A stretch of DNA of 54,918 nt from a bacterium. GTDB lineage: Bacteria > Cyanobacteriota > Sericytochromatia > S15B-MN24 > VGJW01. Position numbers and translations under genes: made by a program. Below the pieces are notes generated by a model. That model did no database searches. It was not told the DNA's origin and was given only the letters and a program-made list of their open reading frames with translations. The DNA lies in contig JAJXWQ010000014.1 of the NCBI GenBank assembly GCA_021781555.1, forward strand, positions 1 to 54,918, read 5' to 3'. Below are positions 1 to 54,918 of this stretch, piece by piece (positions within the stretch are counted from its first letter, which is position 1; every line of letters begins with the position of its first letter).

Positions 1-152
1 CAGAGGGACCCGCTCAATCTCGAGAAAGATACGGGGCCCGGTTGCGCAGCGTAGCGACCGCGCAGAGGGACCCGCTCAAACTGAGAAAGATACGGGGCCC
101 GGTTGCGCAGCGTAGCGACCGCGCAGAGGGACCCGTTCAAGCTGAAAAAGAT
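1..152 (-). repeat. Tandem 61-bp units of the dispersed palindromic element
   Basis: Three head-to-tail units, the first truncated by the window edge, repeat with a 61-bp period: the GATACGGGGCCC start recurs at 28 and 89. Each unit carries the core of the dispersed element (GGGCCCGGTTGCGCAGCG, then GCGACCGCGCAGAGGGACCC). The orientation matches the copy at 54041. The units stay open in one frame, which creates a false N-terminal extension of the following acyltransferase gene. There is no spacer variation, so this is not a CRISPR array. Confidence 0.85.
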
Positions 153-188
153 CCAGGCCCTCCTTTCACACCTGACGGGGAATTTGCC

Positions 189-785
189 ATGTCGATCCTG
201 CGCACCTTCAAGCGAGCGCTCCGCGGCCGCGTCCAGGACTGGATCCGCGAGCTCAAGGCGCCGCACATGGTGTACGGATTCACCGGCACGGATGGCGTGT
301 TCCGGCCACGGACCCGCCTGAGCGACACCGCCTGCCTGGTCCATCCGGAGCGGATCGTGATCTCCGACAACGTCTTCGTGTGGCACTACAGCATCCTGGA
401 CGGCACCGGTGGGATCGAGATCGGCGAGGGTACGCAGATCGGGGCGTGGGTCGGAATCTTTACCCACAGCTCGCACCTGGCCGTGCGGCTCTACGGCCGG
501 CATTACTTCGAGGTTCCCGAGGCCGAGAAGATCGGATTCGAGGTCGCGCCGGTCAGGATCGGCCGCTATGCCTTCATTGCCCCGGGCTCCAAGATCTTGC
601 CGGGCGTGACGGTGGGCGACGGGGCGATCGTCGCTGCCGGCAGCGTCGTCAAGACCGACGTGCCGCCTTTCACTTTGGTCTCGGGCAACCCGGCAACGGC
701 CAAGGGTTCCACGCGCCACCTCGACGCCCGCTTCCTGGCCGATCCGGTCGTGGCGGGCTGGTACCGCGAATGGCAGGAATCCTGA
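189..785 (+). CDS. Left-handed beta-helix O-acyltransferase (hexapeptide repeat, WbbJ/maltose O-acetyltransferase type)
   Basis: Predicted 198-residue acyltransferase that would move an acetyl group from acetyl-CoA to a sugar hydroxyl during surface polysaccharide synthesis in the cytoplasm. The C-terminal half has the isoleucine-rich hexapeptide pattern (GGIEIGEGTQIGAW, then PVRIGRYAFIAPGSKILPG and VTVGDGAIVAAGSVV). It ends with the typical VSGNPA turn, and a His pair (THSSH) lies where the catalytic His is expected. I start it at ATG 189, because the open frame running back to 42 is only translated repeat DNA. It converges with the polysaccharide operon on the other strand, 29 bp away, and probably belongs to that pathway. 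An N-acetyltransferase role (WbpD-like) is possible but less likely from the motif order. Confidence 0.8.
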   Translation: MSILRTFKRALRGRVQDWIRELKAPHMVYGFTGTDGVFRPRTRLSDTACLVHPERIVISDNVFVWHYSILDGTGGIEIGEGTQIGAWVGIFTHSSHLAVRLYGRHYFEVPEAEKIGFEVAPVRIGRYAFIAPGSKILPGVTVGDGAIVAAGSVVKTDVPPFTLVSGNPATAKGSTRHLDARFLADPVVAGWYREWQES

Positions 786-814
786 CCGGGATCCTTGCCG
801 TCGCTTGCTGGACC

Positions 815-2293
815 TCAGCGCGGGACCCGGGCCGGCTTGAGGGCGGTTGCAAGCATGTACCGCAAAGTGGACCCGCGAGCGGCGAAGACGCCAACCCCGT
901 AAACCGCCGCGCCCAGCAGCACCTGGGCGCCCAGACGCAGTTGCGGTGGGCCGAACACGATGTGGACGATCGGCAGCAAAACCGCCGCCATGACGGCGGC
1001 GGAGGCCAGGTAAGGGGAGACGGCCACGATATACTGCCGGGCGGACATACCCACGAGGTACCGGCGGATCGGGAAGCCGATGGCCGCGGTGGTGAAGGCC
1101 GAGACGCCGAGCTCGGCCGTGGCGATCCCGCAGGTTCCCCAGCGAGCCGCCACGACGATGGCGATCCAGCTGAGCAGCAGCTGACCGGAGTTCGACCAGA
1201 ATCCCAGGTCGGCTCGTCCCTTGGCCAGGACCAGGCTCCCGATCGGATTTGCCAGGCTACGCAGGATCCCCATGACCGACAAGATGCTCAGGATCGGGAT
1301 GGAAAGAGCCCATTTTCCGCCCAGGAGCGTATGCACGACGGGACCGGCCAGAACCGCCAGGCCGGCATACATCGGCACGTTCAACAGGGCGACGGCCTCG
1401 GTCATCTTGAGATAACCCCGGATGAGCCGCGGGTTGTCCTCCTGGACGGTCGAGAAGACCGGGAAGGCCACGCGCGTGAGGACGGGGTTCAGGACCGCGC
1501 GCGGCTTGGTCGCGATCTGAGCCGCCACCGTGTAGTAGCCCAGCGCCACCGTACCGAGCAAGCGCCCCACCAGCAGGCGGTCGAGGTTGGCCGAAAGCGA
1601 ACTCACGACCTGCTGGCCGGCCTGGAACAGCCCGAACTTCCAGAAGCGCTCGAGGTCCTGCCACTGGAAGTGGAATCTCGGTCGGCTCCCCGGCTTGGCG
1701 AGCACGAACGCCACTCCGCTGCGGCAAGCGGCCGAGACGAGCTGACCGCAAACCAGGGCATAGACCCCGGCTCCGAGAACCGCCGCCCCGATCGACAGGG
1801 TGGTTCCGATAAAGGCCGCCCCCGCCTCGATCCGGGCGAGCTTGCCGAACTCGAGATCCCGCTGCATCAGCGCCATGAACTGCGCGCCCAGGGGGGTGAG
1901 GATGAACATCGTCGCCGACCACGGCAAGATCGTCATGACGCGCGGCTCGTGAAAGAAACTGGCGGCCAGCGGGGCGGCCGCAGAGAGGAGGACGAAGACC
2001 AGGCCCCCGATGAAAATGGTGAGCCAGTACAGGCTCGAAAGCTCCTCGACCGTGGCATCCTGCCGCTGGATGACGGAGCTGCTGATACCCATGTCGGCGA
2101 CCGTCTCGGCAAAGCCAACGACCACCGAGACCATGGCCATGAGGCCAAAATCTCGCGGCGCCAGCAAGCGGGTGAGCACGACCAGCTGCGCCACCTGCAG
2201 CAGCGCGGCCGCCACCGTCGACGCGCCCGTCCACCGGACGGCCGAGACCGCGCGGTGGCCAAGCAGGTCCGAGTCACCGGGCCCCTTGCTCAC
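815..2293 (-). CDS. Polysaccharide flippase (Wzx/MATE-like, MOP superfamily)
   Basis: Predicted inner-membrane flippase of 492 residues that moves undecaprenyl-linked oligosaccharide units across the membrane. The sequence is a series of hydrophobic segments typical of the polysaccharide biosynthesis/MviN group, starting with a WTGASTVAAALLQ segment, followed by TRLLAPRDFGLMAM and the FAETVADMG stretch common in Wzx and lipopolysaccharide exporters. The start is the GTG at 2293, which overlaps the TGA of the upstream aminotransferase gene (GTGA), so the two are translationally coupled. Longer open reading into the upstream gene is not needed. It is last in the dehydrogenase-aminotransferase-flippase operon. 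Confidence 0.85.
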   Translation of the reverse strand: MSKGPGDSDLLGHRAVSAVRWTGASTVAAALLQVAQLVVLTRLLAPRDFGLMAMVSVVVGFAETVADMGISSSVIQRQDATVEELSSLYWLTIFIGGLVFVLLSAAAPLAASFFHEPRVMTILPWSATMFILTPLGAQFMALMQRDLEFGKLARIEAGAAFIGTTLSIGAAVLGAGVYALVCGQLVSAACRSGVAFVLAKPGSRPRFHFQWQDLERFWKFGLFQAGQQVVSSLSANLDRLLVGRLLGTVALGYYTVAAQIATKPRAVLNPVLTRVAFPVFSTVQEDNPRLIRGYLKMTEAVALLNVPMYAGLAVLAGPVVHTLLGGKWALSIPILSILSVMGILRSLANPIGSLVLAKGRADLGFWSNSGQLLLSWIAIVVAARWGTCGIATAELGVSAFTTAAIGFPIRRYLVGMSARQYIVAVSPYLASAAVMAAVLLPIVHIVFGPPQLRLGAQVLLGAAVYGVGVFAARGSTLRYMLATALKPARVPR

Positions 2294-3495
2294 GGCGCCC
2301 CCGGGATCGAGCTGGCGCCCGGAACCGGACCGGCCCCGAAGACCTTGCGCACCGCCGCGATCACGTAGGCGACATCGGCGTCGGTCATGCGGGGGGTGAG
2401 CGGGAGGCTGACCGTCTGGCGCCCGATGCGCGTGGCGTTCGGCCACCGGTCGGGGTCCCATCCGAGCTTGCGCTGGTAGAACGCGTGCTCGGGCAGCGCC
2501 AGATAGTGGACTCCGACGCCGATGTTTCGCCCGGTGAGTTCGACGAGGACCTCGTCGCGGGTCAGCCCGGAGCGCCGCTCGTCGACCAGGATGGTGTAAA
2601 GGTGGAAGGCGTGGCGGGTCTCGGGCTCGGGCTCGGCCGGGAGCACGAGGGGCAGGTCGGCGAACGCCTCCTGGTACTGGTTCCAGATCTCCTTGCGGCG
2701 CAGCCAGAAGCCCTCCAGGCGCGTCAGCTGGTGGATCCCGAGCGCGGCCTGCAGGTCGGTCATGTTGTACTTGAATCCGGCCTCGACGACCTCGTAGTGC
2801 CGGTAGCCGTCCGCCGAGAACCGCTTCCAGGCGTCGCGGCTCATCCCGTGCAGGGACAGGCGGCGCGCGTGCTCGCTGGCCTCGGGGGTGCTGGCCAGGA
2901 GCATTCCGCCCTCGCCGGTGGTCATGTTCTTGGTGGCGTAGAAGGAGAAGCAGCCGAAATCACCCAAGGTTCCGGTTTTTCGACCGTGATACTCGCTTTC
3001 GATGGCATGGGCGCAGTCCTCGATGACCACGAGATTCCGGTCGTGGGCCAAGGCCGAGATCTCGTCCATCGCGCACGGACGACCGGCGAAGTGGACGGGA
3101 AGGATGGCCTTGGTGTGGCTCGTGACGGCAGCCTCGATGCGATCGGCAGCGAGGTTCATCGACCTCGGATCGACGTCCGCGAGGACCGGCGTAGCTCCGA
3201 CGTGCAAGATGGCATTGACCGTCGCGCAGAACGTCAGCGGCGTGGTGATCACCTCGTCGCCCGGCCCCACGCCGGCAGAGGCCAGGCTCACGTGAAGAGC
3301 GGCCGTGCAGGAGTTCATCGCCACGGCCTGCGCGACGCCCTTGTAGGTGGCAAAATCCTGCTCGAACCGGGCCACCCGCGGCCCGGTACCGAGCCAGCCA
3401 CTCTCGAGCGTGGCCGCCACCTCGTCCATCTCCGCGGAGCCGATCGAGGGGGCCCCGAAGGTGAGGAAGTCCCTGCGGATCGCCGTTCTGGTCAC
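2290..3495 (-). CDS. DegT/DnrJ/EryC1/StrS sugar aminotransferase
   Basis: PLP-dependent aminotransferase of 401 residues that would aminate a keto-sugar nucleotide. Visible features are the N-terminal FLTFGAPSIG and ESGWLGTGPRVARFE blocks, the substrate/PLP region with EDCAHAIES, and the PLP lysine in FYATKNMTTGEGG. GTG start at 3495 overlaps the TGA of the upstream dehydrogenase (GTGA), and its own TGA overlaps the flippase start. Pairing with a UDP-HexNAc dehydrogenase recalls the WbpA/WbpE arrangement for diaminouronic acids, but no dedicated oxidase (WbpB) is seen here, so the exact sugar is open. Confidence 0.9.
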   Translation of the reverse strand: MTRTAIRRDFLTFGAPSIGSAEMDEVAATLESGWLGTGPRVARFEQDFATYKGVAQAVAMNSCTAALHVSLASAGVGPGDEVITTPLTFCATVNAILHVGATPVLADVDPRSMNLAADRIEAAVTSHTKAILPVHFAGRPCAMDEISALAHDRNLVVIEDCAHAIESEYHGRKTGTLGDFGCFSFYATKNMTTGEGGMLLASTPEASEHARRLSLHGMSRDAWKRFSADGYRHYEVVEAGFKYNMTDLQAALGIHQLTRLEGFWLRRKEIWNQYQEAFADLPLVLPAEPEPETRHAFHLYTILVDERRSGLTRDEVLVELTGRNIGVGVHYLALPEHAFYQRKLGWDPDRWPNATRIGRQTVSLPLTPRMTDADVAYVIAAVRKVFGAGPVPGASSIPGAP

Positions 3496-4844
3496 GCCTC
3501 ATCCTCCCGGGCCGACGCGATCGGTTCGGGGGCCATACTTTGCTGGACCACGGCGAGCTTCCCGGCTGCGTCGTCTGGCCGCCGGAGCCGCGCTTTTCCC
3601 AGTACCCGCGCGTCGAAGCCCGCCGTGTGCCACAGCATCCGGTCGAGGGTGCAGCGGGTGTCGAAGACGACCTTGCGGCGCATCAGCTCCCCGAGGGGTC
3701 CGGGGTGGAGGTAGCGGAACTCGTCGTGGTCGACCAGGAGCAGCGCCAGGTCGGATCCCTGGAACGCGGCCTCGAGGCTCAACAGCTCCGAATCCCACTC
3801 CCGGACGTAGGGGTCGTAAGCGCGCACCTCGACTCCGTGGGCCTCGATCTGTCGGACGATCTCGACGGCCGGGCTTTCGCGCAGATCGCCCACGTTCGCC
3901 TTGTACGCGAGGCCGAGTGCCGTGACCCGCGGCCTTGCGATCCCCGCCACGGCATCCAGCACGATGTCGACGACCTGTCCCGGCATGCGGTCGTTGACCT
4001 CGCGGGCGGTTCGCACGAGCTTGGCGTCCGGACCGAACCGATCGACCAGGAACCAGGGATCGACCGAGATGCAGTGACCACCCACTCCGGGTCCGGGCCG
4101 GTGGAGGTTCACACGCGGGTGGAGATTGGCCAACCGCACGACCTCCCAGGCGTCGATATCCACGCGCTCTGCCATCAGCGCGAGTTCGTTCGCCAGGGCG
4201 ATGTTGACGTCGCGGAACGAGTTCTCCATCAGCTTGACCATCTCTGCGGTCGTCGCGTCGGTGAGGTGAATCTCGCCCGCGACGAAGGAGGCGTAAAGGG
4301 CGCGAGCCAGCTCTGCCGATCGGGGATCGAGGCCGCCGATGACCCGGTGGTTGCTGATGATCTCCTGCAGGATCCGCCCCGGCAGCACCCGCTCGGGGCA
4401 GTACGCCACGAACAGGTCCGTCCCGAGTTCGAGTCCGGACCTGGACAGGAGCGGCGCCACCAGATCCCGGGTGGTGAGGGGCGGCGAGGTGGATTCGAGG
4501 ACCACGAGGGCGCCCGGGCGCAGGACCGGGACGATCGCCTCGGTGGCCTCGCGGACGTGGTGCAGGTCCGGGACGTGTCCGGGCCCGAAGGGAGTGGGCA
4601 CCGCGATGATGAACGCATCGGCCTGGCAGGGGGTGGTCCGAACCGAGAGGTTGCCCGAACCGAGGGCCCCCGCGACCAGCGTCTTCAGGCCGGGTTCGAA
4701 GAGATTTGTCCTGCCGCGGTTCAGGGCATCGACGACGGAGGCGTCGATGTCGACACCGATGACGCGATGTCCGGAATTGGCCAGGACGCTGGCAGTGGGC
4801 AGGCCGATGTAGCCGAGGCCGAGGACGCAAATCGTTTGGGCCAT
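3492..4844 (-). CDS. wecC: UDP-N-acetyl-D-mannosamine/glucosamine 6-dehydrogenase (WecC/WbpA family)
   Basis: NAD-dependent nucleotide-sugar dehydrogenase, 450 residues, giving a UDP-HexNAc uronic acid for polysaccharide. It shows the N-terminal Rossmann motif CVLGLGYIGLPTA, the catalytic cysteine in PGPGVGGHCISVDPWFL, and the C-terminal LGLAYKANVGDLRESPA motif. The VGGHCISVDPW form is that of the WecC/WbpA branch rather than UDP-glucose dehydrogenase. A strong ribosome site AGGAGG lies 6 nt before the ATG. It is the first gene of the three-gene operon. No C2-epimerase (WecB) is present in the window, so ManNAc versus GlcNAc as substrate cannot be decided. Confidence 0.88.
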   Translation of the reverse strand: MAQTICVLGLGYIGLPTASVLANSGHRVIGVDIDASVVDALNRGRTNLFEPGLKTLVAGALGSGNLSVRTTPCQADAFIIAVPTPFGPGHVPDLHHVREATEAIVPVLRPGALVVLESTSPPLTTRDLVAPLLSRSGLELGTDLFVAYCPERVLPGRILQEIISNHRVIGGLDPRSAELARALYASFVAGEIHLTDATTAEMVKLMENSFRDVNIALANELALMAERVDIDAWEVVRLANLHPRVNLHRPGPGVGGHCISVDPWFLVDRFGPDAKLVRTAREVNDRMPGQVVDIVLDAVAGIARPRVTALGLAYKANVGDLRESPAVEIVRQIEAHGVEVRAYDPYVREWDSELLSLEAAFQGSDLALLLVDHDEFRYLHPGPLGELMRRKVVFDTRCTLDRMLWHTAGFDARVLGKARLRRPDDAAGKLAVVQQSMAPEPIASAREDEA

Positions 4845-4969
4845 TTGACGCCTCCTGGCGCTGGAACCGGGACGGGTCTGGGCACGGTGAGACCGCAGGC
4901 GAGCCGCTGCCGGCAGACGGCGCCGGGCTCTCGCCCGGCTTCCGCAGACCGACTCGAAGGCCCTGTCTG

Positions 4970-7063
4970 TCAGGCGTTGCTGGGCCGGCGCTCGGGACGC
5001 AGCTCGCGCAGGTAGTCGAAGGCGCCGTCGCGCGTCGCCCGGCTGAGCGCGACGAGCCCCACGATCGGCGTGCGCATGGTCTTGAGCTGAATACCCGCGG
5101 CAGCCACCTGTTCGGGGTTCACGCGCCGCATGTTGGCCAGGAGCAAGAGGCCGTCGACGTACCGGGCGAAGAAGGCAGCGCGGCTGAACACGGCCAGGGG
5201 CGGGAGGTCGACCAGCACGATGTCGTAGGCTTCACGCCACCTGGCCAGCGCGGCCGCAAAGGTCTCCCGAGACCGGGCGAGCTTCAGGCCGGCAATTGCC
5301 GTGCCGCCCGTCACCACGTCGACGCTCGCGCTTGGCCTGGCCACGTCCATGGGACCGGCGGCCCCGAGCAGGACCTCGGCAAGCCCGCGACCGGGCTCTG
5401 CCAGCTTGAAGACCTGGTACTGCCGCTGCCGCTTCAGATCGGCGTCGATGACCAGGACCCGGTGGCCGGATTCCGCCAGGCAGACCGCAAGGTTGGCGAT
5501 GGTGACGGTCTTGCCCTCGCCTCCGGATGCGCTCGTGACGGCCACGATCCGGGTGCGATCCAGGTCGTTTTCGAGCTGCAGAGCCAGGCTTCGCAGGGCC
5601 TCTCCGTACAGAGGCTGATCGGCCATGGCCAGCTCGCTCGCCCGATCGCGCCTCGACACGATGGGGATCCGGGCCAGGATCGCCGGCTGAGGCAGGGCCG
5701 CGATCAGGTCGGCGGTGTCGGCATCCCGGGTGAAGAGGTCGCGCGCCAGGGCCACCAGGTAGGCGGCCAGCAGGCCGGTGACGAACAGGACCGGATACCC
5801 CATCCCCCGCAGCGGCCGGCCCGGCTTGCGCGGCAGGGAGGCCGGTTGCACGACCTGAACGTCCGTCGGGGCCAGCGAGAGGTTGGCTCGGACCTCCTCG
5901 TGCCGCAGCAAGAGCTCGTCGTAAACGTTGCTCGCGACGTTCACGTTGCGAGCCAGGCGATCGAAGTCGCGTTCCAGGAGCGGAAGCCCGGTGAGCGTCC
6001 TGTGGAGGGATGCGCTCAGCGCCCGGGTCGCGGCTACCGATGCCGCCAGGCCCTGGACGTCGGCCTCGGCAGCCGCGTACCGGGTCAAGACCGCCTCGCG
6101 GACCTCGTCCGAAGGCTCGACGGGCATGGCACGGCCAACCAGGGCCCGGACTCGGGCCTGCAACCGGTGACGCAGGGAGTTCTCCCGGGCCCTGGCCTCT
6201 TGCCAGTCCGGATTCCCCGCTGCCAGACCGTCGGTCAGCACCGGGTCGGCCTCGGCCTTCACCAGCTCGTCTTCCAGGCCCCGGATCTCGCGATCGTGGC
6301 CGATCGTGAGCCGGGCTCGCACCAGGTTCGGCGAGACTCCGAGCTGGGCACGCAGGCCGGCGGCCCGGGCCCGGGCCGAGTCGAGCGCGATCAGGTTCGT
6401 GCGCAAGATATCCTCGAGGCCGATGAGGGAGGCGACCGAGGAACTCGCCTCGCTCGGAAGCGGCATTCCGCCCCTGCGATCCTCGAAGGCCTGGAGCTTG
6501 GCCTCCGTATCGGCCAGGCGGCCGTGTGCCGTCGCCAGTTGCTCGTCGAGGAAATGCAGGCCATCGCGAATGCCGTTCTCGCGGAGATCTTGCAGCCGGT
6601 GGAGGTAGGCCGCGCAGACCGCGGTCACGATCCTGCGGGCCATCACCGGATCGCCGCTCCGCATGGATACCTGGATCAGATCCGTGCCGGTGATGGGCGC
6701 AACCTGCACGGCGCGTTCCAGGACGTCCGGAGCCAGGGGGCGGCCCAGCGGATCGCGCAGGCCGAGCTGGTGGATCGCCGCGGCCATCACCGGACCCGAC
6801 CGGACGAGCTCCACCTGGGTGAACAGTGGCTGATCGTTCACGGTGAGCTGCGGCAGGCTGTCGTCGAGGATCTTGATGCCCCCCGTCCGTTGCTCGGTTC
6901 GCATGACCAGCAGCTTGGCCCGGGACTCGTAGCGCTTGGGAACCAGCGCAAGTGCAGCCCCACTGCCGATCGCCGTGACGGCAAAGGCAACGACCATCGT
7001 CCGCCAGCGCCGGCGGACGAGACCCGCGAAACCTGGATCGAAGGTCCGAGAAACGATCGCCAT
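4970..7063 (-). CDS. Polysaccharide chain-length determinant fused to BY-kinase (Wzz-Wzc type)
   Basis: Bacterial tyrosine-kinase type polysaccharide co-polymerase, 697 residues. An N-terminal membrane segment (MVVAFAVTAIGSGAALAL) opens a Wzz domain, a long coiled-coil periplasmic region follows, and a second membrane segment (YPVLFVTGLLAAYLVALA) leads into a cytoplasmic P-loop kinase. That domain has Walker A (TSASGGEGKT), Walker A' (VLVIDADLKR) and Walker B (DIVLVDLPPL). The C-terminus has only one tyrosine (FDYLREL) instead of the usual cluster, so autophosphorylation control may differ. I chose ATG 7063, preceded by AAAGGA, over the longer frame beginning at 7195. It lies 125 bp upstream of the wecC operon, same strand. 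Confidence 0.88.
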   Translation of the reverse strand: MAIVSRTFDPGFAGLVRRRWRTMVVAFAVTAIGSGAALALVPKRYESRAKLLVMRTEQRTGGIKILDDSLPQLTVNDQPLFTQVELVRSGPVMAAAIHQLGLRDPLGRPLAPDVLERAVQVAPITGTDLIQVSMRSGDPVMARRIVTAVCAAYLHRLQDLRENGIRDGLHFLDEQLATAHGRLADTEAKLQAFEDRRGGMPLPSEASSSVASLIGLEDILRTNLIALDSARARAAGLRAQLGVSPNLVRARLTIGHDREIRGLEDELVKAEADPVLTDGLAAGNPDWQEARARENSLRHRLQARVRALVGRAMPVEPSDEVREAVLTRYAAAEADVQGLAASVAATRALSASLHRTLTGLPLLERDFDRLARNVNVASNVYDELLLRHEEVRANLSLAPTDVQVVQPASLPRKPGRPLRGMGYPVLFVTGLLAAYLVALARDLFTRDADTADLIAALPQPAILARIPIVSRRDRASELAMADQPLYGEALRSLALQLENDLDRTRIVAVTSASGGEGKTVTIANLAVCLAESGHRVLVIDADLKRQRQYQVFKLAEPGRGLAEVLLGAAGPMDVARPSASVDVVTGGTAIAGLKLARSRETFAAALARWREAYDIVLVDLPPLAVFSRAAFFARYVDGLLLLANMRRVNPEQVAAAGIQLKTMRTPIVGLVALSRATRDGAFDYLRELRPERRPSNA

Positions 7064-7282
7064 GGAGAAGGTCCTTTCCCGTGTCGGGTGCATGGCGTGA
7101 GCCGGATGAGGGCAAGGTCGCGTTCCTCCATACGTAACGCTTGGCCCCTTGGCACCGGTAGGCCGATTCGACGGCGATTGGTGGACAGATCGCACTCGCA
7201 GGCTCCCGCGCCTTCCGCAAGATGCCCTGGCAGCCGCTCCCTCGAGACCGAGCGCGGTCCGGGGTGCTACCGGCCTCGGGTG

Positions 7283-7357
7283 GATCGGGCCCGCGACGTC
7301 AAACGGGGCCCGGTTGCGCAGCGACGACGCAGAGGGACCGCTGCTAGCTGCAAAAGC
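7283..7357 (-). repeat. Dispersed palindromic element, damaged copy
   Basis: Shows GATCGGG, then TCAAACGGGGCCCGGTTG, GCGCAGCG and GCAGAGGGACC followed by GCTGCAAAAGC, in the same orientation as the copy at 54041. A few bases of the central hairpin are missing. It ends 8 bp from the stop codon of the beta-glucosidase gene, so again it sits at a 3' gene end. Apart from this element I see nothing in the roughly 300-bp gap 7064-7364. Confidence 0.8.
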
Positions 7358-7364
7358 TCTGGAT

Positions 7365-8684
7365 TCAGGCCCTGGACCGGGCCGCCGAGGATCCGTACCG
7401 CTCGATCAGGTCTTCGGCGAGCGCGTTGGAGCTGGCGATCCGCTCGAAGACCTCGACGGTCTCGGTGGGGACCCGGGCCAGGCCGTGCTCCCGATCGATG
7501 CGGTAGAGGCCGAAACGCGGGGCATAGCCCTGGGCCCACTCGAAGTTGTCCATCAAGGTCCAGTGGACATAGCCACGCACGTCGATGCCCTCGTGGATCG
7601 CCCGCGCCACCTGCTGCAGGTGCGAGACGAGGTAGGCGTTGCGGCGATCACCACGCCGATCGTCGATGCCGTTCTCGGTGATGACGATGGGGATCCTGCG
7701 GCCATCGCGCAGGCGGGTGAAACCGTCGGCCAGGCCCAGGGCACGGTACAGACCCTCGGCATAGATCTCCCAGCCGAGATCGTTGACCGCCACGCCCGGC
7801 GTGACGAGCGCCGGAAACGGGAAGCGGCTGCGGCCGCGGGTGTAGTAGTTGATGCCAAGGAAATCGAGGGCGCTGTCGGCGCCGAGATCCTGCCGGATGC
7901 GCTTGCCCGGCAGCGCGAAATCGAGCTGTCCCGTGGTGACGGCCTCGAGATAGGCGCGGTTGGCGATGTGGTCGACAAAAGCGGCCAGGCGGCGATCGAG
8001 CGGGCTTGCCGCGTGGAACGGATCGACGAGGTAGATGTGGTACGCCAGCCCCACCTGCACCTCGGGCCGCACCTCATGCATCGCGGCGTAGGCCTTCTGG
8101 TGGCCCAAAGCCATCGTGGCCAGCGCGGTGAGCATCGCATGGGGGTTGCGACGCCGGGGCGGCCAGGCGCCGAACATGTAGGCGTGGAAGGCGTAGATGT
8201 TGGGCTCGTTGATCGTCACCCACCAGCGCACCTCGGGAAATTCCGCCGCCGCGAAACCGGCAAAGCGGGCAAAATCGTCGGCGGTCCGGGGGACGAGCCA
8301 CCCGCCCTGATCGGCGATCCAGACGGGATTGGTGAAGTGGTGCAACGTGACGAGGGGCTCGAGGCCACGGGCACGCAGCGCCGCGAAGACCTCGTGGTAG
8401 TGGGCGATCGCCTCGGCACTCAGCTGGCCCCGCTCGGGTTCGATGCGCGACCATTCGATCGACAGCCGGTGGACGTTGTGCGCCATCTCCCGGGCGAGAT
8501 CGAAATCTTCCTCGAAGCGGCGGTAGTGGTCGACTCCGACCTCCGACGTGTCGCCATTCTTGACGGTGCCCGGCGTGTGCTCGAAGTCGATCCAGTCGTT
8601 GGCGAGGCCGCCCTCGACCTGATGAGCCGCCGTCGCAGCTCCCCACCAGAATCCGGACGGGAACCGGAGCTCAGCGGCCGCCAT
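7365..8684 (-). CDS. Family 1 glycoside hydrolase (beta-glucosidase)
   Basis: Retaining beta-glycosidase of 439 residues, normal family length. It opens with the GH1 motif FPSGFWWGAATAAHQVEGG. The acid/base glutamate is in VTINEPN and the nucleophile glutamate in IVITENGIDD. The C-terminal signature GYVHWTLMDNFEWAQGY is also present. No signal peptide is visible, so it should act in the cytoplasm on beta-linked glucosides. The start is ATG 8684, preceded by GGGAGGG. A TTG directly before it is also in frame. It stands alone between the polysaccharide genes and an exported DUF2807 protein. Confidence 0.93.
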   Translation of the reverse strand: MAAAELRFPSGFWWGAATAAHQVEGGLANDWIDFEHTPGTVKNGDTSEVGVDHYRRFEEDFDLAREMAHNVHRLSIEWSRIEPERGQLSAEAIAHYHEVFAALRARGLEPLVTLHHFTNPVWIADQGGWLVPRTADDFARFAGFAAAEFPEVRWWVTINEPNIYAFHAYMFGAWPPRRRNPHAMLTALATMALGHQKAYAAMHEVRPEVQVGLAYHIYLVDPFHAASPLDRRLAAFVDHIANRAYLEAVTTGQLDFALPGKRIRQDLGADSALDFLGINYYTRGRSRFPFPALVTPGVAVNDLGWEIYAEGLYRALGLADGFTRLRDGRRIPIVITENGIDDRRGDRRNAYLVSHLQQVARAIHEGIDVRGYVHWTLMDNFEWAQGYAPRFGLYRIDREHGLARVPTETVEVFERIASSNALAEDLIERYGSSAARSRA

Positions 8685-8731
8685 CAAGCCCTCCCCAGAA
8701 TCCCAAGCCCGCGCGTTCGATCACGATCCGG

Positions 8732-9385
8732 CTACTTGCGGTGAACGCTGGCGACGCCGGACAGGGATTCGAAAAGCGTCGGGGTGCCAAAGTACACGAC
8801 CCGGGATGCCCCCGACGCCGCGATCTTGAGCGTGCCCGTCGCATGCACCAGGGCCTGCGATGCCCCGGAAAGCGAGAGTGTCGCCGCGGTCGTGATCAGG
8901 TTATCCGCCGACAGGTGGCTGGCCCCGTCCAGCGCCGCCGTGAAGCTGGTGACCGAGCCCGCGATCATGGCCCGCGAGGCCCCGGCCATGGCGATCGCCA
9001 GCCTGGGACCCGACAAATCCCGTGCCGACAGGACGCTCGCCCCGGTCATCGAGGCGTCATCGAGCTGGGCCAGCGAGACCGCGACGTGGGGCTGCGGGTC
9101 CGAGCCGAAGAACCGGGGATGGGGATCGGGCGCCATCGTCAGGCGGAGCTCTCCGTTGGTGACCGTGGCCTGGACCCGCCTGACCGCTCCGCCATTGCCC
9201 GTGATCTCGACGGACTGCTGCTGGCCACCCACGACGTCGACGGCCAGGTTGCCGGAGGCAGCGATCGCGTGGAAGACCGGGAGCGAGACCTTGCGGTCGG
9301 CCGAATGCGCCACGGCGGGCGGCGCCGTCACCGCCAGAACGGTGACGAGCAGGGCGAAGGTCGAGAAGGGGCGCGCTACTGGCAT
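8732..9385 (-). CDS. Exported DUF2807 (GIN-domain) protein
   Basis: 217-residue exported protein with a signal peptide (hydrophobic STFALLVTVLAVTAPPAVA then a likely AHS cleavage site). The mature part has the repeated beta-strand pattern of the DUF2807 putative adhesin head: FHAIAASGNLAVDVVGG, VEITGN, then imperfect turns such as DDASMTGASVL, AMAGASRAMIAGS and LSGASQALVHATG that suggest a right-handed beta-helix. ATG 9385 is chosen because the signal peptide starts there and GAGGAG lies upstream. A -10-like TACAAT is at 9448-9443 on the minus strand. Function is unknown in this family. Confidence 0.8.
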   Translation of the reverse strand: MPVARPFSTFALLVTVLAVTAPPAVAHSADRKVSLPVFHAIAASGNLAVDVVGGQQQSVEITGNGGAVRRVQATVTNGELRLTMAPDPHPRFFGSDPQPHVAVSLAQLDDASMTGASVLSARDLSGPRLAIAMAGASRAMIAGSVTSFTAALDGASHLSADNLITTAATLSLSGASQALVHATGTLKIAASGASRVVYFGTPTLFESLSGVASVHRK

Positions 9386-9505
9386 CGGTGGATGGCTCCT
9401 CGGCTGGGCGGCGGGGACGGTCCGGTCCCGCCGCGAAACCCTATTGTAACGGCCGGACGCGAACCTGCCAGGCCGGTTGCCTGACATGGCTCCCCGCGCA
9501 TGCTC

Positions 9506-11071
9506 TCAGCGGTCGACGAGCCAGCCATACTCGCTCTCGGCGAAGGATGCTCCGAGCAGGGCGCGGACGAAGGCCTGGCTCGCCTTGGGCGCATCGGACA
9601 GCAGCAGGCGCGAGGCGGTCGCCGCCAGGTCGCGGAGCTGGCCCTGGTGTGCGGCGTCGAAGAGATAGGCCGCATGCGCCAGGCGATCGGCGAAGAGCCT
9701 CTCACGCCCGGCCATCACGGCATCGGCGTGGCGGTCGATCGCAGCCGCGACGATCGCCTCGATTCCCCTGCGGCTCCGGTTGCCGTGCATGGCCGCGGCG
9801 GTCTGGCGGACGAAGTCCTGGACCGCCCGGCCATCGGCCTCGGTCAGGAACCAGGACGACACCGCGGGTTGCTCCAGGATCTCTCCGGTCTGCCCGGCCA
9901 GATCGTCCCGGGCCCAGGTCTCGCTGGGTATCTCGGGCCTGCCTTCGTCCCAGAGGCCCGCCAGCAGATCCCGCTGCAGGAGGAATTCGAGCGGAAGCGG
10001 GATCCCGAGATCGCGCGCCAGGGCCACGCCCTCCTGGACCCTTCCGATGGCGTAGCCCAGCGGAATCTCGAACAGACTTCCGTGCGCCTGGCGAAGGGAA
10101 TCCAGCAGATCCGGCAGCTCTGCCTCCTCGAGCTGGCGGTCGACGATGGCATCGGCGATCCCGCGAACCGAGCTCACGATCACTCCGATCAGTGCCAGCA
10201 GACCATCTCCCGCGTCGCGGGCGCCGGCTTGCCTGGAGCCCTTGCAGCCTTGCCCGGGCCGGGCGGCAGGGGGGCGAAGGCGGCGCCGGATGACGAACAC
10301 GGTCTGGCTGCCGTAGCCATCCGGAAGCGTCGCATAGGCAGTCACCGCAGGCCAGTTCCCCGGGAACCCCGGGATCCTCCCTTGCCGGCCGGAAACCCAC
10401 CCGACCGCGACCTTGATGGCCTCCGCGTCGAGCGGTGCCTCGATGGCCCGGGCGGCCAGAAGGGCTGAGGCCGGTTCGCCGATCGCGGCCAGCAAGGTCG
10501 CCAGAGCCGTGGCCACCGGCGAGCGGGCCACCGAGAGGCTGGCCAGTGCCTGCCAGAGGGCTTCCTCGCCCTCGAGGTCGAGCTCCTCGGGTCCGGCGCC
10601 GGGCTCGATCCCGGCCGCCAGGCGCTGCCCCAGCAGGGCGTCGCCTGCCGGCAGCCGGTTCGCAAGTCCGAGGACCGCTCGCAGGTGCTCGATGGCCGGT
10701 CGATACGCTGGGGTCAAGCGCAAGGCCCGGGCGGATCGTGCGGGTCGGGAGCCCGCGACGAGAACGAGCCAGCCCGCGAAGCGCGAGAGTTCGTCATGGT
10801 CGGCCAGATCGGGCTCTGTCGGGAACCCGCTGGCAAAGCTTTCGACCAGCAGCTCTGCCAGCCGATCGCCGGCAGCCAGGTCCCCAAGCCGGCTTGCGGT
10901 CTCGAGCTGCGCGGCGGTCGAGTAAGCGGAGTCGGCCAGTTCCTCGAGCGCCCGGGCGATCGCCCGGGTCAGCTGCACGCTTCCGGCGTCGTTGTCCTGC
11001 GCTGGTTCGTCCGAAGCGGGATTCCCCGTTCGAGGGCGGCGAGAGTCGGGGCATCGGGTACGGGTGGTCAC
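9506..11071 (-). CDS. Hypothetical helical protein
   Basis: I do not recognise this protein, about 521 residues. It is alanine/leucine rich and predicted mostly helical, with no signal peptide; a segment rich in hydrophobic residues (LLALIGVIVSSVRGIADAIV) could be a membrane or buried helix. There are no cysteines or metal-type motifs of note. The start is uncertain: GTG 11071 is the first plausible one, while the open frame beyond it overlaps the divergent PilZ gene. Conserved-looking coding bias across the frame supports that it is real. Its neighbours give no clear role. Confidence 0.6.
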   Translation of the reverse strand: MTTRTRCPDSRRPRTGNPASDEPAQDNDAGSVQLTRAIARALEELADSAYSTAAQLETASRLGDLAAGDRLAELLVESFASGFPTEPDLADHDELSRFAGWLVLVAGSRPARSARALRLTPAYRPAIEHLRAVLGLANRLPAGDALLGQRLAAGIEPGAGPEELDLEGEEALWQALASLSVARSPVATALATLLAAIGEPASALLAARAIEAPLDAEAIKVAVGWVSGRQGRIPGFPGNWPAVTAYATLPDGYGSQTVFVIRRRLRPPAARPGQGCKGSRQAGARDAGDGLLALIGVIVSSVRGIADAIVDRQLEEAELPDLLDSLRQAHGSLFEIPLGYAIGRVQEGVALARDLGIPLPLEFLLQRDLLAGLWDEGRPEIPSETWARDDLAGQTGEILEQPAVSSWFLTEADGRAVQDFVRQTAAAMHGNRSRRGIEAIVAAAIDRHADAVMAGRERLFADRLAHAAYLFDAAHQGQLRDLAATASRLLLSDAPKASQAFVRALLGASFAESEYGWLVDR

Positions 11072-11228
11072 GCCCTTGATGTCGGCTCGAGGGCGCTTCG
11101 CCTTGACAGTCGAGCAAGGGCTCGGGGTCGGGGCTCTTGCCGCTGGAACGGGTCCCCCTGCGCGATCGCTTGCTGAGCGGGAAGCGGAAAGGCATGATGG
11201 CCTGGTTCCACCATGGAGAGGGGAAACC

Positions 11229-11621
11229 GTGAGAGACGGCAGCTTCATCCCGCGAGCCCAGCGCCTGGTACCTCGAGAGCCGATCGTGGTGGAGATCACG
11301 CTGGCCGACGACCGGACGCTCAGGGCTCGCCTGGGCGATATCTCCCAGTCCGGAATGGCCTGCCTGGTCGAGGGCGACGGTCCATTTCCGGAGCCCGGGG
11401 AGCGTGCCAAGCGCATACGGCTGGTCTCGAATGACCACGTCCAGGCCCTGGCCAGCGCGGTGATCAGCCGCCTGGAGCGGGTGTGGGTGGCCTCCGAGCC
11501 GACCGATACGCACGTGCTGGCCGTGCAGTTCGATCAACCCCAGCCGGCGCTGATCACGAGCTTGCTCGATCTCCTCGCCCCGAGCCCTTACGTCACCGAC
11601 GGCCTCGGCGAACTGGAGTGA
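11229..11621 (+). CDS. Single PilZ-domain protein
   Basis: Small 130-residue protein formed almost wholly of a PilZ domain, a receptor fold for cyclic di-GMP. It has an arginine stretch (PRAQRLVPREPIVVEI) in place of the RxxxR loop and the second motif GDISQSGMACLVEG matching (D/N)xSxxG. The first motif is present but not in its best form, so binding is likely rather than certain. GTG 11229 is preceded by GGAGAGGGG. It is divergent from the unknown gene at 9506-11071. Confidence 0.75.
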   Translation: MRDGSFIPRAQRLVPREPIVVEITLADDRTLRARLGDISQSGMACLVEGDGPFPEPGERAKRIRLVSNDHVQALASAVISRLERVWVASEPTDTHVLAVQFDQPQPALITSLLDLLAPSPYVTDGLGELE

Positions 11622-11679
11622 ACCCGCCACCGCCGGGGGCATGCTGAGCGCACGCTCCCCGGCGGGTCCCCGCGACGTT

Positions 11680-12186
11680 TCAGGAAGGGCGATCCAGGGC
11701 GGCGAGCTGGCGGTGGATGTCGACGCTGTGCAGGATCCGCTCGAGCTCCTGGAACATCCAGTTTCGATCGGATGGCGGAATGTCGAGGAACTCGGGGAAC
11801 TCCCCGATGGCCCACCGCAGGCCGACCTGCTCGGCCTCGGCCAGCACCTGACGCTCGGCAGGCGTCAGCGGGTGCTTGCCCCGCCGGGACCGCGACATCG
11901 GCCCCGCAAGGATCGTCTCCCAGTCCTCGGGGGCCTCGGCCAGCCCGTCGAGATCGTCCACGTACCCGCTCACGATGGCGATGAGCACCTGCGGGTCGCA
12001 CTGTAGCCCTGCTGCCAGCTTTTGCATGGTCGCCAGAGAGGGGGCGTTCTTGATCCGGCCGACCATCAGGTTGGCCAGCGTCCCGGGATCCAGCCCCGCG
12101 GCTCGGGCCAGGGCATTGTGCCCCAGTCCCAGGACCTTGCGGCGGCGGTGAATGAAGAAAACAAGTTTTTCAATCGGAGTGGGCAT
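11680..12186 (-). CDS. XRE-family helix-turn-helix regulator
   Basis: 168-residue protein with an N-terminal Cro/CI-type helix-turn-helix (about residues 5-60): GLGHNALARAAGLDPGTLANLM is the two-helix core and SLATMQKLAAGL the following helix. The C-terminal part (WETILAGPMSRSRRG, then TPAERQVLAEAEQ) has no recognised fold. ATG 12186 is supported by AAGGAG eight bases upstream. It would bind DNA as a repressor or activator; its target is unknown. It converges with the PilZ gene. Confidence 0.82.
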   Translation of the reverse strand: MPTPIEKLVFFIHRRRKVLGLGHNALARAAGLDPGTLANLMVGRIKNAPSLATMQKLAAGLQCDPQVLIAIVSGYVDDLDGLAEAPEDWETILAGPMSRSRRGKHPLTPAERQVLAEAEQVGLRWAIGEFPEFLDIPPSDRNWMFQELERILHSVDIHRQLAALDRPS

Positions 12187-12292
12187 CCAGAGGCTCCTTT
12201 CTAGCTGGACATGATAACCCTTCGTCGCTCGACAGGAGCACATGTCAACTAGCGGGATTTCGCCTGGGATGGAGCGGGCCGCAGGAGTCCAG

Positions 12293-12343
12293 CGAAGCCC
12301 GGTTGCGCCGCGAAGCGACCGCGCAGAGGGCCCGTGCAGGAGC
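12293..12343 (-). repeat. Dispersed palindromic element, short diverged copy
   Basis: Retains CCCGGTTGCGC, GCGAAGCGACCGCGCAGAGG and GCCCGTGCAGGAGCC but lacks both outer parts. It abuts the TGA of the YbjQ gene at 12345, again at a 3' gene end. Confidence 0.7.
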
Positions 12344-12344
12344 C

Positions 12345-12677
12345 TCAGTCGAGCTTGACTGCCGTGCCGTAGGCCAGGATCTCGGTGATGCCGGACATCA
12401 GCTCGGTCGCGTCGTAGCGCATCGCGATGACGGCGTCGGCACCCAGGGTCCGGGCCTGCGCGACCATGCGTTCATAGGCGTGCTGCCGGGCCTTCTCGCA
12501 AACGCCCTCGTAGGTCGCGATGTTGCCGCCGAACAGCACGCGAAAGGCGCCGAAGATCCCCTGGAAGATGTTGGGGGTGCGGACGACGAGCCCCCTGACG
12601 ATGCCGAGTTCGGCCCGCACGGACCGACCCTGGATCTGGTTGGCGGTGGTGACGATCATGCCGGCTGCGTCGTTCAT
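12345..12677 (-). CDS. YbjQ/DUF74 family protein
   Basis: 110-residue protein of the YbjQ (heavy-metal-binding-like) family: it starts with MIVTTANQIQG, has the LGIVRGLVVRT motif, the helix CEKARQHAYERMVAQARTLGADAVIAMRYD and a final EILAYGTAVKL. These proteins form pentamers; their role is not established. ATG 12677 is preferred over ATG 12737, because a TATGAT-like -10 overlaps the upstream ATG and GAGGGG lies before 12677. Family length is about 100-110, which also fits. Confidence 0.88.
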   Translation of the reverse strand: MNDAAGMIVTTANQIQGRSVRAELGIVRGLVVRTPNIFQGIFGAFRVLFGGNIATYEGVCEKARQHAYERMVAQARTLGADAVIAMRYDATELMSGITEILAYGTAVKLD

Positions 12678-12752
12678 CTGTGATGACCCCTCGATGCCCG
12701 GGCGGACCGCAAGACCCGCGCCCGGTCGATACATCATAGCGGTTGCCGGGGC

Positions 12753-14363
12753 TCACGCCTCGGGCAGCAGCAGCAGGTTGAGGCCCAGCCGAGGGTTGTC
12801 TCCCATGCCGTGGAGCACCGTCCCAGGCTGGACGTGGCAGGCGGCCAGGAACTTGCGAAAGTTCCCGTTGGGGGTCGTGATCAGCCCGAAGAACTCGCGC
12901 CAGAAGTGCTCGGAGACCCCCGGGGAGGCGAAGCGCCCGAACTGGCGCTCGAGGATCCGGTAGATGACGGCCAGGTCGTTCAGGCCGCCGACCAGGCCTT
13001 GCGCGTAGGTCGTGGCCTTGGAAAATAGCAGCGAGCGAAACCATCGGGTGAGGATCGGCTCGTATTCCTCGAGCAGGATCGGGCCCGAGCAGCGGCGATC
13101 CAGGCGTGAAAAGAAGGGATCGAAGAAGCCGACGAACTCATCGAAGGTTGCCGCCGGCGCAGCCGGCAGCACGGCGAGATCCTGCTGATACCAGGCCGCG
13201 TCCACGGCCGGATCCGGGTCCTCGATCCGGGCCTCCAGCCAGGAGAGCGCCACCCACAGCTTGCGGCGGAGCGGCAGATCTCCATCCAGCAGGTCAAGCA
13301 GGCGTGTCTCGATCGCTCGGAAGCTTTCCCAGCCGACTTCGAGATCCGAGAGCAACCGGAACCGGTCGGTCGTGAGGAGACTGGCGAGCGCCAGCCGGGC
13401 CCGGACGTCATCCTCCCGCTCGGCCGGGGGGCCCCCGCGGCCCAGGCGTGCGGAAGGGCACATGTGGTGCACCGTCACGCAGATCCCATCGGGGCACCAC
13501 GAGAAGATGTAGGGAAAGATCTGGCAAGGCTTGAAGATCGGCCGGCCCGCGAGCTTGTGCACCGAGCACCGGATGTCAGGGGTGAGAAACCGGCACCTGC
13601 CGGCAGCGTCCCGGGCCAGCGTGTGCTCGAAGCTGAAACGGCCCCTGGACGCTTCGGGCACCGGCTCGAGAAAGGCTCCCTCGAGCGCGGGGTCGACGGT
13701 CTGCCAGTCGAGGTCGGCGATGAAGCGAGCCGTGTTGGGCTCGATCCCGATGGTCATCGAGTGCGTGCAGCAGACGCCGCTTCCGTGGCACGAGAACCGG
13801 GTCTCTGGCAGGAAGACGAGGCGGGTTCGGGGCAGGGCGTGCCGGCGCAGGTAACTGAGATCCAGGAGGGTGCGCGCGGCTCCGAGGGGCCTGACCGCAT
13901 CCAGGCTGGCGATCTCGGCAAGGGCCGCAAGGCGCTGCCGGTCGACAGGGATGCCTTCGCCCTCGATCAGGGTGCTCCAGGAGACCCGCCAGGACTGGCC
14001 ATCGTGCCGCTCCAGTCCGAATGCAGCGCGCTGGCTCCGATCGTCGCCCCAGGTCAGTTCGGCGATCGCCATTCCGCGATCGGGCCCCTCAAGATGCCAT
14101 TCCACGACCGGAGATCGGCCGCCGGCGTCACGACGCAGGGCGAAGCTCGGCAGGTCGGTGGCCGCGGCCCAGGCCGCCAGGATCTCGGCGCGGGTCGCTT
14201 CGTCCTTGCGGACCGCCCGATCGCCCACCACCACGTAGGCCCCGGGGGCCAGGGTATCCAGGTGGGTCTCGTGGTCTCGCCAGCGGTAGCCGCTGTCAAG
14301 ATGTTCTCTCAGCAGGTTCTCTATGATGGCGAGCAGATCTGTTCTCGAGCGATCGGAGGTCAA
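12753..14363 (-). CDS. YkgJ-family cysteine-cluster (Fe-S) protein with N-terminal extension
   Basis: Protein of about 536 residues. The middle carries the YkgJ/FliB-like cysteine cluster: C192, C198 and C199 in FSCHGSGVCCTHSM, then C257, C266, C280, C290, C295 and C302 (CRFLTPDIRCSVHK, KPCQIFPYIFSWCPDG, HHMCPS). Such clusters bind iron-sulfur or zinc. The first 140 residues look like an NTF2/SnoaL-like domain with a WRVSW strand, an inference from pattern only. The C-terminal half is helical and unknown. Start is uncertain: TTG 14363 has no clear ribosome site. It lies 104 bp downstream of the thioredoxin-like selenoprotein gene, so a shared redox role is possible. Confidence 0.72.
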   Translation of the reverse strand: MTSDRSRTDLLAIIENLLREHLDSGYRWRDHETHLDTLAPGAYVVVGDRAVRKDEATRAEILAAWAAATDLPSFALRRDAGGRSPVVEWHLEGPDRGMAIAELTWGDDRSQRAAFGLERHDGQSWRVSWSTLIEGEGIPVDRQRLAALAEIASLDAVRPLGAARTLLDLSYLRRHALPRTRLVFLPETRFSCHGSGVCCTHSMTIGIEPNTARFIADLDWQTVDPALEGAFLEPVPEASRGRFSFEHTLARDAAGRCRFLTPDIRCSVHKLAGRPIFKPCQIFPYIFSWCPDGICVTVHHMCPSARLGRGGPPAEREDDVRARLALASLLTTDRFRLLSDLEVGWESFRAIETRLLDLLDGDLPLRRKLWVALSWLEARIEDPDPAVDAAWYQQDLAVLPAAPAATFDEFVGFFDPFFSRLDRRCSGPILLEEYEPILTRWFRSLLFSKATTYAQGLVGGLNDLAVIYRILERQFGRFASPGVSEHFWREFFGLITTPNGNFRKFLAACHVQPGTVLHGMGDNPRLGLNLLLLPEA

Positions 14364-14467
14364 GGCGCAGGACTTTCGGACGAGGGCTGAAAGGGGCCAG
14401 CCGGAGCGCGAGCTGGCGACTTGCGCACGCGCTCTCCAGCTGGCGGGTTCAGGTTCTTCCTGAGATC

Positions 14468-15052
14468 CTACTGCGGTACCCGGGGAAAGAGGAAGGAAGT
14501 TCGCACCTGCCAGGCGGTCTCGGGGTAACGGCGGGTGAGATTCTCCCAGGTCATCCGCAGGCTCTTGGCGTCGCCGGCCAGGTACTGGGCCACGCCCTTC
14601 CAGTAGAGCGCCTCCGGCGCGGAGCTGGCATGCGCCCAGCGGGTCGCCACTTCATCGAAGCAGCGCTCGGCCCGCACGTGCTCGCCCCTGCCGAGGGCAT
14701 ACCGGCCTTCCCAGAGCACCAGGTGCGCCGCGAACTCCTCGGGCGGAAGAAAGCCGTAGGTGCGCGCATGCACGCGATCGTCGGCATCCAGGCAAAGGAG
14801 GGCGGGAGTCCACAGGGCGTTGTACCGGCCGGCAAGCTCAGCGTTCTCGCCGACATCCAGGCGAATCGCCACGAACCGGGTCTTCAATAGCTGGGCGACG
14901 TCGGGATCTGGGTACGTCACGGTACCCATCGCCTGGCACCCCCCTCAGGTGGGCCTGAAGAAATCGAGCAGGATCGGCTTGTTCTCTTCGCGCGAGCGGG
15001 CCCTGGCCTCATCGAGGCTTCTGGCCCAGTCGACGGGAATGCTGACGGCCAT
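14468..15052 (-). CDS. Thioredoxin-like protein with in-frame TGA: probable selenoprotein (UGGC)
   Basis: Read through one TGA, this gives 194 residues. AGGAGG lies 7 nt before ATG 15052. Residues 1-35 end in NKPILLDFFRPT. Codon 36 is TGA (14947-14945), followed in the same frame by GGC, QAMGTVTYPDPDVAQLL, the cis-Pro loop NALWTPALL and a TPR-like C-terminus (APEALYWKGVAQYLAG). In related thioredoxins the first cysteine of CGGC sits exactly where the TGA is. C39 remains as the resolving cysteine. A hairpin with SECIS spacing follows. TGA is an ordinary stop elsewhere in the window, so general recoding is excluded. A TGC-to-TGA nonsense mutation or read error is the alternative. Selenium machinery is not in the window. 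Confidence 0.8.
14905..14930 (-). promoter_or_regulatory. SECIS-like stem-loop after the TGA codon
   Basis: On the minus strand a perfect 6-bp stem GGGTAC/GTACCC (14927-14922 with 14915-14910) closes a six-base loop CGTGAC. It can extend by GAT/ATC across a 2-nt bulge. The loop begins 23 nt after the TGA and has G as its second base, within the known range for bacterial SECIS elements, which place a G-containing apical loop about 16-37 nt downstream. It overlaps coding sequence, as bacterial SECIS elements do. Confidence 0.6.
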
Positions 15053-15361
15053 GGCGAAACCTCCTGGCGGGTGCATTCCGGCTCCGAGGCGATCTGCCCT
15101 GGCTGCCGGAACGACTTCCGTCTTGCGCTCCCGCCGGCGGCGATCATCGCGAACGCGATCGGGCCGGTCAACGTTCCGTTGGCAGGCGGGATCGCCCTCG
15201 AACCGCAACAAGAGCGCTCCGGAGCCCTCGGGACGCCGCGGGAGGCCGTCTGCAGCCCGGCCATGGAAATGGCCTACAATGATCGCAAGGTGAGAGATCC
15301 GGGCGCGAAACTTTCCGCCAGACAGTGCTGTCATTGGCTCGTGCGAAAGGAGATAGCGCGG
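15053..15361. other. Divergent intergenic region, no confident gene
   Basis: About 300 bp between the thioredoxin-like gene and the LTXXQ-like gene. It is open on the plus strand from GTG 15071 and would encode ICPGCRNDFRL, a CxxC pattern, in frame with the next gene. However, a signal peptide and ribosome site at 15362 argue against using it. A TACAAT (15275-15280) could be a -10 box for the downstream sigma-factor operon; its -35 is poor. Confidence 0.4.
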
Positions 15362-15883
15362 TTGGCTCGTTCGACGGCGAGGTTGATTGTCATGTCGATG
15401 GCAGGCATCGCGTGGCTATCGCCTGGCGCAGCCTTGGCGGCTCCCGTGCAAGACGGCCAGGCATCCGGCTCCGGCCGGATGTGTGTCCGCAGCATCGTCA
15501 ACCAGGACGCAGCCGACCGCGTCTTTGCCCAGCTGCGCTTGACCTCACCGCAGCGAGAACGATGCGTGGCGATTGTCCGCAAGGGGTACATGTCGGCCCA
15601 CCAGCTTCGCGACGAAGCCCGGCGGTCCTGGCATGTCCTCATGCAGACACTTCGCGATCCCGAAGCATCGCTCGAGCAGGCGCTGGCCGAGCAGCGGCAG
15701 GTCGGGCTCTATCAGGAGAGCCTTGCGGAGAAACGCCTGGCAACGTGGTTCCAGCTCCGCAAGATCCTGACCCGGGCCCAACTGACCAGGCTATCCTCCC
15801 TTTCGATCGATCCGTCCGCTGAATTAGGGGATGCAAATGGCGAGCAGGGCGATTCCCATGCCGGGCCTGATGGCCGGCATTAG
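15362..15883 (+). CDS. Exported LTXXQ/CpxP-like protein
   Basis: 173-residue protein with a signal peptide (ARSTARLIVMSMAGIAWLSPG then ALAAPV cleavage). The mature part is helical: RLTSPQRERCVAIVRKGYM matches the LTxxQ turn of Spy/CpxP and metal-sensor proteins, followed by a long helical region (MQTLRDPEASLEQALAEQRQV). TTG 15362 is chosen because AAAGGAG lies 9 nt upstream and the signal peptide begins there. Its 3' end overlaps the ECF sigma gene by 47 bp. Envelope sensor proteins often sit with ECF sigma/anti-sigma pairs, so it may feed an envelope-stress or metal signal. Confidence 0.65.
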   Translation: MARSTARLIVMSMAGIAWLSPGAALAAPVQDGQASGSGRMCVRSIVNQDAADRVFAQLRLTSPQRERCVAIVRKGYMSAHQLRDEARRSWHVLMQTLRDPEASLEQALAEQRQVGLYQESLAEKRLATWFQLRKILTRAQLTRLSSLSIDPSAELGDANGEQGDSHAGPDGRH

Positions 15884-16451
15884 CAGGACTGCTGACACCT
15901 CTCCGGACCTGAACCTGGTTCGTCGCAGCCAGCAGGGAGACACACGCACCTTTGGCGAGCTGGTCCGGCGCCATCAAGATCGCGTCTACAATCTGGCCTT
16001 GCGGATGACAGCCGATCGCGACCTCGCGGCCGACGTCACGCAGGACGCCTTCCTGCGGGCGTTCCGATCCCTGCCCAAGCTGCGGCAACCCGAGCGCTTC
16101 GGGTCCTGGTTGCTCAAGATCGTGAGCAATCTGAGCCTCGATGCTCTGGCGGCACGGAGTACCGTCTCGCTGGACGCGCTCATGGAGGAGGGCGACGAGT
16201 TCTTGCCCGTCTCGGGGTCAGACCCCGCCGACCAGATCGAGGGCATCCTGTCCGACGAGGCCGTTGCCGCAGCGCTCAAGCGCGTGCAGCCGGTCTACCG
16301 GCAGGTGCTGGTTTTGCGCCACATCGAAGATCTTCCCTACGAGCAGATCGCCGAGATTCTTGACATCCCGCTCGGGACCGTCAAGACGCGGCTCTTCCGC
16401 GGTAGAGAGCAGTTGCGGCAATTCCTGACCGAGGGAGGAATCACGCCATGA
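15837..16451 (+). CDS. ECF-type RNA polymerase sigma factor
   Basis: 204-residue sigma-70 family protein of the ECF type. Region 2 shows FGELVRRHQDRVYNLALRM, DLAADVTQDAFLRAF and FGSWLLKIVSNL. Region 4 shows YRQVLVLRHIEDLPYEQIAEIL and the helix PLGTVKTRLFRGREQLRQFL. ATG 15837 is chosen because AGGGG lies 6 nt before it; ATG 15831 is too close. Its TGA overlaps the anti-sigma start (ATGA). Expected to redirect RNA polymerase to envelope-stress promoters, when released by the anti-sigma factor. Confidence 0.92.
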   Translation: MASRAIPMPGLMAGISRTADTSPDLNLVRRSQQGDTRTFGELVRRHQDRVYNLALRMTADRDLAADVTQDAFLRAFRSLPKLRQPERFGSWLLKIVSNLSLDALAARSTVSLDALMEEGDEFLPVSGSDPADQIEGILSDEAVAAALKRVQPVYRQVLVLRHIEDLPYEQIAEILDIPLGTVKTRLFRGREQLRQFLTEGGITP

Positions 16452-17086
16452 GGTGTGCGAACGTCAGAGAATTCCTGAGCCAGAGCCTGGACGGCCCGAT
16501 CGAGCCGCCCGACGAGGCCGCGGTCGAGACTCATATCCTGGCCTGCGAGAGCTGTCGGCTCTACCGCAAGACCTTGCGCCGGATGACCGGCGCCCTGGCG
16601 ACTCTCGAGCATGCTCCGGCGCCACTGGACTTCGGCGCGATGGTGACGTTTCAGCTGAGGCGCGAGCGCGTGCAGCGGCGCTGGGCGCCGCCAGCTGCCG
16701 TCGCGGCGGCGCTGGTGGCAGGAATGGTGCTGGCCTGGCCGACCTGGCGAGATTCGGGCCAGGGGGCGTCGGCAGGGCTGGCTTCGGCCGCTGCTGGCCT
16801 TTCAGCCGATCAGGAGACCGCAGCCTTCATGCACTGGATGGATCCGGCGGCCGACGGCGGCAGCGGTCTCGGGGTACAACAAGCAGCCTTCGACACCTAC
16901 TCGGCGGCAGGACCAGGCGGCCAGCTCTCGCAGCTGCCAGCGGGCCCGGTATCGCCGTTGCAGTTCGCTCCGATGGCGGCGATGCAACCGCAGCCGGTCA
17001 CCGTCCAGCTGGGGCCGGCAGCGTTCCCGACCTTCTTCGGCGGGCCCCTGGCACCGGTGCAGCCGCTGGCGACGCCCTTGCGCTGA
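16448..17086 (+). CDS. Zinc-finger anti-sigma factor, membrane-anchored
   Basis: 212-residue anti-sigma factor. The ZAS domain Hx3Cx2C is at H29, C33 and C36 (ETHILACESCRLY), with C3 at the start of the domain. A single membrane helix (PPAAVAAALVAGMVLAW) follows near residue 80, then an outside tail rich in Gln, Pro and Gly (QPQPVTVQLGPAAF). It would hold the ECF sigma at the membrane until a signal releases it. Overlap ATGA with the sigma gene gives coupled, roughly equal synthesis. Downstream lie two copies of the dispersed element. Confidence 0.88.
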   Translation: MRCANVREFLSQSLDGPIEPPDEAAVETHILACESCRLYRKTLRRMTGALATLEHAPAPLDFGAMVTFQLRRERVQRRWAPPAAVAAALVAGMVLAWPTWRDSGQGASAGLASAAAGLSADQETAAFMHWMDPAADGGSGLGVQQAAFDTYSAAGPGGQLSQLPAGPVSPLQFAPMAAMQPQPVTVQLGPAAFPTFFGGPLAPVQPLATPLR

Positions 17087-17119
17087 GTCCGCCGGCCGGT
17101 CGCGGCCAGGCGGGTAAGG

Positions 17120-17208
17120 CTGCTTTGTCAGTTTGAACGGGTCCCTCTGCGCGGTCGCTGCGCTGCGCAACCGGGCCCCGTTTGACTCCCTCGGCCCGAT
17201 CCTTTCCG
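17120..17208 (+). repeat. Dispersed palindromic element, copy with one altered arm
   Basis: Contains TTTGAACGGGTCCC, the central hairpin with GCGGTCGC, and GGGCCCCGTTTGACTCC, in the orientation opposite to the copy at 54041. The distal arm (GGGCTCGATCC...GGGAGC in full copies) is degraded here. It lies just after the anti-sigma gene. Confidence 0.85.
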
Positions 17209-17221
17209 GGCGAAACCGATT

Positions 17222-19481
<2,260 letters not shown>

Positions 19482-21395
19482 TCAGAGCGTGACGGGCATC
19501 GGCAGCTGGCGACGCAGCTCGCGGCGCCGGCCGGTGTCCGAGGGATGCTCGGCCGCCAGCATGGCAAAGTAATCGAGGTATGCCGCGCGGTGCGGGCTGA
19601 CGCTGGCCGCGATCGCCTCCTCGACCCTCTTGAGCCAGGTTCCCGCCCCCTGCTGGGTCAGGCGCCGGGCGATCTGCCGCCCCCACCCGGTCGTTCCGTA
19701 CTTCGGTCGCTCGACGAATGCGTTGCGGCCCCGCTCCAGCCTCGTGACGATGTACAGCAACCCGCAGCGCTCGAGGTACTGCAGATCGCCGGCGAATTCT
19801 CCCGGGGCCTCGCTGCGCCGGTAATCGACCGGGAAGCCATCGCCCAGCGCCTCCTTGACCCATGGCGCGGTGACGATGGCCCACAGGGCCTCGCTGCCCT
19901 CGAGATAGAGCCGCGGCTGGTCAAGCAGCGAAGAGAGCGTGCCCAGCGCCTGGTAAAGGGTCATGAACAGGACGTCCAGGCGCGAGGGCCGGACGCGAAC
20001 CTGCGCGATGAGCATGTCCTGCAACAGGGTCTCGAGCGCCAGCAGGAGGGTGAAGCGGTCGCGGTCGCCGGCCCAGACGGTCGCCAGGATGCTGGCGGCC
20101 TTGGTGGCGTCGAGGCTCGGATCCACCCTGCGGTAGCGCTCGACCCAGCGCTCGAAATCCACCCCGATCGCAAGCCTCGACGGCGTGTACACGGTGATGG
20201 TCGCGGCGCCGAGCGACGCTGCAATGATGCCGCGAACCGCGGGCAACTCGGTCAACCGGCTCCGCAGGCGGGACTGCCCGGCCGGCGTGCACGGCAAGGG
20301 CTCCACGGGGGCCTTGGCGCGGGTGATGTCGACCAGGATACCCTCGGGCCGCTCGGCTTCGAGGCGCTCTTGCAGCTGCTGCGCCACGCTGTGGCCCACC
20401 AGGCGCAGCGACTGGATACCCAGCCTGGCCACCGGGGACAGCACCGGGAAATCGTAGGTGAGGATACGCCCGTCGTGCGAGAACGGGGCCTTGCCGCTCA
20501 CGAGCGACTCGAAGACCGGCCAGGAGACGGGGGCGTACTGGCGCAAGAACTGCTCGAGATCGGCGTCTTGCCCGAGGTCCGCGACGGCGACGAACTTGGC
20601 CTTCAAGGTGGAATCGGCCTTGGCCAGCGCCTCCTGGATGCATTCCGCGAGCAGCAGGTCCCCGAGGCGGATGAGGGGATCGTTCTGGACATTGGCGATG
20701 AGCTGGAAGCGTGCCAGGAGGAGCTGCTGGGCGACGTAGAGGCGGCTCGAGTCCAGCGCCAGCTTGAACTCGGGATCCGGGGCGTAAAGGCCGCGCAGGG
20801 CCTCGACGTCGATGCCAGCGGCAAAGCCGCAGTAGTAGTTGTCCCGAAGGACATAATCGATCCGGTCGGCGTCGATCTCCGAGTGCGTGAACAGGTCGAG
20901 GTCACGATCGGGGTGGCGGCCGGTGGCCAGCAAGGCAAGTTCGTGACGATCGATCGTGGCGTAGTCCTCGAACTGGGAGAGGACCTCGCCGATCTCGGCG
21001 TCGTGGGCAACGAGTTCGTAGGTGCGCTCCTCGTGATCGAGGAAGTGCGTGAGGAAGGAAAGTCCCGGAGCCTCGGCGTGGCGCCGCGCCGCGTCCTCGA
21101 GCGAGTGCGAGAACGGGCGGTGGCCAAGGTCGTGACAGAGGGCCGCCAGGCGCACCAGGCGGCGGCGCTCCTCCGACAGCGGCAAGCCATCGGTCAGGAG
21201 CCAGGCCGTGCCCATCGTGCCGATGGCGTGCTCGAAGCGCGTGTGATGGGCCCCCGGGAAGACGACATAGGCCGTCCCCATCTGGCGGATGCCGCGCAGC
21301 CGCACGAAGGCGCGGGTGCGGAGCAGATCCCACTCGCAGCCGGTGATCGGGATGAGCCCGTGGATGGGATCCCGGATCGAGTGATCGAACTTCAG
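19482..21395 (-). CDS. HD-superfamily phosphohydrolase (dGTPase-like)
   Basis: Metal-dependent HD phosphohydrolase, about 637 residues. The HD signature is complete: RFEHAIGT gives the first His, LAALCHDLGHRPFSHSLED the His-Asp pair and following His, and THSEIDADRIDYVLRD the final Asp. This fits the dNTPase/SpoT-distant group acting on nucleotides. The conserved opening KFDHSIRDPIHGLIPITG lies upstream of the first GTG (21305), so translation must start earlier. In-frame CTG at 21395 is the nearest candidate; no ATG, GTG or TTG fits. Downstream C-terminal part is of unknown role. It is 55 bp from the MshEN gene. Confidence 0.82.
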   Translation of the reverse strand: MKFDHSIRDPIHGLIPITGCEWDLLRTRAFVRLRGIRQMGTAYVVFPGAHHTRFEHAIGTMGTAWLLTDGLPLSEERRRLVRLAALCHDLGHRPFSHSLEDAARRHAEAPGLSFLTHFLDHEERTYELVAHDAEIGEVLSQFEDYATIDRHELALLATGRHPDRDLDLFTHSEIDADRIDYVLRDNYYCGFAAGIDVEALRGLYAPDPEFKLALDSSRLYVAQQLLLARFQLIANVQNDPLIRLGDLLLAECIQEALAKADSTLKAKFVAVADLGQDADLEQFLRQYAPVSWPVFESLVSGKAPFSHDGRILTYDFPVLSPVARLGIQSLRLVGHSVAQQLQERLEAERPEGILVDITRAKAPVEPLPCTPAGQSRLRSRLTELPAVRGIIAASLGAATITVYTPSRLAIGVDFERWVERYRRVDPSLDATKAASILATVWAGDRDRFTLLLALETLLQDMLIAQVRVRPSRLDVLFMTLYQALGTLSSLLDQPRLYLEGSEALWAIVTAPWVKEALGDGFPVDYRRSEAPGEFAGDLQYLERCGLLYIVTRLERGRNAFVERPKYGTTGWGRQIARRLTQQGAGTWLKRVEEAIAASVSPHRAAYLDYFAMLAAEHPSDTGRRRELRRQLPMPVTL

Positions 21396-21450
21396 CTGCG
21401 CGCGTCCGACCGCCCGGCCCCGCCGCCGGACGGGCCCGTCCGTGGTGGCC

Positions 21451-21867
21451 TCATGGGTTGTGGGCGCCGAGCGGCCCGGTGCCCAGATGCCCCGTGGCGG
21501 AAAGCGTACGTTGCTCCTCGAGGACCCGAGAGACCTGTTCGAGGGTGCAGAAGCCGAGCTTGATCACCAGATGCCCGAGCAGGAGGCCGGTCTGCTCGTG
21601 CTCGTCGATGGCCTGCTCGAGCTGGTCGGGCTCCAGCAAGCCGCGCCGCACCAGCAGCTGGCCGAGACGCAGGTCCCGGTATTGCTGGTCGAGCTGCTGC
21701 TCGAGCTGTGCGAACGACAGGTACCCCAGCGTAAAGAGCACCTCGCCGATGCGCAGGTAGGGTTTCTTGACCTGCTCGCGCAGAGCGTGATCGAGCTGCT
21801 CTTGCGTGATGATGCCTTGCGACAGCAGGACCTGTCCGAGGCGTTCCTTGTGCCCTTCGTCCAACAT
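21451..21867 (-). CDS. Stand-alone tandem MshEN-domain protein (c-di-GMP receptor-like)
   Basis: 138 residues composed almost wholly of four copies of the 24-residue MshEN motif: RLGQVLLSQGIITQEQLDHA (from 9), RIGEVLFTLGYLSFAQLEQQ (from 39), RLGQLLVRRGLLEPDQLEQA (from 67) and LLGHLVIKLGFCTLEQVSRV (from 96). The spacing is 28-30. MshEN motifs in the type IV pilus/type II secretion ATPase N-terminus bind cyclic di-GMP. Here no ATPase domain follows, so it could be a free receptor or adaptor. A TAGAAT (minus strand 21879-21874) lies 6 nt before the ATG, which predicts a leaderless transcript. Confidence 0.8.
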   Translation of the reverse strand: MLDEGHKERLGQVLLSQGIITQEQLDHALREQVKKPYLRIGEVLFTLGYLSFAQLEQQLDQQYRDLRLGQLLVRRGLLEPDQLEQAIDEHEQTGLLLGHLVIKLGFCTLEQVSRVLEEQRTLSATGHLGTGPLGAHNP

Positions 21868-21998
21868 GCCTGGATTCTACCACCGGCAGGGCGGTTGCTA
21901 GCCCGTCAGGGAGTCGGCCGGCAAGATCACGCCCGCTTCCAGCGTCAGCACGGGCCGCGCTGCCCACAGCTTCCTGCGGCTGCTATCCTGACGACCAG

Positions 21999-24900
21999 GT
22001 GAAGGTCTCATTCCTCCTCGGGCCCGCGGGCTCGGGCAAGACGCGCTCGTGCCTCGAGGGCATGCGGCGGACCCTGGCCAGCGGACACCGCGGACCGGAC
22101 GCGATCCTCTTGGTGCCCGAGCAGATGACCTTCCAGACCGAGGCCGAGATCGCCCGGCTGGTCGGGCCGTCGCCGCGCGCCCACGTCCTCAGCTTCCAGC
22201 GCCTGGCGGTGCGCGTGTTCGCCGCGGTGGGTGGTGCGGCGCGGCCGCGTCTCGACGAACTCGGACGCAAGATGGTGCTGCGGGCGATCCTCGAAGAGCA
22301 CCGCCAAGAGCTCGAGCTCTTCGGCAAGATGGCGGACAAGCCAGGTTTCCTCGACCTCTTGAGCCGCTCGTTGCGGGAGCTTCGCGCCTTCGGCCAGGGC
22401 CCGCGCGAGCTTGCCGGGACGCTGGCGCAGCTGCAGGCCCACGCGACCGTACCCTATCTCGGGCCCAAGCTCCGGGATCTGGCGATCGTGATGGAGGCCC
22501 TCGAGACCCACCTCGAGGGGCGGTTCACCGATCCCGATCTCACGCTGGATCTGCTGGCCGCCCGGATCGGGCAGGCCAGGCTGGTTGCCGGCGCCGAGGT
22601 CTGGGTGGACGGATTCTTCGGCTTCACCCCGCAGGAGTATCGCGTGCTGAGCGCGATCATCGAGCGAGCGCAGGAGGTGCGCGTCGCGCTGTGTCTCGAC
22701 GATCGCGAGGGCCTTCTCGACTACCCGGAGGACGCCCTGTTCCGCCCGACCCTGGACACCTATGCGCACCTTCTCGAGCTGGCCGTGAAGCATGGCTTCG
22801 ACACCGCCACGATCCACCTGAAAGGCGGCGTGCCGCCGCGATTTTCGAGGTCACCGGCCCTCGCTCGCGTCGAGCTGGAGGTAGCCAGCGCGGCGGCCGG
22901 CGGCACCGCCGCAGGAACGCCCGACGATCGCGGCGCAGCGCCGATCGTCCTGGTCCGGGCCCCGGATCGCCGGTCCGAGATCACCGCCGTCGCGACCGAG
23001 ATCCTGCGCCTGTGTCGCGAGGAAGGCTACCGCTACCGGGAGATCGCCGTCGTGACGCGCGACCTCGCTGCGTACCACGACCTGGCGGAGGGGATCTTCG
23101 AGGCTCTGGCGATCCCCCACTTCATCGATGGGCGCCGGAGCGTCGCGCACCATCCGGCGATCGAACTCATCCGGAGCGGCCTCGAGGTCCTGTCCCGCAA
23201 CTGGCCGACCGACGCGGTCGTGCGGTACCTCAAGACCGATCTGGCCCCCGTCTCGCGCCCCGAGGTCGATCTGCTGGAAAATTTCGTGCTCGAGCACGGG
23301 ATCCAGGGGCGGCGCTGGATCGAGGGGGAGTGGGCGTTTCACCGCCGGTCGCTCGACGTCGAGGACGCCGCCGATGCCGCTCCGCCCGCGGCCGGACTCG
23401 AACGACTCGAGCAACTGGCGGCCATCCGGATCCGAGCCACGAGCGCACTGACCCACCTCGCCGAGCGTCTTGGCGCCGCGAGGACCGTGGCAGACCACTG
23501 CCGGGCGGTCTTCGAGCTGCTCTCGGAGCTCGACGTCGCAAGCACCCTCGAGCAGTGGGAGAATCCCGGAGCGGCGCAAGAACACGGGGCCGTCTATGCC
23601 GGTTTGATCGAGCTGCTCGATCAGACCGTCAGTGCCCTGGGCCCCCAGAACACGACGCTCCGGGGATTCGCCGCCATCCTCGAGGCGGGTCTGTCCGGCT
23701 TGCAGCTGGGCCGGGTGCCGCCGACACGCGACCAGGTGTTGTTCGGGGCGATCGAACGGTCGCGCCATCCCGAGATCCGGGCCATGTTCATCGTGGGCGC
23801 CCAGCTTGGATCCTTCCCCCGCTCGGTGCCCGAGGATTCCTTTCTCGACGACTCGGAGCGCCAGCACCTGGCCCGGGCGGGTTGTGAGGTCGGACCGGCC
23901 AGCCGGACCCTGCTCTTCCACGAGCGCTATCTCCTGTACATCGCCGCCACCCGGGCCTCCGATCGCCTGTACCTGAGCTACCCCCTGATCGATGCCGAGG
24001 GCCGGGCTCTCGTGGCCTCGCAACTCTTTTCCCGACTCGAGGGCCTTGGCGGCCGGGTGCGGGATCTCTCGGTGGACCCGGCCGGGCTCGAGGGCCTGGT
24101 GTCCTCCGGGCAGCTCGCCGAGGCGATCGCCCTCCACCTCCGGGCGGGACGGACGGAGCCCTGGCCAGAGATCGCCAGGTGGGCGCACCTGCGGTTCCCC
24201 GAGGCCATGCAGCCGGTCGCGTCCGCCCTGGCGCCCAGGCGCTCCGAAGCTCCCCTGGAGCCCGCAATGGCCGAGGCCTTGATGCTACGGCGCTCGGCGG
24301 GACACTTCGTCACCTCGGTGAGCCGGCTGGAATCCTACGCCGCTTGCCCGTTCCAGTACTTCGCACGCTTCGGCCTGCGCCTGGCCGAGCGGCGGCACTA
24401 CGGTCTCGAGCCGAGCGACGTCGGGATCCTGGAGCACGCGGCCCTGCGCCAATACGTGCAGGCCATGGGGGTCGAGCCGGCCGCCGGACAGGCGGCCGCC
24501 GAGCGAGACCGACTCATCGCCGAGATCGCCGGGCGGCTGGCTCAGGCCCTCAAGGGCGCCATCCTCCTCGACTCCGGGCGCAACCGGCACCTGCTGGCCC
24601 GGATCACGCGCACCCTGCAAGAGGCCGCCGCCACCCTGGCGGAGCACGATCGTCGGGGCCGCTTCCGGGCGGCGAGCCTCGAGATCGCCTTCGGGCCCGA
24701 GGGCGATCTCGCGCCCCTCGTCGTGCCCCTGGAAGACGGCGCCGAGCTGTGGGTCGAGGGCCAGATCGACCGCCTGGATCACGCCGAGCTGGCCGGGGTT
24801 CCCTTCGTGCGGGTGATCGACTACAAGCGATCGCACCGGAGCTTCTCGGTGGGAGAGGCGGCTCTCGGCCTCACCCTGCAGCTCCCCGTGTACCTGGCGG

Positions 24901-25445
24901 TCGCGCGGCGCTCGGCCGGCCGGTCGCCCGCCGGGATGCTGTATTTCCCGGTCCGCGGCGGCTGGATCGACGCCCCGATGGACGCCGACGCGGCCCGGCG
25001 CAAGCTGCTGCAGCACCACCGGGCGCGGGGCCTGGTCCTGGCCGAAGCTGCGATCGCCCGCCTGATGGAGGAGCCCGCCGGCCCCGGGTACTCGGATCTG
25101 CTCGAGATCTACTGGAAGGCCGACGGCACGCTTGGCAGCGCCTCCAAGGTCGCGACGGCTGACCAGTTCGAGGCCCTCGAGCGGCACTCCCTCGACGCGG
25201 TGGCCGGGTGCGTCGGACGCATTCGCCACGGCGAGGTGGACCCGGAGCCATACCGGATCGGGCTGGATCGGACTCCCTGCACGTATTGCGACTACCGGGT
25301 CGTGTGTCGCTTCGATCCGACCGCCGGGGATCGCCCGCGCCAGCTCGTGGTTCCCGGCGCCGAGGAGGCCTGGGGGCGGATCGATCCCGGAACCGGACCG
25401 GCCGCTGCAGCTTCCCGCGCAAGTCATTCCAGGAGCCGATCATGA
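21999..25445 (+). CDS. addB: ATP-dependent nuclease subunit AddB
   Basis: 1148-residue AddB subunit of the AddAB helicase-nuclease that processes double-strand breaks for RecA. N-terminal Walker A is GPAGSGKT (residues 8-15). The C-terminal nuclease domain has the iron-sulfur cysteines: one in SYAACPFQYFARF and three in the C-terminal CTYCDYRVVC. The nuclease core VRVIDYKRSH fits the PD-(D/E)XK fold. GTG 21999 start follows a TATCCT at 21984 by 9 nt and has no Shine-Dalgarno, so it may be nearly leaderless. TGA overlaps the addA start (ATGA). Confidence 0.93.
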   Translation: MKVSFLLGPAGSGKTRSCLEGMRRTLASGHRGPDAILLVPEQMTFQTEAEIARLVGPSPRAHVLSFQRLAVRVFAAVGGAARPRLDELGRKMVLRAILEEHRQELELFGKMADKPGFLDLLSRSLRELRAFGQGPRELAGTLAQLQAHATVPYLGPKLRDLAIVMEALETHLEGRFTDPDLTLDLLAARIGQARLVAGAEVWVDGFFGFTPQEYRVLSAIIERAQEVRVALCLDDREGLLDYPEDALFRPTLDTYAHLLELAVKHGFDTATIHLKGGVPPRFSRSPALARVELEVASAAAGGTAAGTPDDRGAAPIVLVRAPDRRSEITAVATEILRLCREEGYRYREIAVVTRDLAAYHDLAEGIFEALAIPHFIDGRRSVAHHPAIELIRSGLEVLSRNWPTDAVVRYLKTDLAPVSRPEVDLLENFVLEHGIQGRRWIEGEWAFHRRSLDVEDAADAAPPAAGLERLEQLAAIRIRATSALTHLAERLGAARTVADHCRAVFELLSELDVASTLEQWENPGAAQEHGAVYAGLIELLDQTVSALGPQNTTLRGFAAILEAGLSGLQLGRVPPTRDQVLFGAIERSRHPEIRAMFIVGAQLGSFPRSVPEDSFLDDSERQHLARAGCEVGPASRTLLFHERYLLYIAATRASDRLYLSYPLIDAEGRALVASQLFSRLEGLGGRVRDLSVDPAGLEGLVSSGQLAEAIALHLRAGRTEPWPEIARWAHLRFPEAMQPVASALAPRRSEAPLEPAMAEALMLRRSAGHFVTSVSRLESYAACPFQYFARFGLRLAERRHYGLEPSDVGILEHAALRQYVQAMGVEPAAGQAAAERDRLIAEIAGRLAQALKGAILLDSGRNRHLLARITRTLQEAAATLAEHDRRGRFRAASLEIAFGPEGDLAPLVVPLEDGAELWVEGQIDRLDHAELAGVPFVRVIDYKRSHRSFSVGEAALGLTLQLPVYLAVARRSAGRSPAGMLYFPVRGGWIDAPMDADAARRKLLQHHRARGLVLAEAAIARLMEEPAGPGYSDLLEIYWKADGTLGSASKVATADQFEALERHSLDAVAGCVGRIRHGEVDPEPYRIGLDRTPCTYCDYRVVCRFDPTAGDRPRQLVVPGAEEAWGRIDPGTGPAAAASRASHSRSRS

Positions 25446-28400
25446 CCCTGCCTCCGATCCCTGCGGGCGAGCACTGGACGGACGAGCAGTGGCAAGCGGT
25501 CGTCCACCGGAATTCGGCAACCCTGGTCGCAGCCGCCGCCGGATCGGGCAAGACCTCGGTCCTGGTGCGGCGCATCCTGTCGCACCTCACGCAGACCACG
25601 GACCCGGTCGACGTGGACGACCTCGTCGTGGTGACCTTCACCAAGGCGGCGGCCGCCGAAATGCGCCAGCGGCTGGCCGACCGGCTGGCGGCCGAGATCG
25701 CCCGGCGGATCCGGGATCCCCTCGCCAAGCGCGATCCGACCGGGCCGGCAGAGCGGGATCTCGAGCGCCAGATCGCCCTGCTCGGACGCGCCCAGATCTC
25801 GACCCTGCACTCTTTCTGCCTGGCGTTGCTGCGGCAGAATTTCCACCAGCTGGACCTCGACCCCGGGTTCTCCGAGCTGGGCGACCACGAGGCGCGGCTG
25901 CTGCAGCTCGAGGTGCTCGAGGAGGTCTTCGCGGCACGCTACGGCGAAGCGGTCGACCAGGCCGAGTTCCTCGGCCTGGTCGACCGCTTCGCTGACGACG
26001 GGGAGGATGAGGGGCTGGCCGAGCTGGTGCTGGACCTTCACGAGACGACCCGGAGCCTGCTCGATCCCGAGGACTGGCTCGCCACGGCCGCCGGCCGGTT
26101 CGATCTCGCGCCCACGGACCGGCTGGAAGACCTGGCGATCGCCGGGACCCTCCTGTCCAGCGCCCGCCAGAAGCTGCGTGGAGCTCTGCGAAACCTCGAC
26201 CTGGCCAAACAGCTGGCACTCGGCCCGGGGGGACCCGCGGCGTATGCCGAGACGCTCGCCTCCGAGCAGCTCCAGCTCGCTGCCGCCTGCCAGGCGCCCG
26301 ACCTCGAGCCGATGCGCCGGGCGCTGCAGGCCGTGGACTTCCGCACCTTGCCCCGCGTCAAGGCGGGCGCAGGCGACCCCGAGGTTCAGGCCCGGGTCAA
26401 GCGCCTCCGCGATGCGGCCAAGAAGACCGTCAGCGCCTATCGGGATCCGCGGAGCCTGGATTCGTGGCTGGGGAACGCGGAGCGGGAGGCGGCCGCGCTC
26501 GAGGAACTGCGGGCGACCGCGGGTGCGATGCGGGCCCTGGTGGAGCTCGTGGCGGACTTCGAGGGCGCGTATCAGGTGGCCAAGAAAGACCGCGGGGCGA
26601 TCGACTTCGCCGACCAGGAGCGCCTGGCGCTGTCGCTGCTTCGCGAGCGGGACGCCAGCGGGGCCTGGGTCCCGTCGCAACTGGCGTGCTCGCTGCGCTC
26701 CCGCGTGCGTGAGGTCCTGGTCGACGAGTACCAGGACATCAACCAGGTCCAGGATGCCATCCTCCGCATGGTCTGCCGGGACGGACCCGACCAGGAGCCT
26801 GCGAACCTCTTCATGGTCGGCGACCCCAAGCAGAGCATCTACCGGTTCCGGCACGCCGATCCCGCCCTGTTCCGCAACCGCTACCGGACCTACTCCCCGG
26901 CGGGACCGGGCCCGCGCCGCATCGATCTGGCCAGGAACTTCCGCAGCCGCGCCGAGGTCGTGGAGGCCGCCAACTTCTTCTTCCGGCAGATCCTGACCGA
27001 AGACGTGGGCCAGATGCCCTACGACGCCGCCGCGGAGCTCGTGTGCGGGGCGACCTACCCGGAGCTCGATGCGCCGGTTCCGGTCGAGCTGCACGTCATC
27101 TCGGCCGGTGCTGGCCCCGCGGCAAGCATCCCGGAGGACGAGGGGACTTCCGCTGACGCCGACGACACCGAAGAGGGCGACGATCGCCAGATCGCCGCGG
27201 CGCGTCAGAGAGAAGCCCGGCGGGTGGCTGACCGCATCCGGCAGCTCATGGGCCTCGAGGGGGCGCCAGCGGCATTGGTTCGCGACCACCAGAGCGGCGC
27301 CCTGCGCCCGCTGCGCTTCAAGGACGCCGTCATCTTGCTGCGGGCAGCCAACACGGATGGCCAGGTCTTTGCCGACGAGCTCCTGGCGGCCGGCGTGCCG
27401 GCCCATGCGCAGGCAAAGTCCGGTTACTTCGGCGCGCTCGAGGTTCAGACCATGCTGGCCCTGCTCGAGGTGCTCGATAACCCGCGCCAGGATATCTTGC
27501 TTGCCGGCACCCTTCGCTCGCCGCTGTTCGACGGGAAGGGCTTGACGGCCGCCGACCTGGCTTGCATCAAGCGGAACCGCGACGGGGACTTCTACGATGC
27601 CGTGAGGGCAGCGGCCGGACTCGACCGGGATCCGGTCGCGGGCAGCTCGGCCCCGGCCGACGGCGAGGTGACACCGGAGCTGCGAGCCGCCCTGGCGACC
27701 TTCCTCGATCGGCTCGATACCTGGCGGACGCGAGCTCGTCGGGGACCGCTCGGTCAGCTCGTCTGGCAGATCTACCAGGAGACCGGTTTCATCGCCCACG
27801 CCGCGGGCCTGCCCGGTGGGGAGCAGCGCCGTGCCAACCTCCTGGCCCTGCACGATCGCGCTCGCGAGTTCGATCGATTCGAGCGCCAGGGGCTCTCCCG
27901 CTTCTTGCGTTTCATCGAGCGATTGCGGGCCGCCGGCGAGGATCTGGGCATGGCCCCGGCCCTGTCCGAGGCAGCCGACGTGGTGCGGGTCATGAGCATC
28001 CATGCCAGCAAGGGCCTGGAGTTCCCTGTCGTTTTCGTGTGCGGGCTCGGCAAGGCCTTCAACGAGCAGGACCTGCGCGGCGATCTCCTCTTCGACGAAG
28101 GGCTCGGCCTCGGGCCCAAGGTCACCGATAGCGAGCGCCGGCTCAAGTACCCATCCCTGGCGCATCTGGCCGTGCGCGAGCGCCTGCGGCAAGAGGGCAT
28201 TGCCGAGGAGATCCGGCTGCTCTACGTGGCCCTGACCCGGGCCCAGGAGCGGCTCGTCCTGGTGGGCTCGGTACGGCAGTTCGAGCGCAAGGCAGAGCGC
28301 TGGGCACAAGCCGCTCCCTGCGCGGCCTGGCCGTTGCCGGCCGATCTCCTGGGGCAGGCGCGCAGCCTGCTCGACCTGCTGGGCATGGCACTGGCGCGGC

Positions 28401-29410
28401 ATCGCGAGGGGGCGACGATCCGGCGGATCGGCGGGGCGACCGGCCCGGTAGACCCGACGGTGCAGGCGGCTCCGGCCCTGATCGCCTTCAAGCTGGTCCC
28501 GGCCGCGGACCTCGACCGACCGGTCCCCGCCAACCGGCTTCCGGCCGCGGACCTCGACCCGCTGGCCGCCCTGCCGGACCCGCTCGAGGGCTCCCTGGCC
28601 GATCTCGTCGCCCGGCTGTCCTGGCGCTATCCGTACGCCGAGGCGGCGAAGCTGCCCGCCAAGATCTCCGTGACCGAGGCCGCCAAGCGCCTGCGGGACC
28701 AGGCCGAGCGCGACAGCGTCCCGCTCGAGGACTGGCTGGCTCGGTGGCCAGACGGCCAAGAACCGCGGCCTGATGGGGCCGAGGGCAACGGCCCGGACGC
28801 GCCAGCCAGGATTCGCAAGCCCCGGTTCATGCAGGATTCGTCCTCGGCCTTGACGCCCGCCGAGCGGGGGACAGCGGCGCACCTCTTCATGCAGCACCTT
28901 GATTTCGCCCGCAGGCCCGATCGCGCCGCCCTCGACCGGCAGCTCGCCACGATGGTCGCAAGCGAGCTGCTCACGCCAGAGATGGCCGGGGCCGTGCCGA
29001 TCGCGGCCATCGAGTCCTTTCTGGGCCAGCCGCTGGCAGAGCGGCTGCAGGCCGCCGCCCCGGACACGCTGTGGCGCGAGCTTCCCTTCAGCATGGCCGT
29101 GCTCCCGGACGAAGTCGGCGCCGGAGGCGAGCCGGACCGCGCCAGCGCCTCGCCTCACGTCGAAGCGGCAGACGAGACCTTGCTGCTCCAGGGAGTCATC
29201 GACGCCATCCTCGTGGAGCTTGATGGCCTGGTCGTCGTCGACTGGAAGACCGATTCACCCCGGGGACGCACCACCGCCCAGATGGCCGAACCCCACCTGG
29301 CCCAGATCGCCCTCTACCGCCGCGCTGCCAGGGCGATGTTCGGCCAGCGGGTCAAGGCCGCCTACCTGGTGTTCCTGCAAACGGGCCAGGTGCACGCGGT
29401 GAACGAGTGA
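25442..29410 (+). CDS. addA: ATP-dependent helicase/nuclease subunit AddA
   Basis: 1322-residue UvrD-type helicase plus nuclease, partner of AddB. Motif I is AAAGSGKTSV (residues 31-40, K37), motif II VDEYQDINQVQ, motif III DPKQSIYRFRHAD, motif V SIHASKGLEFPVVFV and motif VI LLYVALTRAQERLVLV. The C-terminal RecB-type nuclease has LLQGVIDAI and LVVVDWKTDS, the GxxD...DxKT pattern. ATG 25442 follows AGGAG and overlaps addB TGA, so I start here rather than at the earlier in-frame codon 25208. It converges with a methyltransferase gene, 13 bp apart. Confidence 0.96.
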   Translation: MTLPPIPAGEHWTDEQWQAVVHRNSATLVAAAAGSGKTSVLVRRILSHLTQTTDPVDVDDLVVVTFTKAAAAEMRQRLADRLAAEIARRIRDPLAKRDPTGPAERDLERQIALLGRAQISTLHSFCLALLRQNFHQLDLDPGFSELGDHEARLLQLEVLEEVFAARYGEAVDQAEFLGLVDRFADDGEDEGLAELVLDLHETTRSLLDPEDWLATAAGRFDLAPTDRLEDLAIAGTLLSSARQKLRGALRNLDLAKQLALGPGGPAAYAETLASEQLQLAAACQAPDLEPMRRALQAVDFRTLPRVKAGAGDPEVQARVKRLRDAAKKTVSAYRDPRSLDSWLGNAEREAAALEELRATAGAMRALVELVADFEGAYQVAKKDRGAIDFADQERLALSLLRERDASGAWVPSQLACSLRSRVREVLVDEYQDINQVQDAILRMVCRDGPDQEPANLFMVGDPKQSIYRFRHADPALFRNRYRTYSPAGPGPRRIDLARNFRSRAEVVEAANFFFRQILTEDVGQMPYDAAAELVCGATYPELDAPVPVELHVISAGAGPAASIPEDEGTSADADDTEEGDDRQIAAARQREARRVADRIRQLMGLEGAPAALVRDHQSGALRPLRFKDAVILLRAANTDGQVFADELLAAGVPAHAQAKSGYFGALEVQTMLALLEVLDNPRQDILLAGTLRSPLFDGKGLTAADLACIKRNRDGDFYDAVRAAAGLDRDPVAGSSAPADGEVTPELRAALATFLDRLDTWRTRARRGPLGQLVWQIYQETGFIAHAAGLPGGEQRRANLLALHDRAREFDRFERQGLSRFLRFIERLRAAGEDLGMAPALSEAADVVRVMSIHASKGLEFPVVFVCGLGKAFNEQDLRGDLLFDEGLGLGPKVTDSERRLKYPSLAHLAVRERLRQEGIAEEIRLLYVALTRAQERLVLVGSVRQFERKAERWAQAAPCAAWPLPADLLGQARSLLDLLGMALARHREGATIRRIGGATGPVDPTVQAAPALIAFKLVPAADLDRPVPANRLPAADLDPLAALPDPLEGSLADLVARLSWRYPYAEAAKLPAKISVTEAAKRLRDQAERDSVPLEDWLARWPDGQEPRPDGAEGNGPDAPARIRKPRFMQDSSSALTPAERGTAAHLFMQHLDFARRPDRAALDRQLATMVASELLTPEMAGAVPIAAIESFLGQPLAERLQAAAPDTLWRELPFSMAVLPDEVGAGGEPDRASASPHVEAADETLLLQGVIDAILVELDGLVVVDWKTDSPRGRTTAQMAEPHLAQIALYRRAARAMFGQRVKAAYLVFLQTGQVHAVNE

Positions 29411-29423
29411 GGCGCAAGAGCTC

Positions 29424-30941
29424 TCAACCGTCGAACGCGCCGAGGATCGCCTCCTTGAGGGCGTAAGGCTGCTTGGGAAAGCCCTCGAGGATCAGCGTCA
29501 GGTCTGCTTGCGATAGCCCGTAGTGGTGGGCCACGGCGGCGTCCGCCCGGATCGCTGCCGCGGCGCTCTGCTCGGCTTGCGTGGCGAGCGCGGCGATCTG
29601 CCGGCAACGGGTATCTCGGGCCTGGTACGGCACGACGGGGCAAGGCCCCACGATCCGCTTGCCGAGGTGGTTATGGGCGGATCGGCGGCGCACGGCCCAC
29701 TCGAAGACGTGGCTGTTGAGCAGGGCCACGAAGTAGGCGACCTCGGCCTCGTCACCGGACAGGACCAGGAAGTTCAGGGTATCGGCCAGCACCGAGTGCG
29801 GTGGCAACATCGCTGCGCACATCCGCTTGCGCAAGGCGCGATCGGCGATATCCCGCCACGCCACGCGCACGCGCTCCGGGTGGGCGCGCTTGCCGAATCG
29901 CTCCGGATCGACCCAGCGCCGCGGGCCGCCTGGTACGCGATAGGGCCCGATCTCCTTGCCCGTCCGGAGCGCCAGAGCGGTCGGATGGTCGCAGAACAGC
30001 TCCCGATCGGTCGTGAGGTTGACGTCTCCCTTGCGGATGCCGCCGACGCAGTCGGCTAGCTTCGGCAGCCGCCAGAGGCGGGCCATGAGGTCAAGTTCCG
30101 CCTCGGAGGCCAGGGCCGGAATGCTGCGGTCGGGAGCGCCGAGGCGATCCAGAACGGCGCGGTCGAGGAGCACGGGCGTGCCGGAGCCGGCCGCCCGGAC
30201 GCACAGCTGGGCGGTGGGCCGTCCCTTGCGCACGAAGACGACACAGCAAGACAGCTCCCGGTGGGCCGTGGGGAAGAGCGCGGCCCCGGTCTCGAGCTCC
30301 CAGACCTCGGACCATTCGCCCGCATCCAGGAGAAAAGCGCGCAGATCCTCGCTGCTTGCATCGCGCAGCAGGCCACCGGGCACGACGAAGGCGAGGACGC
30401 CGCCCGGGCGCAGGTGCTCGAAGGCGCGCACGATCGCGACGCGGTAGAGGTTGATCTTGGCGCCGGTCGCAAAAACCTGGGCGCCGGATCGCCTCAGCGC
30501 ATCGGCATAGGCCCGGCGGCTATGGCGCCCCTGGTGGGCTGCGGCCTCGAGCACTTCCCAGGGCGGATTGCCGACCACCAGGTCGAATCCGCCAGCTGCG
30601 GCGGCCTCGGGAAACTCTCGGGTCCAGGCGATCCCGCCCTCGTCCTCGGCTAGCAGACTGTCGCCCACCACGACCTGGGCACCGACCGCGCGCTCCTGGC
30701 ACGCGGCCCGGGCCAGGGGGTCCGCATCCACGCCGCAGAGCCGCGCCCCCGGAACGATCGCCGCGGCCGCCACCAGGAAGGCCCCGGCACCCGACGAGGG
30801 ATCCAGGATGTTACGGATCGGCCCGTCCACCAGGCTCGCGGCGCGCCGCACGATCCGCATCGCCAGCCCGTCGGGCGTGTACCATGCGCCCAGGCGCTTG
30901 CGCTCGGCGAGCGACCGCTCCGGGCCGTCTTTGACCGCCAT
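29424..30941 (-). CDS. Orphan N6-adenine DNA methyltransferase (Eco57I/TaqI-like)
   Basis: 505-residue class gamma methyltransferase. The S-adenosylmethionine site is NILDPSSGAGAFLVAAAA and the catalytic motif is VVGNPPWEV. The C-terminal half (LTTDRELFCDHP, LRTGKEIGPYRVPGG) resembles the TaqI/Eco57I target-recognition region. No nuclease domain or separate endonuclease gene is next to it, so it may be regulatory or a defence remnant. Start ATG 30941 is my choice; a more upstream frame exists but overlaps the divergent desulfurase promoter. No clear ribosome site. Target sequence cannot be told from the sequence. Confidence 0.82.
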   Translation of the reverse strand: MAVKDGPERSLAERKRLGAWYTPDGLAMRIVRRAASLVDGPIRNILDPSSGAGAFLVAAAAIVPGARLCGVDADPLARAACQERAVGAQVVVGDSLLAEDEGGIAWTREFPEAAAAGGFDLVVGNPPWEVLEAAAHQGRHSRRAYADALRRSGAQVFATGAKINLYRVAIVRAFEHLRPGGVLAFVVPGGLLRDASSEDLRAFLLDAGEWSEVWELETGAALFPTAHRELSCCVVFVRKGRPTAQLCVRAAGSGTPVLLDRAVLDRLGAPDRSIPALASEAELDLMARLWRLPKLADCVGGIRKGDVNLTTDRELFCDHPTALALRTGKEIGPYRVPGGPRRWVDPERFGKRAHPERVRVAWRDIADRALRKRMCAAMLPPHSVLADTLNFLVLSGDEAEVAYFVALLNSHVFEWAVRRRSAHNHLGKRIVGPCPVVPYQARDTRCRQIAALATQAEQSAAAAIRADAAVAHHYGLSQADLTLILEGFPKQPYALKEAILGAFDG

Positions 30942-31116
30942 CCGACAAGGATGCACTGCCGTGCGGGCGATCTCAAGCAGCGGTGGTTTCCTGCGCTTGC
31001 AGGGGGGACGCGGGCGGGCCATGATGGCACTCCGGAGGGCGTGGAGAACCGCCAGGCTCCCCGGGAGCCGTTTGCGATAGACGGGGGCCGGCCCCCCGAG
31101 CACCTCTGGAGGTGGC

Positions 31117-32538
31117 ATGTCCCTGTCGTCCGAGATCGTCGAGCTCCCCGGCGCCTGGCGCGACGAAGTCGTCGGCTTGCACCAGCCGGCCCCCCTCTTC
31201 GACGGCCGGATCGCGCCCTACATCAACCTCGACAACGCGGCCACGACCCCCGCGCTGCAGAGCGTGGTGCGCGCCGTCGAGGAGTTCTTGCCCTGGTATG
31301 CCAGCGTCCACCGCGGATCGGGCTTCAAGAGCCGCATGGCGACCGCCATCTACGATGAGGCGCGCCAGATCGTCGGGGAGTTCTTCGGAGCCGGCCCCGA
31401 GCGGGTGGTGGTCTTCGGCAAGAACGCTACGGAGGCCCTCAACAAGCTCGCCGCCCGGTTCCCGCTCCCGGCCGGCTCGGTCGTGCTGACCACGATGATG
31501 GAGCACCACTCCAACATGCTCCCCTGGCGCTCCCGCGCCGAGGTCGGCTATATCGATCTCGAACCCGACGGCACCCTGTCGCTAGCCGACCTCGAGGCCA
31601 AGCTGGCCCGGCATGCCGGACGGGTCAAGGTGGTCACGGTCACCGGAGCCTCCAACGTCACGGGCTTCGCGCCGCCAATCCACAAGATCGCCGCGATGGC
31701 GCATGCCGCCGGGGCGGCGATCGTCGTCGACGCCGCGCAGCTCGCCCCCCATCGAGCGATCTCGATGCGCCCGCTGTCCGATCCCGAGCACATCGACTTC
31801 CTGGTCGCCTCGGCGCACAAGATGTACGCGCCCTACGGCACGGGCGTCCTCGTCGGACCGCGGGAACCCTTCCTGGAAGGCGAGCCCGACCTGGTGGGCG
31901 GCGGCACGGTCAAGCTCGTCACCCTCGAGGAGGCGGTCTGGCTGGATCCCCCCGAGAAGGAGGAGGCCGGATCCCCCAACGCCATCGGAGTCGTGGCGTT
32001 CGCCGCGGCCATCAAGGCCCTCTCGGCGTGGGGACTGGACACGCTGGCCGAGCACGAACGCGAGCTCACGACCTACGCGCTCAGGCGCCTGCGCGAGGTT
32101 CCCGGCCTGCGCTTTTTTGGCAGCGGCGATCCAGATCGGACGAGCGACCGGCTGGGCGTCATCAGCTTCAACCTCGCGGGCTACCACCACGGTCACGTCG
32201 CGGCGGTGCTCGGCCACGAGGCCGGCATCGGCGTCCGCAACGGCTGCTTCTGCGCCCATCCGTACCTCCTGCGGCTGCTCGAGGTCCGGGCCGAGGATGC
32301 CGAGCGCCTGCGCAGCGAGATCGTCCACGGTGTGCGCGCTCGCATCCCGGGTAGCGTCCGGATCAGCTTCGGCTTCTACAACATCAAGGCGGACGTGGAC
32401 GCCGCGGTGGACGCGCTCCAGACCATCGCCAGCGGCCAGGCCCGGGGGACCTACCGCCAGATCGAGGAGACCGGCGAGTTCGTGCTGGAGGGCAAGGCGC
32501 TCGACGATCTGCCGCGCTTCGGATTCGGGCAAGGCTGA
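31117..32538 (+). CDS. Cysteine desulfurase-like aminotransferase class V
   Basis: 473-residue PLP enzyme of the NifS/SufS/CsdA fold. PLP lysine is in LVASAHKMYAPYGTG, and the active-site cysteine loop is RNGCFCAHPYLLRLL with two candidate cysteines. YINLDNAATTPAL is the family N-terminal signature. It would liberate sulfur (or, in some members, selenium from selenocysteine) from cysteine; which one is not decided by sequence. GGAGGT precedes ATG 31117. The long C-terminus (IEETGEFVLEGKALDDLP) is unusual and I do not know its role. Two identical copies of the element follow the gene. Confidence 0.85.
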   Translation: MSLSSEIVELPGAWRDEVVGLHQPAPLFDGRIAPYINLDNAATTPALQSVVRAVEEFLPWYASVHRGSGFKSRMATAIYDEARQIVGEFFGAGPERVVVFGKNATEALNKLAARFPLPAGSVVLTTMMEHHSNMLPWRSRAEVGYIDLEPDGTLSLADLEAKLARHAGRVKVVTVTGASNVTGFAPPIHKIAAMAHAAGAAIVVDAAQLAPHRAISMRPLSDPEHIDFLVASAHKMYAPYGTGVLVGPREPFLEGEPDLVGGGTVKLVTLEEAVWLDPPEKEEAGSPNAIGVVAFAAAIKALSAWGLDTLAEHERELTTYALRRLREVPGLRFFGSGDPDRTSDRLGVISFNLAGYHHGHVAAVLGHEAGIGVRNGCFCAHPYLLRLLEVRAEDAERLRSEIVHGVRARIPGSVRISFGFYNIKADVDAAVDALQTIASGQARGTYRQIEETGEFVLEGKALDDLPRFGFGQG

Positions 32539-32601
32539 CGACGCGGGCCTCGAACAGGGGCCAGACGCATCACCACCGGTTGCCGTAGGCGAGACCGCTC
32601 G

Positions 32602-32705
32602 GGCCTTTTGCAGCTTGAACGGGGCCCTCTGCGCGGTCGCTTCGCTGCGCAACCGGGCCCCGTTTGACTCATCGGGCTCGATCCGTTCAAACCGGGAGCG
32701 CTCTA
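32602..32705 (+). repeat. Dispersed palindromic element, complete copy 1 of tandem pair
   Basis: Full-length 104-bp unit starting GGCCTTTTGCAGCTTGAAC and ending GGGAGCGCTCTA, identical to the next unit. Its arms AACGGGGCCC and GGGCCCCGTT are perfect complements around the central TGCGC...GCGCA hairpin. It lies 63 bp after the desulfurase stop. Confidence 0.95.
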
Positions 32706-32810
32706 GGCCTTTTGCAGCTTGAACGGGGCCCTCTGCGCGGTCGCTTCGCTGCGCAACCGGGCCCCGTTTGACTCATCGGGCTCGATCCGTTCAAACCGGG
32801 AGCGCTCTAA
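32706..32810 (+). repeat. Dispersed palindromic element, complete copy 2 of tandem pair
   Basis: Identical in sequence to the preceding 104 bp. The final CTCTAA reads TTAGAGCGCTCCCGG on the minus strand and its TAG is the stop codon of the XRE gene at 32807. The perfect identity implies a recent tandem duplication. Confidence 0.95.
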
Positions 32811-33241
32811 CGATCTGCTTCCTCGTCCGCCTCGGGAGCTTCCCGCCGGGCGGAAGCCGGAGGGGGTTGCGAAACATAGCGCCAAAAGCTTCTCGCCACC
32901 TCGAGAAGGTGCCTGCGGTGCTCGTCGGGGAGCCGCTCGTAGAGGGCAGCGATCTCGGCGATATCGGCCTCGATGTCCGTCGGGAAGTAGGTTACCGGGG
33001 CCTCGGCCAGGTGCCCGGCCAGACCGAGGAGCGCCGGCGCCGGATAGCGGTAGAGCGAGGCGGCGCGATCGAGAAAAGCCCGTCCCGGGATGGCGGGCCG
33101 GCTGGTACTGTGCGTCCGGCCCTCTTCAAAATCGCTCAGCCTGGAAGCTGAGATGGACAGGCGACGGGCCGCCTCGCGCAGGCTGAGCTGATGCGCCAGC
33201 CTGAGCTCCCGCAGCTTCTTGCCGATCGGAGAACGCTTCAT
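32807..33241 (-). CDS. XRE-family helix-turn-helix regulator
   Basis: 144-residue protein with an N-terminal helix-turn-helix: [19 protein letters not shown] and [13 protein letters not shown] match the Cro/CI core. The remainder includes helix [18 protein letters not shown] and an acidic/arginine-rich tail ([11 protein letters not shown]). ATG 33241 starts the conserved [14 protein letters not shown] opening. It is divergent from prfA across a 315-bp intergenic region, so it may regulate itself or prfA. TAG stop is inside the dispersed element. Confidence 0.82.
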
Positions 33242-33556
33242 TGCCGGCCACGAGCGTACCGTTGTGCTACATCGAACGCTGAACGTACGGACCTGGAGCC
33301 CGCCCGCCGGCTGCAGATCCGGAGATCGATACGGCAGCAAGCGGCTCTCGAACCGATCCACATGCCGCATCGTGTTGTATCGTCGTACGCACCCTACGGT
33401 CCGTCGCCTCGTGGGAGCCGACCTTTCGCCGTCTCGTCGCCTTCGGTATCATGGCCAGGTAGGCGACTTTTCGAGCGCTTGGCCTACGCGGCCTCCCCGG
33501 GTCCAGAACCGGAACCGGTAGCGGGATCGGCCGCCCATGCGCTCGGCACGGATACC
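33242..33556. promoter_or_regulatory. Divergent intergenic region between XRE gene and prfA
   Basis: Contains inverted CGTAC/GTACG-like sequences (around 33254-33288 and 33383) that might be XRE operators, and a TATCAT at 33446 that could be a -10 box for prfA; no convincing -35 is seen. The assignment is weak. Confidence 0.35.
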
Positions 33557-34651
33557 ATGCTGGATCAGATTCACGAACAGAAGCTCGCCGAGATCGAGAA
33601 GACCTACCACGAGCTGGGGGACCTCCTGTCCAGCCCGGAGGTCCTCGCCGACCAGGAGAAGCTGCGCAAGTACGCCAAGAGCCGCGCCGACCTCGAGGAA
33701 TCCGTCACCCGGTACGAGCAATGGCGGCAGCTGCGCCAGGAATTCGAAGGCGCGCAGACGCTGAAGCGGACCGAGTCGGATCCCGAGATGCGACAGATGA
33801 TCGAGGCCGAGATCGCCGAGCTTTCCACGCGGCTGGCCGCCCTCGAGTCCGAGCTGCAGGTCCTCTTGCTCCCCAAAGATCCCATGGACGACAAGAACAT
33901 CGTCGTGGAGATCCGGGCGGGGACAGGCGGCGACGAGGCGGCGCTTTTTGCGGGCGACCTCTTGCGGATGTACCGGATGTACGCCGAGCGCCGCGGCTGG
34001 AAGGTCGAGCCGATGAACATCCAGGAGATGGATCTCGGCGGCGTCAAGGAGGCGGTGCTGTCGATCAAGGGAGATCGGGTGTTCTCGCGGATGAAGTACG
34101 AATCCGGCGTGCACCGGGTCCAGCGGGTCCCGGCGACCGAGGCCTCGGGACGCATCCACACGTCGGCGGCCACCGTGGCGATCCTGCCCGAGGCCGAGGA
34201 GGTGGACCTCGAGATCAATCCCAAGGACCTCGAGATCGACACCTTCCGGTCGGGCGGGGCCGGCGGGCAGAACGTCAACAAGGTGGAGACGGCGGTCCGC
34301 ATCACGCACCTGCCCTCTGGCCTGGTGGTGGCCTGCCAGGAAGAGCGCAGCCAGTTCCAGAACCGCGAGAAGGCGATGCAGCTGCTGCGCACGCGATTGC
34401 TCGATGCCAAGGTCCATAAGGCCGAGAGCGAGTACGCTGCGGCGCGCAAGAGCCAGGTCGGCTCGGGCGATCGCTCGGAGCGCATCCGCACCTACAATTT
34501 CACCGAGAATCGCGTGAGCGATCACCGGATCGGCCTCACGATCTACCAGCTCGACAAGATCCTCAATGGCGATCTCGATCTCGTGATCCAGCCACTGATC
34601 AGTGCGGATCAGAGCGAGAAGCTGGCAGCATTGACGGCGCCTGCCATGTAA
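33557..34651 (+). CDS. prfA: Peptide chain release factor 1
   Basis: 364-residue class I release factor. The catalytic GGQ is in [18 protein letters not shown]. The anticodon-like tripeptide is PAT in [10 protein letters not shown], the form of RF1 (PxT), so it should read UAA and UAG, not UGA. ATG 33557 opens [20 protein letters not shown], matching family length; the frame reaching back to 33191 lies in divergent promoter DNA. It heads a prfA-prmC-tsaC cluster. Confidence 0.96.
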
Positions 34652-34750
34652 GAGGCGCTTTTCTTTGAAATCTGGCTTACCTGGCAGCTTTACGGGATCT
34701 TACCGCCCACCGATCGCCAGATCTCGATGGGCGAATACGAAAACAGGAAA

Positions 34751-35635
34751 ATGAGCGAAGTTCAGACGGTGACGATCGAGGCGGCATTGCGCCAGGGAAG
34801 CAGGCGCCTGCGCTCGGTAGGATTGGGCTCGGCGGATCTCGAAGCTAGCCTCCTGGTCGGCATGGTGACCGGCCTCGACCGGCTGGCGATCCTGACCCGG
34901 ACAGCAACGGAGCTGACGCCCGAGCAGTGGGCTTCCCTCGATGCCTTCCTCTCGCGCCGCGAAAAGCACGAGCCGTTCCAGTACCTTTCGGGCCAGCAGC
35001 AGTTCATGTCGCTCGAGTTCGAGGTGGGGCCGGGAGTCCTGGTCCCCCGGCCCGAGACCGAGCACCTGGTCGAGGCCGTGCTCGATCGCATCGCCGAAGC
35101 CCCCCGGCCGACGGGCGGCGAGTGGCTGGTCGCCGATGTCGGCACCGGGTCGGGGGCGATCGCCGTGACGCTGGCTTCCTACATCAACGACGTGAGGGTG
35201 GTGGCGACCGACCTTTCGCCGGATGCCCTGGATTTTGCCCGCCGCAACGCCCAGCGGCATGGCGTCTTTGATCGTCTGGAATTCCGCCTGGGCGACGGTC
35301 TGGAGCCACTGGCGGATCGGGCTGGCGAGTTCGACATCCTCGTTTCGAACCCCCCGTACATCCCCACGCAGGAGATCGCTGGCCTGGACCCCGAGGTCCG
35401 GGATTTCGAGCCACGGCTGGCTCTGGATGGAGGCGACGACGGGCTGGCAATCCTCTCGCTCCTGGCGCGGCAAGGCCTGTCCATGGTCAAGCCGGGAGGC
35501 TGGCTGGCCGTCGAGGTCATGGCCGGTCAGGCCCAGAGCGTCGAACGCCTCCTGTCTGGCTGGCAGGAGATCGAGATCCTCAAGGACCTGCTCGGGCATC
35601 AGCGGGTCCTGGTAGCACGCCGGCCCCAGGGCTGA
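34751..35635 (+). CDS. prmC: Release factor glutamine N5-methyltransferase PrmC
   Basis: 294-residue SAM methyltransferase that modifies the glutamine of the GGQ in release factors. The methyltransferase motif I is VADVGTGSGAIAVTLA and the substrate motif is VSNPPYIPTQE. It follows prfA, its substrate gene, as is common. ATG 34751 with AGGA four bases upstream is preferred; ATG 34727 has no ribosome site. Confidence 0.92.
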   Translation: MSEVQTVTIEAALRQGSRRLRSVGLGSADLEASLLVGMVTGLDRLAILTRTATELTPEQWASLDAFLSRREKHEPFQYLSGQQQFMSLEFEVGPGVLVPRPETEHLVEAVLDRIAEAPRPTGGEWLVADVGTGSGAIAVTLASYINDVRVVATDLSPDALDFARRNAQRHGVFDRLEFRLGDGLEPLADRAGEFDILVSNPPYIPTQEIAGLDPEVRDFEPRLALDGGDDGLAILSLLARQGLSMVKPGGWLAVEVMAGQAQSVERLLSGWQEIEILKDLLGHQRVLVARRPQG

Positions 35636-35660
35636 TCTGCGCCGCCGAGATCCCCCCAGG

Positions 35661-36272
35661 ATGACCCAGCGTGTCACTGCTGATCCGAGCGGACGGGAGC
35701 AGGCGGCTCGGGCGCTGGCCACAGGAGCCATCGTCTCGTTCCCGACCGACACCGCCTACGCGCTGGCAGCAGGCCCCGAGCATCCCGCCGCGCTGGCGGG
35801 GATCTACCGGATGAAGGGCCGACCGGCCCACCTGCCCTTGATCGTGCTGGCCGCCAGCCGGGCCGAGCTCGCCGACTGGGCGGTCCTGTCCCCGGAGGCA
35901 GAAAGGCTGGCACGAGCCTTCTGGCCAGGGCCTCTCACCCTGGTCCTCCCGGCCGGCCCCCGCGCTCGCGCCCCGATCGCGACGCCGGAGGGTACCGTCG
36001 GGGTGCGCATACCCGCACACCCGATCGCGGCGGCCCTGCTGGCCCGGACGGGTCCGCTCGCCACGACCAGCGCCAACCGCTCCGGGGCCCCTTCGCCCCG
36101 CTCGGCCGAGGATGTAGAGCGGCAACTCGGTACCGATCCCGACCTCGCAATCCTGCTGGACAGCGGCCCCACGTCCCACGACGCCGATTCGACGGTGCTG
36201 AGCCTGGTAGGCCGGCCCCGGATTCTTCGAGCCGGAGCGTTGACGGCGCAGCAGCTCGGGATCATCACCTGA
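35661..36272 (+). CDS. tsaC: Threonylcarbamoyl-AMP synthase (YrdC/Sua5/TsaC)
   Basis: 203-residue enzyme making threonylcarbamoyl-AMP for the t6A modification of tRNA position 37. The YrdC fold is seen in IVSFPTDTAYALAAG, IYRMKGRPAHLPLIVL, FWPGPLTLVLPAG, and LATTSANRSGAPSP; the C-terminal STVLSLVGRPRILRAGAL closes the domain. Only the YrdC domain is present; no Sua5 extension. It lies 25 bp after prmC, likely one transcript. Confidence 0.93.
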   Translation: MTQRVTADPSGREQAARALATGAIVSFPTDTAYALAAGPEHPAALAGIYRMKGRPAHLPLIVLAASRAELADWAVLSPEAERLARAFWPGPLTLVLPAGPRARAPIATPEGTVGVRIPAHPIAAALLARTGPLATTSANRSGAPSPRSAEDVERQLGTDPDLAILLDSGPTSHDADSTVLSLVGRPRILRAGALTAQQLGIIT

Positions 36273-36400
36273 AGCTGGCCTTCGTCCTCCGGATCCCGAC
36301 GTCCAGGCGTCGACTCCGTCCGCGGTGCCACCCTGAGATAGGGTGTGCGCAACGCCTGGGGACTCTGGTGGGTCCCCGCCCGATACGGGAAGAGGGAAAG

Positions 36401-36676
36401 ATGGACAAGTGTTGCGTTTGCGGAGCCATCCTGACGGGCCCCGCGCGACAGGCCGTCGGAGCATGCCCGTCCTGCGGTTCAGACCTCTCGCTGTGCGAGC
36501 ACGAGCACCACACTCGGACCATCGAGCCCGAGTTTCTTTCCGCCGAACCAGAGGCCAGGCACGGCGATCGCGCCCCCGGGGTCGTCGCGGAAGACGTCGG
36601 GATGACCGTTCGACGGGAGGAACCAGAGGGGCCGGGCTTGAGCGAGCAAGACATCGGACGACCGGGGCCCTCGTGA
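36401..36676 (+). CDS. Small zinc-ribbon protein
   Basis: 91-residue protein with an N-terminal zinc ribbon: CCVCGAIL (CxxC) at residues 4-8 and CPSCGSDLSLC near 22-32, so four or five cysteines can bind zinc. The remainder is polar and proline/glutamate-rich (FLSAEPEARHGDRAPG) with no known domain. GAGGG lies four bases before ATG 36401. I do not recognise its function. A fragment of the dispersed element follows the gene. Confidence 0.65.
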   Translation: MDKCCVCGAILTGPARQAVGACPSCGSDLSLCEHEHHTRTIEPEFLSAEPEARHGDRAPGVVAEDVGMTVRREEPEGPGLSEQDIGRPGPS

Positions 36677-36703
36677 CCTTCGATCCTCCCCCGCTGCGGG
36701 CAA

Positions 36704-36724
36704 GGGGGCCCCGTTCAAGCTGAG
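36704..36724 (-). repeat. Dispersed palindromic element, terminal fragment
   Basis: Only GGGGCCCCGTTCAAGCTGAG remains, like the inner arm and TTGAAC end of full copies. It lies between two 3' gene ends (36676 and 36753). Confidence 0.55.
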
Positions 36725-36752
36725 CCGCCGCCCGCAGGCCGACTGCCCCGTG

Positions 36753-38105
36753 CTACCCTCGCATCCCCCGCAGCACGGCCGCGAACTCCGCGGCCGTGCC
36801 GTAGCGTTGGGCCGGATGCGGCTCCATGGCCCTGGCGATGGCCTCCGAGAGCGCCGGGGGCAGGTCGGGCTCGAGTTCGGCGGCGGACCGGACCGGAGTT
36901 CGCGAGAGAAAGGACGGCGGCTTGGTACGAGTCACCAGATGGTAGAGCGTGGCGCCAAGGCCGTAGACGTCGGTTCGGGCGTCCGCCTCGTTGGTGTCGC
37001 CGAAGAGCTCGGGGGCGGCGTAGTCCGCATCACGTCCCCCCACCAGCTCCGTGAAGACGATGCTGGGATCCCCCTCGATCCGGGCAAACGCGAAGTTGGT
37101 GAGCTTGACCGTTCCATCGCTGACGAGGAGGCTGGCGGGACTCACGTTGCGGTGGATGACGGGCGGGGTCGCGCGGTGGGCCTTGTCCAGCCCGTCGCAG
37201 GCCTGCGCGACGTACACGACGGCATCGACCCAGGCGAGATCGCCGACGCGATCGGCCAGGCACCAGCCGTCCACCCATTCGCTGATGAGGTAGATATTGC
37301 CTTGATCCTCCAGCACGTCGAGGACCTCGACGATGTTGGGATGGCGAAGGCGCGTCGTGGCCTTGGCCTCGCGGATGGCGCGGTTTCGCCAGAGCAGTTG
37401 CTTGTCGGGCGGCAGGTTGACGTCGACGATGTACTTCTTGATGAAGACCTCGCGCTCGGTGAACGTGTTGACGGCGCGGTAGGAAACGCTGCGCGAGCTG
37501 CTCTTGAGGATCGCCTTGATGGCGTAGTTCTCGAAGGGGAGCGTCTCCTCGGAGGGCAACGAAGAACCGACGAGGTGCTGGGCCATCTGGTGCAGCTGCT
37601 TGTCGGTAGCCTCCTCCGTCAGGCGCTGGCGATCGGCCTCGATGTGGGGCAAGAGGCGCTCGAGCGGGATCACCTCGATGTCGGTGGGGTTCTCGATGTC
37701 GAGCGGGGTGTGGGGCGGCACGACCACGAGGGCCTTGGTGATGAGCTTGCCCATCAGCCCGCTGTTCCAGCGCGACAGGATGGTATTGAGGGTCTTGGCC
37801 TTCATCTCGCTGCGCTGGAGGGGATTCTCGATCTGGTGCGGCGGATTGCCTTCCCGGAACACGACCCACTGCTTCTGGTTGATATGCCCCTTGACCTCGC
37901 CCTGCCAGTACTTGGTCTCGATGGCGTAGATGGCCTGGCGCGTGAGCACGATGAGGTCGATCTCGATGTTGCTCTGCTTGTGGTAGAAACCCGGCAGCAC
38001 GACGTTGGTCAGCAGCAAACAGTCCTCGCCGAGATGGCCAAGCGTCCGAGCGACGGTCTTCTCGAACTCGTTGACCGGGTTCCCTGCGACGATGATCTGC
38101 GCCAT
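36753..38105 (-). CDS. NERD nuclease-like domain fused to a protein pseudokinase
   Basis: 450-residue fusion. Residues 1-130 are a NERD domain, a nuclease-related fold: D50 and E63-T-K65 in NIEIDLIVLTRQAIYAIETK fit the (D)-(ExK) catalytic pattern. Residues 190-450 have a protein-kinase fold: VAIK-like lysine K223 (VFIKK), helix-C glutamate E246, and the APE-type YAAPELFG. But the catalytic loop is HRN (N320) instead of HRD, followed by SPASLL instead of KPxN, and DFG is NFA (N337). So catalysis by the kinase is unlikely and it may serve as a sensor or scaffold. TATAAT lies 6 nt before the ATG, predicting a leaderless mRNA. Confidence 0.82.
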   Translation of the reverse strand: MAQIIVAGNPVNEFEKTVARTLGHLGEDCLLLTNVVLPGFYHKQSNIEIDLIVLTRQAIYAIETKYWQGEVKGHINQKQWVVFREGNPPHQIENPLQRSEMKAKTLNTILSRWNSGLMGKLITKALVVVPPHTPLDIENPTDIEVIPLERLLPHIEADRQRLTEEATDKQLHQMAQHLVGSSLPSEETLPFENYAIKAILKSSSRSVSYRAVNTFTEREVFIKKYIVDVNLPPDKQLLWRNRAIREAKATTRLRHPNIVEVLDVLEDQGNIYLISEWVDGWCLADRVGDLAWVDAVVYVAQACDGLDKAHRATPPVIHRNVSPASLLVSDGTVKLTNFAFARIEGDPSIVFTELVGGRDADYAAPELFGDTNEADARTDVYGLGATLYHLVTRTKPPSFLSRTPVRSAAELEPDLPPALSEAIARAMEPHPAQRYGTAAEFAAVLRGMRG

Positions 38106-38111
38106 GGCTCG

Positions 38112-38117
38112 ATTATA
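38112..38117 (-). promoter_or_regulatory. -10 box of the NERD-pseudokinase gene (leaderless)
   Basis: A perfect TATAAT on the minus strand ends 6 nt before the ATG at 38105, so transcription would begin at or one base from the start codon. The -35 region is poor (GTTAGC at 17 bp spacing). Confidence 0.6.
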
Positions 38118-38208
38118 CGCTGCAACTGCCCGCCGCTAACGCCTTGGAAGCTGCACGTCCGGCCGTCGCAGGGCGCCCGAGGATTTGCCAGCCCCACCGG
38201 CCGGCGTT

Positions 38209-39921
38209 CTATCCGCCGACTTTCGAGGCCCGCAGTGCCGCGAGGACGCGCTCTAACTCCGCCTTGAGCTCGGCGGCGCTCTTGAAGCGCTCACCGGGAT
38301 CCTCCCTGAAGGATCGGCTCAGGATCCGGTCCAGGTCGGCGATCCAGGAGAGATCGGAACGCCCCGCGCTGGCCCCGAGGTAGGACCGTATTGCCGGCGC
38401 CGCTTCGGTCACCGGAAGGAAGGAGCCTGCCGCGACGAATCCAAAAGTCCGCGGCCCGAGCCAGGGGGATGCCGGAAGGCTGCCGGTGATCAGGCGGTAA
38501 AGAGAGAGGCCCAGGCTGTAGAGATCGGATTCGGGGCGGGCCTGGTGCGGTGAGGCGAACTGCTCGGGGGCCATGTACGTGAATGTCCCGAGGGGAACAC
38601 CCGAATCGGCGGTGAGCTGGCTAGTACCGAGGGCGGCGTTCTTCGCGATGCCGAAATCCAGAAGCTTGACCTCGCCGGAATTCGAGACCATCACGTTCGA
38701 GGGCTTGATGTCGCGGTGGATGATGGCCATCGCATGCGCCTCGGCCAGGATATCGCAGAGTTCGATGGCGATCTCGAGGAGGCGGTCGACGCCGAGAGCT
38801 CCGACGGCATCCTCGAGGTTCGCACCCTCGATCCACTCGGTCACCAGCGTCGCTGGTGGCAGGTAGTCGTAGACCTGGACCACGCCGCGGTGGACCCCGG
38901 ACAGGGCGATGAGGCTCTGGACTTCCTTGTGGAAGCGCTCAAGGGCGGCCCTGGACTGGATCCCGAGGGGATTGGCCTGCTTGAGCGCGACCGGTCGATG
39001 GAGCTTGAGATCCTCGGCCTGGTAAAGCGAGCTGTGGAGCGAGGACGAGACGAGCCGGACGATCCGGTACGGGCCGATCCGTTCACCAGGGGCCAGCTGC
39101 CGGCCGTAGCTGAACTCGGGCTCGGTCTCGCCCGAGGCGACGGCCTGTTCCACCGTACGGGCAAGAGTCCTGGCGTGGCCGGAGGCCCACAGGCGATCGC
39201 CGGCCCGCACCCGCATTCTCCTCCACACGGCCAGGGCCAGGATCCCCACCGCCAGGATGGCTCCGAGCGCCAGCCAGGCCCAGCGCGGAAACCCCGAACG
39301 CCGTCTGGAGGGTGGCGGTGCCGGCGGCGAGGAAGCCATGCTGCCCCAGTGGGTCTGGATCTGGAAGATCAGGTCGCTCGCGGCGAATCGCACCTGCGGA
39401 TCCTTCCTGGCGGCCTCTTGCGCCAGGGCGATCGCCTCGGCGTGCCGACCGCTCTGGTCGAGGATCTTGGCCACCTCGATGTAAGAGAATCCATCCGTCG
39501 GTTTCGCCGCGATGCCAGCATGGCCCTCGGCCAGCGCCTCGGCGAAATCGCCGTGACGAGCCAGCATGCGCGCCGCCGCGAGATGCAGCTCGGAGCGGAC
39601 GGAGGCCGATCCGGTGGCAGCTCGCCGCAAGAGGGCCAGGGCCTTGGCCACCTGCCCCTGGCTCTCGAGCAGCAAAGCGGCGGTCACGGGATCGGTGCCT
39701 GCGGTCGCGCTAGCCGGGGCAGTTCCCGACTCTTTCTGGATCGTGGCAGGCCGCGCGGCCAGGGCCACGGACGCGAGCGCGGGGCCGACCGGCGCCACGA
39801 GCATGGCGGCGGCGCCCAGGCTGACGAGTGTCCTGATCCGCAGAAGTTGAGACCCGTGAAAATGCCGCCAAGCGTACCAGCGGTCGATATATACCCTGGC
39901 TGGCCAGGCTCTCTCTCGCAC
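38209..39921 (-). CDS. Envelope TPR protein with C-terminal cytoplasmic Ser/Thr kinase
   Basis: About 570 residues. A hydrophobic signal/anchor (LVSLGAAAMLVAPVGPALA) is followed by a helical TPR-like domain (ALALLRRAATGS, HGDFAEALAEGHAGI, GRHAEAIALAQEAARKDP), then one membrane helix (WAWLALGAILAVGILALAVW). The C-terminal kinase has VALKQ, catalytic HRDIKPSNVMV, LLDFGIAK and YMAPEQF: all catalytic residues are present. So TPR is outside and the kinase inside, the reverse of many bacterial receptor kinases. The start is uncertain (GTG 39921 used; CTG 39843 or ATG 39804 are alternatives). Confidence 0.78.
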   Translation of the reverse strand: MRERAWPARVYIDRWYAWRHFHGSQLLRIRTLVSLGAAAMLVAPVGPALASVALAARPATIQKESGTAPASATAGTDPVTAALLLESQGQVAKALALLRRAATGSASVRSELHLAAARMLARHGDFAEALAEGHAGIAAKPTDGFSYIEVAKILDQSGRHAEAIALAQEAARKDPQVRFAASDLIFQIQTHWGSMASSPPAPPPSRRRSGFPRWAWLALGAILAVGILALAVWRRMRVRAGDRLWASGHARTLARTVEQAVASGETEPEFSYGRQLAPGERIGPYRIVRLVSSSLHSSLYQAEDLKLHRPVALKQANPLGIQSRAALERFHKEVQSLIALSGVHRGVVQVYDYLPPATLVTEWIEGANLEDAVGALGVDRLLEIAIELCDILAEAHAMAIIHRDIKPSNVMVSNSGEVKLLDFGIAKNAALGTSQLTADSGVPLGTFTYMAPEQFASPHQARPESDLYSLGLSLYRLITGSLPASPWLGPRTFGFVAAGSFLPVTEAAPAIRSYLGASAGRSDLSWIADLDRILSRSFREDPGERFKSAAELKAELERVLAALRASKVGG

Positions 39922-39949
39922 AGGCCCGAGGAGCCAGCGCCGGAGAACG

Positions 39950-39991
39950 TCTTGCAGCTTGAACGGGCCCGATCCTCTCAAACCGAGAGCA
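39950..39991 (+). repeat. Dispersed palindromic element, core-deleted remnant
   Basis: TTGCAGCTTGAACGGGCCC is fused directly to GATCCTCTCAAACCGAGAGC, keeping both outer ends but losing the central hairpin. It lies between the kinase gene and the methyltransferase gene at 40014. Confidence 0.7.
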
Positions 39992-40013
39992 ACCCCAGGC
40001 GGCCCGGGTAGGT

Positions 40014-40775
40014 CTACAGCCGACGCGCCAGGTACGCGACGCGGTAAGTCGCGGCATCGGGCGGATCGACCGTAAAGCAGCGATAGGAGTGAACCGGCTC
40101 CCAACCCGTTGCCGCCAGCGACGCATTCACTTCGATCGGATCGAATCCCCTGTGGACGTGACGCTCGTCGAACCGGCGCCAGCAGTCAGGGCGTTCGGTA
40201 TCGGCGACGAAATAGGTGATGTCCAGGGTCCCGAGAACCGAAGCGCGATCGTAGGAGGGGCGCCAGACCCTCACCATGTCGTCATCGACCCGGATTTCCG
40301 GGCGATTTCCCCACACGAAGCGGATACCGTAGTCCGTGATGATGTCGAAGAAGAACGTACCGCCGGGACGCACGCAGCGGTGGACCCCCTTGAAGACGGC
40401 CTCGAGTTCCGCGGCGGACTGGCAGTAGTTGAGCGCGTCGTAGAAGCAGATTGCCGCATCGCGGTCAGCGGCCAGGTCCAGATGGCGAAAGTCAGCCTGC
40501 AGAAACTCCGCGGTTGCTCCCCAGCGCAAGGCCCGCTGCCGGGCCGCCGCAAGCATGGCTCCGGAGCGATCCACGCCCACGACGTCCACGCCGCGAAGTG
40601 CCATCGCGACCGCGGCAGCGCCGGTTCCGCAGCCGAGGTCGACGAGCCGCGCTGGCAGCTCCCCGCCCCACAGCTCCCGCCCGTAGCTCAGCATCTTCAG
40701 GCTGAAGCGGCTCTGCCCCGTCCGGTCGTAGACGGAAGCGTACGCCTCGTAGGGCGCATACTCGGATCGGGGCAT
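40014..40775 (-). CDS. Class I SAM-dependent methyltransferase
   Basis: 253-residue Rossmann methyltransferase. SAM motif I is LVDLGCGTGAAAVAMA, followed by VVGVDRSGAMLAAAR (motif II) and FRHLDLAADRDAAICFYD (motif III). FEATURE: a strand pair CVRPGGTFFFDI is typical. Substrate is unknown. The ATG at 40775 begins MPRSEYAPYEAYASVYD. A TTTAC-N5-GTAAA inverted repeat lies directly upstream and may be its operator. Confidence 0.82.
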   Translation of the reverse strand: MPRSEYAPYEAYASVYDRTGQSRFSLKMLSYGRELWGGELPARLVDLGCGTGAAAVAMALRGVDVVGVDRSGAMLAAARQRALRWGATAEFLQADFRHLDLAADRDAAICFYDALNYCQSAAELEAVFKGVHRCVRPGGTFFFDIITDYGIRFVWGNRPEIRVDDDMVRVWRPSYDRASVLGTLDITYFVADTERPDCWRRFDERHVHRGFDPIEVNASLAATGWEPVHSYRCFTVDPPDAATYRVAYLARRL

Positions 40776-40776
40776 T

Positions 40777-40791
40777 TTTACATAACGTAAA
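40777..40791. promoter_or_regulatory. Inverted repeat TTTAC-ataac-GTAAA at the methyltransferase 5' end
   Basis: Perfect 5-bp arms around a 5-nt spacer, ending one base from the start codon region of the gene at 40775. It fits a regulator-binding site or a hairpin in the transcript. The regulator is not known. Confidence 0.4.
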
Positions 40792-40894
40792 GGCCCGCAG
40801 CACCGGTATTTTCGCCGGTTCGCGGGTACAACCTGACGGGTGCGGGAGTGACGGGGGCCCTTAAATGGAGGATTAAAGAAATATTAAAAACCCC

Positions 40895-40923
40895 TTTTCA
40901 AGGGGCAAGGTCCCCCCTATACT
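40895..40923 (+). promoter_or_regulatory. Sigma-70-type promoter of the primary sigma factor gene
   Basis: TTTTCA (40895-40900), 17-bp spacer, TATACT (40918-40923). A hairpin CCCCTT-TTC-AAGGGG (40891-40905) overlaps the -35, so it could also be a terminator of upstream antisense transcription. The AT-rich stretch 40861-40890 (ATTAAAGAAATATTAAAAA) is strikingly different from the GC-rich surroundings and may act as an UP element. Confidence 0.6.
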
Positions 40924-41142
40924 GTGAAATTACGAACCGGAGAACAGCGTGACCGAGGTCACTTTCAAGACCCTCTTCGCCAGTTCCGGGGCAGTATCGC
41001 CCTCGGGCCGGGTAGCTGTCAAGGCCGCACCAGCCCCTCGCACCTTTTAGGTCTTCGCTAGCCCCTTTCGTCTTGGCTCATTGGCGCCCTGTTGCCAAGG
41101 GACCTGCAAATGGTCCGGGACGCTCTTCTAGGAGGTATTCGG

Positions 41143-42186
41143 TTGCCTAACATCGCCGGTGATATGCTCGAGGATGCGGCGGCTCCCGTCGTCGTGATCG
41201 AAGATGAGGGTTTGATGCCCCACACGGTGGACCTCACCTTCGCCACTCCCGAAGAACCGGCCGAGGAGCTCGATCACTTCGAGGAAAGCGAGGAGGACGA
41301 GAGTCCCGCCTCGGGCAAGAAGGTCAATGCTTCCGGCTCCACGGCGCATACCGAGCAGTCGGATGACTCCATCCGGCTCTACCTCCAGGAGATCGGCCGC
41401 AAGCGTCTTCTCACGCACGCCGAGGAGCTCGAGCTGGCTCGTCGCATCAGCAACGGCGACGAGCTCGCCAAGCGCCAGCTGGTCAGTGCCAACCTCCGCC
41501 TGGTGGTCTCGATCGCCCGCAAGCATCTTGGGCGCGGCCTCTCGTTCCTCGATCTGATCCAGGAAGGCAACATGGGTCTGATGCGGGCGGCCGAGAAGTA
41601 CGACTACCGCAAGGGCTACAAGTTCAGCACCTATGCCACGTGGTGGATCCGCCAGGCCATCACCCGCGCGATCGCCGATCAGGGCCGCACCATCCGGGTT
41701 CCGGTCCACATGGTCGAGACGATCTCCCGCGTCAAGAAAACGATCCGCCTGATGAGCCAGAAGCTCGGACGTCAGCCGAACGAGCAGGAGGTCGCCGCCG
41801 AGCTCCAGATCACCGTCGAGAAGCTCCGGGAGATCACCAAGGCCGATCGCGAGCCCATCAGCCTCGAGACCCCGATCGGCAAGGACGATGACTCGCGCCT
41901 GGGCGACATCATCAAGGACCAGTACACCGCGTCTCCGCCGGCCACGGTCATGAACCGCATGCTTTCCGAGGACGTGCAGAATCTCCTCGAGACCCATCTC
42001 ACCGAGCGGGAGCTCTACGTCGTCCGCCGTCGTTTCGGCCTGGATGGCGAGGCCCAGCGCACCCTCGAGGGCATCGGCCACGACATGGGTGTCACCCGGG
42101 AGCGCGTCCGCCAGATAGAGGCCAAGGCCCTGCAGAAGCTGCGCGGCAGCATGCAGAAAGAGCAGCTTCGCGGCTACCTGAGCTAG
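41143..42186 (+). CDS. rpoD: Primary sigma factor RpoD/SigA (no region 1.1)
   Basis: 347-residue housekeeping sigma factor. Region 1.2 [21 protein letters not shown], region 2 [37 protein letters not shown] and [20 protein letters not shown], region 3 [16 protein letters not shown], region 4 [20 protein letters not shown] with the helix-turn-helix that contacts the -35. The acidic N-terminus is short, as in SigA of Gram-positive and cyanobacterial types. TTG 41143 is chosen over ATG 41092 since AGGAGGT lies 6 nt before it. A promoter lies at 40895. Confidence 0.93.
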
Positions 42187-42230
42187 AAGGCCGTCGAGCC
42201 CTTCCCCCGATCCCCTGGATCGTCCGTGTT

Positions 42231-42252
42231 GCCCGGGTCGAAAGATCCGGGC
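42231..42252 (+). terminator. Stem-loop after rpoD with GAAA tetraloop
   Basis: GCCCGGGTC-GAAA-GATCCGGGC pairs over 9 bp (one G-T wobble) with a GNRA loop, 45 bp after the rpoD stop. There is no T-run, so it is either a processing/stability hairpin or a weak intrinsic terminator. Confidence 0.55.
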
Positions 42253-42460
42253 AATGCCCGTTGGTGCCCTGCTGGAATCGCCGGCAACGGCGACCCCGCG
42301 GCCCGATCCAGGCAAACCGGGAGCGCCCGAACGCTCTGGCGGCCGTCTCGAGAACCCCGCGGTCGGGCGACCCGACCCTCGCATCGAATCCCGGGCGCCG
42401 GCCTGTCAGCGCGGGCGCGGGCCCGGAGCATCGGATCGTCCGCGCCGCCCCGGCCTGCGT

Positions 42461-42494
42461 GAATCGGCCCGGATCTTTCGATCCGGGCCGATTC
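42461..42494. terminator. Perfect 15-bp hairpin at the rpoD-coiled-coil gene junction
   Basis: GAATCGGCCCGGATC-TTTC-GATCCGGGCCGATTC is a perfect 15-bp palindrome with a 4-nt loop. It lies 45 bp before the stop of the minus-strand gene at 42540, so it can serve both convergent transcripts. No poly-T tail is evident. I see nothing else in the roughly 350-bp gap 42187-42539. Confidence 0.6.
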
Positions 42495-42539
42495 GTTGGA
42501 TGGGTGTGATGGGTGTGGGTGGATGGTGTCAGGAAACTT

Positions 42540-43553
42540 CTAGGAATGGGCCAGGCGGGCCAGGGCCTGCGCGGAGACGTCGTTGTAGACGTGCTGCGCG
42601 GCGTCCTTGGTCATCGGATCCTGGAAATCGCCCAGTGCCTGGTGCATCTGGTCCAGGGCCGAGATGACCTTGGCTCTCTGGTCCTCGGTGACCGATCCCT
42701 TGGGGGCCGAGACGAAAGCCCCGACCGTCGTGGCGGCCTTCTTCATCTTCGGGCCGGGCCGCCCGAACATGTAGCTGTTGTCTGCGTGGTCGACCTCGTA
42801 GTGGTTCGAGTACTGCACGATGTACCAGTCCAGGGGTCCCCGTGCCGCCTTGACCTTGCTGGTGAGAGACTTCTGGGCGTCAGCAGGCAGACCCTTCACC
42901 AGAGCGGCAGGGTCCTGATACTTCTGGTAGAGGCTCTTGAGCAGGGTGGCGATCTTGTCGGTATCGCCTCCATCCATGGCTGCCTTGAGCTTGCTCGTAT
43001 CGTCGGTCAAGCCTTTCGTCACCGCGTCGACCTGATCCTGCTCGCTCTTGGCACGAGCCTGCACGGCCTTGGCCCGGCTGGCCAGCCCGTCGATCACGCT
43101 CTGGGCAGGCATCTGCGCCGCTGGATCGAGGTTGCCAAGCTCGGTGCTCGCCGTTGCCAGTTGCTGGTCTAGCGAGGCAGAAATCTTTTCCCGGTCAGCC
43201 AGGGTGCAGGAGTTGCTCTCCGCCTGGGTCAGCTCACCCCGCATGGACCGGATCGTTCCGTTGAACGCGTCGGCGGCCTTGATCAGCGCATCCTGGCGCT
43301 TCTGCTGCGCCGCCAACTGGCTCTCGGCCTGACCGGCTTCCTGGCGGGCTGAAGCCGCCTCCTTGCGAGCCGAGATGGCTGCGGCCAGCACGTCGATGAT
43401 GGCCTCGGTGCGGTTGGGTTGCTTGGCCGGGCGGTGGATGGCCAGCTGCTCGCCCGTCCGAGTTCCGCGGGACGGCGCTGGTGCCGCACTGGCGGGACGA
43501 ACCGGAGTCCTGGCCTGGAAACGCAGACGCTCGCTGCTCGAAACCGAACCCAT
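42540..43553 (-). CDS. Hypothetical coiled-coil protein
   Basis: 337-residue protein, not recognised. A long stretch is predicted coiled coil (ARKEAASARQEAGQAESQLAA, then EKISASLDQQLATASTEL and GLASRAKAVQARAKSEQDQ). A central segment LDWYIVQYSNHYEVDHADNS is aromatic and could be a binding site. There is no signal peptide. ATG 43553 follows GGAGGG. It has the composition of a structural or scaffold protein; the function is unknown. It converges with rpoD. Confidence 0.65.
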   Translation of the reverse strand: MGSVSSSERLRFQARTPVRPASAAPAPSRGTRTGEQLAIHRPAKQPNRTEAIIDVLAAAISARKEAASARQEAGQAESQLAAQQKRQDALIKAADAFNGTIRSMRGELTQAESNSCTLADREKISASLDQQLATASTELGNLDPAAQMPAQSVIDGLASRAKAVQARAKSEQDQVDAVTKGLTDDTSKLKAAMDGGDTDKIATLLKSLYQKYQDPAALVKGLPADAQKSLTSKVKAARGPLDWYIVQYSNHYEVDHADNSYMFGRPGPKMKKAATTVGAFVSAPKGSVTEDQRAKVISALDQMHQALGDFQDPMTKDAAQHVYNDVSAQALARLAHS

Positions 43554-43743
43554 CGTAGGCACCCTCCCTCGAATCTCGCCCGCCGCACATCGCGGCGCCG
43601 GCGACCCTCTCAAAATCTCCTGGGCCCTCTCGCGGGCCCCCCTCGCTTGTGTTATAGGCCTGTTAACCGCCGAACATTCTTAGGCACCGGTTAAGGTTTG
43701 GCGTCGTCACGGTGGGCTCTCCCCCGCGCCTATGCATCCAGCC

Positions 43744-43812
43744 CAAATCGGGCCCGAAAAGTCAGACGGGGCCCGACTGCGCCGCGAAGCGACCGCACCC
43801 GGGGATCCGCTA
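43744..43812 (-). repeat. Dispersed palindromic element, diverged copy
   Basis: CAGACGGGGCCCGACTGCGCC and GCGAAGCGACCGC are recognisable, but both outer ends have decayed. It lies between the coiled-coil gene start and the terminator of the small membrane protein gene. The remaining 338-bp gap 43554-43892 holds only this and the terminator. Confidence 0.65.
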
Positions 43813-43850
43813 CATCTCCCCCTGGCCCCAAGCCCCGGGCTCCGCAAAAG

Positions 43851-43878
43851 CGAGGCGGGGGCTTTCGCCCCCGCCTCG
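43851..43878 (-). terminator. Rho-independent terminator of the small membrane-protein gene
   Basis: CGAGGCGGGGGC and GCCCCCGCCTCG form a perfect 12-bp stem with a 4-nt loop; on the minus strand the stem is followed by CTTTTG. It lies 15 bp after the stop codon of the gene at 43893, which supports that gene being transcribed leftwards. Confidence 0.85.
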
Positions 43879-43892
43879 AGCACGACTCCCAG

Positions 43893-44117
43893 CTACCCCC
43901 CCACCGACTCCCCGATCGCCAGCACCGTGAGCGCCAGACTCAGCCAAGGGTTGTAGTTCCAGGCGAGCGCTGCAGCGCCTGCGATCGCGAAGGTCAACCG
44001 GTTACCCGACCGCGGAAGGCTCCGCGCCAGAACCTTCACTTCAGGTACTCGACGGCGATTCAACTGCTCGACCTTTGACTCCCGAACGTCGCCCGCAATG
44101 CGACTCTTGCCCGCCAT
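43893..44117 (-). CDS. Small membrane protein, function unknown
   Basis: 74 residues: a charged N-terminal half (RESKVEQLNRRRVPEVKVLA) followed by a hydrophobic region (LTFAIAGAAALAWNY then PWLSLALTVLAIGESVGG) that could form one or two membrane helices. No family recognised. The terminator right after its stop supports it being a real gene. No strong ribosome site is visible before the ATG at 44117. Confidence 0.55.
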   Translation of the reverse strand: MAGKSRIAGDVRESKVEQLNRRRVPEVKVLARSLPRSGNRLTFAIAGAAALAWNYNPWLSLALTVLAIGESVGG

Positions 44118-44224
44118 CTTGGAGCATACCCCGAGAGCTTGAGCTCGGAGTCAAAGATCGTTCAAGAAAGCATCAAACGTGGATTTTGAATCTACCGCGG
44201 CGCCGAGATCGAGGGCGGATATAG

Positions 44225-44292
44225 CTTTTGCAGTTGAAACGGGCCCCGTTTGACTCCTCGGGCTCGATCCATTCAAACCGGGAGCACTCTAA
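44225..44292 (+). repeat. Dispersed palindromic element, deleted copy at the mogA stop
   Basis: GCTTTTGCAGTTGAAACGGGCCCCGTTTGACTC runs straight through, missing the central hairpin, then GGGCTCGATCCATTC and GGGAGCACTCTAA. On the minus strand the tip gives TTAGAGTGCTCCCGG, whose TAG is the stop codon of mogA. Confidence 0.85.
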
Positions 44293-44822
44293 CGCACCTG
44301 ACCGTGCTGGGGGTGGTCGGCGCCGCTGTCGCGCAAGACCGCCAGGGCATGGGGCAAAGCCGGCAAGAGGGCCTCCAGGCTCTCCAGCGCCCCCTTGGCG
44401 CTGCCCGGGAGATTGGCGATCAGGGTCCGGCCACGGATCCCCACGACGGCGCGGGAAAGCATCGCCATCGGAGTCCGCAGGAGCCCGGCGGCCCGCATCG
44501 CCTCGGCCATGCCGGGAACCTCAGAGGCCAGGATCCTGCGCGTAGCCTCGGGCGTCACGTCGCGGGGGCCGAGACCGGTCCCCCCGGTCGTCACGACGAG
44601 ATCGAGGCCGAGGTCGTCAGACCAGGCAGCGAGCTGCGCGGCGATCGCGTCGACCTCGTCCGGAAGGATCGCCCGGACCGCGATGACGAAGGGCTGCCCC
44701 GGCTCGGCCTCGAGCCGCGCGCTCAAGGCATCCCCGGAGCGATCGTCCCGCTGGCCGGCGGCTCCCGCATCCGACAGCGTGAGAAGGCCGACCCGATAGC
44801 GCGGTTCTATTCGCGGATCCAC
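44289..44822 (-). CDS. mogA: Molybdenum cofactor biosynthesis protein MogA/MoaB
   Basis: 177-residue molybdopterin adenylyltransferase type protein. It has [38 protein letters not shown] (the conserved ligand loop) and the end motif [16 protein letters not shown]. It adenylates molybdopterin before metal insertion by MoeA. GTG 44822 overlaps the end of moaC by 16 bp, so I start here; longer frames run through moaC. Last gene of the pfk-moeA-moaC-mogA operon; TAG stop lies in the dispersed element. Confidence 0.9.
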
Positions 44823-45337
44823 GTCCCGCTGCGCCCGCCACGTTTTTCCAGCAGACAGATCTCCGAGATGCGCATCCCTCGATCCACCGCCTTGCACATG
44901 TCGTAGATCGTGAGGGCTGCCGCGGACACCGCACACAACGCCTCCATCTCCACCCCCGTGCGGCCCAGCGTGCGAACGCGGCTGGTGACGCGAACGCAGC
45001 TTGCCGCCATGTCGAGCTCGAAGCCGACCTCGACCGCATCGAGGCCAAGGGGGTGGCAGAGCGGAATCCAGTCCGATGTTCGCTTGGCCCCGGTGATCCC
45101 GGCCACCTGCGCCACGGCCAGGACATCGCCCTTGGCGTGCCGCCCCTGGCGGATCCTGTCGAGGGTATGCGGCTGCATGTAGACGCTGCCCGACGCCACC
45201 GCCTCCCGCAGCGTCGCGGCCTTGCTTGAGACGTCGACCATGCGGGCCTGGCCCGCCGCATCGAAGTGCGAGAGAGTCGCCGGGTCCGAAGCCTCGACCC
45301 TGTCCGCCACGCCCTGGGGCTCCTCTGGCCGCGTCAC
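44807..45337 (-). CDS. moaC: Cyclic pyranopterin monophosphate synthase MoaC
   Basis: 176-residue MoaC, second step of molybdenum cofactor synthesis after MoaA. The conserved [21 protein letters not shown], the active-site [13 protein letters not shown] and the signature [19 protein letters not shown] all match. GTG 45337 overlaps the moeA TGA (GTGA). MoaA, MoaD and MoaE are not in the window. Placed between moeA and mogA. Confidence 0.92.
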
Positions 45338-46596
45338 AGGCGGATGGCCTCGACCTCGGTGCCAGCGGGCAGGTCGCCGGCATCTTCGGGAATCAGCAAG
45401 ACGCCGTCGGCATCGGCCAGCGACTGCCAGCGCGCCGAGCCCTGTGCCCCCGTGGGACGGGCCACCGCGCCCTCGAACCGCGCCCGCACGTAAAACGCCC
45501 GGCCCGGCCGCTTGGACAGCGGTTCGGCGAGCGAGAGCCAAAAGCGCGGCCGATCGCCTCCCTGATGGCCCATCATGCGCCTGAGCGCGGGGCGCACGTA
45601 CAGGTCGAAGCTGAGCGCGGCCGACACGGGGTTGCCGGGCAACGCGAAGACCGGCTTGCCGCGCACGACGGCAAACGTGAGGGGCTTGCCCGGCTGCTGG
45701 GCGACCGACGTGAACAGCACCTCGCCCAGTTCGGCCAACGCCTGGCCCACGTGATCGTGGCGGCCCATGGACACGCCGCCGGTGGTGACCAGCACGTCCG
45801 CCTGGTCGAGGGCCCGGCGCAGCCGGTCGCGGGTCTGGTCGAGATCGTCAGGACAGACGCCGAGGTACCAGGGGCGCGCCCCGGATTCGAGCACCTGGGC
45901 CTGGAGGCCGTAGGCGTTGGAATTCCAGATCTGACCGGGAGCCAGCGCGCGCGCGGTCCGGTCGGCCCGAGCGGAGGCGCCTTCCCGGATCTCCCGGCCG
46001 GCAGTCTCCCGGCTTCCCGCTGCGGCTTCGAGGGGATCCAGCAGCTCCTCTCCCGTACACATGATGGCCACCCTGGCCTGGTTCACGACGCTTGCCCCCG
46101 AGCGACCGAGCGCCGCCAGCAGACCGATCCGGGCGGGAGTCAGGACGTCCCCGCAGCGCAGCACGCGGCAGCCTGCCGGCACGTCGTTGCCAGCCGGACG
46201 CACGTGATCGCCCGGGCGGCCCGGAGCGAGCACGATCACCCGGCCCTCGAGCTCGCGGGCATCCTCCACGGGAACGACGGCAGCGGCACCCGGAGGAATC
46301 GGGGCACCGGTCATGATCCGCACCGCCTCGCCCCGGCGCAGCGGTGCTCCGCTCCAGACCTGCCCCGCCGCCACCTCGCCGAGGATCGCCAGCGAGCTCC
46401 CGGGAACCGTCACGTCGGCGGCCTGGACCGCGTAGCCGTCCATGGCCGAGCTGTCGAAGGGCGGGAGGTCCGCCGGCGCGATCACGTCCTCGGCCAGAAC
46501 CCGGCCCAGGAGATCGAGCAAGGACACCCAGGAACCGGGCAGGGGAGCTCCGGTGCGCTCCCGGACCAGGCGGTGGGCGTCCTCGACCGGAATCAT
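45334..46596 (-). CDS. moeA: Molybdopterin molybdenumtransferase MoeA
   Basis: 420-residue MoeA, which inserts molybdenum into adenylated molybdopterin. Domain motifs visible: [55 protein letters not shown] and [17 protein letters not shown] 46596 overlaps the pfk TGA (ATGA), which fixes the start; the upstream open frame is inside pfk. Together with moaC and mogA it forms most of the late Moco pathway. Confidence 0.93.
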
Positions 46597-47717
46597 GCCT
46601 TCGCCTTCTCGTCCTGACGCGGCCAGGGAACCGAAACAACGTCTCCGAAGCAGATGCCCAGATCCCGGGCCGCGCAGACGAGCTCGCCATCGGGATCGAC
46701 GTGCTTGAGCTGCCGGATGGCCTCCACGATCGGAACGGGAATGATGGCCGTCCCGCGGAGGGCCACCAGGTGATCGAACTTGCCGTCGGCGATCGCGTGG
46801 ACCGCCTCGACCCCGTACCGGGTCGCCAGCACGCGGTCGAACGAGGTCGGCGAGCCGCCCCGCTGGACGTGTCCCAGCACCGTCACGCGAGTCTCGAGAC
46901 CGGTCTGACGCACGATCTCGTCGCCGACCTTGGGGCCGATGCCGCCCAGTCGCCGGACCCCAGCTGCCGGGTTCCACTCCTGATAGACCGGCTCGCCGTC
47001 CAGGGGACGGGCGCCCTCGGAGACGACCACCAGCGAATAGCTCTTGCCGTGGGCATAGCGCTCGTTGACGTACTCGGCGACCTTGCCGAACTCGAAGGGG
47101 ATCTCGGGGATCAAGATCGCGTTGGCCTGGCCTGCGATACCGCTGTGCAGGGCGATCCAGCCGGCATCGCGGCCCATGACTTCGACCACCATGACCCGGT
47201 GATGGGCCTCGGCGGTGGTCGTGAGGCGATCGAGGGCCTCGGTGGCCGTCTGGATGGCAGTGTCGAATCCAAAGGTCTGGTCCGTCGCCATGAGATCGTT
47301 GTCGATCGTCTTGGGCACGCCGACCACGTTGAGTCCGAGCTGGCTCAGGCGGTGGGCAATGTTCATCCCGCCGTCTCCCCCGATCGCCACCAGGCAATCC
47401 ACGCCCGCCCGCTTGAGGTTGTCCACGGCCTCGCGGGACCGGTCAACCAGCTCGACGTGGCCGTCGCGTTCGATGGGGTACGAGAACGGATTGCCCCGGT
47501 TGGTGGTGCCGAGGATGGTGCCGCCGATCGAGGCGATGCCGTGAACCTCGTCCGCTCCCAGGGTGACGAAATCCTCGTGGAGCAACCCCTCCCCACCGTC
47601 CTTGACTCCTATGACCTCCCAGCCGTAGGTCTCGGCCGTCTTGACAAGGCCACGGATGACCGCGTTGAGGCCGGGAGCGTCGCCACCGCCGGTCATGACG
47701 GCAATCTTACGAACCAT
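46593..47717 (-). CDS. pfkA: 6-phosphofructokinase (PFKA family)
   Basis: 374-residue glycolytic kinase. N-terminal VMTGGGDAPGLNAVIRGL, phosphate-site AIGGDGGMNIAHRL, PKTIDNDLMATDQTFGFDTA with the catalytic aspartate, and MGRDAGWIALHSGI, GHVQRGGSPTSFDR. GGDG instead of GGDD fits ATP as donor; the lysine of PKTIDND is as in PPi types, so this is the mixed group III form. AGGAGT is 7 nt before ATG. It heads an operon with Moco genes, divergent from pgi over 56 bp. Confidence 0.93.
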   Translation of the reverse strand: MVRKIAVMTGGGDAPGLNAVIRGLVKTAETYGWEVIGVKDGGEGLLHEDFVTLGADEVHGIASIGGTILGTTNRGNPFSYPIERDGHVELVDRSREAVDNLKRAGVDCLVAIGGDGGMNIAHRLSQLGLNVVGVPKTIDNDLMATDQTFGFDTAIQTATEALDRLTTTAEAHHRVMVVEVMGRDAGWIALHSGIAGQANAILIPEIPFEFGKVAEYVNERYAHGKSYSLVVVSEGARPLDGEPVYQEWNPAAGVRRLGGIGPKVGDEIVRQTGLETRVTVLGHVQRGGSPTSFDRVLATRYGVEAVHAIADGKFDHLVALRGTAIIPVPIVEAIRQLKHVDPDGELVCAARDLGICFGDVVSVPWPRQDEKAKA

Positions 47718-47773
47718 CTGCTAGACTCCTGAATACTCGGTACCTCATGGCATCTTAGCAGGGAGGTTACACC

Positions 47774-49243
47774 TTGGTGGCGTCTCGCGTCCTGTCGAGC
47801 CAGAAGCGTCATGATTCCCCCGCCTGGCGGCAAGCCATGACGGTTCGGCTGGATTACAACGCCATGATGGCAGCCACGGTCGGGAAGCCCTCTGGACTCG
47901 CCACCTCCGACCTCAAGGGGCTCGTGGGCAAGCTGGCCGCCGCCCACCGCCAGATCGTCGACCGGACCGGGCCGGGAGCCGATTTCCTGGGATTCCTCGA
48001 GCTGCCTTACCAGGACGACGCGGCCCTCGACCGGATCCTCGCGAGCGCCGATCGCCTGGCCCGGCTGGGCGATCGCCACGTCGTCCTCGGCATCGGCGGC
48101 TCGTACCTCGGGGCGCGCGCCGTCCTCGACGCCCTGGGGGATCCGCTTCGCAACGAGCATAGCCGCGTGGCCCGCGGCGGCCGGCCACGCCTGTACTTCG
48201 AGGGCAACAACCTGGATCCCGATTCGATGCGGGCCCTGCTGGATTTCCTTCCCGCCGGTCGCCCCGCGGATGCCGAAGCGGGCTTCACGGTCAACGTCAT
48301 CAGCAAGTCCGGCACGACGCTCGAGACGGCCGTGGCCTTCAGGGTGCTCCGCCAGCGCCTGGCGCAGGTATACGGCGATCGGCATGCCGAGCACATCGTG
48401 GCCACCACCGACGCGGCGCGCGGGCTCCTCAAGCAGCAGGCCGATCGCGAGGGCTTTGAAACCTTCGTGATTCCCGACGACGTCGGTGGGCGATTCTCCG
48501 TGCTGACTCCGGTCGGCCTCCTGCCCGCCGCCGTGGCCGGAATCGACATCAAGGAACTCGTGGCCGGGGCGCGCGCCATGGCCGATCGCTGCAAGTCCAC
48601 CAACTTCCTGACCAATCCGGCCTACCTCTACGCCGCGTTGCAACACCTGTCAGAGGAGCGCGGGCGCAACATCTCGGTGATGGTGGCCTGGGGCAAGGCC
48701 CTCGAAGGACTCGCCATGTGGTACGACCAGCTCTCGGCGGAGAGCCTCGGCAAGGCCGGCCGGGGCCGGATCCCGCTCGCCTCGGTCAACACCCGCGATC
48801 TGCACTCGCGGGGCCAGGAGCTCCAGCAGGGCCCCCGGTCGGTCGTCGTGACCAATCTCTGCGTCGACCGCTATGCGCCGGATCTCCCCTTGCTGTGGGA
48901 TACCGACGATCCCGATCGCCTCAACTACGCTGCCGGCAAGACCCTCGGGCAGATGCTGGCCGGCGCCCGACAGGCCGTCACCTTCGCCTACTCCCGCGAC
49001 CAGCGGCCGTCGATGACCCTGCACCTGCCCGAACTCAATGCGTACACGCTCGGGCAGGTCCTCTACCTGTTCGAACTCGCCACCTTGATCGAAGGCTACA
49101 TGGCCGGCATCAACCCGCTCGATCAGCCGGGAGTCGAGGACTACAAGAAGTTCATGTTCGGGCTGCTCGGTCGCACCGACATGGCCCAGTGGAAGCGCGA
49201 GTTCGAAAAAGCGCCCAAGGGCGATCCCGGGTTCGTCCTGTAG
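47774..49243 (+). CDS. pgi: Glucose-6-phosphate isomerase
   Basis: 489-residue isomerase. VLGIGGSYLGARAVLDAL, VNVISKSGTTLETAVAFRVL (sugar-phosphate site), GGRFSVLTPVGLLPAAVAG and HSRGQELQQG are family motifs, and EDYKKFMFGLLG holds the C-terminal lysine. TTG 47774 follows GGAGGT by 6 nt; GTG 47777 or ATG 47837 are alternatives. Glycolysis gene divergent from pfk, sharing a short promoter region. Confidence 0.95.
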   Translation: MVASRVLSSQKRHDSPAWRQAMTVRLDYNAMMAATVGKPSGLATSDLKGLVGKLAAAHRQIVDRTGPGADFLGFLELPYQDDAALDRILASADRLARLGDRHVVLGIGGSYLGARAVLDALGDPLRNEHSRVARGGRPRLYFEGNNLDPDSMRALLDFLPAGRPADAEAGFTVNVISKSGTTLETAVAFRVLRQRLAQVYGDRHAEHIVATTDAARGLLKQQADREGFETFVIPDDVGGRFSVLTPVGLLPAAVAGIDIKELVAGARAMADRCKSTNFLTNPAYLYAALQHLSEERGRNISVMVAWGKALEGLAMWYDQLSAESLGKAGRGRIPLASVNTRDLHSRGQELQQGPRSVVVTNLCVDRYAPDLPLLWDTDDPDRLNYAAGKTLGQMLAGARQAVTFAYSRDQRPSMTLHLPELNAYTLGQVLYLFELATLIEGYMAGINPLDQPGVEDYKKFMFGLLGRTDMAQWKREFEKAPKGDPGFVL

Positions 49244-49410
49244 CAGAGCCGGTTGCGGCGCCAGCCTGGCCTGATCATGGAGGCGCGAGCTGGCGGAGTC
49301 GGGTTCGCGCTGCCACCTAGGATTCTCCAACCTTAAGACTCATTTAATTCCACCTTGGTCGAGGAACCGGGAGATCTCCGTGATATAGGCCTTACGGAGG
49401 TAGCAGGCTG

Positions 49411-50148
49411 ATGCGAACCAAGGCGATCGCGTTCCTGGCAGCGGCATTGTTCGCGGCCGGTTGCGGGAACGGCACGCCCAACAGCCCGGCCGAGCCGCTC
49501 GGCTCCTCTTCTTACGACACCCAGGTCGCCACGCCGGCCCCGATTCTGGATACCGGCACGTACGGCAGCACCTCGCCGCTGGTCACCGATCCGGCGACCG
49601 ATGCCTATACCGTGACCTATCCCTCGACCGATAGCACCACGGTGACTTCCGCGACGGATAGCACGACGGTCACGGAGCCTGCGACCGATAGCTCCGGCAC
49701 CGCGTCGACGGCGAGCCCGGCCCCGGTCGTGGAGCCCACCGCCGAACCGCTCCCGCTCGGGACGCTGCCCCCCGACCTGAGCCCCTCGCCGGTTCCGTCC
49801 TACGCGCCGCTGCCAGCGCCCTCCTCACCGATCGCCACGCCGGCTCCGCAGCCCCTTCCCGAGGGTGTCTCGTACCAGGTCGTCAACCAGTGGACGACCG
49901 GATGGTCGCTTTTCGGAACCCAGACTGCGCACGTCGACCTGCTGGTCAACTACTTCCCCACCTCGTTCCTGGCCCCGCCCGTCAACGTGCAGGTCGAGGT
50001 CGACTGGACCAAGGGCGGCGCCATCGTCAGCTCTTCCAGCTACGGCCCGTGGCAGCTGACGGCTCCCAACAGCCTGGAAGCCACCTTCGACGCACCAACC
50101 GGCGTCGAGACCGACGGCGAGCAGATCCAGGTCCTCCCGGCTCAGTAG
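49411..50148 (+). CDS. Putative lipoprotein with Thr/Pro-rich linker
   Basis: 245 residues. Signal peptide with lipobox: IAFLAAALFAAGC, so Cys18 should be lipidated. A low-complexity Thr/Ser/Pro segment (TDSTTVTSATDSTTVTEPAT, PSPVPSYAPLPAPSSP) links it to a C-terminal beta-rich domain (YQVVNQWTTGWSLFG, VDLLVNYFPTSFLAPPVNVQ). That domain may bind cell-surface carbohydrate. GGAGGT precedes ATG 49411. No family recognised; expected at the cell envelope. Confidence 0.75.
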   Translation: MRTKAIAFLAAALFAAGCGNGTPNSPAEPLGSSSYDTQVATPAPILDTGTYGSTSPLVTDPATDAYTVTYPSTDSTTVTSATDSTTVTEPATDSSGTASTASPAPVVEPTAEPLPLGTLPPDLSPSPVPSYAPLPAPSSPIATPAPQPLPEGVSYQVVNQWTTGWSLFGTQTAHVDLLVNYFPTSFLAPPVNVQVEVDWTKGGAIVSSSSYGPWQLTAPNSLEATFDAPTGVETDGEQIQVLPAQ

Positions 50149-50214
50149 CGCTCGGCCGCTGCGGATCAGGGAACCTCGCGTCCGACGCTCGGCGGCCGCT
50201 GCTCGGCCGCTGAG

Positions 50215-50243
50215 TTGACACCCGTCCGGACAATGGTTAAGCT
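50215..50243 (+). promoter_or_regulatory. Promoter of the HD-GYP/PilZ gene
   Basis: TTGACA (50215-50220), 17-bp spacer, TAAGCT (50238-50243): a perfect -35 with a modest -10. The predicted start near 50250 leaves a leader of roughly 35 nt. A second TATATT follows at 50250-50255. Confidence 0.7.
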
Positions 50244-50285
50244 AAGTTTATATTGGGGTAATCAAAGTTTAACGGGCCCCTGACC

Positions 50286-51764
50286 TTGCCGGGTGCTGTT
50301 CAAGTGGGCGAACGTATGCTGATGCCAGGGCTCCTTCTCGAGAGTGATCTCTGTCACCCAAATACCGGGCAGATCCTCCTTTCCCGCGGGACCGTCTTGA
50401 CCGAGGGGTTCGTACGGAAGATCGAGCGCCTTGGCCTCGAGAGTGCCGTCGAAGCCTCGCTCCAGCAAGCGGCCCGGAAGCGGCAGGGCGAAGGCGACGA
50501 GATCGCCGAGCTGACGGCGGCCCTCGGTACCCTCGGGGAAAACTCGCCGGCAGCCACGGACCCTCGACCCGGCCGGCTGCAGGGCGAGCCCGTCCTGGAC
50601 TACGGGCTGCGTGTCGAGGGGAAGATGGCGATCTCGAACCTCCTGGATTGCGCCCGGGGGCTCAAGGATCGTCACGAGGGTTCGATCCGGTCGTTCCAGG
50701 ATTGCGAAATTACCTGGGGCATCGCCAAGGGCTTCATCGACCACCTTCTGGCCCGGATCGAGCGCATGGATCTCGATCGCTACCCCGAGTGCCGACTCCA
50801 CGATGCCTACTCGTTCTCGCATCCCTTCAACACGGCGGTCCTCAGCATGCTGACGGGCGAGGCACTCGGGCAAGGACGGGACGAAATTCGCGAACTCGGC
50901 CTGGCCGGGCTCCTGGCTGACATCGGCCTGGCCTGGGTCCCGCCTGCATTGCTGGAAAAGTCCGGTCGGTTATCGTCCCAAGAACTCGAGCAACTTCGCG
51001 AGCACGTCCGGCACGCGGTGACGATACTCAAGGAGTTCCAGTCTGGCCGCGGATTGATCGTCCACGTGGCGGCCACCCACCACGAGCGCATGGATGGCAG
51101 CGGCTATCCTCGCGGGCTCGAGGGGCTTGGCGTTCCCGATGGAGCGCAGATCATCGGACTGGCCGATACCTACGACGCCATGCTGAGCGATCGCCCCTAT
51201 CGCAAGCGCCTGGAACCTGCCGTCGCGTACCAGGTCATGGTAAGCAGTCCGAGCTTCAGCAAGGGCGTCGTGGCGGCCTTCCGGCGGCGCGTCTCGCCCT
51301 ACCCGGTTGGCACGCGTGTACAGCTCAGCTCGGGTCAGGAGGCGGAGATCGTCGAGGTAAATCCTGACAAGCCCCTCCGCCCCGTCCTGGACGTCGATGG
51401 CGCCCGGATCGACCTCGCGGCAGCTCCGGAGTTGCGCGTCACCCGCCATGTCGTGCCCCGCCGGTACACCCGCCTGGCCCACCGGCTCCCGGTCCAGATC
51501 CGGACCCGTGCCGGGCACGAGTGGAATGCCACCACCGTCGACCTCTCGCTCGAGGGCCTCGGGCTGGAAGGGGACCGGACCCCGCCTCACGGCGAGAAGC
51601 TGTTCCTGACGGTCACCGCAGGTGGCCAACCCGTCCATGTCGTCGGGCAGGTGGTCTGGGAGGGCGCCCGCTCGGGCGACCGGGCCTACTTTGCCGTCAG
51701 CTTCGTCCCGTCGTCCGACGCGGACCAACGCCAGCTCGTGGATGCCATCTGGAGCATGGCCTGA
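50286..51764 (+). CDS. Degenerate HD-GYP domain protein with C-terminal PilZ
   Basis: 492 residues. An N-terminal DUF3391-like region opens VQVGERMLMPGLLLESDL. The HD-GYP domain (about 165-320) has H179 and the H265-H266-E motif (HHERMDGSGYP), but the HD dyad is A211-D212 and the lysine is leucine (LLADIGLAWVP, usually LLHDIGKIGIP). The missing metal ligand suggests low or no phosphodiesterase activity. The PilZ domain (about 395-490) has RLAHRLPVQI and DLSLEGLGLEG, so c-di-GMP binding is plausible. TTG 50286 is taken as start; GTG 50304 is possible. Confidence 0.8.
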   Translation: MPGAVQVGERMLMPGLLLESDLCHPNTGQILLSRGTVLTEGFVRKIERLGLESAVEASLQQAARKRQGEGDEIAELTAALGTLGENSPAATDPRPGRLQGEPVLDYGLRVEGKMAISNLLDCARGLKDRHEGSIRSFQDCEITWGIAKGFIDHLLARIERMDLDRYPECRLHDAYSFSHPFNTAVLSMLTGEALGQGRDEIRELGLAGLLADIGLAWVPPALLEKSGRLSSQELEQLREHVRHAVTILKEFQSGRGLIVHVAATHHERMDGSGYPRGLEGLGVPDGAQIIGLADTYDAMLSDRPYRKRLEPAVAYQVMVSSPSFSKGVVAAFRRRVSPYPVGTRVQLSSGQEAEIVEVNPDKPLRPVLDVDGARIDLAAAPELRVTRHVVPRRYTRLAHRLPVQIRTRAGHEWNATTVDLSLEGLGLEGDRTPPHGEKLFLTVTAGGQPVHVVGQVVWEGARSGDRAYFAVSFVPSSDADQRQLVDAIWSMA

Positions 51765-51798
51765 CCCAGGGAACTCCCGCGCAAACGGATACCCCTGC

Positions 51799-52290
51799 TC
51801 AAGACGGTCTGACAGTGCTCGGCCGGACTCCGACCGCCAGGAAAACCGTGCCCATCGAGAGCTGGAGCGGAATCGAGACCGTGCGGAGGTTGTACCAGAT
51901 CTCCTTGGCCCCCTCGCCGAAGAGGATCGAAGGCGGCGTGATGTCGGACACCTGGCCGCCTTCGTTGAGGTGGGATCGGGCCGAGCCGGCGATCATGTTG
52001 CCAAGCTCGGACAGGGCCGACAGGGACATCTCCTCGAGCTCGGTGACCTCCTCTCCCAGCATCACGCCAGCCACGGCCTTCGCCGTCGCCAGGTCCATAC
52101 CCAGGCGAACGTAGCCGGCCAGCGCTCCGGCGATCCCGACGTTGACATTGATCGGCTGGAGGAGGATCGCAGAGCCGAACTGCGCCACCGGAGCCCCCTT
52201 GACCGCGGACTCGCCGAGAACCTCCTCGAGAATCTCCTCGGCCGCCTGGTCGAACGCCTTCAAGTAGTCAAAACCCGTTACTTGCGCCAT
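51799..52290 (-). CDS. CheX-like chemotaxis phosphatase
   Basis: 163-residue CheC/CheX-family protein that would dephosphorylate CheY-P. The single catalytic motif is LSALSELGNMIAGSARSHL, with the conserved Glu and Asn of ExxN. The mirrored second motif of CheC is absent, so CheX is a better fit. AAAGG precedes ATG 52290 by 5 nt. It lies 37 bp downstream of an unknown helical protein, likely one transcript, and next to the HD-GYP/PilZ gene. Confidence 0.82.
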   Translation of the reverse strand: MAQVTGFDYLKAFDQAAEEILEEVLGESAVKGAPVAQFGSAILLQPINVNVGIAGALAGYVRLGMDLATAKAVAGVMLGEEVTELEEMSLSALSELGNMIAGSARSHLNEGGQVSDITPPSILFGEGAKEIWYNLRTVSIPLQLSMGTVFLAVGVRPSTVRPS

Positions 52291-52327
52291 TGGGACCTTT
52301 CTCGAATCATTGCAACGAAGGTGGAAC

Positions 52328-53692
52328 TCAGAACGTGCGCGCCGGGTTGGCCCCCAACAGGTAGCGGTGGGCTTCTTCCAGATGTTCGGCGGTGATCGTG
52401 GCTGCCGCTCCGGATCCGGACAGGCGTCCGAGCAGATCGCTCAGGGCTTCGGTCCGATCCCGGGATCCCGCGGCATCGAGAATCATCTCATCAAGGATAC
52501 CCAGCACCGCCGCCGGAAATGCACCCGTCATCGCCGACATCCGGAGATAGCGGTAGAGCTCGACGACGTCGGGGCAACGCTCCCGGATGCGGATGACGCC
52601 CGGGCGATCGGCCTGCACGTGCTCCTCCCGGGAGCGCGACACGAAGGCCTCGAGCCACCGAACATCCTCCCGCGACATCGAGAACTCCCTGGCCAGCAGA
52701 CGCACATCGCCCTCGTTCATCTTCAAGTCGCGCAGGAGCGAGACGGCCTGCAGATAGTACCGGACTGATTCCGGATTGCCGAGATCGTCCATCAGGGCCA
52801 CGACCCGCTGGCTGGTGAGCGGCCCATCCCAGAGCTGGGAGGCCCGGGGACCGATCAAGGCGAGAGCCGCGATCTTGGCATCGTCGTCCAGGTATGGCTG
52901 CACGAGCTCGTCGATCTGGTCGAGTTCGAGGCCGGATCCCGAAAATGCAGTCGCGGCGCGGAAGTAGCGCTTGAGCCGCGTGACATCCGTCGCCCAGTCC
53001 CGCAGCTTGACGAGGGACAGGCGGTCGATGGTCCGCCCGAGCCGCCCCAGCTCGGTTGCGGCCAGGCGTAGCCAGTCAGCATCCTCCTCGAGCAGGGCGA
53101 GCACGAAATGATCGAGGGGGTCTACCTGGATCCGATGCTCGGACAGCAGCTCGAGAGCTGCCTCGTAGCGCTTGACGGCAGCCCGGTCTGTCAGCCTCTC
53201 GAGGAGATGGCGAAGCTGGTCGACGTCGTCGAGCTCCTTGCCCCGACCGGCCAGGAACCGGCCCAGCTCGATCGCCGCGCCCGCCGCCTCGGGCTCCTGA
53301 CGCGAGCTCGCCAGGTACCTGAGGAAGCCGCCATCGGCGATCGCCACGGGAAACGCCTTGCAGGCGGCCAGAAACGCCGCATCACCCTGAGCATCGGCAA
53401 TCGTCTCGACGAGCTCCTTGATCAGGGCCGGTGCCGTGGTGACGCCCAGGCGCCTGAGCCCTCTCGACAGGGTCGTCAGACGGGTCAGACGCTCGGGTTG
53501 ACCCTGATACTGCAGCACAATGGCGCGCCATTCCGGATCGTCCGGGTACTCGGCAAACCCTTCCATCGCCCGGGCCGGCGGAGCCTTGGACGTGGCTTCG
53601 CCGGACGGATCCTTATCCCACGTGATGCCGAGCTCCGCCGCGACGAGCTTGGCGCCCTGCTTGACGAGCTCGACGAATCCGCCCTTGCCCAT
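52328..53692 (-). CDS. Hypothetical helical protein upstream of cheX-like gene
   Basis: 454 residues, not recognised. It is predicted mostly helical with repeated short helices (RLTRLTTLSRGLRRLG, LRHLLERLTDRAAVKRYE, WLRLAATELGRLGRTID) like an alpha-solenoid. No signal peptide or membrane helix. GAAGG precedes ATG 53692; the open frame that continues to 54130 runs through the dispersed element and is not coding. Co-transcription with the CheX-like gene suggests a role in chemotaxis, motility or a related signal path. Confidence 0.65.
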   Translation of the reverse strand: MGKGGFVELVKQGAKLVAAELGITWDKDPSGEATSKAPPARAMEGFAEYPDDPEWRAIVLQYQGQPERLTRLTTLSRGLRRLGVTTAPALIKELVETIADAQGDAAFLAACKAFPVAIADGGFLRYLASSRQEPEAAGAAIELGRFLAGRGKELDDVDQLRHLLERLTDRAAVKRYEAALELLSEHRIQVDPLDHFVLALLEEDADWLRLAATELGRLGRTIDRLSLVKLRDWATDVTRLKRYFRAATAFSGSGLELDQIDELVQPYLDDDAKIAALALIGPRASQLWDGPLTSQRVVALMDDLGNPESVRYYLQAVSLLRDLKMNEGDVRLLAREFSMSREDVRWLEAFVSRSREEHVQADRPGVIRIRERCPDVVELYRYLRMSAMTGAFPAAVLGILDEMILDAAGSRDRTEALSDLLGRLSGSGAAATITAEHLEEAHRYLLGANPARTF

Positions 53693-54040
53693 GTTGCCTT
53701 CCCTGGTTCTGCCTTTGAGGCCCCGCCTGCTAGGTGGCCCCGATGCGTGCATGCCCCAAGAAAGAACGACCTCCCGCCGATCGCCTGTTCTTCGGCCATC
53801 GACACCATGATAGGAAGGCATGCCGCTACCGTGCGTGAATGTAAATGAAGCTTCTGTGCAAAAGCAGTCCAATCCTTCCCAGCAGCCAGCCTTCACGGGC
53901 CGCGCCGCCGCCGGGGCAGTCAGCGCCTGTAACCCGGTGTACGAGCGTCGCCGAGCACCGGAGGAGCCTTGCACCGGCGCCCCCGGGAAGCTTCTGGAAA
54001 ACCAGCGCCCTTTCGGGGAAGAGATGTTCGGACCGGTTCT
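53693..54040. other. Intergenic region without recognisable gene
   Basis: About 350 bp between the unknown gene and the element copy at 54041. A TATCAT (53808-53813 on the minus strand) might be a -10 box for the downstream gene, leaving a leader over 100 nt. I see no clear riboswitch motif, RNA gene or ORF. Confidence 0.4.
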
Positions 54041-54146
54041 AGAGTGCTCCCGGTTTGAATGGATCGAGCCCGATGAGTCAAACGGGGCCCGGTTGCGCAG
54101 CGAAGCGACCGCGCAGAGGGACCCGTTCAAACTGCAAAAGGCCTAG
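54041..54146 (-). repeat. Dispersed palindromic element, complete copy
   Basis: Reads from TAGAGTGCTCCCGGTTTGAA through GATGAGTCAAACGGGGCCC, GCGCAGCGAAGCGACCGCGC and GGACCCGTTC to TGCAAAAGGCCTA. Full length, opposite in orientation to the pair at 32602. The CTA at its end is the complement of the TAG stop of the CAP-domain gene. Confidence 0.92.
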
Positions 54147-54918
54147 TTGGTGAAGTCCTGGGTCAGGTACGTAACGCCGCCGGAGGTCTGGTATGCGCCG
54201 ATCCCGATGTGACCGTAGGCGGCGCCGAGAATGTTGGCCTTGTGGCCGCTATCGCTCATCCAAGCGGTAAAGGCCGTCTGAGCGGTCTGGGCAGCCGGTG
54301 CGCTGTTCATGGCGATGTTCTCACCCGCCGAGGTATACGGGATCCCTGCGGCGGTCAGCATGTCGAAGATGTTCTGCCCCTCGGGCGTGACGTGCGAGAA
54401 ATAATCACGAGTTCCCATGTCCTCGCTGCGGGACTCGGCGATCGCCGTCAAGGGCTGCGTCGACACGAGGGCCGAGAGTCCGGCCTGGGCCCGGGCCTGG
54501 TTGGTCAACTGCAAAACCACGGCCTCCTGGTCCGGAAGAAAGCTTCCCTGGCCAGGCGCGGTGGTCGAAGCGGGGCTCGGGCTCAGGCCACCGCCGCCGC
54601 CTGGCCATGCGACCGGTTGCCCGCCGCCGACGGGATCGCCGGTCCCCGAGCCGGGTTGCAGCGGAACCGGATCGACCGCACCCGCGGGCGGAGGCACGAC
54701 GAAGTCGGGCGGACTCGCCGGGGTGACGGCGGGTGTGGGTGCTGGAACCGGGGCTGTCTGTCCCCCCCCCAACCCCGGGCTTGCGCCGCCAATCAGCGAC
54801 CCACCGCCCCCCCCCGTTGGCGCTCCGGAGAACAGGCCCGGCGGAAGGGAGGCGCAGCCGCTGGCAATGAACCCGAAGCTAACGATCATCGCACCGAGCG
54901 AAATCGCGTGGGTCGATG
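54143..54918 (-). CDS. CAP-domain (YkwD/SCP) lipoprotein, 5' end beyond window
   Basis: C-terminal CAP domain: LTNQARAQAGLSALVSTQPL, ESRSEDMGTRDYFSHVTPEG, AGENIAMNSAP and WMSDSGHKANILGAAYG, ending in VTYLTQDFTN. A lipobox (FIASGCAS) precedes a glycine-rich and proline-rich linker. The first in-frame ATG (54889) lacks a charged n-region, and the frame stays open to the window end, so the true start is probably outside. CAP lipoproteins are exported; their roles in bacteria vary (peptidoglycan or lipid interactions) and none is decided here. TAG stop lies in the dispersed element. Confidence 0.85.
   Translation of the reverse strand, partial: STHAISLGAMIVSFGFIASGCASLPPGLFSGAPTGGGGGSLIGGASPGLGGGQTAPVPAPTPAVTPASPPDFVVPPPAGAVDPVPLQPGSGTGDPVGGGQPVAWPGGGGGLSPSPASTTAPGQGSFLPDQEAVVLQLTNQARAQAGLSALVSTQPLTAIAESRSEDMGTRDYFSHVTPEGQNIFDMLTAAGIPYTSAGENIAMNSAPAAQTAQTAFTAWMSDSGHKANILGAAYGHIGIGAYQTSGGVTYLTQDFTN

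Follow-up and report, generated by a model that had tools for sequence, protein, structure and literature searches.

Does the single in-frame TGA at this locus end a gene, or does it encode an amino acid within one? On the minus strand of the window (the whole stretch of DNA analysed, 54,918 nucleotides from a member of the Sericytochromatia), positions 14468..15052 hold a frame that runs from an ATG at 15052-15050 to a TAG stop at 14468-14470 and is interrupted once, by a TGA at codon 36 (14945..14947). An AGGAGG ribosome-binding site (15060..15065, minus strand) lies 7 nt 5′ of the ATG, in agreement with the original prediction, which had proposed a strong ribosome site at the upstream start and a thioredoxin-like protein whose first redox residue is encoded by the TGA. 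Read-through of this codon yields a product of 194 residues (...NKPILLDFFRPTUGGCQAMGTVTYPDPD...WTPALL...), in which the TGA, read as selenocysteine (Sec), would supply the first residue of a UGGC redox motif and codon 39 (14936..14938) the resolving cysteine of the U-x-x-C pair, with the cis-Pro loop WTPALL further downstream. A mechanical ORF caller split the frame as had been foreseen for automatic annotation, starting a 153-aa ORF at M42 and reporting a separate upstream ORF that ends in DFFRPT.

Domain analysis revealed that the read-through protein matches the Pfam families Thioredoxin_7, Thioredoxin_2 and DsbH (E about 1e-12), and that its C-terminal part gives weak TPR matches (TPR_16 and TPR_6). 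An AlphaFold2 model based on 47 sequences (mean pLDDT 96.5, pTM 0.92) is confident through the Sec site and places Sec36 just before helix 37-46 of a thioredoxin domain, which is followed by four TPR-type helices. From the Pfam matches and DSSP assignment of the model, the thioredoxin-type domain spans residues 1 to about 120 (14692..15052, minus strand), with the cis-Pro loop WTP at residues 81-83. The TPR-like C-terminal domain (14471..14704, minus strand), also anticipated by the original prediction, comprises helices 104-121, 125-138, 144-158 and 162-175 and contains a highly conserved EALYW motif. The fold, the redox motif at a helix start and the cis-Pro loop expected of a Thioredoxin_7-type member of the thioredoxin superfamily are all present in the predicted model and the Pfam matches. 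Position 36 (C/U), C39 and P83 are invariant columns of the family alignment, C39 being unchanged in 47/47 rows. The model and the homologues described below support the read-through frame as a complete coding sequence. If the TGA were instead an ordinary stop, a sequencing error or the mark of a pseudogene, the downstream frame would be a remnant or a false gene beginning at M42. In a single draft assembly, a lone TGA might be a mistake, and an ATG does exist in the downstream part; a start at M42, however, would lose the redox motif together with the first strand of this confident fold.

The homologues bear directly on this alternative. Within the window's class, the full-length protein was found in 3/18 genomes, all of one family and with one TGA each, and in the two relatives the TGA aligns to codon 36. 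A scan of named genomes added 5, belonging to Pyrinomonadaceae, Terriglobia, other Acidobacteria, Blastocatellia and Thermomicrobiales, and in each of these, too, the TGA falls at that codon. We then extended the search by profile to 396 Acidobacteriota genomes and to 400 from the phylum that includes the Thermomicrobiales member (Chloroflexota/Thermomicrobiota). Among full-length loci above the listing threshold of this profile, which was built from Sec forms, 47 from three bacterial groups carry TGA at the aligned codon (the window, 2 same-family genomes and 44 loci elsewhere) and a single one, L114, carries Cys; U was scored as C, leaving no bias against Cys, and distant Cys forms could fall below the threshold. 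A TGA that recurs at one codon in so many loci cannot be ascribed to chance, and none of the homologues stops at codon 36. Most family members come from metagenome assemblies, and the family is present in about 6% of the Acidobacteriota sample and 4% of the sample from the second phylum. In the Sec loci the redox motif is always UxxC (UGGC, URGC, UGAC, ULGC, UPAC and others). One genome, G651, carries two divergent Sec copies (L131, L139). A profile search of viral contigs detected no relative, and Burkholderia matches on replicons of 2.4-3.5 Mb (plasmid records) proved to be ordinary secreted CxxC proteins, not members of the family.

Comparison of close pairs further revealed strong purifying selection both before and after the TGA (e.g. 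dN 0.01 / dS 0.12-0.14). Together with the identical codon across three bacterial groups, this pattern leaves the reading as stop, error or pseudogene refuted in practice by the homologues, and we regard it as the least probable of the explanations considered.

In the phylogenetic tree, the window's protein and its two relatives cluster together (98/93), and five more distant CxxC paralogues (L119-L122, L137) form one group. The sole full-length Cys form, L114 (motif HCKGC), is nested in a small Sec group (95/93), on a long branch and with uncertain placement. Because it branches within the Sec group, this topology suggests a replacement of Sec by Cys. Its genome, G384, is not among the selA-positive genomes; the one relative with a Cys codon at the site therefore comes from a genome with no detectable selA.

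The same Cys raises a second alternative, in which UGA is read as Cys, Trp or Gly through reassignment or near-cognate read-through: Cys occupies the site in this member and in the related CxxC proteins. The surrounding genes of the window, however, mostly terminate in TGA and contain 0 in-frame TGA codons, so UGA serves here as a normal stop and the code has not been reassigned. The window's genome (G000) also possesses the complete selenium machinery named in the original prediction, with a tRNA-Sec (69.7 bits, TCA anticodon), selA adjoining selB on contig 64, and a selD with an in-frame TGA of its own (G000:C81:85655-86578, L064). Across genomes, the Sec form of the family co-occurs with selA: in the Acidobacteriota sample, selA was detected in 25/25 Sec-form genomes, compared with 252/396 genomes overall (hypergeometric 8e-6, kinship ignored), and in the second phylum in 15/15 against 322/400 (hypergeometric 0.036, kinship ignored), p-values that overstate the association because homologous sequences are not independent. 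Among the five named genomes, selA was found in 4/5. It was not detected in G004 (64% complete) or G063, though both carry the Sec form.

Within the window's class, the complete Sec trait (selA, selB, selD and tRNA-Sec) is present in G000, G001, G002, G003, G007 and G010, and one in-frame TGA interrupts selD in nearly all Sec-using members (G000, G001, G002, G003, G004, G007, G010), with the motif AAGUAAK in G000 and G001. This TGA indicates that selenophosphate synthetase is itself a selenoprotein in the class. G008 has all four genes and a selD without an in-frame TGA; other genomes of the class lack selA. In Acidobacteriota, we also observed DsbD-like frames of 500-650 aa that are interrupted once, by a TGA or TAG, within the matched thioredoxin domain (e.g. 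G209:C101, G213:C4, G299:C4, G359:C7), possibly TsoB-like or other selenoproteins.

A further line of evidence against decoding as another amino acid lies immediately downstream of the codon, where a SECIS-like hairpin is predicted at 14909..14928 (minus strand). Its 7-bp stem (UGGGUAC/GUACCCA) closes a CGUGAC loop that starts 23 nt past the UGA. As in bacterial SECIS elements, the predicted structure follows soon after the UGA and has a G within the first two loop positions. Predicted folds placed a hairpin at a SelB-compatible position in 46/46 sequences examined, mostly in two forms: one with the loop CGUG(A/U)C at 23 nt, found in the window, in its two relatives and in numerous further members, and one, mainly in Acidobacteriota, in which GGA or UGGAU forms the loop at 16-17 nt. 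Members L110, L111 and L097 have the divergent loops GUUU, GUCU and GAACAA, which shows that members of the family differ in loop class.

Compared with within-gene synonymous-codon shuffles, the hairpins are on average 4.9 kcal/mol more stable (n=46; Wilcoxon 2e-13, on sequences that are not independent). In the alignment of the first form, codons +7 to +10 end in T, C, G and G, respectively, in 19/19 sequences, although those genes use these bases in about 0.37-0.49 of synonymous codons. Stem pairing is satisfied in 94% of alignment cells and in at most 50% once the columns are slid by 1 to 3, and one stem pair shows a compensatory change from A-U to G-C in 3 sequences. The Cys form L114 is without the conserved hairpin codons. 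General folding z-scores over 59-nt stretches were not significant, and the case for the hairpin therefore rests on the synonymous shuffles, the wobble constraint and the covariation; an Rfam scan of the window gave no match. Given the hairpin with its wobble constraint, the full Sec machinery and the co-occurrence with selA, decoding of the UGA as Cys, Trp or Gly appears very improbable. Comparative sequence evidence instead makes it virtually certain that the gene encodes a true selenoprotein, one belonging to a thioredoxin-TPR family.

For this selenoprotein, we propose that SelB and tRNA-Sec decode the UGA at codon 36 as selenocysteine, guided by the intragenic hairpin just downstream, for which the genome comparisons above provide strong support. 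Few residues precede the first conserved Trp and no signal peptide is apparent by eye; the protein is probably a cytosolic thiol-disulfide oxidoreductase. From the UxxC motif and the cis-Pro thioredoxin fold, we infer a cycle that opens with an attack by the selenolate of Sec36 on an oxidised client, which would be a disulfide or, possibly, a sulfenate or peroxide. The mixed selenenylsulfide would then be resolved by Cys39, after which a cellular reductase would regenerate the reduced Sec-Cys pair. The TPR-like helices with their EALYW motif most likely bind a client or partner. The explanation as a whole, a Sec-decoded thioredoxin-TPR protein acting as a cytosolic oxidoreductase with a client-binding TPR-like part, is highly likely; its specific role as client-directed disulfide reduction is favoured by a narrower measure, at somewhat better than even. 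A more tentative proposal, which falls short of even probability, is that the proteins constitute a chaperedoxin-like Sec family in which the TPR domain delivers specific clients to the UxxC site and Sec is nearly obligatory.

Alternatively, the protein may be a selenol peroxidase or a selenium handler: Sec36 would either reduce peroxides or pass selenium on to SelD, and Cys39 would serve as the resolving residue. In favour of such a role, the family is confined almost entirely to Sec users and is missing from most of them, suggesting an accessory function and not a part of the core machinery. Against it, a UxxC motif with a cis-Pro loop constitutes a disulfide-exchange active site and is atypical for a peroxidase, and in the window's genome the gene lies on a different contig from selA/selB, selD and tRNA-Sec. 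We consider this role improbable, and disulfide exchange with clients remains the preferred reading.

Genomic context points to no dedicated partner. BLASTP clustering of genes around 25 loci identified no recurring neighbour other than the selenoprotein itself. The original prediction had suggested a redox pair with a downstream Fe-S YkgJ gene; with no neighbour kept across these loci, that pairing was dropped. The gene in question (12753-14363, minus strand, 536 aa) does contain a similar Cys pattern, but its CxxCxxCC/YkgJ match reaches only 14.5 bits against a Pfam cut-off of 23, and a FliB match of 21.5 bits is likewise below cut-off, so the assignment itself is weak; its product is possibly a metal- or cluster-binding enzyme. 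On the divergent upstream side lie an ECF sigma factor (15831-16451, plus strand) and an overlapping zf-HC2 anti-sigma factor (16448-17086, plus strand), which are not conserved beside the selenoprotein. Ahead of the sigma factor, an ORF at 15071-15883 (plus strand) has a signal-like segment, no Pfam match and a secreted appearance.

Because automatic annotation halts at UGA, this soil and groundwater redox protein is likely invisible or truncated in databases that rely on it, and the family profile can be used to re-annotate such genes. Most bacterial selenoproteins are outnumbered by their Cys homologues; if confirmed, the present family would be one with nearly universal selenium use, making it testable why some enzymes seldom revert to cysteine. 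The analysis also places a complete Sec trait in the window's lineage, for which our search of the literature on selenocysteine in Sericytochromatia or Melainabacteria found no published account.

Several thioredoxin-superfamily selenoproteins with Sec first in a UxxC motif are known, including Trx (PF00085), a 'thiol:disulfide interchange protein' (PF13098), SaoT (NF040730) and HUIPC (NF047660) (PMC13188914), and the window's family shares this arrangement with them. A thioredoxin-TPR family is absent from the 119 prokaryotic selenoprotein families in the 2026 table of that study, a comparison that for families given only by a broad Pfam domain covers their descriptions. Literature on TPR selenoproteins contained no description of such a family that we could find, and NCBIfam 20.0 gave no match over cut-off, the best being DsbD and TsoB, far below threshold; nor does a Pfam model describe the family. 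On this comparison, which for the PF13098 UxxC family (representative WP_011366075.1) covers the listed description, the proteins look like a new selenoprotein family inside the thioredoxin superfamily.

Among the closest solved structures, by both sequence and fold, are DsbD C-terminal domains. With these and the Thioredoxin_7, Thioredoxin_2 and DsbH families (PF13899, PF13098, PF03190), the window's family shares the fold, a redox motif where the first long helix begins, and the cis-Pro loop; it differs from the Thioredoxin_7/DsbD group in having Sec in place of the first Cys in every member except one, and in being a stand-alone protein with a TPR-like helical fusion and without a transmembrane or periplasmic part.

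By domain order, the nearest structures are of the YbbN/CnoX type, which raises the possibility of a Sec chaperedoxin whose TPR part holds unfolded or oxidised proteins, with the Sec-Cys pair acting on their thiols. CnoX has the same domain order, thioredoxin first and TPR second, YbbN-type structures (3qdn, 3qou) rank among the best fold matches in the PDB, and Caulobacter CnoX is both redox-active (CxxC) and a holdase (PMC8129009). The superposition over both domains is nevertheless poor (TM 0.38-0.41, rmsd over 11 Angstrom, 11-12% identity), the TPR part is far shorter than that of EcCnoX, which consists of two five-helix subdomains (PMC8129009), and the thioredoxin domain belongs to another subfamily, nearer to DsbD-gamma and Thioredoxin_7. 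The active sites differ as well, UxxC here against SxxC or CxxC in CnoX/YbbN. A holdase of this kind is accordingly an unlikely identity, and the client-directed oxidoreductase remains the favoured one. Finally, Trx7/PDZ (NF041199) and VPGUxxT (NF041383) have a related thioredoxin-like domain, with weak profile matches far below cut-offs; their Sec lies in CxxU or VPGUxxT and their partner domains are others, whereas the window's family combines a UxxC site with TPR-like helices.
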